Under the pieces are notes generated by a model. The model saw nothing but the letters and a program-made list of their open reading frames with translations. It was not told the DNA's origin and searched no databases. A stretch of DNA of 64,000 nt from Desulfobacter hydrogenophilus (GTDB lineage Bacteria; Desulfobacterota; Desulfobacteria; Desulfobacterales; Desulfobacteraceae), in assembly GCF_004319545.1 (NCBI RefSeq), contig NZ_CP036313.1, forward strand, positions 1,924,501 through 1,988,500, given 5' to 3'. Each line of letters begins with the position of its first letter. The stretch's first letter is position 1. The translations under genes and the position numbers were made by a program. Shown here one piece after another: positions 1 to 64,000 of this stretch.

Positions 1-1
1 C

Positions 2-457
2 GAATTAATGCACAACCGGTTGATTCCGGGCTTTTACCTCCACAAAGTTGCCCAAAAGGAGACGGACCCCGAAAAAAGAGGGAAAATTCGACAAAAATCA
101 CAGGAATTACTTTCAGTTTTGAAGGACAAAACCGGGCCTCTTTCCGGATTTGATGATTGTGAAATCGACTTCATGGTAAGAACTGCCAAGGAGTGTGCTG
201 GACTTTTTCAAAGATCAAGTTCCTGTGTAGAAGGACGAAATGCTCAACTATCTTTGCATCACCATGGAATGCACCGCCTGAGTGATCGAAAAATGAAGGG
301 TTTGACAGTAATTCATAACTTCCATTTAAAAAGGCCTGACGGGACCACCGCGGCAGAACGATTTTTTGAAAACAAACCGATCAACATGTTTGAATGGCTT
401 GTTGAAAATATGCCTTTACCTGCAAGGCCAAGAAGTAGAATAAAGATGGTGAGTTAG
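2..457 (+). CDS. DUF6399-type transposase, C-terminal part (5' end outside window)
   Basis: The frame is open from the first bases of the window, so this is the tail of a longer gene or a fragment; the first ATG at 8 is probably internal. The visible 150 residues contain SSCVEGRNAQLSLHHHG and RPDGTTAAERFF, which I recognise as the conserved C-terminal region of DUF6399 transposase-like proteins (families of about 500 residues). It stops at 457, only 22 bases before the end of an oppositely oriented N-terminal piece of the same kind of protein. That arrangement cannot give one functional gene. Whether the copy is intact to the left of the window cannot be seen. Confidence 0.7.
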   Translation, partial: ELMHNRLIPGFYLHKVAQKETDPEKRGKIRQKSQELLSVLKDKTGPLSGFDDCEIDFMVRTAKECAGLFQRSSSCVEGRNAQLSLHHHGMHRLSDRKMKGLTVIHNFHLKRPDGTTAAERFFENKPINMFEWLVENMPLPARPRSRIKMVS

Positions 458-469
458 TGATAATGGCCG

Positions 470-482
470 ATCTTATGATCAA
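470..482 (+). repeat. 13-bp direct repeat, left copy (ATCTTATGATCAA)
   Basis: The same 13 bases recur at 884-896. The two copies bracket exactly the segment that carries the inverted transposase N-terminal fragment. The spacing and context suggest a duplication or recombination junction made during element insertion or rearrangement. Confidence 0.6.
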
Positions 483-760
483 CCCCCAAAATGGAGAGCC
501 TGAATCAGGATATGTAAAAATTTAACCCCTGCCGGGCTCTCAAAAAAAGAGACCATGGACGGATCCGCATCAATTCGGTTCATACGGTTCAGCCAATTTT
601 GGAGCGTCGTACGGGGAACACCGTTATCTTTAGCAAACTCCCGCTGGCTGAGTTTTTCTTTGTGGGTTTGAAAATCAATAATTTTCATGGAGACGTCGTC
701 TCTATCCCACCTCTTTTTCAGATTTGCTTTTTGAGAAGACTCAGAGTATGTAATGGTCAT
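479..760 (-). pseudogene. DUF6399-type transposase, N-terminal fragment (inverted)
   Basis: This 93-residue frame begins with a helix-turn-helix region (LSQREFAKDNGVPRTTLQNW, about residues 37-56) followed by FFESPAGVKFLHILIQALHF. That is the typical start of DUF6399 transposases, just before their catalytic part. It then stops after only a few more residues. Its C-terminal counterpart lies at 2-457 on the other strand, so the two are inverted relative to one another. They are either remnants of two copies or one copy scrambled by an internal inversion. No function is expected from the fragment, although the HTH domain could in principle still bind DNA. Confidence 0.7.
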
Positions 761-883
761 GCTCGGTCTGTTGTTCCTTTATTTAGAATAGTTTTTGTTG
801 GCGCAATATCTATTCTCAGACCGGGCTATTTTTGTCTATCTATTTTTCTCATAAATTTATTTTCTTTTGCTACCCCGTGGCCC

Positions 884-896
884 ATCTTATGATCAA
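884..896 (+). repeat. 13-bp direct repeat, right copy (ATCTTATGATCAA)
   Basis: Second copy of the 470-482 repeat. Homology to the AAA+ ATPase begins immediately to its right, so the repeat marks the breakpoint where the ATPase gene lost its 5' end. Confidence 0.6.
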
Positions 897-1830
897 GCCC
901 GAACTGCATAAGCTGAAAAACTGGAAATCATGGCTGAAGGGAATTTATGACAAGGAAGGCATCCCGCCATCAATACTTGTTACAGGCAGCGCCAGGTTAG
1001 ATACTTATAAAAAAGTGGGTGATTCCTTGGCAGGGCGATTTTTCCAATTTAGGTTGCACCCTTTGGATCTTAAAGAAATCAACACTTATTTGAAACCAGA
1101 CGACCTTGAAATTGAGCTGGACAAACTTTTATCGATTGGCGGCTTTCCTGAACCTTTTTTAAATGGAACAACCCGTTTTTATAACCGTTGGAAAAAATCT
1201 CATCTTGATATCATTTTAAAACAAGATCTCATTGACCTTGAGAATGTTCAGCAGATCACTCAGATTGAAACGTTGATTCAATTGTTAAAACACCGGGTGG
1301 GAAGCCCAATTTCATATAGTTCCCTGGCCCAGGATCTGCAATGTTCAGACAAAACAGTAAAAAGGTGGTTAACGATACTTGAAAACATGTATGTGCTTTT
1401 TAAGGTACCTCCCTTTCATAAAAATATCGCCAGGGCTATTCAAAAAGCGCCTAAATTTTACTTTTATGATACGGGGCAGGTTATAGGTGAGCAGGGTGTT
1501 AAGCTGGAAAATGCCGTAGCATGCGCCATTCAAAAAGAGTTGCATTTCCGGGAGGATTGCCTGGGTGAAGAAGGAAAGCTGTATTATGTGAAAAATAAGG
1601 ATGGCAAAAAAATTGATTTCTGTATTTCAAAAAACAACACTCCTTCCCTGTTAGTAGAGGTTAAATGGAACGACAATAACTTGAGCCCAAATTTTGATTT
1701 ATTTAAAAAATTTTTCCCTGAAATAAAAATGGTCCAAGTTTCTAAAAAACTTAACAGGGAAAAGACTTTTCCAAACGGGGCAGACACCAGGCTTGCATCA
1801 AAATGGTTGTCAAAATTAACCTTATCCTGA
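889..1830 (+). pseudogene. AAA+ ATPase with DUF4143 domain, N-terminally truncated
   Basis: The surviving frame starts inside the ATPase domain: ELHKLKNWKSWLKGIYDK corresponds to the usual Walker B region (DEIHK..NW), and ILVTGSARLD is the sensor motif. The Walker A loop and roughly 70-80 residues normally in front of it are absent. The rest looks intact: lid region, winged-helix segment (SSLAQDLQCSDKTVKRWLTIL) and the C-terminal DUF4143 nuclease-like domain ending in LLVEVKW. An ATG at 889 lies in the 13-bp repeat, but no ribosome site is seen. Family members are standalone P-loop ATPases of unclear role, often called prokaryotic AAA ATPases. Without Walker A, ATP hydrolysis is not expected, hence the pseudogene call. 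Confidence 0.8.
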
Positions 1831-1857
1831 CAATTCAACAGGCACAGAAAAGAATTG

Positions 1858-2763
1858 CTAAACGATTTTTTCCAGGCAGGCGCTGATGGTTTCTTTCTGG
1901 TTCAATCCTTCTGCCCACTCCCGGGTTTTGTCATCCAGTCCTCTGTAAGCGGCCAGCACCATGGCCACTATCGCGGCCCGGGCGGCATTGTCCCCGCCGG
2001 CCATGACCGATTGAATGGCAGCGCCGGAGAGATCGTTCTCATGTCTGGTAATGACCTGAACGATGCCTGGAAAGGCGTCAAGGATCGAACAGGACTGACC
2101 GAACCGGATAATCGTCGGAACGCTTTCCTGATCAGCCGCGTCCAACCCCTGTTGGGTCCACATTGAAATTGGAGAATCCGAAAAACGACCTTGGGAAAGG
2201 CTTTTCATGGCTTCAGAAGGCGGTGTTCCCTTGAGGCATTCCACAACCAGCAGTGAAAAGAAAACCGCCGCGTCAACGGTATTTGTATCCTTGTGGGTCA
2301 TTTGGGTCTGGGTCCTGGCTGCTTCAATCAATTGATCAGGATGATTGTACAGGCTTAAAATCAACGGGGGGATTCTTGCTGCCCCGGCAATATCATTGGA
2401 CAGGGAGCCACAGTCAAAGGGCCCTTTTTTTTTGACGATATTTTTTAATGTGGTTTTTGTCGCTGAATCAAAATACCCGTTGTAGTTTTCAAAAAAGACC
2501 TTCCACTGCTCAAAAAAATCATTGAGATCAAAGCGGCCTGAATTTGCTACGGATTTGAGTAGAACCAGGGTCTGATCCCCATAATGGGTGAAATCACCTT
2601 TCTTTTTGGTGGGATGGTAAGAGTCCAGACCGGGTGCCATTAATTGATCTACAACGCCGTGATCTGATTTGATTGTTTCTGCATCATAAATCCAGTGGAC
2701 CCCAAGTGCCAGAGAATCTGCTGCCAGGGATGCTTTGACCATGGCCCGTGCATTGTCTTTCAT
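1858..2763 (-). CDS. ADP-ribosylglycohydrolase family protein
   Basis: A 301-residue protein of the ARH/DraG superfamily, metal-dependent hydrolases that remove ADP-ribose from protein side chains or small molecules. Visible family features are an N-terminal helix with AADSLALGVHWIYD, GDQTLVLL, SNDIAGAARIPPL and, near the C-terminus, GGDNAARAAI. In well-studied members the last motif reads GGDxDT and ligates Mg; the second Asp is not obvious here, so the subfamily and substrate are uncertain. I chose the ATG at 2763 because AAAGGAGG lies 8 bases upstream; an in-frame ATG 11 codons earlier lacks this. There is no nitrogenase or DraT partner nearby, so a nitrogenase-switch role is not supported. 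The gene is apparently monocistronic. Confidence 0.8.
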   Translation of the reverse strand: MKDNARAMVKASLAADSLALGVHWIYDAETIKSDHGVVDQLMAPGLDSYHPTKKKGDFTHYGDQTLVLLKSVANSGRFDLNDFFEQWKVFFENYNGYFDSATKTTLKNIVKKKGPFDCGSLSNDIAGAARIPPLILSLYNHPDQLIEAARTQTQMTHKDTNTVDAAVFFSLLVVECLKGTPPSEAMKSLSQGRFSDSPISMWTQQGLDAADQESVPTIIRFGQSCSILDAFPGIVQVITRHENDLSGAAIQSVMAGGDNAARAAIVAMVLAAYRGLDDKTREWAEGLNQKETISACLEKIV

Positions 2764-3284
2764 TATTTCTGCCTCCTTTTCGCTTTTTGTGATCACTGTT
2801 CACTATCAAAGATTTAAAACGAACTGAAAAATATTTTGGATTAGTGTTTTCTTTGCTGTTTATCTTGTTGCTTAATATCGGCTTTTTAAAAAGATATCTT
2901 CTATGGTTTCAGAAATGACAGCTGATGTAAATAACAAAAGTCGTATTCTTCGCATGAAAAGGGGGAGGGGAGCGCGGGCCAAGCAAATTATTGCCGAAAA
3001 GGGTATTTTAAGGGAATATGACCGAATAATTTAAAAAAATAAATAAAATCACGTGATGCAAAGACCTAACCGGACATCACTGTAACGGAATGTAACAGGA
3101 TGATCTGCCGATGATCAAATGTTGATCAATTTGACCGACCCTGTTACGCTGAAAATAATTTTAAAATATCCATGCAGAAAACCTTGGGACCGCTTGCCCA
3201 TTAAATGCCGGGATATCATCAATGCCAAGGTGTTGCTGACTCTTCCGGAAGGGGCATCAATGAAGGAAAGAAAAGCATTTTTAT
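2764..3284. other. 521-bp intergenic region
   Basis: AT-rich divergent region between the ADP-ribosylglycohydrolase and the TPR-methyltransferase genes, so it should hold promoters for both. The only coding candidate is a 43-codon basic ORF at 2903-3034 (listed separately). No clear terminator, repeat or RNA structure was recognised. Confidence 0.5.
2903..3034 (+). CDS. Possible small basic protein, 43 aa
   Basis: ATG at 2903 opens a 43-codon frame whose middle, RMKRGRGARAKQIIAEKG, is rich in Arg and Lys and reads like a nucleic-acid-binding peptide rather than random intergenic sequence. No convincing ribosome site precedes the ATG, and I do not recognise a family. It could also be a decayed remnant of a larger gene. 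Listed because it is the only coding-like feature in a 520-bp gap. Confidence 0.3.
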   Translation: MVSEMTADVNNKSRILRMKRGRGARAKQIIAEKGILREYDRII

Positions 3285-4586
3285 ATGAAAAAGGCAGCAA
3301 AGGACGATTTCGAACATATTTTTCAGAAATCATACATCAGTCACAAGTCGGGCAAATTTTTCGAGGCGGAAAAAGGCTACAGGAAAATCCTGGAGATGAA
3401 ACCGGAGTGGGGGGCGCCGATGAGTGCGCTCGGAATTCTGTACCTGGATCAGAACCGGCCGGAGAAAGCCAAACCGTTATTTGAAAAAGCAGCCGGTCTC
3501 ACCCCACCGGATTTGTCTGCATGTTATCAATTGGGCCGGTTGAAACAGATGGAAAATGATCATCAAGGTGCCATCCCTTTATATCAGCAGATGCTTGAAC
3601 AGCAGCCCGAGGCCGGCCTGATATGGAATAATTTGGGCGTGGCTTACCGGGAAACGGGGAAACCGGATGATGCAATGGAAAGTTTTCGTGCGTCTGTCCG
3701 GTTTGCGCCTGAAATGGCTGAAGCATGGAACAATCTGGGTGTGACCCTGGATGAGCAAGGTCAGGTAGAGCAGGCGTTAAACGCATATCAAAAGGCCATT
3801 GAAATTCAGCCGGATTATGTCTCCCCCCACTTGAATATCGGAATCATGCTTCAAAAACTCGAACGGTTCAAAGAAGCCGAAACCCATTACCGGAAGGTGC
3901 TTGAAAGTCAGCCGCAAAATGAAATCGCACAATTCATGCTCCAGAGCATCTGCGGGGGGGATACCCCGCCTGATGCCGCACCGGTGGCCCATGTTCGCAG
4001 TATTTTTAACCAGTGTGCCCAAAATTTTGAATCCATTTTGGTTGAAAAACTGGAATATAAAACCCCGGAACTTCTGTTCCATATGGTGCGTCCCTATCTA
4101 ACCGAAAATATGGAGATCCTGGATCTTGGCTGCGGCACAGGGCTGGGTGCCGTGCTGTACCAGCCGTTTGCAAAAAGCCTGACCGGTGTCGACATATCGG
4201 AAAAGATGCTCGAAAAAGCGGCTGAAAAGAAACTTTACAGCTGCCTGGAGGTATTTGATATTCTGCAGGCATGGGTGTTTCCTGTAAAATTTGATCTTAT
4301 TTACAGCTCTGATGTCTTTGTCTATTTCGGAGATTTGGAACAAATTATCAAATCAGCAGCAGCATCCCTTGCGCCGGGTGGGAAACTTGCATTTTCAGTG
4401 GAAAAATTAAAAGACAATTTAAAAAGTTATGAGCTTTATCCCAGCGGTCGGTATGCACATTCCCAAAAATATATTCAGACCTGTCTGAACCGGCATGGAT
4501 TCAAACCACTGGCATTGGACAGCACGGATATCCGGAAGCAGTCCGGGGCGCCGGTTAAGGGCTTTTTGATTGTGGCGGAAAAATAA
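3285..4586 (+). CDS. TPR-repeat / class I SAM methyltransferase fusion protein
   Basis: 433 residues in two parts. Residues 1-215 are a run of tetratricopeptide repeats (for example AWNNLGVTLDEQGQVEQALNAY), a protein-binding scaffold. Residues 230-433 form a class I methyltransferase with the SAM motif ILDLGCGTGLG, an acidic strand-2 motif TGVDISEKML and a post-motif LAPGGKLAFSVE. The ATG at 3285 starts the TPR domain directly; GGAAAG lies about 15 bases upstream, a loose fit. The substrate is unknown; fused TPRs usually recruit a protein partner. There is no signal peptide or membrane segment, so it is cytoplasmic. It stands alone, 86 bases ahead of the AI-2E family permease on the same strand, with which it may share a transcript. 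Confidence 0.8.
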   Translation: MKKAAKDDFEHIFQKSYISHKSGKFFEAEKGYRKILEMKPEWGAPMSALGILYLDQNRPEKAKPLFEKAAGLTPPDLSACYQLGRLKQMENDHQGAIPLYQQMLEQQPEAGLIWNNLGVAYRETGKPDDAMESFRASVRFAPEMAEAWNNLGVTLDEQGQVEQALNAYQKAIEIQPDYVSPHLNIGIMLQKLERFKEAETHYRKVLESQPQNEIAQFMLQSICGGDTPPDAAPVAHVRSIFNQCAQNFESILVEKLEYKTPELLFHMVRPYLTENMEILDLGCGTGLGAVLYQPFAKSLTGVDISEKMLEKAAEKKLYSCLEVFDILQAWVFPVKFDLIYSSDVFVYFGDLEQIIKSAAASLAPGGKLAFSVEKLKDNLKSYELYPSGRYAHSQKYIQTCLNRHGFKPLALDSTDIRKQSGAPVKGFLIVAEK

Positions 4587-4672
4587 GAAGAGATACAAAC
4601 AAGTTGTTGATTTCAAAATGTTGTACTGATAGGAGAGGGCGTTAAAAACATCTTTATTGGAGGCAAATTTTC

Positions 4673-5734
4673 ATGAATCGAGATCTGATCCATCCCTCAT
4701 TTTTATTATTGCTGGTGTTTTTTATTTCAGCCGTTTTTCTTGTCATGATAAAATCTTTTCTCATGGCTATTCTGCTGGCGGGCATTTTTTCAGCCCTGGC
4801 CTATCCGTTGTACCAGCGGCTTAATAAATGGCTGAAGGGCAGACAGGCCGCAGCCTCCGGGATCACCATCATGATTATTATTTTTATTGTTCTTCTTCCC
4901 TTAAGTGGTCTTCTCGGCATTGTAACCAGCCAGGCCATTAAAGTGAGCCAGACAGCAACACCCTGGGTCCAGAAACAATTATCTTCGCCCATAGCCATTT
5001 CCCAGTGGCTGGAAGATTTGCCGTTTTATGAACACATAGCCCCCTACAGGGAAACTATCTACACCAAGGCCGGGGAACTGGTCGGTGCCGCAAGTCAGTT
5101 TTTTGTCAACGGGCTTCAGGCCGCCACCATGGGCACAATCAATTTTATATTTATGGTGGCCATTCTTTTGTACACCATGTTTTTTTTCCTCATAGACGGA
5201 GATCTGCTATTAGAGAAAATCCTATTTTACATGCCCCTGGAGGATAAGGATGAAAGACGGCTTCTTGACCGGTTTACCTCTGTGGCGCGCGCCACGATCA
5301 AGGGAACGGTCATCATCGGTGTTGTTCAGGGCGGGGCATCCGGCATTGCGTTTGCCGTGGTCGGCATCCACAGTTCTGTTTTCTGGGGTGCTGTCATGAC
5401 AGTTATGTCCATTATACCCGGCATTGGGACCGCCTTGATATGGATTCCGGCAGGCCTCTGGCTGGCCGTCCAGGGCATGTGGTTCAAAGCCGGCGCTCTG
5501 ATTGTCTTCTGCGGGCTGATCGTGGGAAGTGTTGACAATCTTTTGCGGCCCCGGCTTGTGGGTAAAGACACGGAAATGCACGATCTTTTGATTTTATTTT
5601 CCACCCTTGGCGGCATTGCCATGTTCGGTATTATCGGCATCATCATCGGTCCGATTATTGCCGCATTGTTTGTCACCATCTGGGATATTTACGGCGTTGT
5701 GTTTAAGGATATCCTGCCTAAGGTTGGATCGTAA
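4673..5734 (+). CDS. AI-2E family transporter (UPF0118/PerM-like membrane protein)
   Basis: 353 residues with about eight hydrophobic segments: two near the N-terminus (SFLLLLVFFISAVFLVMI and the next), one around ASGITIMIIIFIVLLPL, a long soluble loop, then a cluster over the C-terminal half including MTVMSIIPGIGTALIWIPAG and GIIGIIIGPIIAALF. The PGIGTALIW and GPIIAAL motifs are typical of the AI-2E exporter family. Family members have been linked to autoinducer-2 export and, in others, to sodium/proton antiport, so the substrate here is open. TTGGAGG 10 bases upstream supports the ATG at 4673. No luxS is in the window. Confidence 0.85.
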   Translation: MNRDLIHPSFLLLLVFFISAVFLVMIKSFLMAILLAGIFSALAYPLYQRLNKWLKGRQAAASGITIMIIIFIVLLPLSGLLGIVTSQAIKVSQTATPWVQKQLSSPIAISQWLEDLPFYEHIAPYRETIYTKAGELVGAASQFFVNGLQAATMGTINFIFMVAILLYTMFFFLIDGDLLLEKILFYMPLEDKDERRLLDRFTSVARATIKGTVIIGVVQGGASGIAFAVVGIHSSVFWGAVMTVMSIIPGIGTALIWIPAGLWLAVQGMWFKAGALIVFCGLIVGSVDNLLRPRLVGKDTEMHDLLILFSTLGGIAMFGIIGIIIGPIIAALFVTIWDIYGVVFKDILPKVGS

Positions 5735-5752
5735 GGGCACCTGTCAGATAAA

Positions 5753-5774
5753 AAGTTATTTAATCTGTGGTCCT
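5753..5774 (+). repeat. Solitary end of the MITE-like repeat (AGTTATTTAATCTGTGGTCC core)
   Basis: These 22 bases match the right-hand terminal repeat of the element at 44534-44695 with two or three differences. The partner end is missing; the interior side faces the end of the AI-2E permease gene, 19 bases away. Probably a remnant, possibly doubling as 3' sequence of the gene. Confidence 0.5.
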
Positions 5775-5848
5775 TCCTAAGAAATGCATTTAATATTCAA
5801 AAGATTATTTTGAACGGTCAATAGCAATATATGGAATAAAGGAAAATT

Positions 5849-6709
5849 ATGAGACACGAATGTTATTTCTGTCATATAAGGACAATTGAAAAACTTATTG
5901 ATAAGTTTAAACCTGATGAAAAAGTTGCAGAAAAATTTATTTTTTCAGTCCACAAACTTATTGAATCTAATCGGGAACTTCCGAACCCCCAATTGGCAAC
6001 TGAAATTCACCGCATGGCCAAGGTTCATCTTAGCAATACGAACCTATATGCCGAAGAAAAATTAAAGGCCAATGATATCCTTCTAAAAGAATACCCATAT
6101 TGGGAAACTATAGTGAATGAAAGCGAAAATCCTTTTTTTACAGCGGCAAAACTGTCGGTTATCGGCAATATAATTGATTATGGCGCCCAAAGTGTTAATG
6201 ACGACATCTCGAATCAGATTGAATCTTTTTTCCATAAAAATTTAAAAATTGACATGACGCCGGAATTAAAAAATGAAATCAATAAAGCTAAAAATATTTT
6301 GTACCTAGGCGATAATTGTGGTGAAATAGTTTTTGATAAATTATTTATTGAAACAATGAAGCATCAAAACATTACGTTTGCTGTACGGGGAAAACCTGTC
6401 ATTAACGACGCAACACTTGAAGATGCGAATCAAGTAGGCATTGATAAAGTTTGCAGGGTTATTTCCAATGGTTATGATGCGCCTTCAACACTTATTGAAT
6501 TTTGTTCAGATGAATTTGTAGAAGCATATAATAATGCTGATCTTATCATATCCAAAGGGCAGGGCAATTTTGAAGGTCTTATGGAAAGTTCCCATCCAAA
6601 TCAATTTTTTCTGTTAATTGCAAAATGTTACCCAATAGCAGATTTACTGGGTGTGAATAAAAATGATATGGTCATTTTAAAATCAGTTTTAGGCCCGCGA
6701 GCCTTATGA
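5849..6709 (+). CDS. DUF89 / ARMT1-like domain protein
   Basis: 286 residues of the DUF89 family, metal-dependent phosphatases implicated in damage control of phosphorylated metabolites. Visible are the N-terminal CYFC pair, YLGDNCGEIVFD (the metal and phosphate-binding loop, about residues 151-162), VRGKPVINDAT and the late Asp/Gly motif ISKGQGNFE. AAAGGAAAATT precedes the ATG. The gene and the ferredoxin 50 bases downstream are clearly more AT-rich than the neighbours on either side and form a probable two-gene operon. A redox-linked role is suggested by the pairing, but the substrate is unknown. Confidence 0.8.
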   Translation: MRHECYFCHIRTIEKLIDKFKPDEKVAEKFIFSVHKLIESNRELPNPQLATEIHRMAKVHLSNTNLYAEEKLKANDILLKEYPYWETIVNESENPFFTAAKLSVIGNIIDYGAQSVNDDISNQIESFFHKNLKIDMTPELKNEINKAKNILYLGDNCGEIVFDKLFIETMKHQNITFAVRGKPVINDATLEDANQVGIDKVCRVISNGYDAPSTLIEFCSDEFVEAYNNADLIISKGQGNFEGLMESSHPNQFFLLIAKCYPIADLLGVNKNDMVILKSVLGPRAL

Positions 6710-6759
6710 TAACGAGACGTACATAAAATTATAAAATTAAGAAAAGGAGACAGATATAA

Positions 6760-7125
6760 ATGCCATGGATAAATAAAGAGTCGTGTACGGGATGCGGAAT
6801 ATGCGTTGATGAATGCCCTGCCGGGGCAATTTGTATGGAAAACGACATTGCGTTTATAAATGACGACGAATGTATTCGATGTGGCATTTGTCACGATGTA
6901 TGCCCGGAGGATGCTGCGCGTCATGACGGAGAGCGAATCCCTGAAGATGTGCAATCAAATTTAGCTTACGCCAAAAAGTTGTTAGCGCATGAATATTATG
7001 CCAATGATAATACAAAGCAAAAGCAGCTTATCGAACGTTTAAAACGCTTTTATACTAAACATAAAAAAGTGGCGGAAAAAACCATTGAGCAGCTTGAAGT
7101 TCTGAAGAACACGGAATACCTATAA
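6760..7125 (+). CDS. 2x[4Fe-4S] ferredoxin with C-terminal extension
   Basis: 121 residues. Two canonical cluster motifs are present, CTGCGICVDECPAGA (about residues 9-23) and CIRCGICHDVCPED (about 38-51), giving a bacterial-type 2[4Fe-4S] electron carrier. After residue 55 comes a charged, helical tail of about 65 residues (KQKQLIERLKRFYTKHKK) that ordinary ferredoxins lack and that may bind a partner protein. AAGGAGACAG 12 bases upstream fixes the start. It follows the DUF89 gene and shares its low GC content, so the pair was probably co-acquired or co-evolved. It ends 7 bases from the convergent glycerate kinase gene, leaving no room for separate terminators. Confidence 0.88.
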   Translation: MPWINKESCTGCGICVDECPAGAICMENDIAFINDDECIRCGICHDVCPEDAARHDGERIPEDVQSNLAYAKKLLAHEYYANDNTKQKQLIERLKRFYTKHKKVAEKTIEQLEVLKNTEYL

Positions 7126-7132
7126 TAAGCTA

Positions 7133-8497
7133 TTATTTTATAATAAGGATTTGAAGGTCACACACATTGGTGTTGGTAGGGCCGGGTTTAAACAGATGCC
7201 CTGCCGTATCAAAGTAGGTGTATGAATCATTTTGGACCAGGTATTCACTGATATCCAGACCTGCTTTTTTTCCTGCTTCCAGCACGGTCTGGGATGCAAA
7301 TGCCCCGGCCGCATCCGTGGGGCCGTCATTGCCGTCCGTGGCCCCGGAAAGAAAGAATATGTTTTCAATTCCGGTCGGGCCGGCTTCAAGTTCCTGAAGA
7401 AAGGACAGGGCCATTTCCTGGTTCCGGCCACCTTTACCGTTCCCCTTTATGGTCACCGTGGTTTCTCCACCGGCAAGCACGCAGGCCGGACGTTGGGGAG
7501 GCAGGCTGCCAAGGGCGATATCCTGGGCCATGCCGGAAAAGACCCGGGCAATTTCCCGGGCTTCGCCGGTAATCCGGGAGCTTAACACCCGGGTATTGTA
7601 ACCAAGGGTTTCCGCCTCTTGCCGGGCGGCATTCAGGGCAGATAAATTATTGCCTAAAAGAATGTTGTGAACCTTTGAAAAAATTTTATCATCACTGATC
7701 TGATTTTTGGCTGTTTTTTGCAGGGCACCGGATTCAAGCACCTTTGCCACCCTTGCCGGTAGCCTGGATGACAATTTGTATTTTTTGATAATGCCAAGGG
7801 CCTGGGCAAAAGTGGTGCCATCCGGTGCTGTGGGACCCGAGGCAATGGCGCTAAGGTCATCTCCCACCACATCGGAAAGGATCATATTCACGGATGTGGC
7901 AGGGTACATGTGCCGGGCCAATTTTCCGCCCTTGATGCCGGACAGCTGTTTTCTCACACGATTGATTTCGTTTATGCCGGCGCCGCAGGCCAGCAGAAGT
8001 TCAGTGGTTTTCTGTTTGTCTGCAAGGGTGATAGCTGCATCCCTGCATTCCCCCGGACAGGCAAGAAGGGCGGAACCGCCTCCGGAAATTAGATTGATGA
8101 ACAGAGTGGTTTCATCTCCTTTTGATGCAATCTTAATGATCTGCTGTGCTGCCGAACGGCTGTTCTCGTCCGGGACCGGGTGACCTGCTTCAATGATTTC
8201 AATTTTGTTTAAGGTGTCGGTGTGCCCTTTTTTAACTGAAATGAGCCCTCCGGACAGCTTCGACCCAAGGATTTCTTCCATTGCCCTTGCCATGGGTGCT
8301 GTGGCCTTGCCTGCGCCAAGCACATATATATTTTCAAATTTGTCCAAGGACAGGTGCATATTTTGGTTGTCAAGACGGATATTAAGGGTGTTGTTGTCCA
8401 GGCTTACCCTTGACTGTACCATGGCGTAAGGGTTCACTCGTTTGATTGCTGCCTGGTATATGGCTTTCAGATCAGAAAATGGTTGTGAAGGATTCAT
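7133..8497 (-). CDS. Glycerate 2-kinase (DUF4147 and MOFRL domains)
   Basis: 454 residues, the usual length of class II glycerate kinases that phosphorylate D-glycerate to 2-phosphoglycerate with ATP, feeding glycolysis or the serine pathway. The N-terminal DUF4147 domain shows YVLGAGKATAPMARAMEE, VKKGHTD, EAGHPVPDENS and LISGGGSALL. The C-terminal MOFRL domain shows GGETTVTIKGNGKGGRNQE and FLSGATDGNDGPTDAAGAF. The start at 8497 has GGAAAAAG upstream. The gene is 30 bases downstream of the MOT1-type transporter on the same strand, so the two are probably co-transcribed, although their functions have no obvious link. Confidence 0.9.
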   Translation of the reverse strand: MNPSQPFSDLKAIYQAAIKRVNPYAMVQSRVSLDNNTLNIRLDNQNMHLSLDKFENIYVLGAGKATAPMARAMEEILGSKLSGGLISVKKGHTDTLNKIEIIEAGHPVPDENSRSAAQQIIKIASKGDETTLFINLISGGGSALLACPGECRDAAITLADKQKTTELLLACGAGINEINRVRKQLSGIKGGKLARHMYPATSVNMILSDVVGDDLSAIASGPTAPDGTTFAQALGIIKKYKLSSRLPARVAKVLESGALQKTAKNQISDDKIFSKVHNILLGNNLSALNAARQEAETLGYNTRVLSSRITGEAREIARVFSGMAQDIALGSLPPQRPACVLAGGETTVTIKGNGKGGRNQEMALSFLQELEAGPTGIENIFFLSGATDGNDGPTDAAGAFASQTVLEAGKKAGLDISEYLVQNDSYTYFDTAGHLFKPGPTNTNVCDLQILIIK

Positions 8498-8527
8498 GGC
8501 TTTTTCCTTTCAGCCTTGGCGGGTGGG

Positions 8528-9748
8528 TTAAATTGGGACGCGTCTTATTCCGTATGCCAGAATAATTCCGAAAATAGCCCCTATGGCCAGGTTGGCGGCA
8601 AGAGTTAAGGCGACGATGGTCACAATGACAAATAATTCATTTCTGGTGTGCATGTCGCTGATGGTCAGGGCAAGCTGGCCTCCGGCAAATACCAGCAATA
8701 CGCCTAGGATGGACATGGGGATCAGAAAAAGCACATAAATAAATCCTGCCCCCAGAACCAGGGCAAGGCCTGCCATGATTCCGCCGATGATCAGATTTGA
8801 ACCTGCGGTTTTGGCGCCGAACCGGTAGTGGGCGGCAAGACCGCCTGCCCCGTGGCACATGGGCATGCCCCCGAAAATAAAGCTTAAAAGATTACCGGCA
8901 GCCATGGAAAAGCACAATGCCGTGTAGGTCATTTTTTCGGCATTGTCTCCAAAATAGTCCTTTGAAAGATCGGCCTGGGCGATTACCGCATTGCCCAGGG
9001 TCATGGGTAGCTGGGGCAGAACCACGGCAAACAAGGCAAAGGTGAAGTCCGGCAAGGCAGGAAATCCATGGGGGAAAAGGTGGGGAAAATACAGGCCCGG
9101 TTTAAGGGTGTTAATGCCCTGTTTCGTGCCCAGAATCAGGCCGAATAACAGGCCTAGGGCAATCACGATAAGGGCGGCCGGCAGTTTTTTATTGTTTAAA
9201 AAGACCAGGGTAACAACGATTCCGCAAATGCCGATAATCAGGGTGATGGGAATAAAACCTGCGGACTGAATCGTAAGGTAGGGTTCCGCGACCTGCTCAG
9301 CCCCTTTAAGTAGGGCTTTGCCCAGGATCATTTTCATCCCCTTGACCATGAGCAGAAGTCCTGTGGATAACTGGATACCCCGGATTACGGATCGCGGGAT
9401 GTATTTCCCGAATTTGTCCATGGACCCTGTGGCGCCGATCACCACAAGGCAGAGAAACATGAGAAATGCAGATGCCTGGATCTGGGGCGCTGTCATAGCA
9501 GTGGCAATGGCATAGGTGCCGATCACCTTCATGGGTTCCACCGGTACGGTGATGCCGTAATACACACCGCTGGCAATATAGAAGACGCCCATGGAAAAAA
9601 ACAGCCCTACGGGGTCAAGGCCGTTGACCAGGATCATACCAAGTGCTATGGGCAGGATGGTGCCAAGATCCCCCATGGCGCCTGCAAATTCGTTTCGGTT
9701 AAATAGGTATCTGGGTTGCCGGGTTTCCATATAGCTTTCCGTGCCCAT
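8528..9748 (-). CDS. Putative sulfate/molybdate transporter, MOT1/SulP-related
   Basis: About 400 residues with 10-12 hydrophobic segments. Motifs FNRNEFAGAMGDLGTILPIA and YGITVPVEPMKVIG, with PMCHGAGGLAAHYRFGAKT later, are those of the MOT1-like branch of SulP relatives, which take up molybdate or sulfate. It lacks the cytosolic STAS domain of true SulP proteins, which fits MOT1. Two starts are possible: ATG 9748 and ATG 9730, the latter with GGAAAG just upstream; I keep the longer because the difference is six residues. In a sulfate reducer either sulfate or molybdate (for molybdopterin oxidoreductases) is a sensible substrate. Confidence 0.82.
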   Translation of the reverse strand: MGTESYMETRQPRYLFNRNEFAGAMGDLGTILPIALGMILVNGLDPVGLFFSMGVFYIASGVYYGITVPVEPMKVIGTYAIATAMTAPQIQASAFLMFLCLVVIGATGSMDKFGKYIPRSVIRGIQLSTGLLLMVKGMKMILGKALLKGAEQVAEPYLTIQSAGFIPITLIIGICGIVVTLVFLNNKKLPAALIVIALGLLFGLILGTKQGINTLKPGLYFPHLFPHGFPALPDFTFALFAVVLPQLPMTLGNAVIAQADLSKDYFGDNAEKMTYTALCFSMAAGNLLSFIFGGMPMCHGAGGLAAHYRFGAKTAGSNLIIGGIMAGLALVLGAGFIYVLFLIPMSILGVLLVFAGGQLALTISDMHTRNELFVIVTIVALTLAANLAIGAIFGIILAYGIRRVPI

Positions 9749-9762
9749 TTTAATAAGTTTTT

Positions 9763-9815
9763 AAATTATTTTCATGCGTTGTTGTGGGTTGATTCTTGCA
9801 AACCCATGGTTGTTA
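9763..9815 (+). repeat. Dispersed GTTGTGGGTTGA palindromic repeat, copy A
   Basis: Reads TTTTCATGCGTTGTTGTGGG then TTGATTCTTGCAAACCCATGG. The arms GGGTTGA and AAACCCA can pair around a short loop. Related copies lie at 9841-9908, 20391-20486 and 53271-53340. Confidence 0.55.
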
Positions 9816-9824
9816 TATCAAAAT

Positions 9825-9840
9825 TTTAATCTGCGGTCCT
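9825..9840 (+). repeat. Solitary end of the MITE-like repeat
   Basis: TTTTAATCTGCGGTCCTAA matches the right terminal repeat of the 44534-44695 element. It sits directly between two copies of the GTTGTGGG repeat, so two repeat families meet here. Confidence 0.5.
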
Positions 9841-9908
9841 AAATTACTTTATGCTTTGTTGTGGGGGGCAGTCTCGGTGTCATTCGATCAGATCAACCCA
9901 TGGCGGTT
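9841..9908 (+). repeat. Dispersed GTTGTGGGTTGA palindromic repeat, copy B
   Basis: AAATTACTTTATGCTTTGTT opens the copy, followed by GTGGGGGGCAG and closing with GATCAACCCATGGCGGTTA. Same order of blocks as copies A and C. Confidence 0.55.
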
Positions 9909-9946
9909 AAATGACCAGTGGTTTATTGCCCAACAAAGCTCGGGCC

Positions 9947-11656
9947 TCAGGCCGGAGACCTGGGCTTTTCCAGGAGATCCGCCAGTAGCTTTTTTGCTTT
10001 TTGAATATAAGACACCGGCAGAAGGTCTTTCATGGCCTTGTCGTCTGCAAAGTGCATAAGCATGGCCTGGGCAAAGTACCTGTTACTCCTAAAAAATTGG
10101 GTAAAATGGGGAGCCTTGGGCCTGGGTTTGGAAATGACATAGGTATCAAAAAATATTCGGTAAAATTCCCTTTGGGGCCGGTAGTGGACGGCAAACGCCT
10201 GGAGCCGTTTATTGATTTCGGGAATGGCGTCTTTGGGCGGGACTTTTTTATCGGCATATTCTTCAAGGGTAAAAAAACTTTTTTCCATAAGTGCGGCACG
10301 TATACTGACCATGATTTCCAGGTCCGTATCATGGGTCACTTCACAGATCATGTCACAAAGGTTTAAGGTCGCTTCTAAAGATTTAAAGTCGGTTTTAAAA
10401 AGTAAAGAGATATAAGCTTCTTTTACCTCCTTTTTTTCATCCGTAAGCCGGGATTCGTCCAGAGCAAGGTTTTCAATGGCCCGCCGGATTTCAAACAACG
10501 CCCTTTCCACCTGCCCCAGGCCGGCACTGCTGTTATCCTCTTCCATGAACACCCGGTTCATTTTGTTTACAAGCCCCTTGAAAAATAGCTGGAAAAGATC
10601 ATTCACCGGGGGCTGGAATGCCGGGTTCTGGGTAAATTCCCGGCAGAACTGTGTAATGTGGGGCACGCTAAACAGGATATTCATTCTGTGCCGCAGGGCG
10701 GAAACAGCTGTCTGATGAGGTATGTCTTCCTTTTCAAGCGCTTTGGGCCATACGTCGAAAAATAGCCACAGCATATTTTGCCTGAGCTGGGAAAATGTAT
10801 CGCCGATGATGGATCTGGAAGGAATGTCCAGAATTTGACTCAACCTATAAGCCCTCGTCAGGAATCGGTCCATCTTTTTTAATATACCATAGATGGCGGC
10901 ATCCAGCTTTTCCATGGAGCTGAAGTACTCTTTTTTGTTTTCTTGGCTGGTTACGGTCCGAGCACGGGTATAAAGCAGTTTGGTGAACATTTCATTGTAA
11001 CTGGTGATTTCATGCCGGGATTTACTGGTAATGGAGCCCAGGGTTGTTTTTTCCATGCTCGGCAGCCTGGCACCGGCCAGACGGCAGATCAGGTCTGCGT
11101 CATTAATATCTTCGATATATTCAAACCATGGCTTGTCCTGGGCCAGGCTGAAAATAAGCCCTTTCAGGGTGTTGGCGACAAGACGCTTATAATCTCTGCC
11201 TGCCGTGCTTTGTTTAATAATGGACTGCATATCAGGGTTCAGCAGGCTGTCGTCCTGGTTTTCCAGATTGGATTGTGCCAGGTGAAAATAGGTAATGATG
11301 ATATTTGTGGTGAGCAGTTCAATGGTGGTTCTATTATCTGCCTCCTGGATGTCCTCCTGGGAAATGCTGACCCCTATATCAAATGAGACCGCAGGCAGAT
11401 CCTGGATCAGCAGCTTAAACAGCGTATAAAGTTCCTCGATATGCTGGTCCGGCAGCACAAATTGGGCCTTCCTCATCTCTTCAAGGAAAAATCGGGTAAT
11501 TCTTTTGATGGGGACAAGGGGATAACCGCGCTCGTCTTCGGCGTATTTTTTTACAGGCGTTAGGCCTTCACCCCCCCGGCGCATGATTTCCGGCATGTCA
11601 TTGGTATATAGCCTGTCCCGGAAAGCCCGGATTTTATTTTCATTTAGTATTGTCAA
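9947..11656 (-). CDS. Conserved-looking hypothetical protein, 569 aa, coupled to FapA-domain gene
   Basis: I do not recognise a family. The 569 residues are soluble, rich in charged amphipathic helices, with no signal peptide, membrane segment or obvious catalytic motif. A tyrosine/phenylalanine-rich segment near the C-terminus (FYRIFFDTYVISK) precedes KPRPKAP. Its start overlaps the end of the FapA-domain gene by 17 bases in a different frame, so the two are translationally coupled and probably act together. The start codon region lies inside that upstream gene. Its length and consistent codon use argue strongly that it is real. A scaffold or regulatory partner of the FapA-like protein is an inference only. 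Confidence 0.7.
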   Translation of the reverse strand: MTILNENKIRAFRDRLYTNDMPEIMRRGGEGLTPVKKYAEDERGYPLVPIKRITRFFLEEMRKAQFVLPDQHIEELYTLFKLLIQDLPAVSFDIGVSISQEDIQEADNRTTIELLTTNIIITYFHLAQSNLENQDDSLLNPDMQSIIKQSTAGRDYKRLVANTLKGLIFSLAQDKPWFEYIEDINDADLICRLAGARLPSMEKTTLGSITSKSRHEITSYNEMFTKLLYTRARTVTSQENKKEYFSSMEKLDAAIYGILKKMDRFLTRAYRLSQILDIPSRSIIGDTFSQLRQNMLWLFFDVWPKALEKEDIPHQTAVSALRHRMNILFSVPHITQFCREFTQNPAFQPPVNDLFQLFFKGLVNKMNRVFMEEDNSSAGLGQVERALFEIRRAIENLALDESRLTDEKKEVKEAYISLLFKTDFKSLEATLNLCDMICEVTHDTDLEIMVSIRAALMEKSFFTLEEYADKKVPPKDAIPEINKRLQAFAVHYRPQREFYRIFFDTYVISKPRPKAPHFTQFFRSNRYFAQAMLMHFADDKAMKDLLPVSYIQKAKKLLADLLEKPRSPA

Positions 11657-13664
11657 CGATGTCTATTCCCAATGCAGTGTCTTCCTCTGTGGCGATAAGG
11701 GTTTGAAGAATTTTTACATTATTTCTGACCTCAATTATTTCCATGGATACATCCGGGCCGTTTATCATGGTTCCCGGAATGACCTGGCCTGAGACAACCG
11801 CCTGGGCGACCCCCGGATTGCGTTGCTGCCACTGGGTGAAATTGTTTTGTTCGCTTTTCAATTTTTCAAGGGTACTTTCCAGCCGGCTCCATTCAGCCTG
11901 GAATTTTCTTCTCTGACTTTTTCCCTTTTCAATACGGTCAAGCAGTTGGTTCAGCTCTCTGTCCAACCGCATCAGCAAATGGTTGTTCACCTGTATTTGG
12001 GATTTGAGTCCACGTGTGGTGGGATCTCCTGGGTTTTTTGACAGCAAAAAGTTTTCGTGTCTTGCCCTGTCGATTTCGTGAACCAGTCCCAACGTATTTG
12101 TTGTGTCACGCAAAATGTCTTCGGACAGGGAATCCAGCTTTTCATTGATGCGTTCCTGCTCGTCCATCGTGTGTTCAATCCGGTCCTGGATATTTTTCAG
12201 TTCCCGGGCAGTGAAGGTGTCAACACCAAACGTAACGGTGTTGGGCACGGATTTCTCGGTACCCAGGTGCTGGGTAAAAAGCCCTTTGTTGCAGGTGATG
12301 TCCGAAGAGATGATTTCTCCTCTTTTGATGATTACCGCACCGGAGGTGATGATCCGGCTATCCATAATTTCTTTGTCCACGGTGAGGTTGCCCAGGCAGT
12401 AAATAGTGGAGTTCTGCACAAATTTTATGCTGACATTGCCCCGGGCATATACACTGCCGCCGATCATCCCGTTGAGAACTGTGACATCTCCTGAGGCCCG
12501 GATTTTTCCGCCGTCCACCGTGCCGACACGGACCACATGTCCCACGGCTTTAAATCCGGCCTTGAGTGTACCTTTGATGACGATATCTCCGTCATAGTCA
12601 ATGTGCCCGGTTTCGAAATTGACATCATTGGGCGCAGTAAAGGCATGGCTTACCTGAATTTTGTTAGATCGGTCAAGAGTCGGTGTGCCGCTGATTTCGG
12701 CATAGAGTTCAAGGCCGTCGGAAGAGCGGACAACCCCTGTGCCGTATTTCAGGGCCATGTCTGCCGCGGCAGGAACGGAAAGAACCTGGTCAAAGATATT
12801 TTTCCCCTCACCGGCTTCAGTCATGGGAAATTTTTTTGCCAGCAGACTTCCTTTTTTCACCCAGGGAATGGGGCCTCTGTCTTTGAAATCAATGTTGCCA
12901 TCTTCGTCAATATCCCCGGCCTTGAGATGGTCTGTTTCAAAAAAATATTCGATCCTGGCATCCTTGCCCGGTACCGTATCCGTTCCCTGCGCCACCCGGA
13001 ACGGCTTGGTTTTGAATCCAGAGGAATTTATGAATTTCTCCACTGCAGAGGATTCAACCAGACCGTAAACGATGCCGTTATCCTCCAGTTGTTCAATGAT
13101 TTTTGCGGCAGCCACCGTGTCTTTAAACTTATCTGTTTTTCTTATAAATGCCGCCATACCGGAGGCATCCACTTTCAGCATTACGCCGCAGTCAAGTTCT
13201 TTGTCCATGGCGTAATCTGTCTGTTGAGGCTCAGGCGTTGCCGCAGACTTGGATGGCCGGGCCGTCCCCTGGGGGGCCTGTTCTCTTTGAAGCTGCTGCC
13301 TGATCTGCTGGTACTGTTCCTGGTTAAGTATCTGGGTTTGTATCCATATTTTACAGAGAAGCTCTGGTTGTTTCCTTTTCGCAAGTTTGTTTGTCTGCCG
13401 GGTCATCTCCGCATGGAATTGTTCTTTGCTGACAATACCTAGGTCAACGGCACAATTTCCGAATACCTGATTCTTCTGGATGGTTTTTAACGCAGCATAA
13501 CTGGCCAGAAGCGCTTTCATCTGTTTGTCGGTAAGAATATTTTCTTTTTCAAAATAGTTTTTTAACGCAAGATCAAGGTTGTCTGCGTCACGACATGCTT
13601 CTATCGCTTGTGCGCACTGAGTTTTTGTAATGAATTTTTTTTGTATGGCTAGTTTTTCTAGCAT
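11640..13664 (-). CDS. FapA (DUF342) domain protein with N-terminal MshEN-like region
   Basis: 674 residues. Residues 1-130 look like repeated short helical units (FITKTQCAQAIEAC, ILTDKQMKALLASY, IVSKEQFHAEM, ILNQEQYQQIRQQL), similar to the N-terminal domains of type II secretion ATPases and some c-di-GMP sensors. A Gln/Pro-rich linker follows. Residues about 155-500 are the flagellar assembly protein A domain: a long beta-helix with repeated Gly turns (VHRIG-like VVRVGTVDGGKIRASGDV, IGGSVYARGNV). Residues 490-620 form a coiled coil. FapA-type proteins are cytoplasmic polymerising or scaffold proteins linked to flagella and polarity. The gene is not next to the flagellar cluster here. It is first of a two-gene operon, diverging from frdC. 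Confidence 0.8.
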   Translation of the reverse strand: MLEKLAIQKKFITKTQCAQAIEACRDADNLDLALKNYFEKENILTDKQMKALLASYAALKTIQKNQVFGNCAVDLGIVSKEQFHAEMTRQTNKLAKRKQPELLCKIWIQTQILNQEQYQQIRQQLQREQAPQGTARPSKSAATPEPQQTDYAMDKELDCGVMLKVDASGMAAFIRKTDKFKDTVAAAKIIEQLEDNGIVYGLVESSAVEKFINSSGFKTKPFRVAQGTDTVPGKDARIEYFFETDHLKAGDIDEDGNIDFKDRGPIPWVKKGSLLAKKFPMTEAGEGKNIFDQVLSVPAAADMALKYGTGVVRSSDGLELYAEISGTPTLDRSNKIQVSHAFTAPNDVNFETGHIDYDGDIVIKGTLKAGFKAVGHVVRVGTVDGGKIRASGDVTVLNGMIGGSVYARGNVSIKFVQNSTIYCLGNLTVDKEIMDSRIITSGAVIIKRGEIISSDITCNKGLFTQHLGTEKSVPNTVTFGVDTFTARELKNIQDRIEHTMDEQERINEKLDSLSEDILRDTTNTLGLVHEIDRARHENFLLSKNPGDPTTRGLKSQIQVNNHLLMRLDRELNQLLDRIEKGKSQRRKFQAEWSRLESTLEKLKSEQNNFTQWQQRNPGVAQAVVSGQVIPGTMINGPDVSMEIIEVRNNVKILQTLIATEEDTALGIDIVDNTK

Positions 13665-14123
13665 ATAGATCGTCGTATTAAATGATAAATCATATTGTGA
13701 AACTTAAAACGGCGCCTTTTATCAAGATTCATCCAGCTTGGAAATGAATTGTTTTATTGTGGCCTATCAAGGGTAAAACTTCAAGAAAAAACAAAATGGC
13801 CTAGTCATTTTGGATAATTCAGGAATGTTTTCCGGTAAAACCGTCGGGCGCTTGACACCCCCCAATTGATGTTTTTTAAGGCAGGGTCTTTGACAATAAA
13901 ATTTGACAAAACCCGTGGTTTGGATTTATTACGGGGGTTGACCGCGTCTCGGGGCTGGCGGATGGGACATACCTGCACCATTTCTCATCTTAGGGTCAAG
14001 CGGAACCTGAGTGACTATAGTAAATGCATTTAAAAAAATAATGCCTATGTCTGTAGGAATATAGTTAAATAGGCAGATCTGCAAGGATGCATTTAAAACG
14101 ATAACACGAAGGAGGTTTCTATA
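13665..14123. other. 459-bp divergent promoter region between fapA-like gene and frdC
   Basis: No gene seen. It contains several TTGACA-like hexamers (near 13852, 13889 and 13901), an imperfect inverted repeat AACCCGT...ACGGGGGTT at about 13911-13940, and a second one TGCCTAT...ATAGGCA at about 14041-14076 just ahead of frdC. ATGCATTTAAAA occurs twice (about 14024 and 14091). These are candidate operators for frd expression, not proven. Confidence 0.4.
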
Positions 14124-15089
14124 TTGAGAAGCTACGCCATTGAATCAATCAAGAAAAAGAGCAGGCTTCCGGCCCGGCTGGATTTTCTCCAGAGCTTTAC
14201 CGGTCTTGTTCTGGGGCTGTTCGTGTGTGTGCATATCGTTTTGAACGCCAGCATCATTCCTGGGCCGCGAGCTTTTAACTGGGTCTCCCAAAACATGGCT
14301 CTTTCATTCTTGTCCAACACCGGACAGGGCTATCCCATTGCCGTCTTTTTCGCCGTATTTGTTGTATCTACCGTGTTTATCGTCCATGCTTTATTAGGTA
14401 TCAGAAAATTTCCCATTTCCTGGAAACAACACCGTATCATGAAAGACCAGATGGCCATGATGAAGCATCAGGATACCAATCTATGGTATATTCAGGCCTT
14501 GACCGGTTTTCTTATGCTTTTTGTCGGTTCTGTTCATCTTTACACCATGCTTACCCATCCAGGTTCCATTGATGCCTACCTGTGCGCCAACAGGGTGGTG
14601 TCCCACAATACGTGGTTTGTCTACCTGGTTTTGCTAGTGTGTGTGGTGTTTCACGGCAACATTGGCCTTTATAGGCTGTGCATGAAATGGGGTTGGTTCC
14701 AGGGGATTGATTATCAAAAGGGCAGAGCGAATCGGGCGAAACTGAAAAATTTGCGAAACAAGCTGATCATTGTTTTTTTGTCTGCGGGGCTCCTCGCTCT
14801 TACCGTCTTTATGATTAATGGCCTGCGTCACAAAGATGGTGAACTCGATCAGTCCTCCATCGCCGCCCAGACCTATGAGGCTGAGCCTGCAGCAGTGAAT
14901 ACGTTTCATGCAGAACCGCCTGACACTGAACCACTGCATGAACAAGTCGTACCCCCTATCGAAGAAACCGTGAGCCATGACAGCGTGCCTGCCGTTCATG
15001 AATTTGAACTCGCCTATGAAGAAAACGCCGTCGAAGGGGACGTCCAGCACATTATAGAAGGCAGTCATGGTCCACAAGGAACACTCTAA
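14124..15089 (+). CDS. frdC: Fumarate reductase/succinate dehydrogenase cytochrome b subunit
   Basis: 321 residues. Five membrane helices span about residues 20-235. Histidines in VCVHIVLN, FIVHALLG, GSVHLYTM and VVFHGNIGLYR sit where the four axial ligands of the two b haems lie in the Wolinella-type B-class enzyme, so this subunit carries quinone chemistry and dihaem electron transfer. The start is a TTG at 14124, supported by AAGGAGG eight bases upstream; no ATG competes. Residues 245-321 are an additional acidic, Pro/Glu/His-rich tail after the last helix, absent from the 256-residue Wolinella protein. frdA follows after 15 bases. In complete oxidisers this complex oxidises succinate with menaquinone. 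Confidence 0.92.
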   Translation: MRSYAIESIKKKSRLPARLDFLQSFTGLVLGLFVCVHIVLNASIIPGPRAFNWVSQNMALSFLSNTGQGYPIAVFFAVFVVSTVFIVHALLGIRKFPISWKQHRIMKDQMAMMKHQDTNLWYIQALTGFLMLFVGSVHLYTMLTHPGSIDAYLCANRVVSHNTWFVYLVLLVCVVFHGNIGLYRLCMKWGWFQGIDYQKGRANRAKLKNLRNKLIIVFLSAGLLALTVFMINGLRHKDGELDQSSIAAQTYEAEPAAVNTFHAEPPDTEPLHEQVVPPIEETVSHDSVPAVHEFELAYEENAVEGDVQHIIEGSHGPQGTL

Positions 15090-15104
15090 GAAAGGGAAAG
15101 CCCA

Positions 15105-17075
15105 ATGAATATCATATATACGGATTCTCTCATTATTGGTGGCGGTCTGGCAGGGCTTCGCGTCGCCATTGCATCCAAGCAACGGGGCTATGATTCCATT
15201 ATTCTGTCTCTAGTGCCGGCCAGACGGTCTCAATCTGCAGCGGCCCAGGGCGGCATGCAGGCAAGCCTTGGTGCCTGCATCAAAGGCGAGGGGGATGATG
15301 AAGATGTTCACTTTGCAGATACGGTTAAAGGTGCTGACTGGGGGTGTGACCAGGATGTCGCCAGAATGTTTGTTAATACGGCGCCTAAGGCCATCCGCCA
15401 GCTCTCTGCCTGGGGCGTTCCCTGGTCCAGGATTCGGGGTGGTGATCAGGAAGTCATTATTAATGGCAACAAGGAGACCATCACTGAGAAGCAGGAGGCC
15501 CACGGCCTGATTTCGGCCCGGAATTTCGGCGGTACTCAAAAATGGCGCACCTGTTTTACCGCCGATGGTACCGGTCACACCATGCTCTATACCATGGGCA
15601 ACAAGGCCATTCAGATGGAGATCCCTGTCCATGACAGAAAAGAGGCTATTGCCTTGATTCACGAGGACGGCGTCTGCTATGGTGCCGTGGTCCGGGATCT
15701 GATCACCGGCGAACTTATCGCATATATTGCCAAAGCCACCACCATTGCCACGGGAGGATACGGTAGACTTTATGCCGTTTCCAGCAATGCCGTGATCTGT
15801 GAAGGCATTGGCTGTGCCATCGCCCTGGAAACCGGCATTGCCACCCTGGGGAATATGGAAGCCGTTCAGTTTCATCCCACCGGTATTGTGCCTGTGGGTA
15901 TTCTGGCCGGCGAAGGGTGCCGGGGGGATGGCGGCCTGCTTCTGGATAGGAATATGTACCGCTTCATGCTCGACTACGAGCCCGATAAAAAAGAGCTGGC
16001 CTCCCGCGACGTTGTGTCCCGGCGTATGATTGAGCATATGCGAAAGGGTAAAGGGGTCCAGTCCCCTTACGGAGAGCATCTCTGGCTGAACATCACCCTT
16101 TTGGGCCGCAAGCATATTGAAAAGAATCTGCGCGAGTTCAAAGAGATTTGCGAATACTTTCTGGGCATTGATCCGGTTTCGGAATACATCCCTGTAAGAC
16201 CCACCCAGCATTATTCCATGGGCGGGATCAGAACCAAGGCTACAGGCGAAAGCCCCACCCTTAAGGGACTTTTTTCGGCCGGTGAAGCCGCATGCTGGGA
16301 CCTGCACGGATTTAACCGCCTGGGTGGTAACTCTGTTGCTGAAACCGTTGTGGCCGGCATGATCATTGGTGAATTTGTGGCGGACTATTGTGGTGCCAAC
16401 AGCTTGAATATCTCCACCGCCACCATTGAACACTTTGTGAGCCGTGAAGAAGAAAAGATTGGCGGCCTGCTTACCCGGGAGTATGGGGAAAATCCCTTCC
16501 AGCTGAAAGCACAGATGCAGAAGATTATGATGGATAAAGTGGGCGTCTTTCGCAACGCATCGGATTTGGAACAGGCTGTGGACGCGCTTAAATCGCTTAA
16601 TCAGCGGGCAAAAAATATAGCTTTGCGGAACAAGATCTCGTCGGCCAGCCCCGAGCTGGTGGAAGCCATTCGGGTACCCAAGATGATCAAATTAGCCCAG
16701 TGTGTAGCTTATGGTGCCTTGCTGAGAACCGAAAGCCGCGGGGCCCATGCCCGGGAAGATTTCCCGGAGAGAAACGACCGCGATTGGCTCAAGCGCACCC
16801 TGACGTCCTGGAAGGACGACGAGGCAGACTTGCCGGATGTCACCTATGAAGCGCTGGATGTCATGAAGATGGAACTGCCGCCGGGCGCCAGGGGATATGG
16901 TGTGGACAAGACCATTCACCATCCGGATACGGAAAAACGCGAGGCACAGATCAAAGAGATCAAAAAGGCCAATAAAAAAGCAGACCGCTTCGAGATGCAG
17001 GCGCTGCTTAATCCCACTCCCATCCCGGAAAAATTCAAAGGTAAAAACGAGCGTATCGGCAGGGGGTATAAATAA
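15105..17075 (+). CDS. frdA: Fumarate reductase/succinate dehydrogenase flavoprotein subunit
   Basis: 656 residues, the length of B-type FrdA. The N-terminal Rossmann motif is [34 protein letters not shown] follows and includes the FAD-anchoring region; [20 protein letters not shown] and [11 protein letters not shown] form the dicarboxylate site, and [18 protein letters not shown] lines FAD. It catalyses succinate/fumarate interconversion at the cytoplasmic face, passing electrons to FrdB. GAAAGGGAAAG precedes the ATG by a few bases, and the stop overlaps the frdB start (TAATG), so the operon is tightly coupled. Confidence 0.95.
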
Positions 17076-17809
17076 TGAGTCAAGAAGGCAGAATTTTAAA
17101 ATTTGAGATATTTCGGTATAACCCCCAGAAAAAGGGTGACGAACCGCGCATGGTACCCTACGAGGTCACCGAAACCCCGGGGATGACCCTTTTCATTGCA
17201 TTAAACGAGATCCGGGAGCAACAGGACGCCTCCTTGCAGTTTGATTTCGTCTGCCGGGCCGGGAGCTGCGGTTCCTGTGGTATGGTGATCAACGGCAAAC
17301 CTGATTTGGCCTGCCGGACCCTGACCTCAAAATTTGAGGATGGTCAGATTACCCTGCTGCCCCTGCCCGGGTTTGAACTCATTGGTGATCTGTCCGTAAA
17401 CACGGGTAAATTCATGCAGGCCATGAGCGAGCGGGTGGAATCCTGGATACATGATATTGGAACTGATGATATGAACTTCAACAAGCTGGAAGAGCGCATG
17501 GATCCCGATATCATGGATGAGGTATATGAGTTGGAACGCTGCATAGAGTGCGGGTGTTGTGTGTCTGCCTGCGCCACAAAACGTATGCGGCCGAATTTTT
17601 TGTCCGCCGTGGGTTTCATGCGACTGGCCCGGTTTTATCTGGATCCCAGGGACAAACGGACGGATGAAGAGTTTTACGAGATCATCGGTGATGATGACGG
17701 GGTGTTTGGCTGCATGACCCTTCTGGGGTGCGAGGATCACTGCCCCAAGAATTTGCCTCTTCAGACTCAGATTGCATTCCTGAGACGCAGGATGGTCATG
17801 GTTAAATAG
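17075..17809 (+). CDS. frdB: Fumarate reductase/succinate dehydrogenase iron-sulfur subunit
   Basis: 244 residues. Plant-type [2Fe-2S] ligands appear as CRAGSCGSCGMVINGKPDLAC. The [4Fe-4S] and [3Fe-4S] ligands appear as CIECGCCVSAC and CMTLLGCEDHCPKNLPL. The chain therefore has the standard three clusters carrying electrons between the FrdA flavin and the FrdC haems. The ATG overlaps the last base of the frdA stop, giving translational coupling. The next gene, fumarase, begins 153 bases later on the same strand and may have its own promoter. Confidence 0.95.
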   Translation: MSQEGRILKFEIFRYNPQKKGDEPRMVPYEVTETPGMTLFIALNEIREQQDASLQFDFVCRAGSCGSCGMVINGKPDLACRTLTSKFEDGQITLLPLPGFELIGDLSVNTGKFMQAMSERVESWIHDIGTDDMNFNKLEERMDPDIMDEVYELERCIECGCCVSACATKRMRPNFLSAVGFMRLARFYLDPRDKRTDEEFYEIIGDDDGVFGCMTLLGCEDHCPKNLPLQTQIAFLRRRMVMVK

Positions 17810-17962
17810 GAACACAGAAAAAATATAAAAGAAAATTGGACAATTGGTCCGGACTTTTATATTAAATATTTCAAATAATGGCGGCAGGCAGCAGGGAATT
17901 TAATACCTGTTACTTGTCAGATCTTCTAAAAGAGGGACAAACTACTAAAGAGGGAAAAACGA

Positions 17963-19570
17963 ATGGAATTTAACTATGAACCCATGTTTCCGTTGAAAAA
18001 GGATGCAACGCAATACCGCCTGTTGACCAAGGACCATGTCCGGGTCCGGGAATTTGAGGGTAAGGATGTGGTCATGGTGGAGCCCGTTGCATTGACTCTG
18101 CTGGCCAATGCCGCGTTTAGGGATGTGGCCCATCTGTACCGGGCCGAACATCTGGCGCAGGTGCGGGCCGTGATTGATGACCCTGAAAGTTCTGACAATG
18201 ACCGTTATGTTGCCCTGGAACTCTTGAAAAACGCTGTAATTTCGGCTGAAAAAGTCTATCCCATGTGTCAGGACACCGGTACCGCCATCATTATGGGCAA
18301 AAAAGGTCAGCAGATCTGGACCTGGTCCGAGGATGAGCGCGAATTGTCCAAAGGCGCCTTTGAAGCCTATACACAAACCAATTTGCGGTATTCCCAGAAT
18401 GCGCCGCTTACCATGTACGACGAAGTGAATACCAAAAACAATATGCCTGCCCAGGTGGAAGTCGCTGCGGTCCAGGGCGATGAGTACAACTTCCTGTTCA
18501 TGGCAAAAGGCGGCGGTTCTGCCAATAAAACAGCCCTGTTCCAAATGACCAAGGCCGTACTCAATACCGAAGAGGGCCTGATTGAATTCATGCTCAAGGA
18601 AATGAGACACTTAGGCACAGCAGCCTGTCCCCCCTATCACATCGCATTTGTCGTTGGCGGCACCTCTGCGGAACTTAATCTCAAGGCGGTAAAACTGGCA
18701 TCGGCCAAATATCTGGATACTCTGCCCACCAAGGGCAGCGAAACCGGCCATGCGTTCAGGGACATTGACCTTGAGCAAAAAGTTCTGGATCGGTCCAGGG
18801 ATTTAGGTCTTGGGGCACAGTTCGGTGGCAAATACTTTGCCCTGGATCTCCGGATCGTAAGGCTTCCCCGCCACGGCGCATCCTGTCCCATCGGCATTGG
18901 CGTTTCCTGCTCTGCCGACCGTCAGATCAAGGGTAAAATCACCCGGGACGGCGTGTTCCTGGAACAACTGGTTGAAAATCCGGCGGAATATCTGCCAGCC
19001 AGCGAACCTGAAATGGCACCCGCTGTTGAGATTGACCTGAACCGTCCCATGGATGAAATTCGCGCTGAACTGACCAAGTATCCAGTATCCACCCGCCTGT
19101 CTTTGACCGGTAAAATCATTGTGGCCAGAGACATTGCCCATTCCAAGTTCATGGAACGCCTTGAAGCGGGCGAAGGACTACCCGATTACACTAAAAATCA
19201 CATCATCTACTATGCAGGGCCTGCAAAAACGCCCGAAGGCGAAGCCTCAGGATCATTCGGGCCCACCACCGCCGGGCGTATGGATCCCTATGTACCTATT
19301 TTTCAGAAAGAAGGGGGTTCCATGGTCATGCTGGCCAAGGGCAACCGCTCCCAGGTCGTTACTGATGCCTGCAAGACCTACGGTGGTTTTTATTTAGGTT
19401 CCCCTGGCGGTCCGGCCGCACGTCTGGGCAAAGACTTTATTAAAAAAGTCGAGCTGGTTGAATATGAAGAGCTGGGCATGGAAGCTGTGTGGATGATCAC
19501 GGTGGAAAAATTCCCTGCGTTTATCATTGTTGATGATAAAGGCAATGACTTTTTTGAAGGCCTGGTATAA
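17963..19570 (+). CDS. fumA: Class I (iron-sulfur) fumarate hydratase
   Basis: 535 residues in one chain, matching the fused alpha/beta FumA/FumB type. It hydrates fumarate to malate with an oxygen-labile [4Fe-4S] cluster. Motifs: [17 protein letters not shown] (first cluster Cys), [20 protein letters not shown] (second), [20 protein letters not shown] (third), and TTAGRMDPY in the C-terminal beta domain. AAAGAGGGAAAAACGA precedes the ATG. Placed after frdCAB it gives two consecutive TCA steps, succinate to fumarate to malate, matching oxidative metabolism of acetate or other carbon in this group. Confidence 0.93.
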
Positions 19571-19636
19571 ATATTAATCCAATACTCGATCTGTTTTTGT
19601 AGAAGAGCCTTTGTTTTTCTATGAAATCAAAAAAAT

Positions 19637-19692
19637 AAACAGGACAGGAAGGGCTGCCGAATCTATTTACGGTGCCTGTCTGTCCTGTTTTC
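19637..19692 (+). terminator. Hairpin after fumarase gene
   Basis: AAACAGGACAG (19637-19647) pairs perfectly with CTGTCCTGTTT (19680-19690) across a 32-base loop, ending in a short T run. It likely ends the fumarase transcript. The following gene's ribosome site (GGACAGGAG, about 19699) resembles the left arm, so alternative pairing is possible. Confidence 0.5.
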
Positions 19693-19713
19693 ATCTCTGG
19701 ACAGGAGAATTTT

Positions 19714-20235
19714 ATGGACGTCATTTTGCTGATGGCCTCAACCGTGGACGGTAAGATTGCAAAGGATTCCAGCCAGATTGTGGACTGGGCCGGCAAAGCC
19801 GATAAAAAATATTATGTGGAAGTGACCAAAAAGGCAGGTGTCATGATCATGGGATCAAAAACCTATGACACCATTGGTAAACCCTTGCCGGGTCGCCTTA
19901 ATGTCGTTATGACCCGGGATAAATCCAGGCAAAGTGATCAGGATAACCTGATATTTACGGATCAGCCCCCGGCTAAGATTCTTGAAGACCTTGAGCTTAA
20001 GGGGTACACCAGCGTTGCTTTAGTTGGCGGAGCTGCCATCAACACGTTATTTATCCGGGATAATCTGATCACCCAGATACACCTGACCTTGGTGCCCCGG
20101 TTGTTCGGCTCAGGGCTGTCCTTATTTGCCCCTCCGCTGGATCTTGATCGTGACTTGTTGTTGGAGTCCACTAAAGATCTCGGAGACGGGCACATTCTGC
20201 TCATTTATCATGTGGTAACCCATGAAAAACAGTAA
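19714..20235 (+). CDS. RibD C-terminal/dihydrofolate reductase-like protein
   Basis: 173 residues from the ATG at 19714, chosen because ACAGGAG stands 6-7 bases upstream; a longer frame begins 14 codons earlier without a site. The fold is that of the pyrimidine reductase (RibD C-terminal)/DHFR superfamily: VILLMASTVDGKIA at the N-terminus, MGSKTYDTIGKPLPGRLNVVMTR in the middle and VALVGGAAINTLFI for NADPH binding. Standalone members reduce folate- or flavin-related substrates, but many are of unknown substrate. It is not next to riboflavin or folate genes here, so the exact reaction stays open. Confidence 0.8.
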   Translation: MDVILLMASTVDGKIAKDSSQIVDWAGKADKKYYVEVTKKAGVMIMGSKTYDTIGKPLPGRLNVVMTRDKSRQSDQDNLIFTDQPPAKILEDLELKGYTSVALVGGAAINTLFIRDNLITQIHLTLVPRLFGSGLSLFAPPLDLDRDLLLESTKDLGDGHILLIYHVVTHEKQ

Positions 20236-20390
20236 TGTTGCACATAAGAAAAAAAATTTCATTGTCCGCTTTTTTGAATGGATCGCAAAGGGGACTCAAA
20301 AGGCCAATCAACAAGGCCGTGGTCCTTGCAAATCCTGACGCCCGAAGAGATAATTGGCCCGGGGGGCCAACAATCCTTACGCTGTTTTTT

Positions 20391-20486
20391 TATATGAAAG
20401 TTCCAATAAGTCACTGAATTACTTTCATGCTTTGTTGTGGGTTGAGCCTCGGTATTGATATACCAAGTCAGCCCATGGCTGTTATA
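20391..20486 (+). repeat. Dispersed GTTGTGGGTTGA palindromic repeat, copy C
   Basis: Runs TATATGAAAGTTCCAATAAG, GAATTACTTTCATGCTTTG, TTGTGGGTTGAGCCTCGGTA and ends in CAGCCCATGGCTGTTATA. GGGTTGA and TCAGCCC, and GGTAT with ATACC inside them, are complementary. Copy D at 53271 shares the left part over about 45 bases. Both C and D lie upstream of multihaem cytochrome genes. A separate hairpin TTGGCCC/GGGCCAA lies just left at about 20355-20371. Confidence 0.6.
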
Positions 20487-20502
20487 AAAAGGAGTGCTCA
20501 TT

Positions 20503-21852
20503 ATGTACAAAAAACAAAGAATCCGGGTTGCCCCCATCTGCTGCGGGCTTGCTTGCCTGTGTGTTTTACTGGTGTTGGCTGTACCCGTTGGTGCCTCTTC
20601 CAAGGAGAATACATTTAAACTGGATCAATTCATTGATCCCGAAACCTGTGGGGCCTGCCACGATGAGATTCTGGCCCAGTGGGAGGGTTCCATGCACCAC
20701 CTTTCCCATAAAGACCCTGTTTATATCCGGGTGGCAAACTTTTTTCGTCAGGGACTGACTGATGCCGGTCAGATTGAGGAGGCCGAGTCCTGCGTAAAGT
20801 GCCATACCCCTGTGGGGGTGGTTACCGGTTTTCCGACAAAACTGTCCGATGATTTATCCCAGACCCCGGATATTCCTGCCCAGGGCATCCAGTGCGACTA
20901 TTGCCACGTGGCTGTAGACGTCAGCCGGATGTATAATAACGGATTGGTTTTATCCCCGGGGCAGGGAGAGGATGATCCCGGTATCAAGTATGGTCCCTTT
21001 GATGATGCTGAACCTGATTTCCATGATGCCGCTTTCTCAAAACTGCATACGGATTCACAAATTTGCGGTACCTGCCACGATGTCAAGCATGCGGCCTTTG
21101 GCACCGACCTTGAAACTACATATACGGAATGGAAAAACAGTCCGTATAACAGCCCTGATCCTGAAAAACATGTTCCCTGCCAGGGCTGCCACATGTACCA
21201 GCGGCCCGGAGTGCCGGCCACAGGATCGACGCCTCGGCCTGAAAATCCGGGTAGTGCTGCGGCTGATGCCAAGCTGCGGCCTCATATCTTTACCCACAAT
21301 TTTGTGGGCGCCAACTCAGGCGTGCCGGAAATGTTTACAGCCAAAGATAAATCCGTCATGGCTGTGGAACGTCTGAAACATGCGGCAGATATTTTCCTGG
21401 TCATGACAGATGATCACACCGCCCGGGTCGTTGTAACCAATACCGGTGCCGGTCACAGTCTGCCCACAGGGGTAGGGGATCTGCGTCAGGTATGGATTGA
21501 AGTCACCTTAACGGATAGTGACGGGAAAGCCATTTTCCAGACCGGTGTTCCCGGAAAGAACAATGAACTGCCGGAAAACACCGTGATGTTTAAAACCATC
21601 TTTGGGGACGGTCTTGGTAACCCGGTCATTAACATGGCCAAAGCAAAGGAAATTTTATCCGACACCCGGATCCCTGTGGGGAAAAGTGCGGCTCATTTAT
21701 TTAATTTGAAGGCCTCACCCCAAAAGGGATACACACTGACCGCGCGGTTGCTGTACCGGTCCATGCCCCAGAAAATTCTTAATCAGCTGTCCGGCCCGGT
21801 TCTCGGGCCTTTGCCTGTGGTGGAAATGGCTGCGGTACAGAAAATGTTTTAA
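20503..21852 (+). CDS. Secreted pentahaem c-type cytochrome
   Basis: 449 residues from the ATG at 20503, which has AAAAGGAG eight bases upstream (a GTG nine bases earlier overlaps that site). An N-terminal hydrophobic segment (LACLCVLLVLAVPVGAS) acts as export signal. Five CXXCH haem sites are visible: CGACH, CVKCH, CDYCH, CGTCH and CQGCH, all before residue 235. The remaining C-terminal 200 residues have no haem and look like a beta domain (HTARVVVTNTGAGHSLPTG). This is the layout of cytochrome c554-like multihaem proteins. A periplasmic electron-transfer role is expected; the partner is unknown. The stop overlaps the mntP start. Confidence 0.88.
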   Translation: MYKKQRIRVAPICCGLACLCVLLVLAVPVGASSKENTFKLDQFIDPETCGACHDEILAQWEGSMHHLSHKDPVYIRVANFFRQGLTDAGQIEEAESCVKCHTPVGVVTGFPTKLSDDLSQTPDIPAQGIQCDYCHVAVDVSRMYNNGLVLSPGQGEDDPGIKYGPFDDAEPDFHDAAFSKLHTDSQICGTCHDVKHAAFGTDLETTYTEWKNSPYNSPDPEKHVPCQGCHMYQRPGVPATGSTPRPENPGSAAADAKLRPHIFTHNFVGANSGVPEMFTAKDKSVMAVERLKHAADIFLVMTDDHTARVVVTNTGAGHSLPTGVGDLRQVWIEVTLTDSDGKAIFQTGVPGKNNELPENTVMFKTIFGDGLGNPVINMAKAKEILSDTRIPVGKSAAHLFNLKASPQKGYTLTARLLYRSMPQKILNQLSGPVLGPLPVVEMAAVQKMF

Positions 21853-22418
21853 TGCATTTGTTCGATATTGTTATTATCTCCATCGGACTGGCCATGGATG
21901 CCTCGGCCGTGTCCATGGCTGCCGCAGCCTGTGGGTATGCTCAAGACCGGCGGGCCGTATTCCGCCTGGCCTTTCACTTTGGCCTGTTTCAGTTCATGAT
22001 GCCGGTGATCGGGTGGGTTCTGGGGACCGGATTTGTTTCATATGTCCGGGCTGTGGACCACTGGATTGCCTTTGGTCTTCTGGCCTTTGTGGGTGGGCGT
22101 ATGGTCCGGGAGGGTATAGCTGATACCGAAGAATGCCTTCACAGGGATCCCTCCAAAGGCATGACCATGGTCATGCTTAGTTTTGCCACCAGCATTGATG
22201 CCTTGGCCATCGGACTGGGGCTGGCCGTGATGGATGTTAATATCTGGTACCCTTCGGCGCTTATTGGTATTATTACCTGCGCCATGTCCGTGGCCGCTAT
22301 CGTCATTGGGAAGCGGGTGGGCGCGGCGTTCGGCAGCCGGATGGAAATTGTGGGTGGCATTATATTAATTGGCCTTGGCTTAAAAATCCTGCTTCCCGCA
22401 CTTTTTTTAGGGGCCTGA
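21852..22418 (+). CDS. mntP: Manganese efflux pump MntP
   Basis: 188 residues and six hydrophobic helices, as usual for MntP. The two inverted half-motifs with conserved acidic residues are visible: SIGLAMDASAVSMAAAA and FATSIDALAIGLGLAV. The protein exports Mn(II) when in excess. The ATG shares its first base with the stop codon of the cytochrome gene (TAATG), so translation depends on the upstream cistron. There is no yybP-ykoY-type leader of its own. This coupling to a haem protein is unusual and suggests a common response rather than classical Mn control. Confidence 0.9.
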   Translation: MHLFDIVIISIGLAMDASAVSMAAAACGYAQDRRAVFRLAFHFGLFQFMMPVIGWVLGTGFVSYVRAVDHWIAFGLLAFVGGRMVREGIADTEECLHRDPSKGMTMVMLSFATSIDALAIGLGLAVMDVNIWYPSALIGIITCAMSVAAIVIGKRVGAAFGSRMEIVGGIILIGLGLKILLPALFLGA

Positions 22419-22452
22419 TTTAGGTATTAGAAATATTATTTGATTGTCCAAA

Positions 22453-23616
22453 ATGAAAACAACCCATACGCATTATATTGGTAGTGCCGTAATGATGAAA
22501 AAGGTGGCTGACCGCAGTGTCGGCCTTGTGGTGACATCGCCGCCTTATCCCATGATTGACATGTGGGATGAAATCTTCAGTCGTCAGGACCGGAAAATTG
22601 AAAAGGCCCTTAAAAGATCGGATGGCATCCTTGCCTTTGAACTCATGCACCAGGTTCTGGACCGGGTCTGGAAAGAGGTGTTCAGGGTGCTTTCCCCCGG
22701 TGGATTTGCCTGTATCAATATCGGAGATGCCACCCGTACCATAGGGGATAACTTTGCTCTATATCCTAACCACGCCAGAATATTGACTGCCACCCAGGCA
22801 TTAGGATTTACAGCCTTGCCCTGTATATTATGGCGCAAGCAGACCAATGCGCCCAATAAGTTCATGGGCTCGGGTATGTTGCCGGCCGGGGCCTATGTTA
22901 CGTTAGAGCACGAATATATTCTTATCTTAAGAAAAGGGGGAAAACGCGAATTTACCTCTCCTGCAACCAAGGAAAACCGGCGGCAAAGCGCATTGTTCTG
23001 GGAAGAGCGCAACCAGTGGTTTTCAGACATCTGGATGGATCTTAAGGGCACCCGCCAGGCCATGGGAAAGCAAAAAAAACGTAACCGCAGCGGCGCCTTC
23101 CCCTTTGATCTGGCCTATCGCCTGATTAACATGTATTCCGTGAAACAGGATCTTGTCCTGGACCCGTTTCTGGGGACGGGCACCACAACGCTTGCGGCCA
23201 TGACTGCCGGGCGAAATAGTGCAGGGTATGAAATCGATCCAAGCCTTCTGGAAAATTTTTACGATAAATGCAAAGATTCCCTTGGCCAATTCTCATCTGC
23301 CATCCAGCACCGCATAGACCTTCATAACGAATTCGTCCAAGAACGCCTGGAAGCCGGGAAACTCATCAAGCATGAAAATGCCTATTATGGGTTCCCTGTG
23401 ATAACGCGTCAGGAAAAAGAACTTGTATTCAGTCTTCCGGTATCTGTTGAACAACAGGATGATGAAAGAATAGTTGTCAATTACGACGTCCCGTCTCGGG
23501 AAACCGCGACCACCGTTACTGCCACCCCCCAAAACACCCCGGCTGTGTCCAGGCCATCCGGGGCAAAGTCCAAGGCAGACGGGCTTTTATTTCCGGATTT
23601 TGATCCAGGTTCCTGA
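22453..23616 (+). CDS. Solitary DNA modification methyltransferase (N4-C/N6-A type)
   Basis: 387 residues. The catalytic motif TSPPYP is at about residue 28 and the SAM motif DPFLGTGTT at about 237, so the order is catalytic first and SAM-binding later, the beta-type arrangement of amino-methyltransferases. LSPGGFACINIGDA and GYEIDPSLL are further supporting motifs. TSPPY is shared by N4-cytosine and some N6-adenine enzymes, so the base is undecided. No restriction endonuclease or specificity subunit lies nearby, implying an orphan, possibly regulatory, methylase. The start is ambiguous (TTG 22444 or ATG 22453; neither has a good ribosome site). The last 40 residues are low-complexity Thr/Pro/Ala. 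Confidence 0.82.
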   Translation: MKTTHTHYIGSAVMMKKVADRSVGLVVTSPPYPMIDMWDEIFSRQDRKIEKALKRSDGILAFELMHQVLDRVWKEVFRVLSPGGFACINIGDATRTIGDNFALYPNHARILTATQALGFTALPCILWRKQTNAPNKFMGSGMLPAGAYVTLEHEYILILRKGGKREFTSPATKENRRQSALFWEERNQWFSDIWMDLKGTRQAMGKQKKRNRSGAFPFDLAYRLINMYSVKQDLVLDPFLGTGTTTLAAMTAGRNSAGYEIDPSLLENFYDKCKDSLGQFSSAIQHRIDLHNEFVQERLEAGKLIKHENAYYGFPVITRQEKELVFSLPVSVEQQDDERIVVNYDVPSRETATTVTATPQNTPAVSRPSGAKSKADGLLFPDFDPGS

Positions 23617-23639
23617 TAGGCTCAGCCCACAACGAAAGT

Positions 23640-23672
23640 TGAAAGATCTGTGTCGCTTACACAGATCTTTCA
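23640..23672 (+). terminator. Perfect 14-bp hairpin between methylase and DUF302 genes
   Basis: TGAAAGATCTGTGT (23640-23653) and ACACAGATCTTTCA (23659-23672) form a perfect stem with a five-base loop. There is no T run after it, so it is either a weak terminator or a 5' mRNA structure of the DUF302 gene, whose AGGAG begins about 12 bases later. Confidence 0.5.
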
Positions 23673-23694
23673 TATAAAAATTTAGGAGAAAAAA

Positions 23695-24147
23695 ATGAAA
23701 AAATTAATTTTTATCGTCCTGTTGGTATTCTCCATTGCACTCCCTGCATGGGCAGTGGATGGCGTGGTTAGTGTCCAAAGCAGATTTAATGTAAAAGAAA
23801 CTGCAGATCGAATGGAGAGCGTCTTGAAAGAGAAAGGAATGACTGTATTCAAACGAATAAAGCATTCTGAAGCAGCGAGTAAAGTCGGCGTCGAGCTACG
23901 AGATACTGAACTGATAATTTTTGGGAATCCAAAGATGGGAAGCCTTCTTATGAAATGTCAGCAAAGTGTTGCCATTGATCTACCCTTAAAAGCGTTAATC
24001 TGGGAAGATGGTAACGCTAAGGTCTGGATATCGTATAACGATCCAAGATATATAGAAAAAAGGCATAATATTACCGATTGCGAAGAAATTATATTAAAAA
24101 TGGAAAAGGCACTGGCCGGCATAGCAAAATCAGCATCAACGAAATAA
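23695..24147 (+). CDS. Exported DUF302 domain protein
   Basis: 150 residues. The first 20 (KKLIFIVLLVFSIALPAWA) are a clear Sec signal peptide with an AWA cleavage site. The mature part is a DUF302 domain: SRFNVKETADRMESVLKEKG, VFKRIKHSEAAS, ELIIFGNPKMGSLLM and LPLKALIWED are its standard landmarks. The family is a small periplasmic or cytoplasmic fold of unknown function that may bind metal or small ligands. GGAGAAAAAA before the ATG supports the start. It appears to be monocistronic. Confidence 0.88.
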   Translation: MKKLIFIVLLVFSIALPAWAVDGVVSVQSRFNVKETADRMESVLKEKGMTVFKRIKHSEAASKVGVELRDTELIIFGNPKMGSLLMKCQQSVAIDLPLKALIWEDGNAKVWISYNDPRYIEKRHNITDCEEIILKMEKALAGIAKSASTK

Positions 24148-24725
24148 GGTAGTCTAATTGGGTAACCGGGGGTGGGCTTCTCCAGCCCTCACAACCCCCT
24201 GCATACGAGGCGGATGGTAACAATGTTCCCACCGCAAAACGATTCCTTTCAGAAGTTAAACAAGACACAGCTTGTCAAACGATTTGGAAATATAGCGACG
24301 TCGGGCACAACCAAGAAGGGAAAAAAGAAATTTAAATTTTGGCTACCGAATAACGCGGGATAGTTTGACCCGGTGATGAGAGTTATTTGTAATAAACCAT
24401 AAAATTAATCCAAAGAATGTGAAGTACGATGTAGTGGATAGTTATGGAAAATTAATGGATGTTGTTGGCGTTGGTAGTGTTAATCCACGATTTTAAGCTG
24501 GAACGGTCAATCAATAATTCAAGCGTTTACATGGCAATGCCGGGAAGGTTTTATGGCTTTGGGCAGTGACCATCTTTTCATGTGGTTTGGAAAACTTGAA
24601 ATATCAAATATCGCCATTATTCTTTACAAAAAGCAGGCATGGAAGATATTATAGTGCATAATTTTTCCAGATCGAATGTACGATTATTCAAACGAGACGT
24701 ATTAAAACAAAAAAGGAGAACATTC
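24148..24725. other. 578-bp region without a convincing gene
   Basis: A nested hairpin occupies 24168-24199 (GGGGGT/ACCCCC outside, GGGCT/AGCCC inside). A 63-codon frame at 24172-24363 begins within it, has no ribosome site and matches nothing I know. The rest has stops in all frames and a faint look of decayed coding sequence, perhaps an old element. The tpx promoter should be near the right end. Confidence 0.4.
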
Positions 24726-25226
24726 ATGGCATCTATTACACTTGGTGGCAATCCGGTAACTTTGGCTGGTGATTTTCCCCAGACTGGTGAACAAGCAAAA
24801 GATTTTACCCTTGTGGGACAGGATCTGTCAGATATCAAACTGTCTGCGTTTGCCGGTAAACAGGTAGTGCTCAACATTTTCCCAAGTCTTGATACCCCCG
24901 TATGTGCCACAGCTATTCGTAAATTTAATGAAACAGCGGGTACCAAGGAAAATACGGTTGTGCTTTGTATCTCAGGGGATCTGCCCTTTGCCCACAAACG
25001 GTTCTGCGTTGCCGAAGGCATTGAGAATGTTGTGACGGCTTCTGCCTTCCGTAATCCCCAGTTTGCCCTTGACTATGGTGTGGCCATGCAGGATGGACCG
25101 CTGGCAGGCCTTACGGCCCGGGCCGTGGCTGTCCTCGATGCATCCGGTAAAGTGGTTTATGCCCAACTTGTGCCGGAAATCAAACAGGAACCTGATTATG
25201 AATCTGCGCTGGCTGCACTGTCCTAA
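24726..25226 (+). CDS. tpx: Thiol peroxidase
   Basis: 166 residues from the ATG at 24726, which follows AAAAAAGGAGA; the open frame extends further upstream without a site. An atypical 2-Cys peroxiredoxin: the peroxidatic Cys is in [12 protein letters not shown] (about residue 60) and the resolving Cys in HKRFCVAEG (about 94). [19 protein letters not shown] and the C-terminal tail with [16 protein letters not shown] are typical Tpx. It reduces lipid and alkyl hydroperoxides with thioredoxin in the cytoplasm or periplasm and protects this anaerobe against oxygen exposure. Likely monocistronic, with hairpin 25267-25308 behind it. Confidence 0.95.
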
Positions 25227-25266
25227 CAGGTAAGCGCCAAAACACTTTGTAAAAAAGAGAACACGC

Positions 25267-25308
25267 GCCCATTCGGAAATCGGCTGAAAAGAGTATTTCC
25301 GGATGGGC
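25267..25308 (+). terminator. Hairpin downstream of tpx
   Basis: GCCCATTCGGAAAT (25267-25280) pairs with ATTTCCGGATGGGC (25295-25308) with one mismatch across a 14-base loop. There is no T run, so termination is likely but not certain. Confidence 0.5.
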
Positions 25309-25321
25309 ATGACTAAAGAAT

Positions 25322-25407
25322 GAGTCTTAAATAACTATATCCGGGAGCGCGGACGTTCCGTCCGCGCTCCCGGATATAGAAGAATGGGCAGGTTCTTTAA
25401 GACCCGT
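25322..25407. repeat. Nested palindromic element with 21-bp perfect stem
   Basis: The centre, 25335-25379, is a perfect 21-bp inverted repeat with a three-base loop (left arm begins CTATATCCGGGAGCGCGGAC). An outer pair GAGTCTTAAATAA and its near complement around 25395-25405 (TTCTTTAAGACCC) enclose it. The size and symmetry suggest a REP- or MITE-like element rather than a plain terminator. Confidence 0.6.
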
Positions 25408-25432
25408 TCCTAAATACCTCAAGGAGTTTGGT

Positions 25433-27487
25433 ATGGTCAGATTCTTAAAGTGGGTCATCGTTACGATAGGTATTCTCGCAGGTTTGATCATCGGAGCTGC
25501 TGTACTGGTCCCTATGTTTGTGGATGTCGGAAAGTATCTGCCGGACATTGAAGCTATGGTGACCCGGCAGACCGGACGCAGTTTCTCCATGGGCGACGAT
25601 ATCAAACTGTCCCTGTTCCCGTGGGCCGGGGTTCGTCTGTCTGACTTGACCCTGGGCAATCCTGAAGGGTTTGAGGACAAGCCCATGATCACGGTGAAAA
25701 GCTTTGAAGCCCGGGTAAAGGTCCTGCCCCTTTTTTCCAAACAGATTCAGGTGGACAAATTCATTGTGGAGTCTCCTAATATTGCGTTGGTTAAAAATAA
25801 GGCTGGTCAGGGGAACTGGGAAAATATAGGGTCCCTGGATATTGGCGCTTCGGATCAGGGTGATCAGGCCCAAGCCACCGACCCCGCGCAGGAGACCTCT
25901 GCAAAAACACAGACAGACAGCACAGACCTTCCCATTGAATCACTTATCGTTGACCGGTTTGCCGTTATCAACGGTTTCCTTTCCTATGTGGACAAGGGCA
26001 GCGGCCTGGCCAAAAAGATTTCAGATCTTAATTTAGATCTGTCCGACATCAGTCTTGATAAAGCCATTGACATTACCTTGGGTGCCAAGGTGGACGGAAA
26101 ACCCGTATCGTTGACCGGAACAGCCGGGCCAGTGGGGAAAAATCCCGGTGCAACGGATATTGATTTTGATCTTATGGTCAAGGCGCTGGATCAGCTGGCC
26201 CTTTCCCTGAAAGGCCGGCTGATTAAACCCATGACCGAACAGGCCGTTGACCTGTCCGTTGATCTTGCGCCGTTTTCGCCTAAAAAGTTGTTTGTATCCC
26301 TGGATCAGATTTTTCCCATTGAAACCGGTGATGCTTCAGCCTTGGATAATCTCTCTCTGAAAGCTGTTGTCAAAGGGTCAGCTAAGGCAGTGAGCGTATC
26401 AGACGGGGTCCTGGTGCTGGATGATTCTATCATGAATTTTAGTGCCCAGGCCCGGGCGTTTGAAAAACCGGACCTTAAATTTATCCTTTCCCTGGATAAG
26501 ATTGATGTGGACCGTTATTTGCCTTCGGCAACGGAGAATGATTCGGGCCGGGTTGCTTCAGCCAAGGACGGGTCCCCGGCCATGGACACCGGTAAGGACG
26601 GCAGAAAAACCAATACCATTGATTATGCGCCTTTGCGCAGGATGGTGCTGGATGCAAAAGTGAACATTGGCAGCCTTAAGGTCTCGGGATTAAGCATGGC
26701 CAATATTACAGCCTCTCTGGCAGGCAAAAACGGCGTGTTTACCCTGGATCCTTTTTCCATGGATCTCTACCAGGGAAAGGCTGGGGCAAAGGCCGGGATT
26801 GATGTGCGTAAAAATACCCCGACAACAAACCTGCACCTGACAACCAGCGACATTCAGGCAGGACCTGTGATCCGGGACAGCACGGGCAAGGATATTATTG
26901 AAGGGGCACTGGTCTCGGATATTTCCCTTTCCATGACCGGCGACACCCTGGATATGATTAAAAAGACCCTGGCCGGTAAAGGAGAGCTTAAATTTATTGA
27001 TGGTGCTATTGTGGGTGTTGATATTGCCGGCACCATCCGTAATGCCAAGGCAGGCATTGGCCTGGGCGAGTACACAACGGAAAAGCCGAGAACCGATTTT
27101 GCTGAACTTAAAATTCCATATACAGCAGCCAAGGGCCTTGTGAAAATTCCTGAGGCCTCCCTTATTTCCCCTCTGTTAAGACTTGTTGCCAATGGACAAA
27201 CCCATCTGGTAAAAGAAACTCTGGATTTCAGGATTGAGCCGAAACTGGTGGCCACGCTTAAGGGGCAGGGGGACACCAAGGACCGTTCAGGGCTGTTGAT
27301 TCCCCTTTTGATAACAGGCACTTGGGGAAATCCAAAGGTGCGACCGGACCTTGAAGCCATATTAAAGAATCAGCTGCCCGACGCCAATGAACTCAAACAA
27401 CTCATTAACGGTGATGGATCGGATTCTGGTAAGAAAACTGAGATTAAGGATACAGCCAAGGGGCTGATAAAGGGTTTATTTAACTAA
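25433..27487 (+). CDS. AsmA family envelope protein
   Basis: 684 residues. One N-terminal membrane helix (WVIVTIGILAGLIIGAAVLV) anchors a long beta-rich periplasmic part. The AsmA N-terminal domain (GKYLPDIEAMVTRQTGRSFSMGDDIKLSLFPWAGVRLSDLTLGNP) and the C-terminal AsmA-like domain (LVSDISLSMTGDTLDMIKKTLAGKGEL, ASLISPLLRLVANGQ) are both present, with an acidic, low-complexity stretch near 140-165. AsmA proteins are thought to span the periplasm and carry phospholipid between membranes. AAGGAG precedes the ATG. The DUF4197 gene follows after 21 bases, so they form an operon. Confidence 0.88.
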   Translation: MVRFLKWVIVTIGILAGLIIGAAVLVPMFVDVGKYLPDIEAMVTRQTGRSFSMGDDIKLSLFPWAGVRLSDLTLGNPEGFEDKPMITVKSFEARVKVLPLFSKQIQVDKFIVESPNIALVKNKAGQGNWENIGSLDIGASDQGDQAQATDPAQETSAKTQTDSTDLPIESLIVDRFAVINGFLSYVDKGSGLAKKISDLNLDLSDISLDKAIDITLGAKVDGKPVSLTGTAGPVGKNPGATDIDFDLMVKALDQLALSLKGRLIKPMTEQAVDLSVDLAPFSPKKLFVSLDQIFPIETGDASALDNLSLKAVVKGSAKAVSVSDGVLVLDDSIMNFSAQARAFEKPDLKFILSLDKIDVDRYLPSATENDSGRVASAKDGSPAMDTGKDGRKTNTIDYAPLRRMVLDAKVNIGSLKVSGLSMANITASLAGKNGVFTLDPFSMDLYQGKAGAKAGIDVRKNTPTTNLHLTTSDIQAGPVIRDSTGKDIIEGALVSDISLSMTGDTLDMIKKTLAGKGELKFIDGAIVGVDIAGTIRNAKAGIGLGEYTTEKPRTDFAELKIPYTAAKGLVKIPEASLISPLLRLVANGQTHLVKETLDFRIEPKLVATLKGQGDTKDRSGLLIPLLITGTWGNPKVRPDLEAILKNQLPDANELKQLINGDGSDSGKKTEIKDTAKGLIKGLFN

Positions 27488-27508
27488 TTATTAGGAGGAG
27501 CGTTTAAA

Positions 27509-28282
27509 ATGTGTAAAAAAAGAATCAGCGTTTCAGCGATAGCTCTTGTTTTTGCCTTTGTTCTGGGGGGGCAGGGATCTGCTCTGGCCGGAAATTCCCT
27601 GCTGGACCAGGGCTCGTCATTGATTAAATCCATGGGCAAGGGTGACACAAGTGAAAGCAGCAGTTCCGGGAGTTCCAGCAGCCTGAGCAACAGCGAAATT
27701 ATTTCCGGTCTTAAGCAGGCGCTGGAAACAGGCGCCGGAACCGTTGTCAGCCAGTTGGGCGCTGAAAACGGATTTAATTCCGATGCCAGCATTCACATCC
27801 CTTTGCCCTCCTATCTTTCCACGGTGCAGACCTTGATGGATAAGGCCGGCCTGGGGTCCTATGCAGAAGATCTGGAACTGAAACTGAACCGGGCTGCCGA
27901 GGCGGCCACGCCCAAGGCGAAAGCGTTGTTTGTAAATGCCATTTCCCAGATGTCCTTTGACGATGCCAACAGCATTCTCAATGGCGCGGATGATGCTGCC
28001 ACCCAGTATTTTAAGAAAAAAACCTCTGACGATCTCACAGAGGCCTTTACTCCGGTGGTGGAGGAGACCCTCGAAGACGTCGGGGCAATTAAATCCTATG
28101 AACAGATGATGGAAAAATATAAATCCCTGCCCCTGGTTCCCGATGTAAGGGGCAATCTGGCAGACTATACAGTTGACGAAGCTTTGGACGGCATTTTTTA
28201 TTATTTGGCAAAAGAGGAAAAGGCTATCCGGGAAAATCCGGCGAAACAGACTACAGCCTTGTTAAAAAAATTATTTAACTGA
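27509..28282 (+). CDS. Exported DUF4197 domain protein
   Basis: 257 residues. A signal peptide occupies about residues 1-28 (SVSAIALVFAFVLGGQGSALA), followed by a serine-rich linker (SESSSSGSSSSLSNSE). The mature DUF4197 domain has GLKQALETGAGTVVSQLG, IHIPLPSYL and the late DEALDGIFYYLAKEEKAIRENP, all standard for this periplasmic helical family of unknown function. TTAGGAGGAG precedes the ATG at a good distance. It lies directly behind the AsmA gene, suggesting a joint envelope role. Confidence 0.88.
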   Translation: MCKKRISVSAIALVFAFVLGGQGSALAGNSLLDQGSSLIKSMGKGDTSESSSSGSSSSLSNSEIISGLKQALETGAGTVVSQLGAENGFNSDASIHIPLPSYLSTVQTLMDKAGLGSYAEDLELKLNRAAEAATPKAKALFVNAISQMSFDDANSILNGADDAATQYFKKKTSDDLTEAFTPVVEETLEDVGAIKSYEQMMEKYKSLPLVPDVRGNLADYTVDEALDGIFYYLAKEEKAIRENPAKQTTALLKKLFN

Positions 28283-28347
28283 TGTTTAAGCCAAAACATT
28301 TTTTACCCCGGGCTATTTTCATAAACGGTTGAAGAAAGGGACAATCT

Positions 28348-29931
28348 ATGGTTGACGTTGGATTTTTTGGAGCTGCTGGAGAGGTGACCGGATCCATGCA
28401 TGTGCTGGATACAGGGGTTGATAAAATTTTATTGGACTGCGGTATGTTCCAGGGCCGGAGAAAGGAGAGCCGGGAGAAAAATGAGATCTTTAAAATAAAC
28501 CGGTCTGAAATCACAACCATGGTTCTTTCCCACGCGCATATTGATCATTCCGGCCGGATTCCGCTGTTAACCAAAAATGGCTTTTCCGGCCGGATTGTCA
28601 CCACCCGCCCCACTAAAGACGCGTTGAATTACATGCTTCTGGATTCAGGGCATATCCAGGAATCTGATGCCCAGTACCTTAACTACAAAGCCTTGCGTAC
28701 GTTTCTGTATCAAGCTGAGCAGTCCAGAACCAAACAGCAGGTTTCCAACAAGGAAAAAGCCCGGATCAAAAAACTGTTGAAAAAAAGTTCCCATGAACTG
28801 AATGTGGATGTCATTGCCGCACTTCATAAGGAGTACAGCCTTGAAATGGTGACACCGCTGTATACCCAGGAGGATGCACTGGAATCCCTTTCTTTTATTG
28901 ACGGATATCCCTTTGGCTCGGAAGTGACCATCGGAAAGGGCGTCACTGTGAAATTTTATGTGGCCGGCCATATTCTAGGGTCTGCCTTTTCTCTGATTAC
29001 GGTAAAATCCCAAAACGGAGGTAAACCTCTTAAAATACTTTTTACCGGTGATGTCGGCCGGTTTGAAAAACCCATTTTAAAAGATCCCACCCTGGAATTT
29101 GATGAAGAGGACAGGGATATTGATCTGATGATCATTGAAAGCACCTACGGGGACCGGGAACATACCCCGGTGGCGGATCTTTCCGACAGACTGAAAGACA
29201 CCCTGATCCGGACAATTGAACGGGGTGGCTCTCTTCTGATTCCTTCTTTTGCCTTTGGCAGAACCCAGGAGCTTATTTACATTCTTCACCAGTTGTATGA
29301 ATCCGGCACTGTTCCCAAGGTGCCAGTTTATGTGGATAGTCCTCTGGCATCAAATATCACAAAGGTTTTTGGGGAACATCCGGAGACCTATGATGAGGAC
29401 ACCCATAAAGTATTCCTGGAAAAGGGTATCAACCCCTTTTATTTCAAAGATATCAAGTTTGTTGATTCGGTGGAGGAATCCATGCGCATCACCCAGGACG
29501 ACACCCCGCATATCGTGATCTCGGCATCAGGCATGTGTGAGGCGGGCCGGATTCTTCATCACTTGCGTTATAAGATCCATAATCCCAAACATACCATTCT
29601 TACAGTGGGTTATATGGCCCAACACACCCTGGGCCGGCGTATTGAAGACCTTGGGTTGCAGGAACGTTCGACTGCAGACAAGGCGCCGGAAGTCAAAATT
29701 TTGGGGAAAGCTTATCCATTGAGAGCCCATGTGGAAAAAATAGGCGGATTTTCCGCCCATGCAGACCGCCATGAACTGATGAAGGTGGTTGCCGGCTCCA
29801 ATCTTCGGGTGAAAGATATTGCCGTTGTCCACGGCGAAGCTGAACAGAGCGCGGCATTTGCCCAGCGCCTCAACGAGAAAGGATATAATGCCTTTGTCCC
29901 CAAATCTGGAGACCACTTTAAATTGCCGTGA
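28348..29931 (+). CDS. MBL-fold beta-CASP ribonuclease family protein
   Basis: 527 residues. The metallo-beta-lactamase part shows the zinc motif SHAHIDHSGRIPLL, an early GAAGEVTGSMHVLD strand, AGHILGSAFSLI, FTGDVGRFEKPIL and STYGDREH. The beta-CASP insert and C-terminal zinc-binding parts show SFAFGRTQELIYIL, ISASGMCEAGRILHHL and FSAHADRHEL. This is the bacterial CPSF73-like RNA endonuclease/exonuclease family (YsrQ/RNase J relatives), cytoplasmic. The insert of about 90 residues between HIDHSG and AGHILG is common in this subgroup. AAAGGGACAA precedes the ATG. Its RNA targets are unknown. Confidence 0.88.
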   Translation: MVDVGFFGAAGEVTGSMHVLDTGVDKILLDCGMFQGRRKESREKNEIFKINRSEITTMVLSHAHIDHSGRIPLLTKNGFSGRIVTTRPTKDALNYMLLDSGHIQESDAQYLNYKALRTFLYQAEQSRTKQQVSNKEKARIKKLLKKSSHELNVDVIAALHKEYSLEMVTPLYTQEDALESLSFIDGYPFGSEVTIGKGVTVKFYVAGHILGSAFSLITVKSQNGGKPLKILFTGDVGRFEKPILKDPTLEFDEEDRDIDLMIIESTYGDREHTPVADLSDRLKDTLIRTIERGGSLLIPSFAFGRTQELIYILHQLYESGTVPKVPVYVDSPLASNITKVFGEHPETYDEDTHKVFLEKGINPFYFKDIKFVDSVEESMRITQDDTPHIVISASGMCEAGRILHHLRYKIHNPKHTILTVGYMAQHTLGRRIEDLGLQERSTADKAPEVKILGKAYPLRAHVEKIGGFSAHADRHELMKVVAGSNLRVKDIAVVHGEAEQSAAFAQRLNEKGYNAFVPKSGDHFKLP

Positions 29932-30268
29932 TTCAGGTTTACATTTATGAATAGGGAGGACGCAAGCAAGAGTCTGTAAAATATAGATACATCGGCTGCA
30001 ATCACATGAGAATGGCCTCAATCCTCTCAAATTTTCGGCCAGTAGTCCGGCTGTGAATAGAAAATTTGAGAAAATTGGTTCTCATTCTCATGAGATTCGG
30101 AAAAATAATATTATTATTCTGTTTTTGTATCCTCATAGATTTTATAAAAACCTTGGAAATTCGGTTTTCCCGCATCCGGTTTCTTGGTGATACTTGTTTT
30201 TTTGGTAAAATATCTGCTTATGCGACGTTGGGGCAGACGCAGTATGGCTAAATTAAAATCGGAATCTA
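29932..30268. other. 337-bp convergent intergenic region
   Basis: Lies between the beta-CASP gene (+) and motE (-). It holds the inverted-repeat element 30005-30092, followed by about 170 bases of AT-rich sequence with no gene or canonical terminator recognised. Confidence 0.5.
30005..30092. repeat. 88-bp inverted-repeat element
   Basis: CATGAGAATG (30005-30014) and CTCAAATTTTC (30026-30036) on the left are matched in inverse order by GAAAATTTGAG (about 30060-30070) and CATTCTCATG (30083-30092), with a few internal differences. It can fold into a stem of about 30 bp and could serve as a transcription stop for both neighbours, or be a small MITE. Confidence 0.6.
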
Positions 30269-30898
30269 TCAGCGTTTTTTAAAGGCCAGGCGTTCGCTGA
30301 TTTTTGCAGCCTTTTCGTACTCCACAAAAGCCAGGATCTGGGAAGCGGAAACCTCACGCATTCTTAGGAATATTTCGTAGGCCACAGAAAGTTCCATTTT
30401 ATTGACAATCTCTGCAGCCGCTTTGGGTTTCATACTGGCATACATTTTCACCAGACGGTTCATCTTTGCCTCAAATGCGGCTGCTTCTTCCCGTTCTTTT
30501 GCGGTTTTTTTCTTTTCAAGCCTGGCCATATCTGCTTCAATCTGCTTTTTAAGGGTCGTCAGCGATTCTATTTTTTCATCAATCTGGGCCTCATAGGTCT
30601 CGAGTTCTTTTTGTTCCTTGGCAAGCTGTTCACTGGCCTCAGCCACTGCTTTTCTTTTATCTTCAAGCCCCTGGAGAACGACCTTGGCAGGATCTGGACA
30701 TTCGGGGCATTCCGGACAGGGTGCAGGCGCTTCTTCTGTGTTTTTATCTCCACCCGATGCAGTTTCAGGTTTATCCTGATCTTCTGCCAAAATCAGTGCG
30801 GGCTGACCCGAATGTATATATGAAACACCGACAAAGGCGATTGTGACGATAAGAACATTGACCCAAAGACCCGCTATCCAGCGCTTAAGTGCGTTCAT
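30269..30898 (-). CDS. motE: MotE-like flagellar motor/assembly protein
   Basis: 209 residues. One N-terminal membrane helix (GLWVNVLIVTIAFVGVSYI) leads to a Cys/Pro-rich stretch (APCPECPECPDP), a coiled coil of about 80 residues, then a C-terminal domain like the MgtE N-domain (YASMKPKAAAEIVNKMELSVAYEIFLRMR). This is the layout of MotE, the MotC chaperone and flagellar periplasmic protein found at the end of fli operons. The start lies inside fliJ, overlapping it by 14 bases. It is the last gene of the flgB-motE operon. The function is inferred from domains and position. Confidence 0.75.
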   Translation of the reverse strand: MNALKRWIAGLWVNVLIVTIAFVGVSYIHSGQPALILAEDQDKPETASGGDKNTEEAPAPCPECPECPDPAKVVLQGLEDKRKAVAEASEQLAKEQKELETYEAQIDEKIESLTTLKKQIEADMARLEKKKTAKEREEAAAFEAKMNRLVKMYASMKPKAAAEIVNKMELSVAYEIFLRMREVSASQILAFVEYEKAAKISERLAFKKR

Positions 30899-31343
30899 TG
30901 TTCACCTCCCTGGCCGTTTTCAAGGATGTCATTTCATCCAGGCTTTTTTGCTCTTCCCGGATCATTTCATGTGTATATTCCCGGTCCTTTTTTTCCCGCA
31001 GCCGCTCCAGTGCTTTTTTGTCAATGGTTTTTTGTTTAAGGGTCTCCCGCTTTTCATCCAGAATTTTTTCAAGTTCGGTTTGTCTGTTACGTTCAAGATG
31101 GATCATCTGGTCTGTCGTAGTAATAAATTGTCTGTACCGGTTGAATTGGCCTGCCCCCATTCCTTTTTCCACCAGGGAATCAAGCAGATCCATCGCCGAT
31201 ATTCTGTCTTTTTTCAACTCAATTATGCGCTGCTCACAGGCCAGGACATCTGCCACCGCTTGGGCCATTTCCTGCTTGGCGACCTGCTCAAGATGGCGTT
31301 TGTACTTTAAAAGGCTTTGCAGTTTGAACTGGAATTTTCTCAT
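30885..31343 (-). CDS. fliJ: Flagellar export protein FliJ
   Basis: 152 residues, an almost unbroken coiled coil starting KFQFKLQSLLKYKRHLEQ, the FliJ signature. FliJ is the stalk-like cytoplasmic factor that links the FliI ATPase ring to the FlhA gate of the flagellar type III export apparatus. It overlaps the end of fliI by 4 bases and the start of motE by 14, so translation is coupled throughout. Confidence 0.88.
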   Translation of the reverse strand: MRKFQFKLQSLLKYKRHLEQVAKQEMAQAVADVLACEQRIIELKKDRISAMDLLDSLVEKGMGAGQFNRYRQFITTTDQMIHLERNRQTELEKILDEKRETLKQKTIDKKALERLREKKDREYTHEMIREEQKSLDEMTSLKTAREVNNERT

Positions 31344-32713
31344 GGATTAGGCTTGGTTTTTTTGGGTTCAGTCGGCGATCCTTTGATTCCCAACGCTCTT
31401 TTCAGGCCGGCTACACTGGCCTGCATATTCATTTTCTGGCCAATGTTCTGGCGCAGCAGCCGGTTGATGCCGGGCATCAGTTTCCTGGCCTGGTCCACAT
31501 CAGGGTTTGACCCATCCACATAAGCACCGATGGTGATCATGTCTTCTGCATTTCGATATGCCGCCATGATATTGACGGCTTTGTCCCGCATGGCCATGTG
31601 CTCGGGTTTGCTGACATCCCGCATGACCCTGGAAACACTGGCCATGACATCAATGGCCGGGTAATGGCCGCGATTGGCAAGATCCCTGGATAAGACAATA
31701 TGTCCGTCCGTTATGGAACGAACCGTATCGCCCACCGGGTCGTTCATGTCGTCACCCTCCACCAGAACCGTGTAAATGCCTGTGATTGAACCGCCGCTCT
31801 CAAGGACGCCGGGGCGCTCTAAAAGAATGGGAATCTGGACAAAAAATGAGGGCGTATATCCTCTGGTGGTCGGTGGCTCACCGGCCGCCAACCCCACATC
31901 CCTGGAAGACATGGCAAACCGGGTAATGGAATCCAGCATGAGCAGCACATCCTTTCCCTGATCCCTGAAGTACTCGGCAATGGTGGTGGCCAGATAGGCA
32001 CCCCGCATACGGGTTAACGGCGGCGAATCCGATGTGGCCGCCACGAGGACAGCCCGCTTGAGCCCCTCCTCTCCCAGGGTCTCCTCCACAAAATCCTTAA
32101 CCTCCCGGCCCCGTTCCCCAATCAGCCCGATCACCACCACATCCGCATTGGTATGTTTGGTCATCATGCCCATGAGCACACTTTTTCCCACGCCGGAGCC
32201 GGCCATGATGGCCACCCGTTGCCCCCGGCCCAGGGTAATCATGGAATTAATGGCCCCGATACCGACATCCAGGGGCTCTTTGATCCTTTTTCGTTCCAGA
32301 GGGCCCAGGGGTTTTCCATACAAATAATAGGAAGTTGAACCTGAAATCGGACCCTTATTGTCAATGGGATTTCCCATGCCGTCCAGTACACGCCCAAGCA
32401 TGTCGTCGCCCACCGGCACCATGGGGGAAGAGGCCACCGGCACAATCCGGCTTCCCATGCTGATGCCCCTGATCTCACCAAAGGGCATAAACAGCGCTTT
32501 TTCCTGCCGAAAGCCCACCACTTCGGCCATCACTGCCAAACCATGGTCATTGATAATGCGACACACGCCGCCCACGCCGAGGCCTAAGCTGTCCCCTTCG
32601 GCAATCAGCCCGATCACCTGGGACACCCGGCCTTCGGGCGTCACGGTTTTAACCTTTTCCACCGCATTGGCATAAACGCTAAAATCCACTTTTTTAAAAA
32701 GATCGTTCATCAT
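31340..32713 (-). CDS. fliI: Flagellum-specific ATPase FliI
   Basis: 457 residues, standard for FliI. The Walker A loop is MAGSGVGKSVLMGMM (about residue 170), Walker B is VLLMLDSITRFAMSSRDVG and the catalytic region GEPPTTRGYTPSFF. It is an F1-beta-like hexameric ATPase that energises early steps of flagellar type III export. The start overlaps the fliH stop by 4 bases, and the end overlaps the fliJ start, as in most fli operons. Confidence 0.95.
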   Translation of the reverse strand: MMNDLFKKVDFSVYANAVEKVKTVTPEGRVSQVIGLIAEGDSLGLGVGGVCRIINDHGLAVMAEVVGFRQEKALFMPFGEIRGISMGSRIVPVASSPMVPVGDDMLGRVLDGMGNPIDNKGPISGSTSYYLYGKPLGPLERKRIKEPLDVGIGAINSMITLGRGQRVAIMAGSGVGKSVLMGMMTKHTNADVVVIGLIGERGREVKDFVEETLGEEGLKRAVLVAATSDSPPLTRMRGAYLATTIAEYFRDQGKDVLLMLDSITRFAMSSRDVGLAAGEPPTTRGYTPSFFVQIPILLERPGVLESGGSITGIYTVLVEGDDMNDPVGDTVRSITDGHIVLSRDLANRGHYPAIDVMASVSRVMRDVSKPEHMAMRDKAVNIMAAYRNAEDMITIGAYVDGSNPDVDQARKLMPGINRLLRQNIGQKMNMQASVAGLKRALGIKGSPTEPKKTKPNP

Positions 32714-33717
32714 ATGCCCGCCTTGGCAATGGCATCGTAAACCGCCTTAAGTTTAGACTCGGGATCTGTAGTAATGGTGGCGCCGGCACTTTCAATGCGA
32801 CATCCCCCTTTGGGAATCATGGCGTCCGTATTCACTGTAATATGGGTCAAGGAGCGTATAGACTCAAAAAAAGTCTCTTTAATCATTTCTACATATTCAT
32901 AGTCTTCGTCGGCCACACTCAGGGTAATTTCCTCCGGGGAGGCAAGTTGGGACAACGCGTCCAGGATTGTGTTTTTGATCACAGCATCGTCCGAGTCCAG
33001 TTTGGCCAGCACCACTTTCCCGGCAATCTGACAGACAAGTTCAACCAACTGGGTTTCATATCGTGCCAGCATATTTTCCAGCATCTGATCCGCGGTTTCC
33101 AATGCCTGCTGGAAAGGTTCCAGGATCTGCGCCATTTCCTGAACAATCTCCTGTTTCCCGTCATCACGCCCATCTTCTATCCCCTTTTCATAACCCTCGG
33201 CCTCGCCTTTGGCAAATCCGTCGGTCTCCCCTTGTTTAAACCCCTCTTTCCGGCCTTTTTCCAGCCCCTCTTCATAGCCCTTAGCATGGCCGGCTACCTG
33301 CCCTTTTTCCAGCCCTTGGGCCATACCCTGCTCATAGCCTGCGGCAAATCCCTGTTCTTCCGGTGTGGGGCGATCTTCCGGCTCATCCGAACCCTGGGCT
33401 TCCTCCAAGAGACCGGAGACATCCTTTTTTAGATCAGGCTTATCGGCATCCACATCCGCGCCCTGGATTAAGGGTTCAAACAATTCTTTTTTAAGTTGTT
33501 TGGTGATTTTATAAAGGGCCTCAAACCCACCTTCTTCCCTTTCAACTTCCAAGGGATCAAACAAAAGTTTAAACCGGTCAAAATCAGGCTGGGCATCCGA
33601 CCGTGACACCTCTTTATCAAAATTGTCAAGGGAGCCCACATCAATGGCCTTGAATTCATCATCTTGTGACGGAAACGATTCATCTTTATGTTCGTCTTGA
33701 TCAGACAAGGACATCAT
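32710..33717 (-). CDS. fliH: Flagellar assembly protein FliH
   Basis: 335 residues, longer than the typical 230-250 because of an acidic N-terminal extension of about 100. The centre has the FliH glycine-repeat helix, a series of GxxxG-type heptads (EQGFAAGYEQGMAQGLEKGQ and onwards, about residues 122-180). The C-terminal domain (VCQIAGKVVLAKL onwards) binds FliI. FliH tethers and restrains FliI at the export gate. It overlaps fliG by 17 bases and fliI by 4. An internal in-frame ATG at the second codon is equally possible as start. Confidence 0.9.
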   Translation of the reverse strand: MMSLSDQDEHKDESFPSQDDEFKAIDVGSLDNFDKEVSRSDAQPDFDRFKLLFDPLEVEREEGGFEALYKITKQLKKELFEPLIQGADVDADKPDLKKDVSGLLEEAQGSDEPEDRPTPEEQGFAAGYEQGMAQGLEKGQVAGHAKGYEEGLEKGRKEGFKQGETDGFAKGEAEGYEKGIEDGRDDGKQEIVQEMAQILEPFQQALETADQMLENMLARYETQLVELVCQIAGKVVLAKLDSDDAVIKNTILDALSQLASPEEITLSVADEDYEYVEMIKETFFESIRSLTHITVNTDAMIPKGGCRIESAGATITTDPESKLKAVYDAIAKAGI

Positions 33718-34714
33718 CTTTTCCTTTACCCAGGGTTATGGTACCGTCGGCCTCAAGCTCTTTAGCAGCCCTGACCACGGCCTGCTGGGCTTCTTCAACC
33801 TCTGCCAGGCGAACAGGACCCATGGCATCCAGATCGTCCTTAAGCATTTCACCGGCCCGCTGGGACAGGTTGGCAAAAATTTTGGACTTCATATCTTCTG
33901 TGGCGGTTTTCAATGCATAGGTGAGTTGCTGACCTTCAACCTTCTTGAGAATTTCCCTCATGGCAGTATCATCCACATTGGTCAAGTCCTCAAATACAAA
34001 CATGAGTTTGCGGATCTCATTGGCCATTTCCGCATCATCTTCCTCAACATATTCCATAACTGCATCTTCGGTGGATTTGTCCACACCATTGATGATATCC
34101 ACCAGGACTTCCAGGCCGCCTGCCTTACCGCCGGGTCCGACGGCGCCGCTGAGCTCATATTTCAAGGCTTTATCTACGTCCCGGACAACGTCTTCGGAAA
34201 TCTGGCCTAGCCGGGCGATCCTCATGGAAATATCGCCCTTGAGTTCATCCGGTAAATTCATCATAATTTCCGAGGAAATTTCTGCAGGCATATGGGCCAG
34301 AATCATGGCTATGGTCTGGGGATGTTCACCTTCAATATATGTAGATAAAGTGCCCGTATTCACATTCCGGCTCCATATAAAGGGTTTGGCCTGTTTCTTT
34401 TTTTCCAAATCGTCCAGGATGGCTTTGGCTTCCTTGTCCTTCAGTGTTTTGGTTACCACATTCTTAATAAAGGAGTCCCCTTCAACAATCATTTTGGGCT
34501 CTCCTTCATATATGACATTGAAATCAGCACACACGGTTTTGAGCATGTCAGGCGTAATCTGGTCAACCTTGGACATTTCAAAGGCAATTTCCCCAATTTC
34601 CTGCTCTTTCATTCTTGAAAACACCTGGGTTGTATATTCTTCTCCCATGTACATGAGAAATACTGCTGCCTTTTGACAACCGTCTAAATTTTCCGGATCA
34701 AATGCTTTTGACAT
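33701..34714 (-). CDS. fliG: Flagellar motor switch protein FliG
   Basis: 337 residues. The N-terminal part that binds FliF is visible (AAVFLMYMGEEYTTQVFSRM), the middle domain has the EHPQTIAMILAHMP motif, and the C-terminal torque helix region has VFEDLTNVDDTAMREILKKVEG with conserved charged residues. FliG forms the cytoplasmic rotor ring that meets the stator and sets rotation direction. GGAGG just before the ATG supports the start. Five bases separate it from fliF. Confidence 0.95.
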   Translation of the reverse strand: MSKAFDPENLDGCQKAAVFLMYMGEEYTTQVFSRMKEQEIGEIAFEMSKVDQITPDMLKTVCADFNVIYEGEPKMIVEGDSFIKNVVTKTLKDKEAKAILDDLEKKKQAKPFIWSRNVNTGTLSTYIEGEHPQTIAMILAHMPAEISSEIMMNLPDELKGDISMRIARLGQISEDVVRDVDKALKYELSGAVGPGGKAGGLEVLVDIINGVDKSTEDAVMEYVEEDDAEMANEIRKLMFVFEDLTNVDDTAMREILKKVEGQQLTYALKTATEDMKSKIFANLSQRAGEMLKDDLDAMGPVRLAEVEEAQQAVVRAAKELEADGTITLGKGKDDVLV

Positions 34715-34718
34715 GGAA

Positions 34719-36437
34719 TTAATCCTCCTCCTCTTCTTCCTCTACGTCACTGAGCCATCCCTTGATGATATTCACGGTCTTGAACAGGTCTTTTTCCGCA
34801 TAATAACGGGCCTTTTCATGACTACTCATATTTGCTATGTATGCGTTCCGCTCAGCTGCAGTCATTTTTTGGATAAACTCTTCTTTCTGGTCTTCGGTCA
34901 TCATTTCAAAAAATTCACGCTGCTGATTCGCATTCATCTCAATAAAGGCAGGTTCCTTTTCCTCTGTCTCAAGTTGGGCACGTTCTTCCGGCGAGGGTAA
35001 CGCTTCCTGTTCCACCGTAACTTTGATGTCACGAACAGTTTTTATGATCGGCCGGATGATGAACAGGAACAATACAAAAACCAGCAGTAAATTGGCAATG
35101 AGACGCCCGTATTCCTTCTGGACCATGCGCCAGCCTGTAAGTCTCTCTTGGGTGCCCTGCATATCGTCGATGGAAGCAAAGGGGAAGCATTCCATGGAAA
35201 CTTGATCGTTGCGCTCCTCGTTATAACCCATGGCTCTGGTTACAATACTTTGGAACTGCTGCATCTCTTCGGCAGACCTGGGCATATACACCCGTTTGGT
35301 GTCGCCATTGTCACCTGTCTGGAACTCATATTTCCCGTCAATCACGGCTGCGACCGAAAGCCTTGTGAGTTCCGCCATGGGTTTCTGGGTTTCCCTGGTC
35401 CGTCGACTGATTTCGTAATTTACCGTATCATCACTCTTATTGATCAGTTCCCGGTTTTTATCGCCGGCCTGGTCTTCATCTGTAATGGGATTGACCGATG
35501 AAGGAATACCAACCTGTTCGTCAAGCTGGACAACCTTTTCAGCTCTGTTTTTCCGGCTGCGTATGAATTCCCCGCCCCGCTCAAACGGATCATAAATTTC
35601 TTCATTCATGTTATTTTTGGAAAAATCCATTTCCGAAGTAACCCGGACAATGGCTTTATTCGCCCCCACGATGCGCTCAAGCATGGTCTGGAGTCTGCGT
35701 GTCAGGTTCTCTTCAAAGCGCACCTTATACTGATATTGCGCATCTGCAAGATTTTCTGCATTAATTCGGGCCTCTTCTTCTTCTGATTTTCCCTCAAACA
35801 GAATCCGGCCGGCAGTATCCACAATGGTTACCAGTTTTGGGGTCAGATCCTGGACGGAAGACGCCACCAGATGTGCGATGGCAGCCACTTCGTCTTTCTG
35901 AAGATCTGCGACCAGCTCCAGCAGAATGGATGCCGAAGGCTGTTTGGTCTCCTCCACGAAAACCGACTCCTTTGGCAGTACAATCATAACCTTGGCATCC
36001 TTGACAGCCTCAAATGCCGCAATGGTGCGTGCCAGTTCTCCCTGAAGCGCCCGCTTCTTATTTATTTTTTGGACAAACTCGGTGGTGCCGAATTCGCTTT
36101 TATCGAAAATCTCGTATCCAACCCCTGCGCCTTTGGGAATGCCTTCTTTGGCCATGGTCAGCCGGATATCATATACCATGGTGTCCGGAACCAGAATGGT
36201 GGTCCCGTCACCGGTCAGGCGATAGGGCGTATTGGAAGATTTTAATATTTCCACGACAGCGGCGGCATCTTCCTGGCTCAACTCTGAATATGCGGCTTTA
36301 TAAGGGGTTTGGTTGGCCCATACAAACATGGTGATAAACCCTGCCACCACCACCAGGGCCAGCCCGCCTATAAGGACTTTACGGACCATGCTCATCTCTT
36401 TGAACGTGGTAATGATTTTTTCAATTACTGGATTCAT
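34719..36437 (-). CDS. fliF: Flagellar MS-ring protein FliF
   Basis: 572 residues with two membrane helices, one at about 22-42 (VLIGGLALVVVAGFITMFVW) and one near 445-465 (LIANLLLVFVLFLFIIRPII), flanking a large periplasmic region with YscJ-like ring-building domains (AYSELSQEDAAAVVEILKSSNTPYRL). The C-terminal acidic tail (GWLSDVEEEEEED) fits FliG binding. It is the foundation ring of the basal body. The last codons overlap nothing; fliG starts 4 bases later. Confidence 0.95.
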   Translation of the reverse strand: MNPVIEKIITTFKEMSMVRKVLIGGLALVVVAGFITMFVWANQTPYKAAYSELSQEDAAAVVEILKSSNTPYRLTGDGTTILVPDTMVYDIRLTMAKEGIPKGAGVGYEIFDKSEFGTTEFVQKINKKRALQGELARTIAAFEAVKDAKVMIVLPKESVFVEETKQPSASILLELVADLQKDEVAAIAHLVASSVQDLTPKLVTIVDTAGRILFEGKSEEEEARINAENLADAQYQYKVRFEENLTRRLQTMLERIVGANKAIVRVTSEMDFSKNNMNEEIYDPFERGGEFIRSRKNRAEKVVQLDEQVGIPSSVNPITDEDQAGDKNRELINKSDDTVNYEISRRTRETQKPMAELTRLSVAAVIDGKYEFQTGDNGDTKRVYMPRSAEEMQQFQSIVTRAMGYNEERNDQVSMECFPFASIDDMQGTQERLTGWRMVQKEYGRLIANLLLVFVLFLFIIRPIIKTVRDIKVTVEQEALPSPEERAQLETEEKEPAFIEMNANQQREFFEMMTEDQKEEFIQKMTAAERNAYIANMSSHEKARYYAEKDLFKTVNIIKGWLSDVEEEEEED

Positions 36438-36463
36438 TTAAGCGGCTCCTGCTCTGCAAAGGG

Positions 36464-36769
36464 TTATACCTGCAGACGCATAATTTCTTCATAGGCACTC
36501 ATGGCCTTGTTGCGGACCTGTGCCAGTACTTTTAGGGAGGTGGAGGCTTTGCCTAACGCCATCATGCCTTCATGAATACCAAGCCTGCCTTCTATGACGG
36601 CCTCAACAGAATCATCTGCCACATGCTGATTATTATTCACTTCCAGGACGGCTGATTCCAGACGTTTCATAAATTCTGGGCTTCGCTTGGCTGCCCGGTT
36701 CGCCACGGATTCCCTGTACAAGGAGAGTTTGCCGGGAATTTGTGTATTTATTCCATCCATTGATTTCAT
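36464..36769 (-). CDS. fliE: Flagellar hook-basal body protein FliE
   Basis: 101 residues, the usual size. The C-terminal region GMMALGKASTSLKVLAQVRNKAMSAYEEIMRLQV is the standard FliE ending. FliE connects the MS ring to the proximal rod FlgB. ATG 36769 or the in-frame ATG three codons later could be used. It stands between flgC and fliF, the common order in this phylum. Confidence 0.92.
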   Translation of the reverse strand: MKSMDGINTQIPGKLSLYRESVANRAAKRSPEFMKRLESAVLEVNNNQHVADDSVEAVIEGRLGIHEGMMALGKASTSLKVLAQVRNKAMSAYEEIMRLQV

Positions 36770-36786
36770 CCTTTTCCCCCAAAAAA

Positions 36787-37284
36787 TTATTTACCTATTT
36801 CAAGTGCTTTGCTAACCATATTCTTTGTGGTGGAAAGCGCCGTGACACTGGCCTCATAACTGCGCCGGGCAACCATCATGTCTGAAATTTCGGTTAAATG
36901 ATCCACGTTGGGCATCTTCACATAGCCTGTATCCGGATCTGCATCGGGATGGGCCGGATTATACACCAGATGAAAATCTTCCTGGGACCTGACAATCTGA
37001 TCCACTCTGACACCTGTGCCGTTATCCGGCTTTTTTTCCTCCTCAAACTCAATGTCCGATAATTCAATCCGGCCGGACCGCTCCTTTCGAATCTTTTCTT
37101 GGACCACGCTTTCAAAGGAGTCAATATCATCTCCTTTGAATACCACCATTTTTCTACGATAGGGTCCGCCGTCTTCGCTTCTGGTGGTATCCACGTTCGC
37201 CAGATTTTCAGCAATGACATTGAGTTTCATACGATGGGCCGCAAGGGCCGTGCCGCTGATTTTTGATGCATTCATTAAATCCAT
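36787..37284 (-). CDS. flgC: Flagellar basal-body rod protein FlgC
   Basis: 165 residues. The N-terminal rod motif ISGTALAAHRMKLNVIAENLANVDTTR and the C-terminal MMVARRSYEASVTALSTTKNMVSKALEIGK are those of FlgC; GYVKMPNVD is also typical. It forms part of the proximal rod. It is separated from flgB by 3 bases. There is an insertion of some 25 residues in the centre (GDDIDSFESVVQEKIRKE) compared with enteric FlgC. Confidence 0.94.
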   Translation of the reverse strand: MDLMNASKISGTALAAHRMKLNVIAENLANVDTTRSEDGGPYRRKMVVFKGDDIDSFESVVQEKIRKERSGRIELSDIEFEEEKKPDNGTGVRVDQIVRSQEDFHLVYNPAHPDADPDTGYVKMPNVDHLTEISDMMVARRSYEASVTALSTTKNMVSKALEIGK

Positions 37285-37287
37285 GGA

Positions 37288-37701
37288 TTATTTTCCTCCT
37301 TCATCAATGGCATAGTTGAGTATGGTCATTTTACGCAGCAGCATTTCGGCAGTAGATCTGAATTTCACATTGTTTTCCATCAGATTCATCATTTCCGTAT
37401 CAATGTTCACCGAATCCAGGTGATAGATATCCACATCCTCGCTGTCCATACCGTTAATTTGACCGGCTGACCCGTCAATATTGCCGGATAGATGTTTTTC
37501 ATTGGTTTTGTCCAGATAGTCAGGTTCCGGTTCAGTCATGGCCCGTTTGAGCGCACTTTGAAAATCTATATCGCTGGGCGTATACCCGATGGTATCCATA
37601 TTGGCGATATTGCCTGCGATCAGGTTATGCCGCCGGGTTGAGATGTCCATACTTTTCCCGATCATCTCGTAGGTGTTCCCGAAAATTCTTGAATCGGCCA
37701 T
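37288..37701 (-). CDS. flgB: Flagellar basal-body rod protein FlgB
   Basis: 137 residues with the FlgB N-terminal segment MDISTRRHNLIAGNIANMDT and the closing NNVKFRSTAEMLLRKMTILNYAI. It is the first rod protein and first gene of the flgBC-fliEFGHIJ-motE operon. AACGGAGGTTAAC precedes the ATG. A sigma-54 promoter at 37820-37835 is correctly placed for the operon. Confidence 0.94.
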   Translation of the reverse strand: MADSRIFGNTYEMIGKSMDISTRRHNLIAGNIANMDTIGYTPSDIDFQSALKRAMTEPEPDYLDKTNEKHLSGNIDGSAGQINGMDSEDVDIYHLDSVNIDTEMMNLMENNVKFRSTAEMLLRKMTILNYAIDEGGK

Positions 37702-37819
37702 GTTAACCTCCGTTTTTTAAATTGAGGGTTCCGGGTCTGCCTCTATTCGCATTTCCCTTAGATGCCCGGGGTTGATATCCGGGCAGGAATACCGGAATAT
37801 CGACATCATAAACGAAAAA

Positions 37820-37835
37820 TGCAAATTGCATGCCT
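37820..37835 (-). promoter_or_regulatory. Sigma-54 promoter for the flgB operon
   Basis: On the minus strand it reads AGGCATGCAATTTGCA. GG (37833-37834) and GC (37821-37822) are exactly ten bases apart, and GGCA and TTGC match the -24/-12 consensus TGGCACG-N4-TTGC. Transcription would start near 37809, leaving a leader of about 108 bases that includes a GCCCGG/CCGGGC hairpin (about 37762-37782). Confidence 0.75.
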
Positions 37836-37858
37836 GAAATGATAAACAGCAGGAATCG

Positions 37859-39229
37859 TCAGAGAGGTTCTTTGTATTCGTTCAGTTTATTGCGAAGAGT
37901 TCTAACACTGATCCCCAGAATTTTTGCCGCATGTGTTCGGTTTCCCTCGGTCTGATCCAGTGTTCTGAAAATCATTTTTTCTTCCATCTCTTTGAGGGAT
38001 ACTGCCGAAAAGTCCTCATTGGCAACGGAGTCTATGCCTGTGTCATCAAAAAAGGCTGTTTCTGCGCCATCATCCATGAGCAAATCAGAAGGGGTGATCA
38101 TATCGGTTTCAGCAAGAAGTACGGCACGATGAATTATATTTTCAAGTTCCCGGACGTTGCCGGGAAAAGAATGATTCTTCAGCATGGAACGTGCCTGATC
38201 TGTCAATCCTTTGACAGACCTTGCGTCAATCCTGCAGTATTTTTTTATAAAAAAATCGCATAAGGGCTGAATGTCCTGACTACGCTCCCGCAAGGGGGGG
38301 ATAATCAGCGGAATGGTATTGAGGCGGTAAAACAAATCCTCCCTGAATGCCTGGTCCTCTATGGCTGTCTTGGCATCCCGGTTGGTAGTGGCGATTATCC
38401 GGACATCCACATCCACGGGTTGAGTGCCTCCCACCCGGTCTACTACCTTTTCCTGGAGTACCCGTAGGAGTTTGGATTGAAGATGAAACTGCATCTCCGT
38501 GATTTCGTCCAGAAACAGGGTTCCTTTATCGGCCAGTTCAAACTTGCCGGCTTTTTTTGCCAATGCACCGGTGAAGGCCCCTTTTTCATGGCCGAACAAT
38601 TCGCTTTCCAGAAGGGTTTCTGGCAGGGCTGCACAGTTGATGGCGATAAACGGCTGCTGCCGTCGGGTACTTTTTTCATGCAGAAATCTTGCAAGCAGCT
38701 CCTTGCCGGTGCCGCTTTCGCCCTGAATAAGCACCGATGCCGACGAATCCGCCACCCGGGCGGCAAGCTTAAGCAGACGCGCCATTTTGGGGTCTTTAGT
38801 AATAATCTGAACCGCTTTATGTTTAACTGTTTTTCCCTTTGCAGCAGGCACGGGTGCAAAGGCTGTGACCAAGGATTTTTTAACGCTGAGTTCAAGCTGT
38901 CTTGGATCAACCGGCTTGATCAGATAATCCATGGCACCGTGCTGCATAAGGCTGACGGCATAATCCATCACAGGATCCGGGGTAAGGATAATAGTCTTTG
39001 GCACCCCGGTGTCTGAATCCGCCGCCTGTTTAAGAAAATCCAAAGCTGAGAATCCCGGCGTACCATCGTCGGCCACAACTACCGCAGGTTTTTGAGAAAG
39101 CACGTGGGTGATGGCATCCGAGCCTTCGGGAACGGCATCAACCAAAAAACCCATCGTCTCGAACAGGTCGGTATAGGTCATTCGCTCTTTGGGGTTTTCA
39201 ATTATGAGAAATAATCGTTGTCCAGGCAC
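37859..39229 (-). CDS. Sigma-54-dependent flagellar regulator (FlrC/NtrC-like)
   Basis: 456 residues: receiver-like domain (1-120), AAA+ sigma-54 activator domain (about 140-375) and Fis-type HTH (KEMEEKMIFRTLDQTEGNRTHAAKIL). Walker A GESGTGKE, the sigma-54 contact loop GAFTGA and FLDEITEM are present, so it can remodel sigma-54 polymerase. In the receiver the phosphorylatable Asp54 and Lys (LIKP) are retained, but the acidic pocket usually written DD near residue 10 is reduced to one Glu (IIENPKE). It sits between its probable target operon (flgB) and the TPR gene, 15 bases behind the latter, so it is co-transcribed with it. Confidence 0.88.
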   Translation of the reverse strand: MPGQRLFLIIENPKERMTYTDLFETMGFLVDAVPEGSDAITHVLSQKPAVVVADDGTPGFSALDFLKQAADSDTGVPKTIILTPDPVMDYAVSLMQHGAMDYLIKPVDPRQLELSVKKSLVTAFAPVPAAKGKTVKHKAVQIITKDPKMARLLKLAARVADSSASVLIQGESGTGKELLARFLHEKSTRRQQPFIAINCAALPETLLESELFGHEKGAFTGALAKKAGKFELADKGTLFLDEITEMQFHLQSKLLRVLQEKVVDRVGGTQPVDVDVRIIATTNRDAKTAIEDQAFREDLFYRLNTIPLIIPPLRERSQDIQPLCDFFIKKYCRIDARSVKGLTDQARSMLKNHSFPGNVRELENIIHRAVLLAETDMITPSDLLMDDGAETAFFDDTGIDSVANEDFSAVSLKEMEEKMIFRTLDQTEGNRTHAAKILGISVRTLRNKLNEYKEPL

Positions 39230-39244
39230 GTTGCCAAAGCATCC

Positions 39245-41923
39245 TTATGAATTTATCATTTTTTCCGCCAGTCCCATCGTGCTCAGCCGCTGCCGGGCAA
39301 GCCGGGCCCAGACCGAGTCGTACGACTGCGCTACCTGTTCAAAGGTTTCTTTCGCCTTATCCAGAACATTGCCTTTCTGGTAGGCGTCCCCCAGTAGAAA
39401 ACCGATATTTGACTTGGCCCGGTCACCTTTTGAGAAATCAAGGGCTTTGGCAAAGGCATTGGCTGCCTGGCCATAGGATTTCATTTCCAGGTAAGTTGAC
39501 CCCAGCGTTTTGTATGCGCCTGTCAGTATCTCGTAATTTTCGCCAGGCGATGCGGCAAACGCCTTCACCGCACGGGCCTGGAGTCCAGACGCCGTTTTTA
39601 AGTCTGACTTTTTTCGGTAAACCCCTGCGCGAAGCATGAGTATCCGCCCTTTATCCAGAGCGTCCTCCCCGGCCTTATACGCCGAGGCAAAAGCCTCATC
39701 TGCTTTTGAAAAACTGCCTTTTTCTATATAAATCTGCCCGATTCGGGTCAGGGCATCCACTCGGTTTTTATTTTTTGGAAATCTTTTCGTAAAGGCATAC
39801 AATAATTTTAACGCATCATTGTCTCTGCCGGACTCATCCATGGCCTTGCCCAGTCCAAACAGTAGTAAAGCCGGCCGTTCTGCTCTTTTATAAAGTTTAT
39901 AGGCAGAAATCAACTGATTAAATGCCTCTTCATATAGATTCGCCTGTAAATATGCACTTCCCACATAAAAGGGTATCAGTCGCCCCCCCATTTTTTTTAA
40001 CTTGAACTGTTCTTTTTCATACCTCATCAATACAGATGTGTATTCATCGGCCTTCAACTGTTCTTTGAACAAGGCCTCATAGGCTTTTTGCATTAGTTTA
40101 ACCGCCTCGTAGCGCAACCCCCTGGGATGAGTGGACAACAGGTCCTCAATTTCCTGGATGCATTTATCATACTCACCATTTTTTTGATAAATTTCAGCCA
40201 AGCGCATCATGGCGATCCGGGCATAGGTGTTTTCAGGAAACCGGGTCTTGATCATTTCGTAAATCTTAATTTTTTCAGCATTCGTTTTTAAGTACCTGGC
40301 AATTCCAATGGATGCATTGATATATCCAGGGGAGTCAGGATATTTTTCTCGGACCCGTTCGTACAACTTGATCGCCTTTTCTTCCTGATTCTCCATGCCA
40401 TAGGCATCGCCGGCCTTGCTTAAAGCCATGTCAGGATCTTTAATGTCAGGATAAAGATTCAACAGCCGGATATAATTTTCCCGGGCGCCTTTGCTTAAAC
40501 CCAATTCAAAATTGGCATCTGCCGTGTATTTGAGAAGGTCAGAAGAGTCATAAACTTTTTTTACATCATTTTTTATGACATAATTAAGAACGCTCAACGC
40601 GTCATAATACCGAAGGTTTTCAAACAGTGCCTTACCATACCCCAGCCCTGCATCCGATATATAGCCGTTACTTATTTTTGACTCAAATACCTTTTTATAT
40701 AGGTTCAACGCTTTGTCATTATACCCTCTGTCATTATAAATCTGGGCCAGATGATACTCCACCTCCGGCATACCGGAATAGTCCGGAAAGTCCTTGCTGA
40801 TAATATCAAAATATCCTTCGGCGGTTGCGCTGTTGTGCAAACGGGTATGAATCAATCCCATGGCAGCATAGGCAAATGGTATATAGCTTGATTTCGGAAA
40901 GGCGACCATGGCATCCTGAAACATACGTTCTGCAGTTAAAAGTCTTGCCGGATCATCGTTCTCAATACCCATAAAATTGACATAGGCCCTTAAGTAGTAG
41001 ACTTGTTCCCGGCAAAAGGGGTTTTCTTCAAATAAATACTGTTCGAGAATGGCACTGGCTTCTTTGTACAATTGTTTTTTTACCAGAAGCATCGCATTTT
41101 CCAGCGCATTAACCTGACAACCCTGCAACGGATCCTCGTCCCGATACATATCGCTAATGTCGCCTTTAAAACGACTGGCCTGACGCTTTGGCGGTATATA
41201 AAGCGGTGGTTCCTTTATTCTCTCTTTTGTTTTAGATAGGCTGGCATCCTTTTGGGGACCGGTGTCCGACTTTTGGACAGTATCAAGGGGCTGTGCTTTC
41301 CGGGGCAGTTCGGTTTGGGAATGGGGAGCAGGTACTTGTATTGACGGCTCATTAGGGGCGTCGGCAAGGATTTGTTTTCCATCGGATTCCGTTGCCGGTG
41401 CTACCGACTGTTTTTCAGGTTTGGAAACAGCAGGCACAGCCGGTGCTGAAGGTTTCTGGATAGTCTTTGTCTGGGGTGCAGGAACATATTTGGGAACGGA
41501 AGAAGCAACATTTACGGCTTTATTTAAAATCACGGTCAACTGGTTATTTGCGGCATCAAAAGAGAATTTAATCTTTTTTTCACTGGCGTACTTACCCGTC
41601 ACCATTAGGGCGATCACGTTGCCTTCAAGGGTTTCCACATGGACGGATTCGAGGTTGGGATTATCTTTTCCGCCAATGACAAGCCCTCTGGTAAGGCGTG
41701 CATTTTTAATGGCCACCAGGACTTCCCGCTCTCCGATACGGACAACTTTTACAGGGGCTTTACCGCTCATCTCAACCGTCACTGAAAAGGGATTGTCCTT
41801 GACGTGGATTGCTTTGACAACGGGGTGTGCGGCCATGGTCGTCGCAGCCTGAATGAATACACAGAAAACTACGGTCCAGGCCGATGATAAAACCTTCAGG
41901 TATGTGGGGATTAATTCTCTCAT
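39245..41923 (-). CDS. Secreted TPR-repeat protein with N-terminal AMIN-like domain
   Basis: 892 residues. A signal peptide spans about 1-31 (VLSSAWTVVFCVFIQAATTMAA). Residues 35-135 resemble a beta-rich AMIN-type cell-wall binding module (NPFSVTVEMSGKAPVKVVRIGE). A Pro/Ser/Gln linker runs to about 240. The rest is at least twelve tetratricopeptide repeats (for example EYHLAQIYNDRGYNDKALNL and ARYLKTN). It is probably periplasmic and holds protein partners near the envelope. It heads the operon with the flagellar regulator and has its own sigma-54 promoter at 41967-41982, which links it to motility. A role in flagellar placement or surface assembly is inference. Confidence 0.82.
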   Translation of the reverse strand: MRELIPTYLKVLSSAWTVVFCVFIQAATTMAAHPVVKAIHVKDNPFSVTVEMSGKAPVKVVRIGEREVLVAIKNARLTRGLVIGGKDNPNLESVHVETLEGNVIALMVTGKYASEKKIKFSFDAANNQLTVILNKAVNVASSVPKYVPAPQTKTIQKPSAPAVPAVSKPEKQSVAPATESDGKQILADAPNEPSIQVPAPHSQTELPRKAQPLDTVQKSDTGPQKDASLSKTKERIKEPPLYIPPKRQASRFKGDISDMYRDEDPLQGCQVNALENAMLLVKKQLYKEASAILEQYLFEENPFCREQVYYLRAYVNFMGIENDDPARLLTAERMFQDAMVAFPKSSYIPFAYAAMGLIHTRLHNSATAEGYFDIISKDFPDYSGMPEVEYHLAQIYNDRGYNDKALNLYKKVFESKISNGYISDAGLGYGKALFENLRYYDALSVLNYVIKNDVKKVYDSSDLLKYTADANFELGLSKGARENYIRLLNLYPDIKDPDMALSKAGDAYGMENQEEKAIKLYERVREKYPDSPGYINASIGIARYLKTNAEKIKIYEMIKTRFPENTYARIAMMRLAEIYQKNGEYDKCIQEIEDLLSTHPRGLRYEAVKLMQKAYEALFKEQLKADEYTSVLMRYEKEQFKLKKMGGRLIPFYVGSAYLQANLYEEAFNQLISAYKLYKRAERPALLLFGLGKAMDESGRDNDALKLLYAFTKRFPKNKNRVDALTRIGQIYIEKGSFSKADEAFASAYKAGEDALDKGRILMLRAGVYRKKSDLKTASGLQARAVKAFAASPGENYEILTGAYKTLGSTYLEMKSYGQAANAFAKALDFSKGDRAKSNIGFLLGDAYQKGNVLDKAKETFEQVAQSYDSVWARLARQRLSTMGLAEKMINS

Positions 41924-41966
41924 GATATATTAATATCCAAAAGGGTTCATGGTTGGAGAACTAAAA

Positions 41967-41982
41967 AGCAAGTAATATGCCA
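41967..41982 (-). promoter_or_regulatory. Sigma-54 promoter for the TPR-regulator operon
   Basis: The minus strand reads TGGCATATTACTTGCT; TGGCA and TTGCT fit the consensus and GG/GC are ten bases apart. Transcription would begin near 41956, 33 bases ahead of the TPR protein's ATG. The same core, TGGCATATT-CTTGC, recurs at 57528-57543. Confidence 0.8.
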
Positions 41983-42091
41983 TACCTATAATTGTGCATC
42001 ATATCAGATTGAATGCCCTTTAAAAAGCACGTTCGGCAAATAAGTTCACAACGAGGGCTGGACAGGGAGTAGGGATTTCCGGCGGCAGGTG

Positions 42092-43147
42092 TCAAAAAAC
42101 CGGCATCTCATCTTCCGGTTCGATATCCATTTTTTTTATTTTCTCAACCAGGGTCGTCCGGTTCATTTTCAACATTTCGGCGGCCCTGGCTTTTACCCAT
42201 CCGGTTTTATTCAAAGCGTGGGTAATTAAAGATTTTTGATACGATTCCACTGCCTCATTAAAACCGATGTTTTTCTGGAACACGCCGGCCACACAGACCC
42301 GGGTGGTCTCTGTCTTGGCATCGGTCATACAACCCGGCAGATCAGCTATGCTGACGGTATCCTCTTCCACAAGGACTGACAACCGTTCCACCAGATTTTC
42401 CAGTTCTCTGATGTTTCCAGGCCATTCATAGGTCGCAAGCACCTGTTTTACCGAATCAGGAAATATTTTGGGCATGTATTCGGTATTGCGCCGTGCAAAA
42501 CCGGACTGAAAATGGTCCACTAAGGGTATGATATCTTCAGGGCGTTCCCGCAGGGGCAGGATGTCAATGGGAATCACATTAAGACGGTAATACAGGTCTT
42601 CCCTGAATTCGTTATTTTCTATGGCTGCGGTCAGGTTTTTGTTGGTGGCCGAAATTACCCTGATATCCACCGATATGGTCTGGGATCCGCCCACTCGCTC
42701 GAACCGTCTTTCCTGCAACGCGCGTAAAAGTTTTACCTGCAGATCAGGGCTCATGTCACCGATTTCATCCAGAAAAATCGTACCTTTATCGGCAATTTCA
42801 AAACGCCCTGTCCTTGCACGGTGGGCACCGGTAAATGCGCCTCTCTCATGCCCGAACAACTCACTTTCGAGCAGCTCGCTGGGAATTGCCCCGCAATTGA
42901 TTACCACCATGGGGCCGTCTTTTCTTGCTGAATTCTTATGGATGGCCCGGGCAATAAGTTCTTTGCCTGTACCGCTTTCTCCTGTGATAAGCACCGATGA
43001 ATCAGAGCGCGCAACTTTACGCACCCGGTCAAGCACGGCCATCAGTCCTTTACTTATGCCGGCAATACCGTTGCGGTTGAAACTCGATACGTTTTTCGGC
43101 GGGGCGTCAACAGACCCCGTTGTTTTTTCAGCAGTTGCTTGGGCCAT
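42092..43147 (-). CDS. Sigma-54 activator without receiver domain
   Basis: 351 residues. The AAA+ domain begins almost at once: GESGTGKE, GAFTGA in FGHERGAFTGAHRARTG, IFLDEIGDM, FREDLYYRL and WPGNIRELENL. A Fis-type HTH follows (KTGWVKARAAEMLKMNRTTLVEKIKKM). The first 30 residues are a short disordered lead, so there is no receiver, GAF or PAS sensor. Control must come from expression level or a partner protein. The gene starts 11 bases after cheY and ends the PilZ-CheX-CheY operon. It is a candidate for driving the promoter at 41967. Confidence 0.88.
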   Translation of the reverse strand: MAQATAEKTTGSVDAPPKNVSSFNRNGIAGISKGLMAVLDRVRKVARSDSSVLITGESGTGKELIARAIHKNSARKDGPMVVINCGAIPSELLESELFGHERGAFTGAHRARTGRFEIADKGTIFLDEIGDMSPDLQVKLLRALQERRFERVGGSQTISVDIRVISATNKNLTAAIENNEFREDLYYRLNVIPIDILPLRERPEDIIPLVDHFQSGFARRNTEYMPKIFPDSVKQVLATYEWPGNIRELENLVERLSVLVEEDTVSIADLPGCMTDAKTETTRVCVAGVFQKNIGFNEAVESYQKSLITHALNKTGWVKARAAEMLKMNRTTLVEKIKKMDIEPEDEMPVF

Positions 43148-43158
43148 TGGAATTTAAC

Positions 43159-43539
43159 TTACTTAAGAATTTTTTTGAGTTTGTCGGAAATAGCCTCTGC
43201 CGTAAACGGCTTGACCACGTAATTGGAGACACCGGCTTGTACGGCTTCTATAACGTTTTGTTTCTGGGCTTCTGCCGTGACCATCAGGAAAGGTGCGGTC
43301 TTGTACTGGGTGCTGGTCCGGACCTTTTTGAGCAGTTCAAGGCCCGTCATCTTGGGCATGTTCCAGTCGGAAATAATCAGATCAATCTTCTGGCTTTCAA
43401 GGACGTCCCAAGCTGTTGTGCCGTCATCGGCCTCCACCAGATTTTTAAAACCAAGCTGTTTTAAAATATTCTTCAGAATACGGCGCATGGTCGCAAAATC
43501 GTCAACTATCAAAATCTTGATGGATGTGTCCATTGCCAC
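43159..43539 (-). CDS. cheY: CheY-like response regulator
   Basis: 126 residues from a GTG at 43539, preferred because AAGGAGG is 5 bases upstream; ATG 43533 is 11 bases away, and an ATG at 43569 lacks a site. It is a single receiver domain: ILIVDDFATMRRILKNIL, phosphorylation site DLIISDWNMPKMTGLELL, VTAEAQ and NYVVKPFTAE. This is chemotaxis CheY, which binds the flagellar switch. No kinase is within the window. Confidence 0.9.
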   Translation of the reverse strand: MAMDTSIKILIVDDFATMRRILKNILKQLGFKNLVEADDGTTAWDVLESQKIDLIISDWNMPKMTGLELLKKVRTSTQYKTAPFLMVTAEAQKQNVIEAVQAGVSNYVVKPFTAEAISDKLKKILK

Positions 43540-43572
43540 ATTGTCCTCCTTAATTGGATTGAAACCCATCTT

Positions 43573-44034
43573 CTATCTATCAAAACACACCTCAATTGTA
43601 AATTCTCCACCATCGGTTTGGAAAGGGATCGCGATTTTAGGGCCATTCCCATAGTGCCTGATTGTATGTCTTCTCCCAGTGATCACTGATGGTATGGCAG
43701 CATTGAACATCTTGCCCATTTCATCAAGTTCCCGCCGGGCCTGTCCGGAAATCATATTTGTCAATTCCCCAACGGCATCGGCGATATCACCGTTGAGCCT
43801 GTCTATTTTTTCTCCGAACATGTTGGAAACAACTGTTAAAATACATTTCTCTTCAAAGGTTACGGCAATGGTTCCCTGGGCGACGCCGGTCAGTCCCATG
43901 ACACCGGTGACATCACCCACGGCGATATTATCTTTTTTTAAATAGGGTTTCCCCGCAGAAACCGTAACAAAAGCCATTGTCTCCAATACGTTTATGGTTG
44001 CATTGATGAATGGATTTATCAGTGTGACATCCAA
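43573..44034 (-). CDS. cheX: CheX-like chemotaxis phosphatase
   Basis: 153 residues with a full CheC/CheX/FliY-type domain. The catalytic ELxN motif is present as DAVGELTNMISGQARRELD, and GVMGLTGVAQGTIAVTF fits the beta strands. CheX dephosphorylates CheY-P; the cheY gene lies 33 bases downstream, which supports this. GGAGGGG precedes the ATG at 11 bases. Confidence 0.87.
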   Translation of the reverse strand: MDVTLINPFINATINVLETMAFVTVSAGKPYLKKDNIAVGDVTGVMGLTGVAQGTIAVTFEEKCILTVVSNMFGEKIDRLNGDIADAVGELTNMISGQARRELDEMGKMFNAAIPSVITGRRHTIRHYGNGPKIAIPFQTDGGEFTIEVCFDR

Positions 44035-44085
44035 GGAACAACCCCTCCAGACGGTTTAAATTTAACTTCATATACTGCCGGGTAA

Positions 44086-44439
44086 CTAATCAGAGCCTTC
44101 AATATTGTACAAAACCAACGTTTTCAGATGGGTATACGTATCTACGTCCATGGACTCGAACTCTACACCGAATCCGGTATTCGTGTGTCTGACGATTCGT
44201 CCTTGAATTTTCAGTTTGAGGTCGTCTATTCCTCCGGACAGATAAACATTCACCCGGCACGCCGTATCCAAGGAAGGCCGCTTATCTGTCTTGACAAATA
44301 CGCCTTTCTGGCTCAGATTCTTTGAATGGGCCGTAAACTGTACGTTTTGTCCGGACTCATCAAGCATATGGATTTCGATTTTGGTTGTAAAAATTACCCT
44401 GGAATATTTTCGCCTATCGTCTTTGTCTGAAATGCTCAA
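44086..44439 (-). CDS. PilZ domain protein
   Basis: 117 residues. The c-di-GMP-binding signature is recognisable: DRRKYSR for RxxxR, and KNLSQKGVFVKT for (D/N)xSxxG. FSA-style strands follow, ending GFGVEFESMD. It would bind c-di-GMP and adjust motility; the HD-GYP gene upstream would degrade the same messenger. Fifty-one bases separate it from cheX. Confidence 0.87.
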   Translation of the reverse strand: MSISDKDDRRKYSRVIFTTKIEIHMLDESGQNVQFTAHSKNLSQKGVFVKTDKRPSLDTACRVNVYLSGGIDDLKLKIQGRIVRHTNTGFGVEFESMDVDTYTHLKTLVLYNIEGSD

Positions 44440-44533
44440 TGCAATTTCACTCCACGCTGAAAGATATAAAATGTTATACTCAATAATTTTTTAAATTAGA
44501 TTAGCATATTTCATTTTCAGGCTCAAGTCATTA

Positions 44534-44695
44534 AGGACCGCAGATTAAATAAGTTGGGCAGAAATAACGCCGAATTTTGGTTCATCTACACGGCGCATGA
44601 AAGGTCGAATAGCAGGCCTGTTAAGCTTTTCATGCAACGAAGGAGATGGGCCAAAAGGCAAGCTATTTCGTTCAAGTTATTTAATTTGCGGTCCT
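44534..44695. mobile_element. 162-bp MITE-like element
   Basis: The ends are imperfect inverted repeats of 22 bp, left starting AGGACCGCAGATTAAATAAG and right, on the opposite strand, AGGACCGCAAATTAAATAAC, with two mismatches over 22. It has no coding capacity. The outermost bases at the right end supply the stop codon (TAG) of the HD-GYP gene. Single copies of the end are at 5753, 9825 and about 57215. Confidence 0.7.
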
Positions 44696-46220
44696 AAAAG
44701 TCATCCGGCAGGTCCTGATTCGCCACCCGCAGAAAAACATCCACCACATCAGGGTCAAATTGAGTACCTGAATTTTTAATTATAATGCCGATGACGACAT
44801 TCTTATCTTTTTTTTTCCGGTAGGCCCTGTCCGAGGCCATCGCGTCATAACTGTCGGCAACCGATAATATCCTTGCATGCTTAGGAATCTGTCCGCCTTT
44901 AAGGCCGTCGGGATATCCCGTGCCGTCAAAACGTTCGTGGTGATGCCGGATAATCTTCGCTTCTCTACCCCACAGACCCAGTTTGCTTATAATATCAGCG
45001 CCGATGGCAGGATGCTCTTTTACTTTTTCGTATTCATCTTCGGTAAGGCGTCCGGGCTTTAAGAGGATATCATCCCTAATACCTATTTTACCGATATCAT
45101 GAAGGCTGCCTGCCACATTGATTATGTCCAGTTCTTCTTCAGTACACCCCATTTCCTCGGCAATGATCTGGGCGAATCTGGCCACTCTGCTGGAGTGTTT
45201 TCGGGTATAAAGATCCCGGACTTCAAGTGCGGTAACAAACGCAAACAGGGTGGAGAACAGATTCTCATATATATTTTCATATAAAGCTATGTTTTCAATT
45301 CCCGAGGCGGCTTTCTGGGTGATAAAATTTAAATAGTAAATATCCTTCTCTCCAAAAGAACGCGGCCCTTGGAAAATATAAGCCGACACAACACCGAAAA
45401 TTTTATCCCGGATTTTCAATGGTGCAACCATAAAGGAGTTTACCTGCTCTTTCATTGATGGGATTCCGGACGCATCTGCGATGAGACAGGGCGTGTGATC
45501 GCTTCCCAGCGACTCTATAATAAATGCTTTTTCCTGTTCAGGAATATCTATGGAATAGGATGCCGGGCATTTTTTATTTTTCGCATCGGCTTTGTCCACA
45601 AGGACCAGGGAACTGCCCTGTTCTGAATACACATGGAAAAAGACCAGGTCCGCCTTGAGTTCTTCGACGCCTAATCGGACAACCTTGTTAAAAATTTCGT
45701 AACTGGAATCAATGGCGGCAAAATCTTCCATGACCCGGTTTAAAGTGTTGACATCCTCCACCTTTTTGATCAGTTCGTTGTTGAGTTGATGCAAGCGTTC
45801 CTGACGTTCCACCTCTTCTTTAAGGATCAGATTTTCAATAAAAAGTCCGCGTTCTCGCAATATCCTGCGAAGGGTCAACTCCATCTGTTCGAGGTTCACC
45901 GGCTTGATCAGGTAATCCACAACGCCGTTTTTCAGAGTCTGTATGGTATTTTCAAGGGAAGGATACCCGGTCATCACCACAACAGGCAGTGTATTGTCAA
46001 TATGGCGAATTTGTTCGGCAAGTTCGAGCCCGTCCATCACCGGCATATTTATATCGGTGAAAACGCAATCTATTTTTTTTTGGTTGACAATAGCCAGAGC
46101 GTTTTCCCCGTTTCCTGCGGTATATACCTGGTAGCCTTTTCTTTCAAAAAATCCTTCGGTGACATCCAGAATGTCGTTTTCATCATCCACCACTAGGATT
46201 TTAATGCTATCCTTATTCAT
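44694..46220 (-). CDS. Response regulator with GAF-like and HD-GYP domains
   Basis: 508 residues from the ATG at 46220. The receiver (ILVVDDENDILD, phosphorylation site CVFTDINMPVMDG, LIKP) occupies 1-125. A coiled link and a GAF-like sensor fill about 170-310. The HD-GYP phosphodiesterase ends the protein with HDIGKIGI, HPAIGADII and HHERFDGTGYPDGLKG. It hydrolyses c-di-GMP to pGpG or GMP. The frame continues a further 20 codons upstream without a ribosome site. Its stop codon is formed at the end of the adjacent MITE-like element, so the natural C-terminus may have been altered (currently NQDLPDDF). Confidence 0.9.
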   Translation of the reverse strand: MNKDSIKILVVDDENDILDVTEGFFERKGYQVYTAGNGENALAIVNQKKIDCVFTDINMPVMDGLELAEQIRHIDNTLPVVVMTGYPSLENTIQTLKNGVVDYLIKPVNLEQMELTLRRILRERGLFIENLILKEEVERQERLHQLNNELIKKVEDVNTLNRVMEDFAAIDSSYEIFNKVVRLGVEELKADLVFFHVYSEQGSSLVLVDKADAKNKKCPASYSIDIPEQEKAFIIESLGSDHTPCLIADASGIPSMKEQVNSFMVAPLKIRDKIFGVVSAYIFQGPRSFGEKDIYYLNFITQKAASGIENIALYENIYENLFSTLFAFVTALEVRDLYTRKHSSRVARFAQIIAEEMGCTEEELDIINVAGSLHDIGKIGIRDDILLKPGRLTEDEYEKVKEHPAIGADIISKLGLWGREAKIIRHHHERFDGTGYPDGLKGGQIPKHARILSVADSYDAMASDRAYRKKKDKNVVIGIIIKNSGTQFDPDVVDVFLRVANQDLPDDF

Positions 46221-46460
46221 CCATCCAAACCTGTTGTTAATCGGAATTGACTTAAATTTTACATGTATACGAAACCCCACATTTTATCAACCAAAATCAA
46301 AATGTCTAAATCTTCGGCAAAACTCACGTGAAGAGAACTTGATTTGGTTTTTTTTTATTTATCAAGAATAATATTCTTGACTTTGTACAAAACAACGAAT
46401 ATTCTTTCTCGGGAATAAAACTTACATGATAAATTTAACTTAAATTGAATATAATTTAGT

Positions 46461-46919
46461 ATGGATAAAACTGACCTGGAAATTCTTAAAATCTTGCAGA
46501 AAAAAGCCAGAATCCCCAATGTTGAGGTTGCCAGAACCATTGGCATGGCACCTTCCGCAGTGCTTGAGCGGATTAAAAAGTTGGAGGCAAAAAAGATCAT
46601 CCAGGGCTATGAGGTGCGCCTGAACCCGGATATGTTCGGCTGTGCCATGACCGCCTTTGTCAGCATCCAGGTGACCCGCCCGTCCAAGATTCGGGAAACC
46701 GGCGAACAGCTGGCAACCATTGAACAGGTCCAGGAAGTCCATTATCTGGCCGGTGGCGACACCTTGATGATTAAAATAAAGGCATCCGGCAACATGGCGC
46801 TGGAAGAACTGATACAAACCCGGATCGCCGATGTGAGCAGCGTAAAGGCGACCAAAACATTTATTGCGCTTTCCACGTTTAAGGAAAGCGCCAAGATTAA
46901 ACTGCCGGATGACGTTTAA
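46461..46919 (+). CDS. Lrp/AsnC family transcriptional regulator
   Basis: 152 residues. The N-terminal HTH is clear (MDKTDLEILKILQKKARIPN, then VARTIGMAPSAVLERIKKL), and the C-terminal ligand-binding ferredoxin-like fold follows (AFVSIQVTRPSKIRETGEQL, VHYLAGGDTLMIKIKASG). Such proteins sense amino acids. TATAAT at about 46450 is next to the start. lysA lies 117 bases downstream on the same strand, making a lysine- or DAP-related role plausible but unproven. Confidence 0.9.
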   Translation: MDKTDLEILKILQKKARIPNVEVARTIGMAPSAVLERIKKLEAKKIIQGYEVRLNPDMFGCAMTAFVSIQVTRPSKIRETGEQLATIEQVQEVHYLAGGDTLMIKIKASGNMALEELIQTRIADVSSVKATKTFIALSTFKESAKIKLPDDV

Positions 46920-46922
46920 TTT

Positions 46923-46996
46923 GTGTTTGAGCGGAAAATCACCCATCTGCGGCGTTGTAAAAAACTTGCATCTGGACAACTTTTCACTCAAACACG
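46923..46996 (+). promoter_or_regulatory. Inverted repeat between lrp-type gene and lysA
   Basis: GTGTTTGAG-GGAAAA (46923-46938) is complementary to TTTTCACTCAAACAC (about 46980-46994) with one unpaired base, around a 42-base loop containing CATCTGCGGCGTTG and CTTGCATCTGG. It could be a terminator-like leader or operator for lysA. A stretch like CTTGCATCTGGGCAACTTGC recurs on the minus strand near 62670-62690. Confidence 0.45.
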
Positions 46997-47036
46997 GGTT
47001 TTCACTCCGGAACATTAATATAAAGGAATTATTATC

Positions 47037-48308
47037 ATGCCCATGTCACCTGAATTCAAAGGAAGGCTGTCAGCGGTGGTCCAGGATGCCGTCGCAGCCT
47101 TTGGCAGCCCTTTTCACATCTACGATGAAACCGGGATCATTCAAACATGCCAGGCCCTGAACAATGCATTTTCCCCCATTGACGGATTCAAGGAGTATTT
47201 TGCCGTAAAGGGACTGCCAAATCCTACGGTGATGGCGCTTCTCAAAACCCAGGGGTTTGGCTTTGACTGCTCTTCGGTACCGGAAATAGAGCTGGCCCGT
47301 AAAGTAGGAAGCAATGCCGACGATATCATGTTTACCTCCAACAACACCACCCAGGAACAGCTGAAAGCCGCCATGGACAATGGAGGCAGCATCATAAACC
47401 TGGATGATATTTCCTTGATTGCAAAACTGCCGGCTATACCTGATCTGCTTTGTTTCAGATACAATCCCGGCGCGACACGCCAGGGGAACGATATTATCGG
47501 TAAACCTGAAGAAGCCAAATACGGCCTGACCCGGGACCAGATTTTTTCAGCCTATGACCAAGCGATATCCCTTGGTGTTAAGCGGTTTGGCCTGCATACC
47601 ATGATGGCCTCCAATGAGCTTAATTTTCAATACATGATTGATACGGCGGACATGTTGCTGGAGCTGGTTGAAGAGATAAGCCGCACCCTTGACATCCGGT
47701 TTGAATTTATTAATATCGGCGGCGGGTTAGGCATTCCCTATACCCCGGATGCCAAGCCATTCAATCTTGACGGCATGGCCGGCGGCATCATCGCTTCTTT
47801 TGAGGCCTTTAAAGCGAAAAACGGCTGGGTACCCAAATTATATATGGAAAGTGCCCGGTTTATCACCGGCCCCCACGGCGTCCTTGTTACCTCTGTGATT
47901 AACCACAAAAACACTTATCGCAACTATGTGGGCGTGGATGCATCCATGTCGGCATTGATGCGCCCGGGAATGTATGGCGCCTACCATCACATCCACATCC
48001 ATGGCAAACCGGAATCCGTCCCCTTGAAAATAGTGGATGTCGTCGGTGCGCTGTGTGAGAATAATGACAAGTTTTCCATCCAAAGACAGTTGCCCGAAAC
48101 CCGGGAAGGCGACATTTTGATTATCCACGACACCGGGGCACACGGACATGCGATGGGCTTTAATTACAACGGCCAGCTTCGTCCCAAGGAACTTTTGCTT
48201 AAAACAGACGGCAGCATTGAACTGATCCGCCGGGCAGAGACCATGGATGATTATTTTGCCACATTAAATTTTGAGCCGCGAACCATCGTACCGGGACATA
48301 ATTGCTGA
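47037..48308 (+). CDS. lysA: Diaminopimelate decarboxylase
   Basis: 423 residues, fold-type III PLP enzyme that makes L-lysine from meso-DAP. The PLP lysine is in KEYFAVKGLPNP; FDCSSVPEIELA, KRFGLHTM, NIGGGLGIPY, CENNDKF and GAHGHAMGFNYN are the other family landmarks. The usual EPGR segment reads YMESARFITGP here, so this is a divergent branch. AAGGAATTATT precedes the ATG at 47037; an ATG two codons later is in frame. Confidence 0.88.
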   Translation: MPMSPEFKGRLSAVVQDAVAAFGSPFHIYDETGIIQTCQALNNAFSPIDGFKEYFAVKGLPNPTVMALLKTQGFGFDCSSVPEIELARKVGSNADDIMFTSNNTTQEQLKAAMDNGGSIINLDDISLIAKLPAIPDLLCFRYNPGATRQGNDIIGKPEEAKYGLTRDQIFSAYDQAISLGVKRFGLHTMMASNELNFQYMIDTADMLLELVEEISRTLDIRFEFINIGGGLGIPYTPDAKPFNLDGMAGGIIASFEAFKAKNGWVPKLYMESARFITGPHGVLVTSVINHKNTYRNYVGVDASMSALMRPGMYGAYHHIHIHGKPESVPLKIVDVVGALCENNDKFSIQRQLPETREGDILIIHDTGAHGHAMGFNYNGQLRPKELLLKTDGSIELIRRAETMDDYFATLNFEPRTIVPGHNC

Positions 48309-48415
48309 TGATCAAAATAAAAACAATTGATTATCAATTCAATGTATGGTTTGCTTTAGCCTGTACATGGGCCCAACGATTTCGACTCTGGCATTGACCC
48401 GGCAGGAGAAATAGC

Positions 48416-50305
48416 ATGGATTTACAACAAATCTGTCCTGATAAGCTACTCACCGCACAAGCAAGTGTAAAAAAAATTCGCAACGGTTCACGGGTATTCA
48501 TCGGTACAGGATGCGGAGAACCCCAGCACCTTATTCGGACCATGGTCGAGAATCAGTCCCTTCAGGATATTGTTGTATATCAGATGCTTTCAACCACCTT
48601 GGCGGAATATCTTAATGACGACAATTTTTCGTCCCGGTTTTCCATTAAACTGTTTTTTATTTCCATCCTTATGCGTAAATTTGCATTTGAAGGAAAAATT
48701 GACTATATCCCGGTCTACCTGTCACAGATCCCAAAGATTTTTCGGAACAATGAAATCGGCCTGGATGTTGCCCTGGTTCAGGTCAGTCCTCCAGACGCCC
48801 ATGGTTACTGCTCTTTAGGCATTTCCGTGGATATCACCCTTTCCGGAATGAAAAGTGCACAAGTTACCATCGCCCAAGTCAATCCCCAAATGCCCAGAAC
48901 CTGGGGAGATTCGTTGGTGCACATCGACGATATTGATTATTTAGTAGAATACGAAGAAGATCTTCTGGAGTCTCTGCCCAAGACCAAAAATAAAACCGTG
49001 GTCGAACGTATTGGGCATTATGTCAGCCAGCTGGTGGATGATGGTGCCACGCTGCAGATTGGTTTCGGGCATCTGCCCCATGCCATTATGCCCTATCTGG
49101 CTGGCAAAAAGGATCTTGGTATCCATACCCAGGTGATAACGGACGGCCTTCTGCCTTTATTCAAACAGAAGGTAATCACTAATCGCAAAAAGAATTTTCT
49201 CCCCGAACGGGCTGTAGCGTCCCTTTGCATGGGGTCAAAGGAATTATATAAATATATAGCTGACAATCCCATGTTCTATTTCAGTTCATCTGAATTTGTG
49301 AACGATCCCAATGTCATTGCCAAAAACGATAACCTGATCTCCATCAGCTCTGCCCTGGAGGTGGATCTGACAGGCCAGATATGCACGGATTCAAAAGGGT
49401 ATCTGTTCTATTCGGGCATCGGTGACCAGGTGGATTTCATAAGGGGATCTGCCATGTCCAAGGGCGGATTTTCTATTGTCATCATCCCGTCCACGGCCCA
49501 GAACGGCCAGGTATCCCGCATTGTGACGCATTTAAGCGAAGGTGCCGGGGTTGCCACCACCCGGGGTGATATTGACATTGTGGTCACTGAGTACGGTATT
49601 GCAGAAATCCGGCGGAAAAGTATTTTTCAAAGGGTTATGGAACTGGCCCAGATTGCCCATCCCAAATTCCGCAAGCAGCTCATTGAACAGGCCAAACAGC
49701 GCCATTATATTTTCAGCGACCAACTGCCGCCCACAAATCAGGACCTGCTGTTTCTCGTCGGTTATAAATACAACATGCTTTTGCCCAGCGGAAAACAGCT
49801 GGAAGTCCGGCCGCTTCAGCCTTCGGATGAATTTGAATCCAGAAATTTTTACTATTCTCTCCAGGAAGATTCCATCTATTTTCGGTTTTTTAACCGCCGC
49901 AAAGTGTTCTCAAGGCGTATGCTCCAGCAGATGTGGGCCCAGGTGGATTACAGCCGGAATATGACCCTTATTGCCCTTATGCAGCAGGGCAAACGCAAAC
50001 AGATTGTGGCGGTGGCGTCTTACGCAGAAGTGGACCCCAAGCATGCGGAAGTGGCTTTTCTGGTGCAGGAGGAACTGCATGGTCAGGGAATTGCCACCTT
50101 TTTGTTGAGCTGCCTTGAAAAAATTGCCCGGAAGAACAATTATTCCGGTTTTACTGCCCTTGTCCTGGCCGAAAACCGAAAAATGCTCAATGTGTTTAAA
50201 AACACCTATCCCCACGCAGAATTTATACGGGGGGAAAGTGGGGAAATTGAAGTAATCATGCCCTTTAAAATCATTGGAAAACCGAATACGACTGATGATC
50301 AATAA
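48416..50305 (+). CDS. Acetyl-CoA hydrolase/CoA-transferase fused to GNAT acetyltransferase
   Basis: 629 residues. Residues 1-450 are a class I CoA-transferase of the acetyl-CoA hydrolase/transferase family: GSRVFIGTGCGEPQ, LVQVSPPDAHGYCSLG, TLQIGFGHLPHAI and SSALEVDLTGQICTD with the catalytic Glu. Residues 465-629 are a GNAT domain with AFLVQEELHGQGIATFLL as acetyl-CoA loop. CoA transfer to or from acetate fits this metabolism; the GNAT part may acetylate the fused enzyme or another protein using the product. GCAGGAG precedes the ATG. It is convergent with the acyl-CoA synthetase gene. Confidence 0.88.
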   Translation: MDLQQICPDKLLTAQASVKKIRNGSRVFIGTGCGEPQHLIRTMVENQSLQDIVVYQMLSTTLAEYLNDDNFSSRFSIKLFFISILMRKFAFEGKIDYIPVYLSQIPKIFRNNEIGLDVALVQVSPPDAHGYCSLGISVDITLSGMKSAQVTIAQVNPQMPRTWGDSLVHIDDIDYLVEYEEDLLESLPKTKNKTVVERIGHYVSQLVDDGATLQIGFGHLPHAIMPYLAGKKDLGIHTQVITDGLLPLFKQKVITNRKKNFLPERAVASLCMGSKELYKYIADNPMFYFSSSEFVNDPNVIAKNDNLISISSALEVDLTGQICTDSKGYLFYSGIGDQVDFIRGSAMSKGGFSIVIIPSTAQNGQVSRIVTHLSEGAGVATTRGDIDIVVTEYGIAEIRRKSIFQRVMELAQIAHPKFRKQLIEQAKQRHYIFSDQLPPTNQDLLFLVGYKYNMLLPSGKQLEVRPLQPSDEFESRNFYYSLQEDSIYFRFFNRRKVFSRRMLQQMWAQVDYSRNMTLIALMQQGKRKQIVAVASYAEVDPKHAEVAFLVQEELHGQGIATFLLSCLEKIARKNNYSGFTALVLAENRKMLNVFKNTYPHAEFIRGESGEIEVIMPFKIIGKPNTTDDQ

Positions 50306-50345
50306 AGCTGACAGCCCGCCACACAGACCGTCTACACGGCCTTCC

Positions 50346-52112
50346 TTATTTGTTTTTTGAGCTTAATTCGGGAAAATCCCAGTAAAAATACTCTTTGATG
50401 GGCGCTTCCTCAACTCTTTGGGTTCCCCTCCGGTCTGCTTCGGTATCTCTCAAATCAATACGACGAATTTTTCCGGAAATGGTTTTTGGCACTTTATCAA
50501 CAAATTCAATGACTCTTGGAATTTTAAATTTGGCAAGGATGTTTATGGTGTGCTTGAACAAGGCCAGGGCCATTTCCCTGCTGCCGGCTTCACCCGGACT
50601 GAGAATGACATAGGCTTTGACCAGTTGGTACCTCCTGGGATCAGGGGTCCCCACAACCGCAGCCTCGTCCACCGCAGGGTGTTCGATAAGCGCACTCTCC
50701 ACTTCAAAGGGGCCGATGCGGTAATCGCTTGATTTAATGACATCATCGGCCCGACCCACAAACCACCAGTACCCATCGGCATCAAAGGACGCCTTGTCTC
50801 CGGTGTAATAATATTGGTCCACAAATACGGAATCCATTTTTTCCGGATTGCCGATATACTCTTTAAAAAGTCCCACCGGTACCCAGTTGTCTATTTTTAC
50901 AACAATGTACCCCTCTTGATCCGGTTGTGTAATCTCATTGCCTTCATCATCAGCCAAGGTTACATCATACATGGAAGACGGCACGCCAAAAGAACCTGCC
51001 CGCATATTTTCGGCCATCCATGGCGGGTTACCGATCATGGCCGTGGATTCTGTCTGCCCATAAAAATCCCGGATACGGGTGCCGGTAAAGCCATGCCAGC
51101 GTGTAATCACTTCCGGATTTAAGGGTTCTCCGGCAGACACGGACTGACGCAGACAGGACAGGTCAATACCATCAAGGTCGGCATTTACAAACATGCGCCA
51201 GGCAGTAGGCGGCGCACAAAGGGTTGTGACCTTTTGTCTTGCAACCGCATCAAGGTAAACCTTTGCATCCAAGGAATCAAACCGGAATGCAGTTACTGTG
51301 GCTCCCACATTAAAGGGCGCAAAAAAAGAGGACCAGGCCCATTTACCCCATCCGGGTGCACTGAGATTATGATGGATGTCATCGGGTTTGAGCCCTATCA
51401 TGGCCGTGGTTGATAAATGCCCCACAGGATAGGAAACTGCCGTATGTCCCACCCGCTTCGGCAAACCGGTGGTCCCGGAGGTAAAAAAGCAGAACAAAAT
51501 ATCATCGGATGCCGTGTTTGCGGCCTCCGCCTTGTCAGATGCCTTTTCCACCTCGTCGTAGGAAATCCAGCCCGGTGCCTGGCCAAGCACCAGTTTCACC
51601 TTGGGAGTGATCTTTGTTTCCCGGATAGCGTTTTCAATGATCTCGACACTGGCCATGTCTGCCAGAATGACATCAGGTTTATAGGTTTCAAACCGGAAAT
51701 CCAGCTCCCTTGCGGTCATGGTGGTGGCCGTGGGCACGCTGACAATGCCGGCCTTGATGCAGGCAAGACTTGCAAACCATATTTCAGGACACAGGGGCAC
51801 CATCATATACATATTATCTTTCATGCCAACGCCCTGGTCCGCCAGAAAATTGATCAGCCTGTTGGCCCGGCATGACAGATCAAAATAGGAAAAGCGGCTG
51901 GATTCAAGTGTGGTTAGATCTTCATACACCAAAGCCGTTTTATCCGGAGTCCGGGCCACATGAAGACCTTCAAACACCTGGTTTGCCCAGTTGAATGAAT
52001 CCGGCATTACCATGCTGTTCAAAGAATCAAAAAATGCCTTTACCCGGACCTGTTTTTCAGAATCATCCGGCATACGGTTGATATGGATAATCTGTTTATA
52101 GAACTCTTTCAT
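50346..52112 (-). CDS. AMP-forming acyl-CoA synthetase (medium-chain type)
   Basis: 588 residues of the ANL family. The P-loop FFTSGTTGLPKRVGHT, the adenylate motif RDFYGQTEST, YYYTGDKASFDADGYWWFVGRADDVIK hinge region and PKTISGKIRRIDLR with the catalytic Lys are all intact, so it should activate a carboxylic acid to its CoA thioester through an acyl-AMP. The sequence resembles medium-chain or benzoate-type ligases more than acetyl-CoA synthetase. GGAGTGTTTCC precedes the ATG. Forty bases separate it from the convergent CoA-transferase gene; both process short acids. Confidence 0.9.
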   Translation of the reverse strand: MKEFYKQIIHINRMPDDSEKQVRVKAFFDSLNSMVMPDSFNWANQVFEGLHVARTPDKTALVYEDLTTLESSRFSYFDLSCRANRLINFLADQGVGMKDNMYMMVPLCPEIWFASLACIKAGIVSVPTATTMTARELDFRFETYKPDVILADMASVEIIENAIRETKITPKVKLVLGQAPGWISYDEVEKASDKAEAANTASDDILFCFFTSGTTGLPKRVGHTAVSYPVGHLSTTAMIGLKPDDIHHNLSAPGWGKWAWSSFFAPFNVGATVTAFRFDSLDAKVYLDAVARQKVTTLCAPPTAWRMFVNADLDGIDLSCLRQSVSAGEPLNPEVITRWHGFTGTRIRDFYGQTESTAMIGNPPWMAENMRAGSFGVPSSMYDVTLADDEGNEITQPDQEGYIVVKIDNWVPVGLFKEYIGNPEKMDSVFVDQYYYTGDKASFDADGYWWFVGRADDVIKSSDYRIGPFEVESALIEHPAVDEAAVVGTPDPRRYQLVKAYVILSPGEAGSREMALALFKHTINILAKFKIPRVIEFVDKVPKTISGKIRRIDLRDTEADRRGTQRVEEAPIKEYFYWDFPELSSKNK

Positions 52113-52250
52113 ACTTTAGGAAACACTCCTTGCAATCCAAATTAATCTTATGTATAGCTAATCAAAAAATATTGACTCTATAATGGATCGTCCTCGGGTT
52201 TGTCAAAATATTTTATTGATCAATGCCTGACAATTAAGGAAAACACCCCT

Positions 52251-53240
52251 ATGGCAGATAATCGTCCCTTTTTGATACTTGCCCCTTTGCAGGGGGTCAC
52301 AGATGTGGTGTTTAGACAGGCCTATGTCAGGCATTTCAACGGCATTGACCAGGCCATGGCCCCGTTTATATCTACCATGAGCAGCAGGCGCTTGAAACCG
52401 TCCAGACTTAAAGACGTGGATCCGGCGTTGAACACAGCCCTTCCTGTCATCCCCCAGATTCTGGGTAATGATCCGGATGATTTTATCTATCTTGGGGATT
52501 CTCTTTTTGACATGGGCTATGCCCAGGTGAACTGGAACCTTGGGTGCCCTCATTCAAAGATTGCAAAGAAACTGAGGGGGTCGGGCCTTTTATCCCACCC
52601 GGATAAAATAGACGCTTTCCTTTCCCGGGTAATCCCGGTCATGAAACCCGCGTTAAGTGTTAAAATCCGCCTGGGGCGTAAAAGTAAGGAAGAGATCCGG
52701 GACCTGATTGCAATGTTTAATGCCCACAAACTTGACGAAATTATCCTGCATCCCAGAACCGGGGAGCAAATGTATACAGGCGCCGTTGATGTTGACGCGT
52801 TTGAAGCGGCCATGAACGCCTGTGACCATCCCATGGTCTATAACGGAGATATTGTGGACTCGGCATCATGGGAAATAATCCGGCAGCGTTTTCCGGACAT
52901 CAGTCGCTTCATGATCGGCAGAGGTGTTCTTTCCAACCCCTTTTTGCCTGAGCAGATCAAGGGGATGAACATCGATTCCCAAAACACCGACTTCCAAAGG
53001 CGTGAACGATTGAAAAAATTTTATGCGGATCTTTTTAATAGTTACAAACAGGTCTTTTCAGGCCCGGGGCACCTTATCGGGCGCATGAAGGGATTCTGGA
53101 ACTATCTGGGGCCTTCTTTTGAGAACAGCAAGAAACCGTTGAAAAAACTGCTTAAGTCAAATTCGGAACAGGACTATTTAGACCGGGTCAATGAATTCTG
53201 GGGCATGAACTTAAAATTTTGTCCGGGCAGGATAGAATGA
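52251..53240 (+). CDS. tRNA-dihydrouridine synthase family protein
   Basis: 329 residues from the ATG at 52251, with AAGGA 13 bases upstream; an earlier in-frame start 17 codons back lacks one. An FMN enzyme that reduces uridine in tRNA D-loops. LAPLQGVTDVVFR is the FMN-binding start, NWNLGCPHSKIAKKLRGSG contains the catalytic Cys, and SVKIRLG, LHPRTGEQ and VYNGDIVD follow. It is nearer DusA/DusC than DusB, and a separate DusB is at 59604. It is 88 bases beyond the divergent acyl-CoA synthetase start. Confidence 0.88.
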   Translation: MADNRPFLILAPLQGVTDVVFRQAYVRHFNGIDQAMAPFISTMSSRRLKPSRLKDVDPALNTALPVIPQILGNDPDDFIYLGDSLFDMGYAQVNWNLGCPHSKIAKKLRGSGLLSHPDKIDAFLSRVIPVMKPALSVKIRLGRKSKEEIRDLIAMFNAHKLDEIILHPRTGEQMYTGAVDVDAFEAAMNACDHPMVYNGDIVDSASWEIIRQRFPDISRFMIGRGVLSNPFLPEQIKGMNIDSQNTDFQRRERLKKFYADLFNSYKQVFSGPGHLIGRMKGFWNYLGPSFENSKKPLKKLLKSNSEQDYLDRVNEFWGMNLKFCPGRIE

Positions 53241-53270
53241 CGCGCCGGCCCGAATAGATAATTGTATCTT

Positions 53271-53340
53271 ATATGAAAGTCAAAATAACTTATTGAATTA
53301 CTTTTATCTTTTGTTGTGGATAGTAATGCATATAAACATG
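53271..53340 (+). repeat. Dispersed GTTGTGGGTTGA palindromic repeat, copy D
   Basis: TATATGAAAGTCAAAATAAC then GAATTACTTTTATCTTTTG and TTGTGGATAGT. Shares its first 45 bases with copy C at 20391 but its right half has diverged. Like copy C it lies upstream of a multihaem cytochrome gene. Confidence 0.55.
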
Positions 53341-53447
53341 CCGTTGGCATATAAAATATTGTACCATGGATAATAGCCCTTGATTTATTAAAGAGAGAGG
53401 TTGATCATAACTTTGTGTTAATTTTTTTATTTTATAAGGAGGGATTA

Positions 53448-54593
53448 ATGGGTTTAAATTTAAAATCAGTTTTTATGGTATTTATTGCTGTGCTTTTTAT
53501 TGGATGCTTTTATTCTGCAAATGCGGATGAAAGCAACGATCCGTCGTGCTTTTCCAAAAGCCTCCATGCCAGTGGAGAAGGAATGCGTTACTGGTATGAG
53601 GAAGAGGGGGGATTCAAAAATCTCACAGGAATTCCCTACGATGAGCTTGACTGCAAAAATTGCCACGTTAAAAGCTGCGACCAATGCCACATTGGTGGAA
53701 AAGAGGGAAAATGCACTTATTCCACAGAAGTCGCCCAAAAAAACGAGACTTGCCTCAAATGTCATACACGGGCAAAAGCTACCATTAAAATCAATACAGC
53801 ACAGGACGCGCTGGACGTGCATTTTAAAAATGGAATGACCTGCGTGGAATGCCACGAATCTCATGATGTGCACGGAGACGGCACGCAATATCACACCATG
53901 CGCGAAAAGGGAGCTGTTACTGCGACCTGTGAAAATTGCCACGAAGAAGATCCGGAAGATACCAACGAAGCGCACAAGCAGCATAAAAAAGATATTCACT
54001 GTTCGGCATGTCATGTGAAAGCTAGCACAACCTGCATGAATTGCCATTTTGGAAAATTTTTGGAAACCAAGCAAAGAAAAGGAAATTTTATTCCGCCTTC
54101 GCAAACATGGACCCTGCTTATGAATTATGATGGCAAGGTTGCTTCTGCGAACGTTCAATCGCTTGTTTACAAAGGCAAAAAATTTATTGCATATGCCCCA
54201 TATTTTACCCACGCAATCCAGGAAAAAGGCAAGGATTGTTCGGATTGCCACGCAAACAAAGCAACGCAGCTTATTCAAAAAGGGGAATCCGTTCCAATGC
54301 TTTCTTTTAAAGACGGCAAGGTCGTTCATTGGGAGGGAATCGTTCCGGTGGCGCCTGATAATTTGGAATGGACATTTTTTGACAAAAAAGACGAGGATTG
54401 GGTTCCAATTGAAAGCGCTGAAAAGCCTGTTGTGCAGTTTGCAGGCTACGGCACGCCATTCAGTAAAGAACAGATAGACTTAATGTCTCTGAGTCCGGAA
54501 GACGCCAAAAAAGCAAAAGAGAAGACTGGCAAAAAGGGCAAGAAGGACAAGAAGGGCAATTCGTTCTTGAATTTTTTTAACCCCTCTTTTTAA
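53448..54593 (+). CDS. Secreted octahaem c-type cytochrome
   Basis: 381 residues from the ATG at 53448 (AAGGAGGG eight bases upstream). A signal peptide covers about residues 1-25 (VFMVFIAVLFIGCFYSANA). Eight CXXCH sites are seen: CKNCH, CDQCH, CLKCH, CVECH, CENCH, CSACH, CMNCH and CSDCH. An extra Lys-rich tail follows (KKAKEKTGKKGKKDKKG), ending in a hydrophobic FLNFF patch. It is less GC-rich than its neighbours. A periplasmic or extracellular electron carrier is the likely role; the partner is unknown. Confidence 0.88.
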   Translation: MGLNLKSVFMVFIAVLFIGCFYSANADESNDPSCFSKSLHASGEGMRYWYEEEGGFKNLTGIPYDELDCKNCHVKSCDQCHIGGKEGKCTYSTEVAQKNETCLKCHTRAKATIKINTAQDALDVHFKNGMTCVECHESHDVHGDGTQYHTMREKGAVTATCENCHEEDPEDTNEAHKQHKKDIHCSACHVKASTTCMNCHFGKFLETKQRKGNFIPPSQTWTLLMNYDGKVASANVQSLVYKGKKFIAYAPYFTHAIQEKGKDCSDCHANKATQLIQKGESVPMLSFKDGKVVHWEGIVPVAPDNLEWTFFDKKDEDWVPIESAEKPVVQFAGYGTPFSKEQIDLMSLSPEDAKKAKEKTGKKGKKDKKGNSFLNFFNPSF

Positions 54594-54676
54594 GCGAGAA
54601 ATGTAAGTGATTTTAAATCACAACATAACATAGCATGCCTTCAAAAAGATGAGTTAAGTAAGAGTATAAAATTTTT

Positions 54677-54704
54677 GCAGGGGCTCAAAATTTTGAGCCC
54701 CTGC
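54677..54704. terminator. Bidirectional terminator-like palindrome
   Basis: GCAGGGGCTCAAAA and its exact complement form a 28-base perfect palindrome between the convergent octahaem cytochrome (+) and OYE-like (-) genes. Position and symmetry suit a stop for both transcripts, though no long T run follows. Confidence 0.6.
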
Positions 54705-54771
54705 TTCCCACCGGAAGCCATTTTTTGAGCCATCGAGCAAACTCATTTTTTCATTTATTTTTTCCGAGTTC

Positions 54772-56772
54772 CTAAATAGAGACAGCAGCCTCATAACCCC
54801 CATGCACGGCATCAAAAGCCGTTCCCACCTTTAAGGCATCACCGACCACACGGTAGTCAATGCCAAGTTTTTTGGCAACCTGCTCCAATGGATTGTAAGA
54901 TACAGCACCTACAGCCACAACAACAGTGTCAAAGTCCAGGGTATTGATTTTGCCATCCTTTTCAATTTCCAGTCCTGTTTCTGTAATCCGCAACACTTTT
55001 GCGGCGGTCACAGTTTCCACATTAAAACGCCTAAGATCCTGCATCATCCCCCACCTGGTTGATTTACCGATATCCCTTCCAATGCTATTGGTCATCTCAA
55101 TGAGACATACTTTTTTGCTGCCCCGTGTGGCCATGTCAAAAAGTGCTTCCGGAGTTTCCGCCTTGTTCACCAGCAGAAATTTGATGGTTTCTGCCGAAAC
55201 TGTACCTTTTTCCGAAAGGACCAATGCCGTTTCAACCCCCACAGCCCCACCACCGATGATGGCCACATTTTTGCCGGTCCCCACCTTGTTTTCAAGAACA
55301 TCCCAGGCCCCTGCCACATGGGGAAGGTCCATGCCGGGGATGGCCGGTTTAAGGGGAATCGCGCCTGTGGCGAGGATTAGAGTATCGGGTTTTTCCTTTG
55401 AAATAAAGGCTTCGTCCACCTTGCAATTTAACACCACGGGGATTTTTTCCACAGAGAGCTGAGTTTCAAGGTCATCTGAAAATCGGGAAAATGTTTTCCG
55501 GCCCGGAGGTGCCGCAGCCAGGTGGAGTTGTCCGCCTAAACGCCTGGCACTCTCATACAGGGTCACATCATGCCCACGCCGGGCACAGGCCAGCGCGGCC
55601 GTCATACCGGCAGGCCCGCCGCCAATCACCATCACTTTTTTGGCCGCCTTAACTTTGCCTGTTTTTTTGCAGTACTCATGGCCGGCCAAAGGATTGCAAA
55701 GGCACTCCACATGCTTGAGTTTGAACAGGTTGTCAAAACAGCCCTGGGCACAGGCAATACAATGGACAATCTCCTTTTCTCTGCCTTCACGGGCTTTTTT
55801 GGGCAGATCCGGGTCTGCGATCAGACTGCGGCCCATGGCTACCATGTCGCAAAATTCCTGATTAATCATCTCCCTGGCGGTTTCAGGGTCATCTATCCTG
55901 TGGCTTGCGATCACAGGGACATGCACAGCAGCGCGGATATCCCGGGCAAGATAGCCGAATGCCCCCTTGGGTACCTGGGCCACAATCTGGGGCACCCGGG
56001 CCTCATGCCAGCCCACATTGATACACAAGGCATCCACAGGCCCGTTGGATAGTTGTTTTGCATATTCGATGAGATCGGATCGTTTATTGCCCCCCGGCAT
56101 AAAATCATTACCGTTCATTCTTACAATCAAGGGGTAGTCAGGCCCCACGGCATCCCGAACCGCCTGGGCCACTTCCAGGCCAAACCGCATGCGCTTTTCA
56201 AGGTATCCTCCGTATTCATCGGTACGCTGATTGGTCAGCGGCGACAAAAATTCGGAGATAAGATACCCCGTGCCCGACAGAATCTCCACAGCATCAAACC
56301 CTGCCTTTTTTACCCGGGCTGCGGCATTTGCAAAGGATTCAATGGCCTGCTGTATCTCCTTTATTTCAAGGGCTTTTGGCGTCTCCTTTGTCATTCTGGA
56401 GGCAATGGCAGACGGGGCCACGGGCTGTTTGCCATTGAGCAGGAATGAAAAATTATACCGGCCGGCATGGTTAATCTGCACGGCACAAAGACTTCCATTT
56501 TTCCGGATGGTCTCTGCCAGCCGGGTCAATCCAGGGATAAATTTATCATCATGGGCACCAATGTTTCGGGTGTTGCCGGATAGTTCGTCCACCGTGGCAT
56601 ACCCTACGCAGATCATACCCGGCCCGCCTTTGGCCCGTCTCGCGTAAAATTCAACGATTTGATCCGTCACTTCAAATGCCTGTGCCATGCCCAGGTGCAT
56701 GGCCGGCATATAAATTCTGTTGGGAATGTTCAATTGATTGATTCGGATGGGAGCAAACAGAGGATCTGTCAT
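54772..56772 (-). CDS. NADH:flavin oxidoreductase (2,4-dienoyl-CoA reductase/OYE family)
   Basis: 666 residues in the FadH arrangement. Residues 1-350 are an FMN TIM barrel (ICVGYATVDE, VQINHAGRY, IVRMNGNDFMPGG, VAMGRSLIADPDLPKKA). The [4Fe-4S] ligands are in CIACAQGCFDNLFKLKHVECLCNP. The C-terminal half has FAD (VIGGGPAGMTAALACARRGHD) and NAD(P) (AIIGGGAVGVETALVL) folds. It would reduce an activated C=C bond with NAD(P)H via FAD, Fe-S and FMN; related enzymes act on 2-enoate, dienoyl-CoA or steroid substrates. The true substrate is open. GGAAGCAC before the ATG is weak. The sigma-54 activator remnant starts 22 bases upstream. Confidence 0.9.
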   Translation of the reverse strand: MTDPLFAPIRINQLNIPNRIYMPAMHLGMAQAFEVTDQIVEFYARRAKGGPGMICVGYATVDELSGNTRNIGAHDDKFIPGLTRLAETIRKNGSLCAVQINHAGRYNFSFLLNGKQPVAPSAIASRMTKETPKALEIKEIQQAIESFANAAARVKKAGFDAVEILSGTGYLISEFLSPLTNQRTDEYGGYLEKRMRFGLEVAQAVRDAVGPDYPLIVRMNGNDFMPGGNKRSDLIEYAKQLSNGPVDALCINVGWHEARVPQIVAQVPKGAFGYLARDIRAAVHVPVIASHRIDDPETAREMINQEFCDMVAMGRSLIADPDLPKKAREGREKEIVHCIACAQGCFDNLFKLKHVECLCNPLAGHEYCKKTGKVKAAKKVMVIGGGPAGMTAALACARRGHDVTLYESARRLGGQLHLAAAPPGRKTFSRFSDDLETQLSVEKIPVVLNCKVDEAFISKEKPDTLILATGAIPLKPAIPGMDLPHVAGAWDVLENKVGTGKNVAIIGGGAVGVETALVLSEKGTVSAETIKFLLVNKAETPEALFDMATRGSKKVCLIEMTNSIGRDIGKSTRWGMMQDLRRFNVETVTAAKVLRITETGLEIEKDGKINTLDFDTVVVAVGAVSYNPLEQVAKKLGIDYRVVGDALKVGTAFDAVHGGYEAAVSI

Positions 56773-56794
56773 TGTGCTTCCTTTCTGTTTAGAG

Positions 56795-57222
56795 TTAACC
56801 TTGTTTAAGTGGAATATCCCATTTTTTCATGTACTTCCAGACAAGGGTACGGCTTTTCCCAAGTTGTCTTGCCACCTCAGCCTTATTCCAGTTGCAGGTA
56901 TCCAAAAGCGACACCAGATGCTCCCGGGTCAAGGGTGTCGGGGAAAAGGAAGGCGGATTTGAGAATGAAGCGTTCTCTGGGGATGCCGCATCGGATTGAT
57001 TCTGACCGCAAACCTCGTCAGGCAAATCGGCACGGCTTATTTCCCGGGTGCGGCATAGCACAAATCCATGGGCAATGGCATTTTCCAGTTCCCGAACATT
57101 CCCGGGCCAAGGGTAGGCCATCAGCGCTTTCATGGTATCAGGGGGGCACATTGTGGATGTTCATGCCCTCGTGTTTATTCCCCTTTTCGATGAAGTTTCG
57201 GACCAGCATGGCATTTTTAATC
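56795..57222 (-). pseudogene. Sigma-54 activator, C-terminal remnant with frameshift
   Basis: The readable part (DTMKALMAYPWPGNVRELENAI, a linker, then CNWNKAEVARQLGKSRTLVWKYMKKW) is the end of an NtrC-type AAA+ domain and its Fis HTH. Continuing upstream, codons for MLVRNFIEKGNKHEGMNIHNV fit the family but lie in another frame: a run of six C at about 57140-57145 joins them with a one-base shift. Further upstream the gene stops at a copy of the MITE-like end near 57215, so Walker A and GAFTGA are lost. It cannot activate sigma-54, although the HTH could still bind DNA if expressed. Confidence 0.8.
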
Positions 57223-57232
57223 TGCGGTCCTT
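57213..57232 (+). repeat. Solitary end of the MITE-like repeat at pseudogene breakpoint
   Basis: TTTTTAATCTGCGGTCCTTA matches the right end of the 44534-44695 element. It marks where coding homology of the sigma-54 activator ceases, so insertion, recombination or deletion at such an element probably removed the 5' part of the gene. Confidence 0.55.
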
Positions 57233-57365
57233 ATTCACACTTCACCCGTTATAGTTACTGTTTGACAACGGATAATGATACGGTAACGTTACTTAACAAT
57301 CAATTTTTATCCTCAAACGGATTCTTTTTTTTCTTTTTGCCTGTCTCCTGACAGGCATCACGCAT

Positions 57366-57452
57366 TCATGTGGATACACCCATTTTAGGAAGAATATAAA
57401 TTTGGAGCAGCAGATAAACTGCAACAAAGCCGATCATAATTAAAAATTCCAT
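57366..57452 (-). CDS. 28-residue membrane peptide
   Basis: The frame MEFLIMIGF-VAVYLLLQIYI-LPKMGVST has one hydrophobic segment of about 20 residues with a short polar tail. AAAGGAG ends 7-8 bases ahead of the ATG at 57452, an excellent ribosome site. A sigma-54 promoter (57528-57543, minus) is placed to give a leader of about 65 bases. A peptide this small is easily missed by gene callers. It lies upstream of the broken sigma-54 activator and the OYE-like gene on the same strand. Function unknown; a small regulatory or accessory membrane subunit is possible. Confidence 0.65.
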   Translation of the reverse strand: MEFLIMIGFVAVYLLLQIYILPKMGVST

Positions 57453-57527
57453 TCATTATCTCCTTTAAGATTTAGAATTATGCAGGCCCATTGTGCTTAT
57501 TTAAAATAAGTTACAATCACAGTGTTT

Positions 57528-57543
57528 GGCAAGCAATATGCCA
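57528..57543 (-). promoter_or_regulatory. Sigma-54 promoter upstream of the 28-aa peptide
   Basis: The minus strand reads TGGCATATTGCTTGCC: TGGCA and TTGC match the consensus and GG/GC are ten bases apart. It is nearly the same as 41967-41982. The surrounding TTGGCA...TGCCAA (57526-57544) is also a palindrome, and the plus-strand reading (GGCAAGCAATATGC) is a weaker promoter match facing the universal stress gene. Confidence 0.7.
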
Positions 57544-57676
57544 AAATGGATATGTTTTTTATGAGATTATTTGTCCGCGCTACTGTAAAAAAGGGTATTA
57601 GCGCTTGCTTACTGATGACTATGAGCTATATTTTTGTTAAAATATAGGTATGCAGAAACCAAAATGGAGTTAGATT

Positions 57677-58204
57677 ATGATCCAGAAACCAAAACGTATA
57701 TTATTCGCCTCGGACCTGTCCACCAACATGAAAGAGGTATTTAAACATGCCGTATCCCTTTCCACTCTGAGCGATGCGAGCATCGTTGTGCTTCACGTCA
57801 TGGAAGAGTCCGGCAAAAATGCGCAACGGCGCGTACAGCGTGCATTCGGTGAGACACTTTACAACACCATAAGATCCGAACAAAAAGCTGGCGCTCGGAA
57901 CCTGCTTACGGGAAAAAATGTGGATGCCCTGGGTATTAAACAGGCCATTGCCGGTTTCCTGGAAGACAGGGAAAACAGTCCGTCAGATATTGAGATGAGT
58001 TCTCCCATTGAAAAAATCCTTGTTACGGAAAGTAAGTCCATTGCCGATGAAATTACAAGGACAGCAGTTGAAGAAGGATGCGATATTATTGTTATTGGGT
58101 GTGGGCACCGCAGTTTTATAGAAACTGCCATTGGGGATGACATTGCCCGCAAGGTCCTTAAACGAACTTCTGTTCCCGTGTTGGTGGTACCTTTGCTGCA
58201 CTGA
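57677..58204 (+). CDS. Universal stress protein (UspA family)
   Basis: 175 residues. The N-terminal strand RILFASDLSTNMKEVFKHAVSL, the strand 2 VVLHVMEES and the C-terminal CDIIVIGCGHRSFIETAIGDDIARKVLKRTSVPVLVVPL are of the Usp fold. The ATP-binding motif, usually G-2x-G-9x-G(S/T), reads GCGHRSFIETAIGDD here, so the last residue is Asp rather than Ser and nucleotide binding is doubtful. TGGAGTTAG precedes the ATG. It is followed by the hairpin at 58231. Confidence 0.88.
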   Translation: MIQKPKRILFASDLSTNMKEVFKHAVSLSTLSDASIVVLHVMEESGKNAQRRVQRAFGETLYNTIRSEQKAGARNLLTGKNVDALGIKQAIAGFLEDRENSPSDIEMSSPIEKILVTESKSIADEITRTAVEEGCDIIVIGCGHRSFIETAIGDDIARKVLKRTSVPVLVVPLLH

Positions 58205-58230
58205 TACCAGCCGTTCAACTGTGGTATATG

Positions 58231-58283
58231 TTTCCGGTCGGATGCGCTTTAATATTTAATGTCCGACCGGAAATAAAAATTTT
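58231..58283 (+). terminator. Intrinsic terminator after universal stress gene
   Basis: TTTCCGGTCGGA (58231-58242) is perfectly complementary to TCCGACCGGAAA (58262-58273) around a 19-base loop. AAAATTTT follows. The next gene begins 30 bases later. Confidence 0.65.
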
Positions 58284-58313
58284 AACACACCAACGCCTGA
58301 TTATGGAGGCCGC

Positions 58314-58700
58314 ATGGCTGAAATAAAAGATATTGTACTGATTTACATGGAAGACGCCCCCGTCAGTTTTGCCAGAATTGAAGATATTGTGCCGGACCAT
58401 AAAAAAGACTGGTATCAGATCAGACTGCTGATGCTGCAGATACCGCTTCAGGTTGTTACCTGGATTTTAAAAGCTGATTACATCAATGGAGATGTATTTT
58501 CCATGAACGGCAAAAGTATGCGACTGGAAAAGGTGGTTGCCCCGGTCGTAGCCAATGAACATAATGACGCGCCTGAAACACCACCTGAAAACGGTAACGA
58601 TTCTGAATCCCTTAAATCGGATGATTCTTCCGAAAAAAATCAGGGCAACATTATTTCCTTTTCCAAGCGGAAAAACCATAAAAACGGGCAGGAGTCATAG
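58314..58700 (+). CDS. Hypothetical protein, 128 aa, first of a DUF1848-DusB operon
   Basis: No family recognised. Residues 1-85 look folded (IKDIVLIYMEDAPVSFARIEDIVPDHKKDWYQIRLLMLQIPLQVVTWILKADYINGD); the last 45 are acidic and then basic low complexity (NDSESLKSDDSSEKNQG...KRKNHK). ATTATGGAGG precedes the ATG. Its stop lies one base ahead of the TTG start of the DUF1848 gene, so the products are co-translated. Role unknown. Confidence 0.7.
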   Translation: MAEIKDIVLIYMEDAPVSFARIEDIVPDHKKDWYQIRLLMLQIPLQVVTWILKADYINGDVFSMNGKSMRLEKVVAPVVANEHNDAPETPPENGNDSESLKSDDSSEKNQGNIISFSKRKNHKNGQES

Positions 58701-58701
58701 A

Positions 58702-59607
58702 TTGCCCGGCCCTACCGGCATTTTGTCCGCCTCCAGGCGTACCGATATACCAGGGTGGTACATGCCCTGGTTTCTGGATAGAATTGAAAAAGGGTATTTT
58801 ATTGTAACCAATCCATTTAACAGACAGTCCCGCAGGGTTGATGCAACCCCCAAAGACATTCACACCATTGTTTTCTGGTCAAAAAACTATGGCCCATTCC
58901 TGGATTTAAGAGCTCACAAAATTTTAGTCCAAAAAGGATTTCACCTGTTTTTCAATTTTACCATCAATACCCCCCTAAAAGAGCTTGAGCCCGGTTTGCC
59001 TGATCTCTCAGAGCGTTTGGCCCAGGTCCGGCGTATTGTCTGGGACTTAAGTCCAGGACAGGCTGCCTGGCGTTTTGACCCCATCTGTTTTTATGAGAAG
59101 GGTGGCCGAGTGTTTAACAATCTTGACACCTTTGAATATATTGCAGGGCAATTGTCACAGATGGGTATCAAACAATGTATTACCAGTTTTTATGATCCGT
59201 ATAAAAAGGTGGCCGCAAGAATAAAACGCATGACTGGGCTCGGCAGCCCCATGCTCAAATTCATTGATCCGGGCATGGAGCGCAAAACAAACATTATCCG
59301 CAGTATGGCTCAATTTCTCAACCCCCTTGGCATGGACCTTTTTTTATGCTGTGAAAAAGAATTGATGGATGCAGCCGGATTACAGACATATGCATCCCCT
59401 AACGCCTGCATCAACGGACGCCTTTATAAAACTTTATTTGGGGGGAATCCGGAAACCCGCGGCGATTATGGGCAACGGCGTAAAAAAGGCTGTCAATGCA
59501 CAAAATCGTTCGATATCGGTTCCTATGAAGACCACCCTTGTTTCCACAATTGCCTTTTCTGCTATGCCAGAACGGGCCTTGATATCAAAAAAACGTCCAT
59601 AGGGTGA
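58702..59607 (+). CDS. DUF1848 family iron-sulfur protein
   Basis: 301 residues from a TTG at 58702, which has CAGGAG seven bases upstream. The frame is open further back into the previous gene, but family homology starts at ILSASRRTDIPGWYMPW. TIVFWSKNYGPFL, FNFTINT, WRFDPI and the closing DHPCFHNCLFCYARTG are visible. The CxxxCxxC there suggests an Fe-S cluster resembling radical-SAM proteins, though the order is unusual, at the C-terminus. Reaction unknown. Its stop overlaps a possible GTG start of dusB. Confidence 0.82.
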   Translation: MPGPTGILSASRRTDIPGWYMPWFLDRIEKGYFIVTNPFNRQSRRVDATPKDIHTIVFWSKNYGPFLDLRAHKILVQKGFHLFFNFTINTPLKELEPGLPDLSERLAQVRRIVWDLSPGQAAWRFDPICFYEKGGRVFNNLDTFEYIAGQLSQMGIKQCITSFYDPYKKVAARIKRMTGLGSPMLKFIDPGMERKTNIIRSMAQFLNPLGMDLFLCCEKELMDAAGLQTYASPNACINGRLYKTLFGGNPETRGDYGQRRKKGCQCTKSFDIGSYEDHPCFHNCLFCYARTGLDIKKTSIG

Positions 59608-60614
59608 CCCGGCTTGTTATTTCTCCAATTAGCCTACGATATAATATGAAAATAAAAGACCTAGAAATTAACGGCATTACTTTTTTGGCTCCCCTGGCAG
59701 GAATTACCAATCTGCCCTTCAGACAATTGATAAAGGATTGTGGGTGTGCTGTGGTATGCTCGGAAATGATCAGTGCCAAAGGCATATTCTATAACTCAGA
59801 AAAGACAATAACTCTGCTTAAGTCACAGAAAACCGAGCGACCCTTGTCTGTACAGATCTTTGGGTCGGATCCGGTATCCATGGGGCAGGCTGCCGCATTT
59901 ATCGATGATCTTGGGACAGCAGATATCATTGACATTAATTTTGGGTGCAGTGTCAGAAAAGTGATCAAACAAGGGGCCGGTGTCGCACTAATGAAGGATC
60001 CCGCCCTTGCCCGAAAAATATTAAAGGCTGTCAGAAATGCCACATCTCTGCCTTTTACCATAAAAATACGCAGCGGTTGGGATACGTTTGGGGATCAGGC
60101 CGTGAATTTGGCGAAAATCGCCGAAGACCAGGGGGTCGACGCCATCGCCTTTCACCCGAGGAGTGCTGCTCAGGGGTTCAGGGGGAAGGCGGACTGGAAA
60201 CTGATTGCACGACTTAAACAGGCCATCCGCATTCCCGTCATAGGAAACGGCGATATCATTACGCCCCAGGACGCAGGAGAAATGTTTTCCCAGACCGGCT
60301 GTGACGCCGTCATGGTGGGAAGGGCGGCCATGGCCAATCCGTTTATTCTTTCACAAATCGAACAGTATGTGGCCCACGGCACATTCACCCGTCCTGAGCC
60401 TTGGGCCATCTTTAGAAAAATGGAAGCATTAATCCAGGGGTATGTCACCTATTTTGGGGAAACCACGGCATGCAGGATGCTCAGGGGCAGGCTTGCATGG
60501 TTTATTCGGGGATTGCCCGGGGCCGCTGGGTTCCGCAAACAATTATCCACCCTTGTAAGCAGTGCCCAGGCCCGTGATATGATCCGGGATTTCGAGGCAG
60601 GCATCAAGGATTGA
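59604..60614 (+). CDS. dusB: tRNA-dihydrouridine synthase DusB
   Basis: 336 residues if the GTG at 59604 (GTGA overlap with the previous stop) is used, or 322 from ATG 59646, where family homology begins (KIKDLEINGITFLAPLAGITNLPFR). Neither has a good ribosome site, so coupling favours the GTG. FMN enzyme: SVQIFGSDP, DINFGCSVRKVIKQGAGVALM with the catalytic Cys (usual P after it is S), FTIKIRSGWD, AFHPRSAAQGFRGKADW and VIGNGDI. It reduces uridine at D-loop positions of tRNA. Confidence 0.9.
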   Translation: MTRLVISPISLRYNMKIKDLEINGITFLAPLAGITNLPFRQLIKDCGCAVVCSEMISAKGIFYNSEKTITLLKSQKTERPLSVQIFGSDPVSMGQAAAFIDDLGTADIIDINFGCSVRKVIKQGAGVALMKDPALARKILKAVRNATSLPFTIKIRSGWDTFGDQAVNLAKIAEDQGVDAIAFHPRSAAQGFRGKADWKLIARLKQAIRIPVIGNGDIITPQDAGEMFSQTGCDAVMVGRAAMANPFILSQIEQYVAHGTFTRPEPWAIFRKMEALIQGYVTYFGETTACRMLRGRLAWFIRGLPGAAGFRKQLSTLVSSAQARDMIRDFEAGIKD

Positions 60615-60627
60615 GGCCTGCCTCGAA
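60591..60627. terminator. Hairpin overlapping the dusB stop
   Basis: TTCGAGGCAGGC (60591-60602) and GCCTGCCTCGAA (60616-60627) form a perfect 12-bp stem. It lies between dusB (+) and queF (-), which converge, and probably serves both. Confidence 0.5.
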
Positions 60628-60675
60628 TCATTGCCTTGGGGCTATGATCTTTTCGCTGTGATAAAATTTAAATTA

Positions 60676-61077
60676 TCAGGGTTTGATATATTCGGCAGAT
60701 CCCACGGACGAAATCCCGCCGCGGGGGGTGAATTCGCCTGTCACCTTCATGTAAAGAGGATTTATGACCGAGACCATATCGTCCAGGATTTTATTTACCA
60801 CATGTTCATAAAACATTCCGACGTTTCTGTACTGCATTAGATAATATTTAAGTGATTTTAACTCCACCAGATGGGCGTCCGGTCGGTACTCGATAATGAT
60901 GGTCCCGTTATCCGGCAAACCTGTCATGGGGCAGACGGAAGTGTATTCGGGCTGGGTAATTTTAATATCAATGCTGCGTTTGGATTTATAGGCATATTCA
61001 ATGGGTTCCAGAAGGTCCGATGTAATGACATCAGCCGTATCCACTGTAAAAGGTCTGTCGTAGTGCTTGTTTTCCAT
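60676..61077 (-). CDS. queF: NADPH-dependent 7-cyano-7-deazaguanine reductase
   Basis: 133 residues, the short YkvM-like QueF type. The catalytic Cys is in YTSVCPMTGLPDNG (about residue 50), the substrate Glu in VELKSLKYYLMQYRNVG (about 73-89), and MKVTGEFTPRGGISSVGSAEY closes the chain. It reduces preQ0 to preQ1 in queuosine synthesis, a tRNA modification, fitting the tRNA theme of neighbouring dusB. No other que gene is in the window. Confidence 0.93.
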   Translation of the reverse strand: MENKHYDRPFTVDTADVITSDLLEPIEYAYKSKRSIDIKITQPEYTSVCPMTGLPDNGTIIIEYRPDAHLVELKSLKYYLMQYRNVGMFYEHVVNKILDDMVSVINPLYMKVTGEFTPRGGISSVGSAEYIKP

Positions 61078-61461
61078 CTACAATCTTTCTTTACAATTCT
61101 TTACAATTTTTACCCGAAAATTCACTTCTAACGGGTTGCCAATTTTTCTGGAATTATGGTAACATACACCATGAAAGTATTCAATATGCTTCAAGACATA
61201 CTGCCGGCGGTAAGTTTGCCTTTGATAGACAGTTGATAGGCCGCATCCGGGTGTACAAGATTAGGAAGTTGTTAAAAAATTTCTTGACAAGCGGGTTAAA
61301 AAATTAGATAAAGACGCCTGCGATATACCCAAAGAAAATTATTTATTAAATCCTTATTACTGCACGCATTAATTGATTAAGGAAGCCCAAGGCAATTCCT
61401 AAAGCCGATAAAAGGTTATATATGCGGCATAAGGAGAATCAAGGAGAAAGAGGTTATCACC
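61078..61461. other. 384-bp intergenic region with promoter
   Basis: Lies between divergent queF and the 264-aa gene. It holds the sigma-70-like promoter 61284-61312. A 21-codon ORF starting ATG about 61171 has no good ribosome site and is not called. Nothing else was recognised. Confidence 0.5.
61284..61312 (+). promoter_or_regulatory. Sigma-70-like promoter
   Basis: TTGACA at 61284-61289 is separated by 17 bases from GATAAA at 61307-61312, a good -35/-10 pair. It would drive the 264-aa gene at 61462 with a leader of about 140 bases. Confidence 0.5.
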
Positions 61462-62256
61462 ATGAACGATTTTTTACAAAGCCTTCGTAACGGCCAGGCT
61501 GAAAAGCCGAGAACACCTAAAACAAGAAAAAATTTTGACAATTCGTACTATTCAAATACATCCAGGTTCAATTCATATGGGGGGGGCGGCTATCCCAGTA
61601 ATAATAGAGCCCCGCAAATGAAACGACCTATGCCTCCAGGAGGGGCTCCCCAGGTACCCGGTAACCAGGTGGCTGAAGACCCCAATACCGTTCTTTTAGC
61701 GGATATTCTGGATAATCTAGGCACCCAGGTTGATATTCTGATTAAAAATCAGGAATATATGATTACGATTCAGGAAAGAACTGCAGATCTTCTTCAGCGT
61801 CAGGCTGACGCCATTGAGATCATCATGGACCGCCTGAGTCTCTCCCAGGACCAGGATGAGGATATCGCCCCGACGTTTGAGCATCATTACGTATCGTCCC
61901 AGGCTCCGGATGAAGAAGACATTGACGGTACTGTAGAAGATCTGCTCAAAGCGGAGATGGCTGAGGAAGAACGCTGTAAGACAACAATTCAGAACACCAG
62001 TCAAGACTCTAATCTTGTAAAAAAGCGCAGAAAGATTGTTGCATCACCAACACCGAAACCGGCCGAATCATCATCCGGTGAGGCAGTAGAGCTGATGTCC
62101 AGAGAAGAGATCATGGAGATAATTAACTCCATGCGGGAACAAGGTGCTACCTATGATCAGGTTGCCAAACAGCTCATAGATCTTGGACAGCCCACCTTTT
62201 CCGGCCGTGGCGAATGGCATGCCCAGACCATCCACAGGCTGTGCAGCAACAAATAG
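61462..62256 (+). CDS. Hypothetical protein with recombinase-like C-terminal segment
   Basis: 264 residues in three regions. Residues 1-75 are disordered and Gly/Pro/Asn/Arg-rich (SRFNSYGGGGYPSNN). Residues 76-130 form a helix (NTVLLADILDNLGTQVDILIKNQEYMI). After an acidic linker, residues 215-264 (REEIMEIINSMREQGATYDQVAKQLIDLGQPTFSGRGEWHAQTIHRLC) resemble the DNA-binding tail of serine recombinases, but no catalytic recombinase domain is present. GGAGAAAGAGG precedes the ATG. It ends at a strong terminator. Nucleoid or regulatory DNA binding is inference. Confidence 0.7.
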   Translation: MNDFLQSLRNGQAEKPRTPKTRKNFDNSYYSNTSRFNSYGGGGYPSNNRAPQMKRPMPPGGAPQVPGNQVAEDPNTVLLADILDNLGTQVDILIKNQEYMITIQERTADLLQRQADAIEIIMDRLSLSQDQDEDIAPTFEHHYVSSQAPDEEDIDGTVEDLLKAEMAEEERCKTTIQNTSQDSNLVKKRRKIVASPTPKPAESSSGEAVELMSREEIMEIINSMREQGATYDQVAKQLIDLGQPTFSGRGEWHAQTIHRLCSNK

Positions 62257-62280
62257 CAATTAAGCATAAAAAGATATAAT

Positions 62281-62312
62281 AACCGACCGGATTTATTCCG
62301 GTCGGTTATTTT
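62281..62312. terminator. Bidirectional intrinsic terminator
   Basis: AACCGACCGGA (62281-62291) and TCCGGTCGGTT (62297-62307) pair perfectly around a five-base loop, followed by ATTTTT on the plus strand. The 3' arm overlaps the end of the HNH gene on the minus strand, so one structure serves both. Confidence 0.8.
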
Positions 62313-62616
62313 TATCGGCCCCTATCCGAACCATGTATTCATTCCACTCCGCTGGTAACATTCGCTGTTTTTGAGTATTGCATTCCTTACAGCATGGTAC
62401 CAGGTTGAATTTCTCTGATCGCCCTCCCCGGGAGAGGGGAATCACATGATCCATGGTTAATTCTTTGGGATAGAATTTTTCCCCGCAATAGTGGCATATC
62501 CCGGACGATCGTTTTCGCTTCCACCACTGGCTGGCCCGAAGTTGCCTGGCCTTGGTCCGTTCCTTTTTCAGTGCAGCATCGTCGGGAAAAGAAAAAAAAT
62601 TTTTTATGTCTGTCAT
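62293..62616 (-). CDS. HNH endonuclease family protein
   Basis: 107 residues. The HNH core is intact: CHYCGEKFYPKELTMDHVIPLSRGG then NLVPCCKECNTQK, with two CxxC zinc pairs and the DH catalytic pair. An N-terminal helix rich in Lys/Arg (KKERTKARQLRASQWWKRKR) probably contacts DNA. It would nick or cut DNA or RNA; no phage or R-M genes are beside it. Single gene, ending in the shared terminator at 62281. Confidence 0.85.
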   Translation of the reverse strand: MTDIKNFFSFPDDAALKKERTKARQLRASQWWKRKRSSGICHYCGEKFYPKELTMDHVIPLSRGGRSEKFNLVPCCKECNTQKQRMLPAEWNEYMVRIGADKNNRPE

Positions 62617-62733
62617 ATCGTCTGTATTTAAAATTTAGTATCAGAGTGGGACCTCTGCGTTTGGACGGCAAGTTGCAAGTTGCCCAGATGCAAGGCCAAA
62701 GCGCAGATATATGTACCTTTCCGTTTAAACACC

Positions 62734-63618
62734 TTAATATCCAAATTCACTGAGATGCCGTTTATTGGACACCCAATCCCGGGTCACCTTGACAAATAGC
62801 TTAAGCAGCACCTTGCTGCCCAGCATCTGTTCAATATCTTTCCGGGCATTTGATCCAATTCGCTTGAGCATACTTCCGTTTTTCCCAATGACAATCCCCT
62901 TTTGGGAATCGCGGACCAGATGAATGCTGGCATGGATGACAATCAGTTTTTTTTCCACTTCAAAGGCATCCACAGTAACGGCCGATGAATAGGGGATCTC
63001 CATACCGGTGAGCCTGAATACCTTTTCCCGGATAATTTCGCTGACCATATATTTTTCGGAAACATCGGTGAAGGTCTCCTCGGGATAGAGGGGTGGTCCC
63101 TGGGGCAGCCGGGATTCCACTTCATTAAGAAGCAGGTCCACCTGGATATTTTTTCTGGCAGAAACAGGTACAATGGTTTCAAAGGCGTATATATGCCTGA
63201 ACATTTCCACCTGCTCATACACAGTCGCTTTTTTGGCCAGATCAATTTTGTTCAGCGCCAGGATCACAGGTTTACGCACGGTTTCAAACCGCTTTACGAT
63301 CATTTTTTCCGACACATAGTTGCGGGATGCCGCATCCACCATAAAAAGAATCAAATCCACATCGCTCATGGCCTGAACCGCCTGATCCACGATTCGCTGA
63401 TTAAGCAGGGTGGTGCTTTTATGAATTCCCGGCGTATCCAGAAACACGATCTGGGAATGGGGACGATTCACAACGCCAAGTATCCGGTCCCTGGTGGTCT
63501 GGGGTTTTTTTGATGTAATTGAGATTTTCTGACCCAGAACCTGATTGAGCAGGGTGGATTTGCCGGCATTGGGCGCGCCGATAATACCTACAAATCCCGA
63601 ACGGGAGATTTTAGACAT
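62734..63618 (-). CDS. era: GTPase Era
   Basis: 294 residues, usual for Era. GTPase motifs: G1 IGAPNAGKSTLLNQ, G2 region QTTRDR, G3 FLDTPGIH, G4 LNKID and G5 VSARK. The KH RNA-binding domain follows (SQKGIVIGKNGSMLKRIGSNARKDIEQML). Era matures 16S rRNA and the 30S subunit. It starts directly after the end of engB (one base apart), so the two GTPase genes form an operon. Confidence 0.95.
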   Translation of the reverse strand: MSKISRSGFVGIIGAPNAGKSTLLNQVLGQKISITSKKPQTTRDRILGVVNRPHSQIVFLDTPGIHKSTTLLNQRIVDQAVQAMSDVDLILFMVDAASRNYVSEKMIVKRFETVRKPVILALNKIDLAKKATVYEQVEMFRHIYAFETIVPVSARKNIQVDLLLNEVESRLPQGPPLYPEETFTDVSEKYMVSEIIREKVFRLTGMEIPYSSAVTVDAFEVEKKLIVIHASIHLVRDSQKGIVIGKNGSMLKRIGSNARKDIEQMLGSKVLLKLFVKVTRDWVSNKRHLSEFGY

Positions 63619-64000
63619 CTATTCTACCTCCTGATACCAGTCAATAAGGCTATGGATCTCATCCCATATGGTCTGACGACCCTGGCGGGTTTTAGCCGAA
63701 AAAAGAACGATTCCGTTCCGTTCCCGGTTAAACGCTGTACAGGCGGCATCCAACTGCTTTAACTGTTTGGTTTTTGACAATTTATCCGCTTTGGTTAACA
63801 CCAGAAGACAGGGCATCCGCTTTGATTCAAGCCACCGGACCATATCAAGTTCCTCTTTGCCGGGGTCCCTGCGGATATCCATGAGCAGAATCAGCCCCAA
63901 CAGATTGTTGCGCGTCCCTACATACGTTTCCACCATGGGCTGCCACTGAGCTCTGATTTTTTTGGATACCTTGGCATATCCGTACCCGGGAAGGTCCACC
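63619..64000 (-). CDS. engB: GTP-binding protein EngB/YsxC, C-terminal part (5' end outside window)
   Basis: At least 127 residues; the start and the G1 loop lie beyond the right edge. Seen are G3 VDLPGYGYAKVSK, LLMDIRRDP, G4 VLTKADKLSK and G5 VLFSAKTRQG. EngB (YihA/YsxC) assists 50S ribosome assembly. It is immediately followed by era, an unusual but sensible pairing of the two ribosome biogenesis GTPases. Confidence 0.92.
   Translation of the reverse strand, partial: VDLPGYGYAKVSKKIRAQWQPMVETYVGTRNNLLGLILLMDIRRDPGKEELDMVRWLESKRMPCLLVLTKADKLSKTKQLKQLDAACTAFNRERNGIVLFSAKTRQGRQTIWDEIHSLIDWYQEVE

What the first reader, a model, noticed from the sequence alone, without database searches (positions are those of the whole stretch)
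56795..57543. 28-aa membrane peptide with its own sigma-54 promoter beside a dead sigma-54 activator
The peptide has a strong ribosome site, a single transmembrane segment and a near-consensus sigma-54 promoter (TGGCATATTGCTTGCC). The activator that should control it lies directly downstream but has lost its 5' part at a MITE-like end and carries a frameshift in a C6 run. The unit may once have been a regulator-peptide-reductase module including the OYE-like enzyme; the promoter may now respond to another activator.
Basis: partly seen in the sequence, partly recalled or inferred. Interest (0 to 1): 0.7.

Follow-up and report, generated by a model that had tools for sequence, protein, structure and literature searches.

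The report
Tiny membrane selenoprotein mistaken for peptide
What looks like a 28-residue membrane peptide is the front half of a roughly 50-residue membrane protein whose 'stop' codon very probably encodes selenocysteine, a selenium-bearing residue; relatives occur in hundreds of bacterial genomes and are usually cut short there in databases.

Summary
The peptide, ribosome site, sigma-54 promoter and broken activator are all there. But the peptide does not end at its TGA. A conserved tail follows in frame: MEFLIMIGFVAVYLLLQIYILPKMGVST-U-MRDACQETGKKKKKNPFEDKN (57303-57452, minus).

In the 30 loci fetched with the N-terminal part alone, the next codon is TGA and Cys stands at +5 in 30 of 30. A SECIS-like hairpin follows the TGA, far above controls, and pairs beyond synonymous-codon shuffles. 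Seven of 47 full-length database relatives have Cys exactly at the TGA. The genome has SelA, SelB and tRNA-Sec. I conclude: a new single-span selenoprotein family, in 301 of 389 class genomes and 100 of 247 phylum genomes.

In Desulfobacter relatives it precedes an intact PAS/sigma-54 activator and often an OYE-like reductase; the sigma-54 promoter goes with that activator. Other lineages have MerR or an ECF sigma factor instead. The window's activator is a remnant. Function, a membrane-anchored selenol/thiol redox relay, is inferred. No matching family was found in NCBIfam, Pfam or the papers seen.

The parts
57528..57543 (-). sigma-54 (-24/-12) promoter TGGCATATTGCTTGCC
   Evidence: score 13.5 of 14, 0 of 300 shuffles reach it; same site in activator-next relatives
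57459..57466 (-). ribosome binding site AAAGGAGA
   Evidence: sequence
57303..57452 (-). selenoprotein coding sequence, 50 residues with U29 (final stop TGA at 57300-57302)
57366..57368 (-). in-frame TGA, proposed selenocysteine codon
   Evidence: TGA in 30 of 30 loci; Cys at this place in 7 of 47 full-length database relatives
57338..57357 (-). SECIS-like hairpin, 8 pairs, apical loop AGGA, 16 nt after the TGA
56795..57209 (-). remnant of a PAS/sigma-54 activator (lid and HTH; frameshift at C6 run 57141-57146)
54772..56772 (-). OYE-like FMN/FAD reductase (Oxidored_FMN + Pyr_redox_2), end of the module
57677..58204 (+). divergent universal stress protein gene
   Evidence: also divergent in five of the six activator-bearing genus-mates

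Best explanation
The locus encodes a 50-residue single-span membrane selenoprotein. The ribosome reads the TGA as selenocysteine, directed by a hairpin just behind it (strongly supported by comparison; not shown by experiment). The protein lies N-out/C-in, so that the Sec-x4-Cys pair sits at the cytoplasmic membrane face in a basic flexible tail (inferred). There it most likely acts as a selenol/thiol redox relay or reductase made under stress (inferred; alone about 0.4). In the Desulfobacter lineage a PAS-type sigma-54 activator encoded next door drives it, often with an OYE-like flavoenzyme behind (supported by co-occurrence of promoter and activator). In this genome the activator has decayed while promoter and selenoprotein are intact, so expression rests on another activator or is low (inferred). 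The confidence given is for selenoprotein plus module; selenoprotein alone I put at 0.95.
For: TGA and Cys+5 in 30 of 30 loci found with the N-terminal part only. Conserved frame after the TGA in 301 of 389 class genomes and 100 of 247 phylum genomes. Six of 77 distinct members have GTC, GTT or CTC, not a start codon, after the TGA. bSECIS geometry 51 of 57 against 58 of 267 and 136 of 548 controls; 0 of 1000 synonymous shuffles reach the observed pairing. Cys at the TGA place in 7 of 47. SelA, SelB, tRNA-SeC present. Module and promoter. Tail net charge +2.8 after the helix against -0.35 in the first five residues, 57 members.
Against: No selenium incorporation shown. SelA presence hardly discriminates (360 of 389 and 224 of 247 genomes). 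15 of the 20 listed class genomes without a SelA match carry the gene (all 69-92% complete drafts; 9 more not listed), and 4 of 100 phylum carriers lack it, G459 being 98% complete (one of the four, G601, inferred from its absence in a capped list). Six of 57 members miss the bSECIS geometry and 16 of 57 the energy limit. The count of pair types does not exceed shuffles (146 of 1000). No constant enzyme neighbour, so the relay function is weakly founded; the AF2 model is poor (mean pLDDT 67).
Confidence: 0.8

Rival explanations
1. Two tiny coupled genes: a 28-aa membrane peptide that really stops at TGA, and a second small protein starting at the ATG right after it.
For: ATG follows the TGA in 68 of 77 distinct members, GTG in 2 and CTG in 1.
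Against: GTC (3), CTC (2) and GTT (1) follow in the rest. The stop is TGA in 30 of 30 unconditioned loci, while TGA is 269 of 548 among long open frames of the same loci. Cys forms read straight through as one protein. A hairpin is kept.
Confidence: 0.03
2. The selenoprotein is a small accessory subunit of a membrane enzyme complex, its Sec-Cys pair serving that enzyme, rather than a free redox relay.
For: Single copy and widespread; small single-span subunits of this size are known in other complexes (recalled, e.g. CydX).
Against: No enzyme neighbour is constant over 136 distinct loci; the OYE-like gene is downstream in 20, not beyond the family's lineages as far as seen.
Confidence: 0.25
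3. The TGA is read as another residue (for example Trp) or by leaky read-through rather than as selenocysteine.
For: 38 of 47 full-length database relatives carry Trp there.
Against: Those Trp letters are most easily explained by gene callers using TGA=Trp (inference; their DNA was not seen). Cys, not Trp, fits a conserved Sec-x4-Cys pair; Sec machinery and a SECIS-like hairpin are present. TGA serves as an ordinary stop for other genes here.
Confidence: 0.03

Closest known systems
Bacterial selenoproteins with bSECIS elements (Table 1 of PMC13188914, 119 families/subfamilies)
   Same: In-frame TGA, hairpin directly downstream, Cys forms, Sec machinery
   Different: No listed family has this Sec-x4-Cys, single-span, about 50-residue form; Cys forms appear rare here, the reverse of the usual picture
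Eukaryotic SELENOS (and SELENOK, recalled): single-pass membrane selenoproteins
   Same: Membrane anchor with Sec near the C-terminal end; for SelS a Sec188-Cys174 selenosulfide is described (start of abstract of PMC3628699)
   Different: Much smaller here, Cys lies after Sec, bacterial SECIS; homology was not tested, likeness is of architecture only
PAS-domain sigma-54 activators (NtrC-type AAA+ proteins)
   Same: Intact neighbours in relatives have PAS, Sigma54_activat and AAA_lid_14
   Different: The window's copy keeps only lid and HTH, in two frames

Membership tests
Bacterial selenoprotein | Conserved in-frame TGA with a conserved frame behind it | tested here: met
   30 of 30 loci; 301 of 389 class genomes
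Bacterial selenoprotein | bSECIS hairpin 16-37 nt after the TGA with G in the first two loop places | tested here: met
   51 of 57 members geometry, 41 of 57 with energy limit; controls 58/267 and 136/548; model as in PMC13188914 section 5
Bacterial selenoprotein | Homologs with Cys at the Sec place | tested here: met
   7 of 47 full-length hits; none in one pattern scan of 84,980 species
Bacterial selenoprotein | Host has SelA, SelB and tRNA-Sec | tested here: met
Bacterial selenoprotein | Selenium in the protein | not testable with these tools
   needs labelling or mass spectrometry
Any curated NCBIfam or Pfam family | Match over the curated cut-off | tested here: not met
   NCBIfam 11 proteins and Pfam 8 proteins: only chance-level hits under cut-off (best E 0.049)
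sigma-54 dependent promoter | -24/-12 elements with correct spacing, conserved in relatives with an activator | tested here: met
   8 of 9 activator-next loci; 0 of 7 MerR-next; transcription not tested
MITE insertion | Element repeated in the genome | tested here: not met
   57212-57302 found once; ends outside that stretch not searched
SELENOS/SELENOK | Homology to the eukaryotic families | not tested
   only architecture compared, from recall and one abstract

The most novel reading that the evidence does not exclude
The selenoprotein is a selenium-gated regulatory device. In one branch (10 of 136 distinct loci) the ATG of an ECF sigma factor lies inside the selenoprotein's tail, always 40 nt from the T of the TGA and about 10 nt past the SECIS-like hairpin, mostly without a clear ribosome site. 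Sec insertion at the TGA would then decide whether ribosomes reach and open that start, so that selenium supply controls a transcription programme, with the membrane Sec-Cys pair as its redox arm.
Probability: 0.2. Interest if true: 0.9.

Novelty: new variant of a known kind. Interest (0 to 1): 0.78.

Why it matters
It is a selenoprotein family carried by most sampled genomes of this class, yet without a curated model in the libraries searched and present in databases mostly as 29-aa fragments (for example DENIS_2149 of Desulfonema ishimotonii). Discovery methods lean on Cys homologs, and the deep-Sep authors say that families lacking them may be filtered out (PMC12013277 section 9), so tiny proteins that are almost always Sec are a blind spot. 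It gives sulfate reducers a new redox player with a known promoter and regulator, and shows that small 'orphan peptides' ending in TGA deserve a read-through check.

Tried and rejected
Terminator reading of the palindrome after the TGA: it is coding, is followed by A-rich sequence on the gene's strand, and pairs as a SECIS-like hairpin. MITE: one copy. Two-ORF reading: see rivals. SelA co-occurrence as a test: SelA is too common. Solved structures: no relative at E<=0.1. AF2 model poor; no fold search made. Plasmid records: no match at E<=1e-3. Another close copy of the activator: none. A constant enzyme partner: none. Genome-contig scan for a Cys form with one pattern: no match, so Cys forms seem rare, but only the best 120 of 1564 profile hits were listed. 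Papers: Zhang and Gladyshev 2007 is not held; its families were seen only through the table of PMC13188914 and passages of PMC9312934. GOS_A was set aside because it had 2 Sec against 155 Cys forms (PMC2398784 passages). The supplementary list of the 31 selenoproteins of Desulfobacterium autotrophicum (PMC2702500 passages) was not seen.

Full report
What is there. The window is G000:C1:1924501-1988500 of a 5.16 Mb genome. Its genus appears to be Desulfobacter in the wide sense: the contigs of two genus-mates, G012 (155159 bases) and G015 (26290 bases), have the lengths of contigs titled Desulfobacter latus AcRS2 and Desulfobacter postgatei (a MAG), and the same peptides. The downstream ORF holds only the AAA lid and HTH parts of an activator.

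The peptide is widely conserved. With the 28-aa peptide as query, 66 of 86 genomes of the family match at E<=0.1, in 14 of 14 genera, mostly once. Reading on past the match in the 30 loci that call fetched (the best 30 of 70 listed places), the next codon is TGA in 30 of 30 and Cys stands at +5 in 30 of 30. Neither was part of the query.

The frame continues. The read-through protein P0001 matches 301 of 389 class genomes at E<=0.01, 128 of 148 genera; every listed row holds a TGA, but the list of rows was cut. With a profile (A2), 100 of 247 phylum genomes match at E<=1e-3; every row but three holds a TGA. Those three (G590, G516, G597) align only the N-terminal part; two codons on they too meet a stop, followed by G-x-P or similar and not the Cys motif. 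They include Desulfocicer vacuolatum, Desulfacinum hydrothermale, an Olavius algarvensis symbiont, Smithella, and MAGs labelled Melainabacteria, KSB1, Acidobacteria and Myxococcales (labels not checked).

Not a second gene. Among 77 distinct members, found with a pattern that allowed any stop but asked for C or G at +5, the stop is TGA in 77; the next codon is ATG in 68, GTC in 3, GTG in 2, CTC in 2, CTG in 1 and GTT in 1. A start codon is thus not required there.

Hairpin. In 57 members less than 85% alike, 51 fit the published bSECIS geometry (as given in PMC13188914 section 5) and 41 also its energy limit. Controls from the same loci: 58 and 40 of 267 stretches after TGA-ended ORFs, 136 and 109 of 548 stretches inside ORFs. 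The exact form (AG loop at 16 nt, at least 5 pairs) is 40 of 57 against 0 of 267 and 1 of 548. In the 50 members with AG in that register, 293 of 350 pair cells are paired against 276.6 (sd 2.6) when synonymous codons are dealt out anew, and the inner five pairs are complete in 36 against 25.6 (sd 1.8); 0 of 1000 shuffles reach either. The number of pair types is not significant (146 of 1000). In L100, L105, L106 and L108 the hairpin lies further on, in different coding sequence, yet the Cys is kept.

Sec/Cys pairs and machinery. Of 47 full-length database hits (P0023-P0069), 7 have Cys at the TGA place, 38 Trp, 1 Arg and 1 Gly; P0002-P0004 also have Trp. Trp probably comes from gene callers that read TGA as Trp (inference). 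The genome has SelA, SelB over its cut-off and a tRNA-SeC with anticodon tca. SelA hardly discriminates: 360 of 389 and 224 of 247. Against: 15 of the 20 listed class genomes without SelA carry the gene (drafts of 69-92% completeness; 9 further genomes not listed), and in the phylum sample the carriers G396, G459 and G556 lack a SelA match, as does G601 by elimination.

Module and regulation. In G013, G022, G025, G026, G027 and G028 the selenoprotein is followed by an intact activator of about 466 aa; the OYE-like gene follows in four (in pieces in G013 and G022), and the universal stress protein is divergent in five of the six (in two pieces in G026). Seven other loci of the family have a MerR in the activator's place. 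A sigma-54 score of 13.5 or more occurs in 8 of 9 activator-next loci (window included; L062 fails) and in G015, which has no activator but keeps the OYE gene; in 0 of 7 MerR-next loci; and in none of 11 other family loci (best 12.0, D. latus) or 27 distant loci (best 12.5). The promoter thus travels with the activator. The window's remnant keeps residues 352-466 and, in another frame, 330-352.

Other lineages. Over 136 distinct loci, directly downstream there is an activator in 15, a MerR in 10 and an ECF sigma factor in 10; 33 of the 116 loci with at least 1.2 kb of sequence have one of the three. The loci are not evenly drawn. The ECF ATG lies 40 nt from the T of the TGA in all 10, inside the selenoprotein tail in the 9 printed; a zf-HC2 gene follows in 6. 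Thioredoxin (8) and MobB (8) also recur nearby. In L193 the lowest-energy fold of the stretch is not the SECIS form, and it has GGAGA before the ECF ATG.

Protein. Over 57 members the median length is 53; one strongly hydrophobic helix (mean best-17 hydropathy 2.35, minimum 1.75); mean net charge -0.35 in the first five residues and +2.84 after the helix, at least +1 in 51. By the positive-inside rule (recalled) the Sec-Cys end is cytoplasmic. Sec-x4-Cys and the regulators around it suggest a selenol/thiol relay; this is inference.

Known or new. NCBIfam has no match for Sec or Cys members beyond chance, nor has Pfam over its cut-offs; NCBIfam does hold recent selenoprotein models such as NF049942. 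Table 1 of PMC13188914 (sections 5 and 6 read, section 7 in parts 1 and 2 of 3) lists no such motif. The deep-Sep paper's three new hypothetical families (PMC12013277, passages and section 9) differ: DG has GUxG, DW GxU, and DF had no TGA homologs elsewhere. Literature searches were made; no listed title or abstract start described such a family. Subscription papers and supplements were not seen. I rate it a new family of a known kind with unusual features: tiny, membrane-anchored and almost always Sec.

Noticed in passing
L075, L084, L094, L158, L160, L170, L193, L205, L210, L220: An ECF sigma factor starts inside the selenoprotein tail, its ATG always 40 nt from the T of the TGA; six of these have a zf-HC2 (anti-sigma-like) gene next.
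   Followed up: partly
L128, L129, L130 (G590, G516, G597): More divergent relatives: LPK/R-x-G-type helix end, then a stop two codons on and G at +1 in place of the Cys motif; perhaps a second related selenoprotein group.
   Followed up: partly
L111 (G012, Desulfobacter latus): Selenoprotein kept, activator, OYE and stress-protein neighbours absent within 6 kb and sigma-54 site weakened (score 12.0).
   Followed up: no
L064 and L065 (G060): One genome carries two copies of the selenoprotein: one with MerR and OYE, one with the sigma-54 activator and promoter.
   Followed up: partly
L061 and L117 (G013, G022): The OYE-like gene next to the module is in pieces in these two genus-mates.
   Followed up: no
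window 52200-53240 and 59604-60614: Two ORFs that look like tRNA-dihydrouridine synthases (by eye; not searched).
   Followed up: no
window 53415-54593: Multiheme cytochrome c-like ORF with a lysine-rich C-terminal end (Pfam cytochrome c7/c3-type matches).
   Followed up: no
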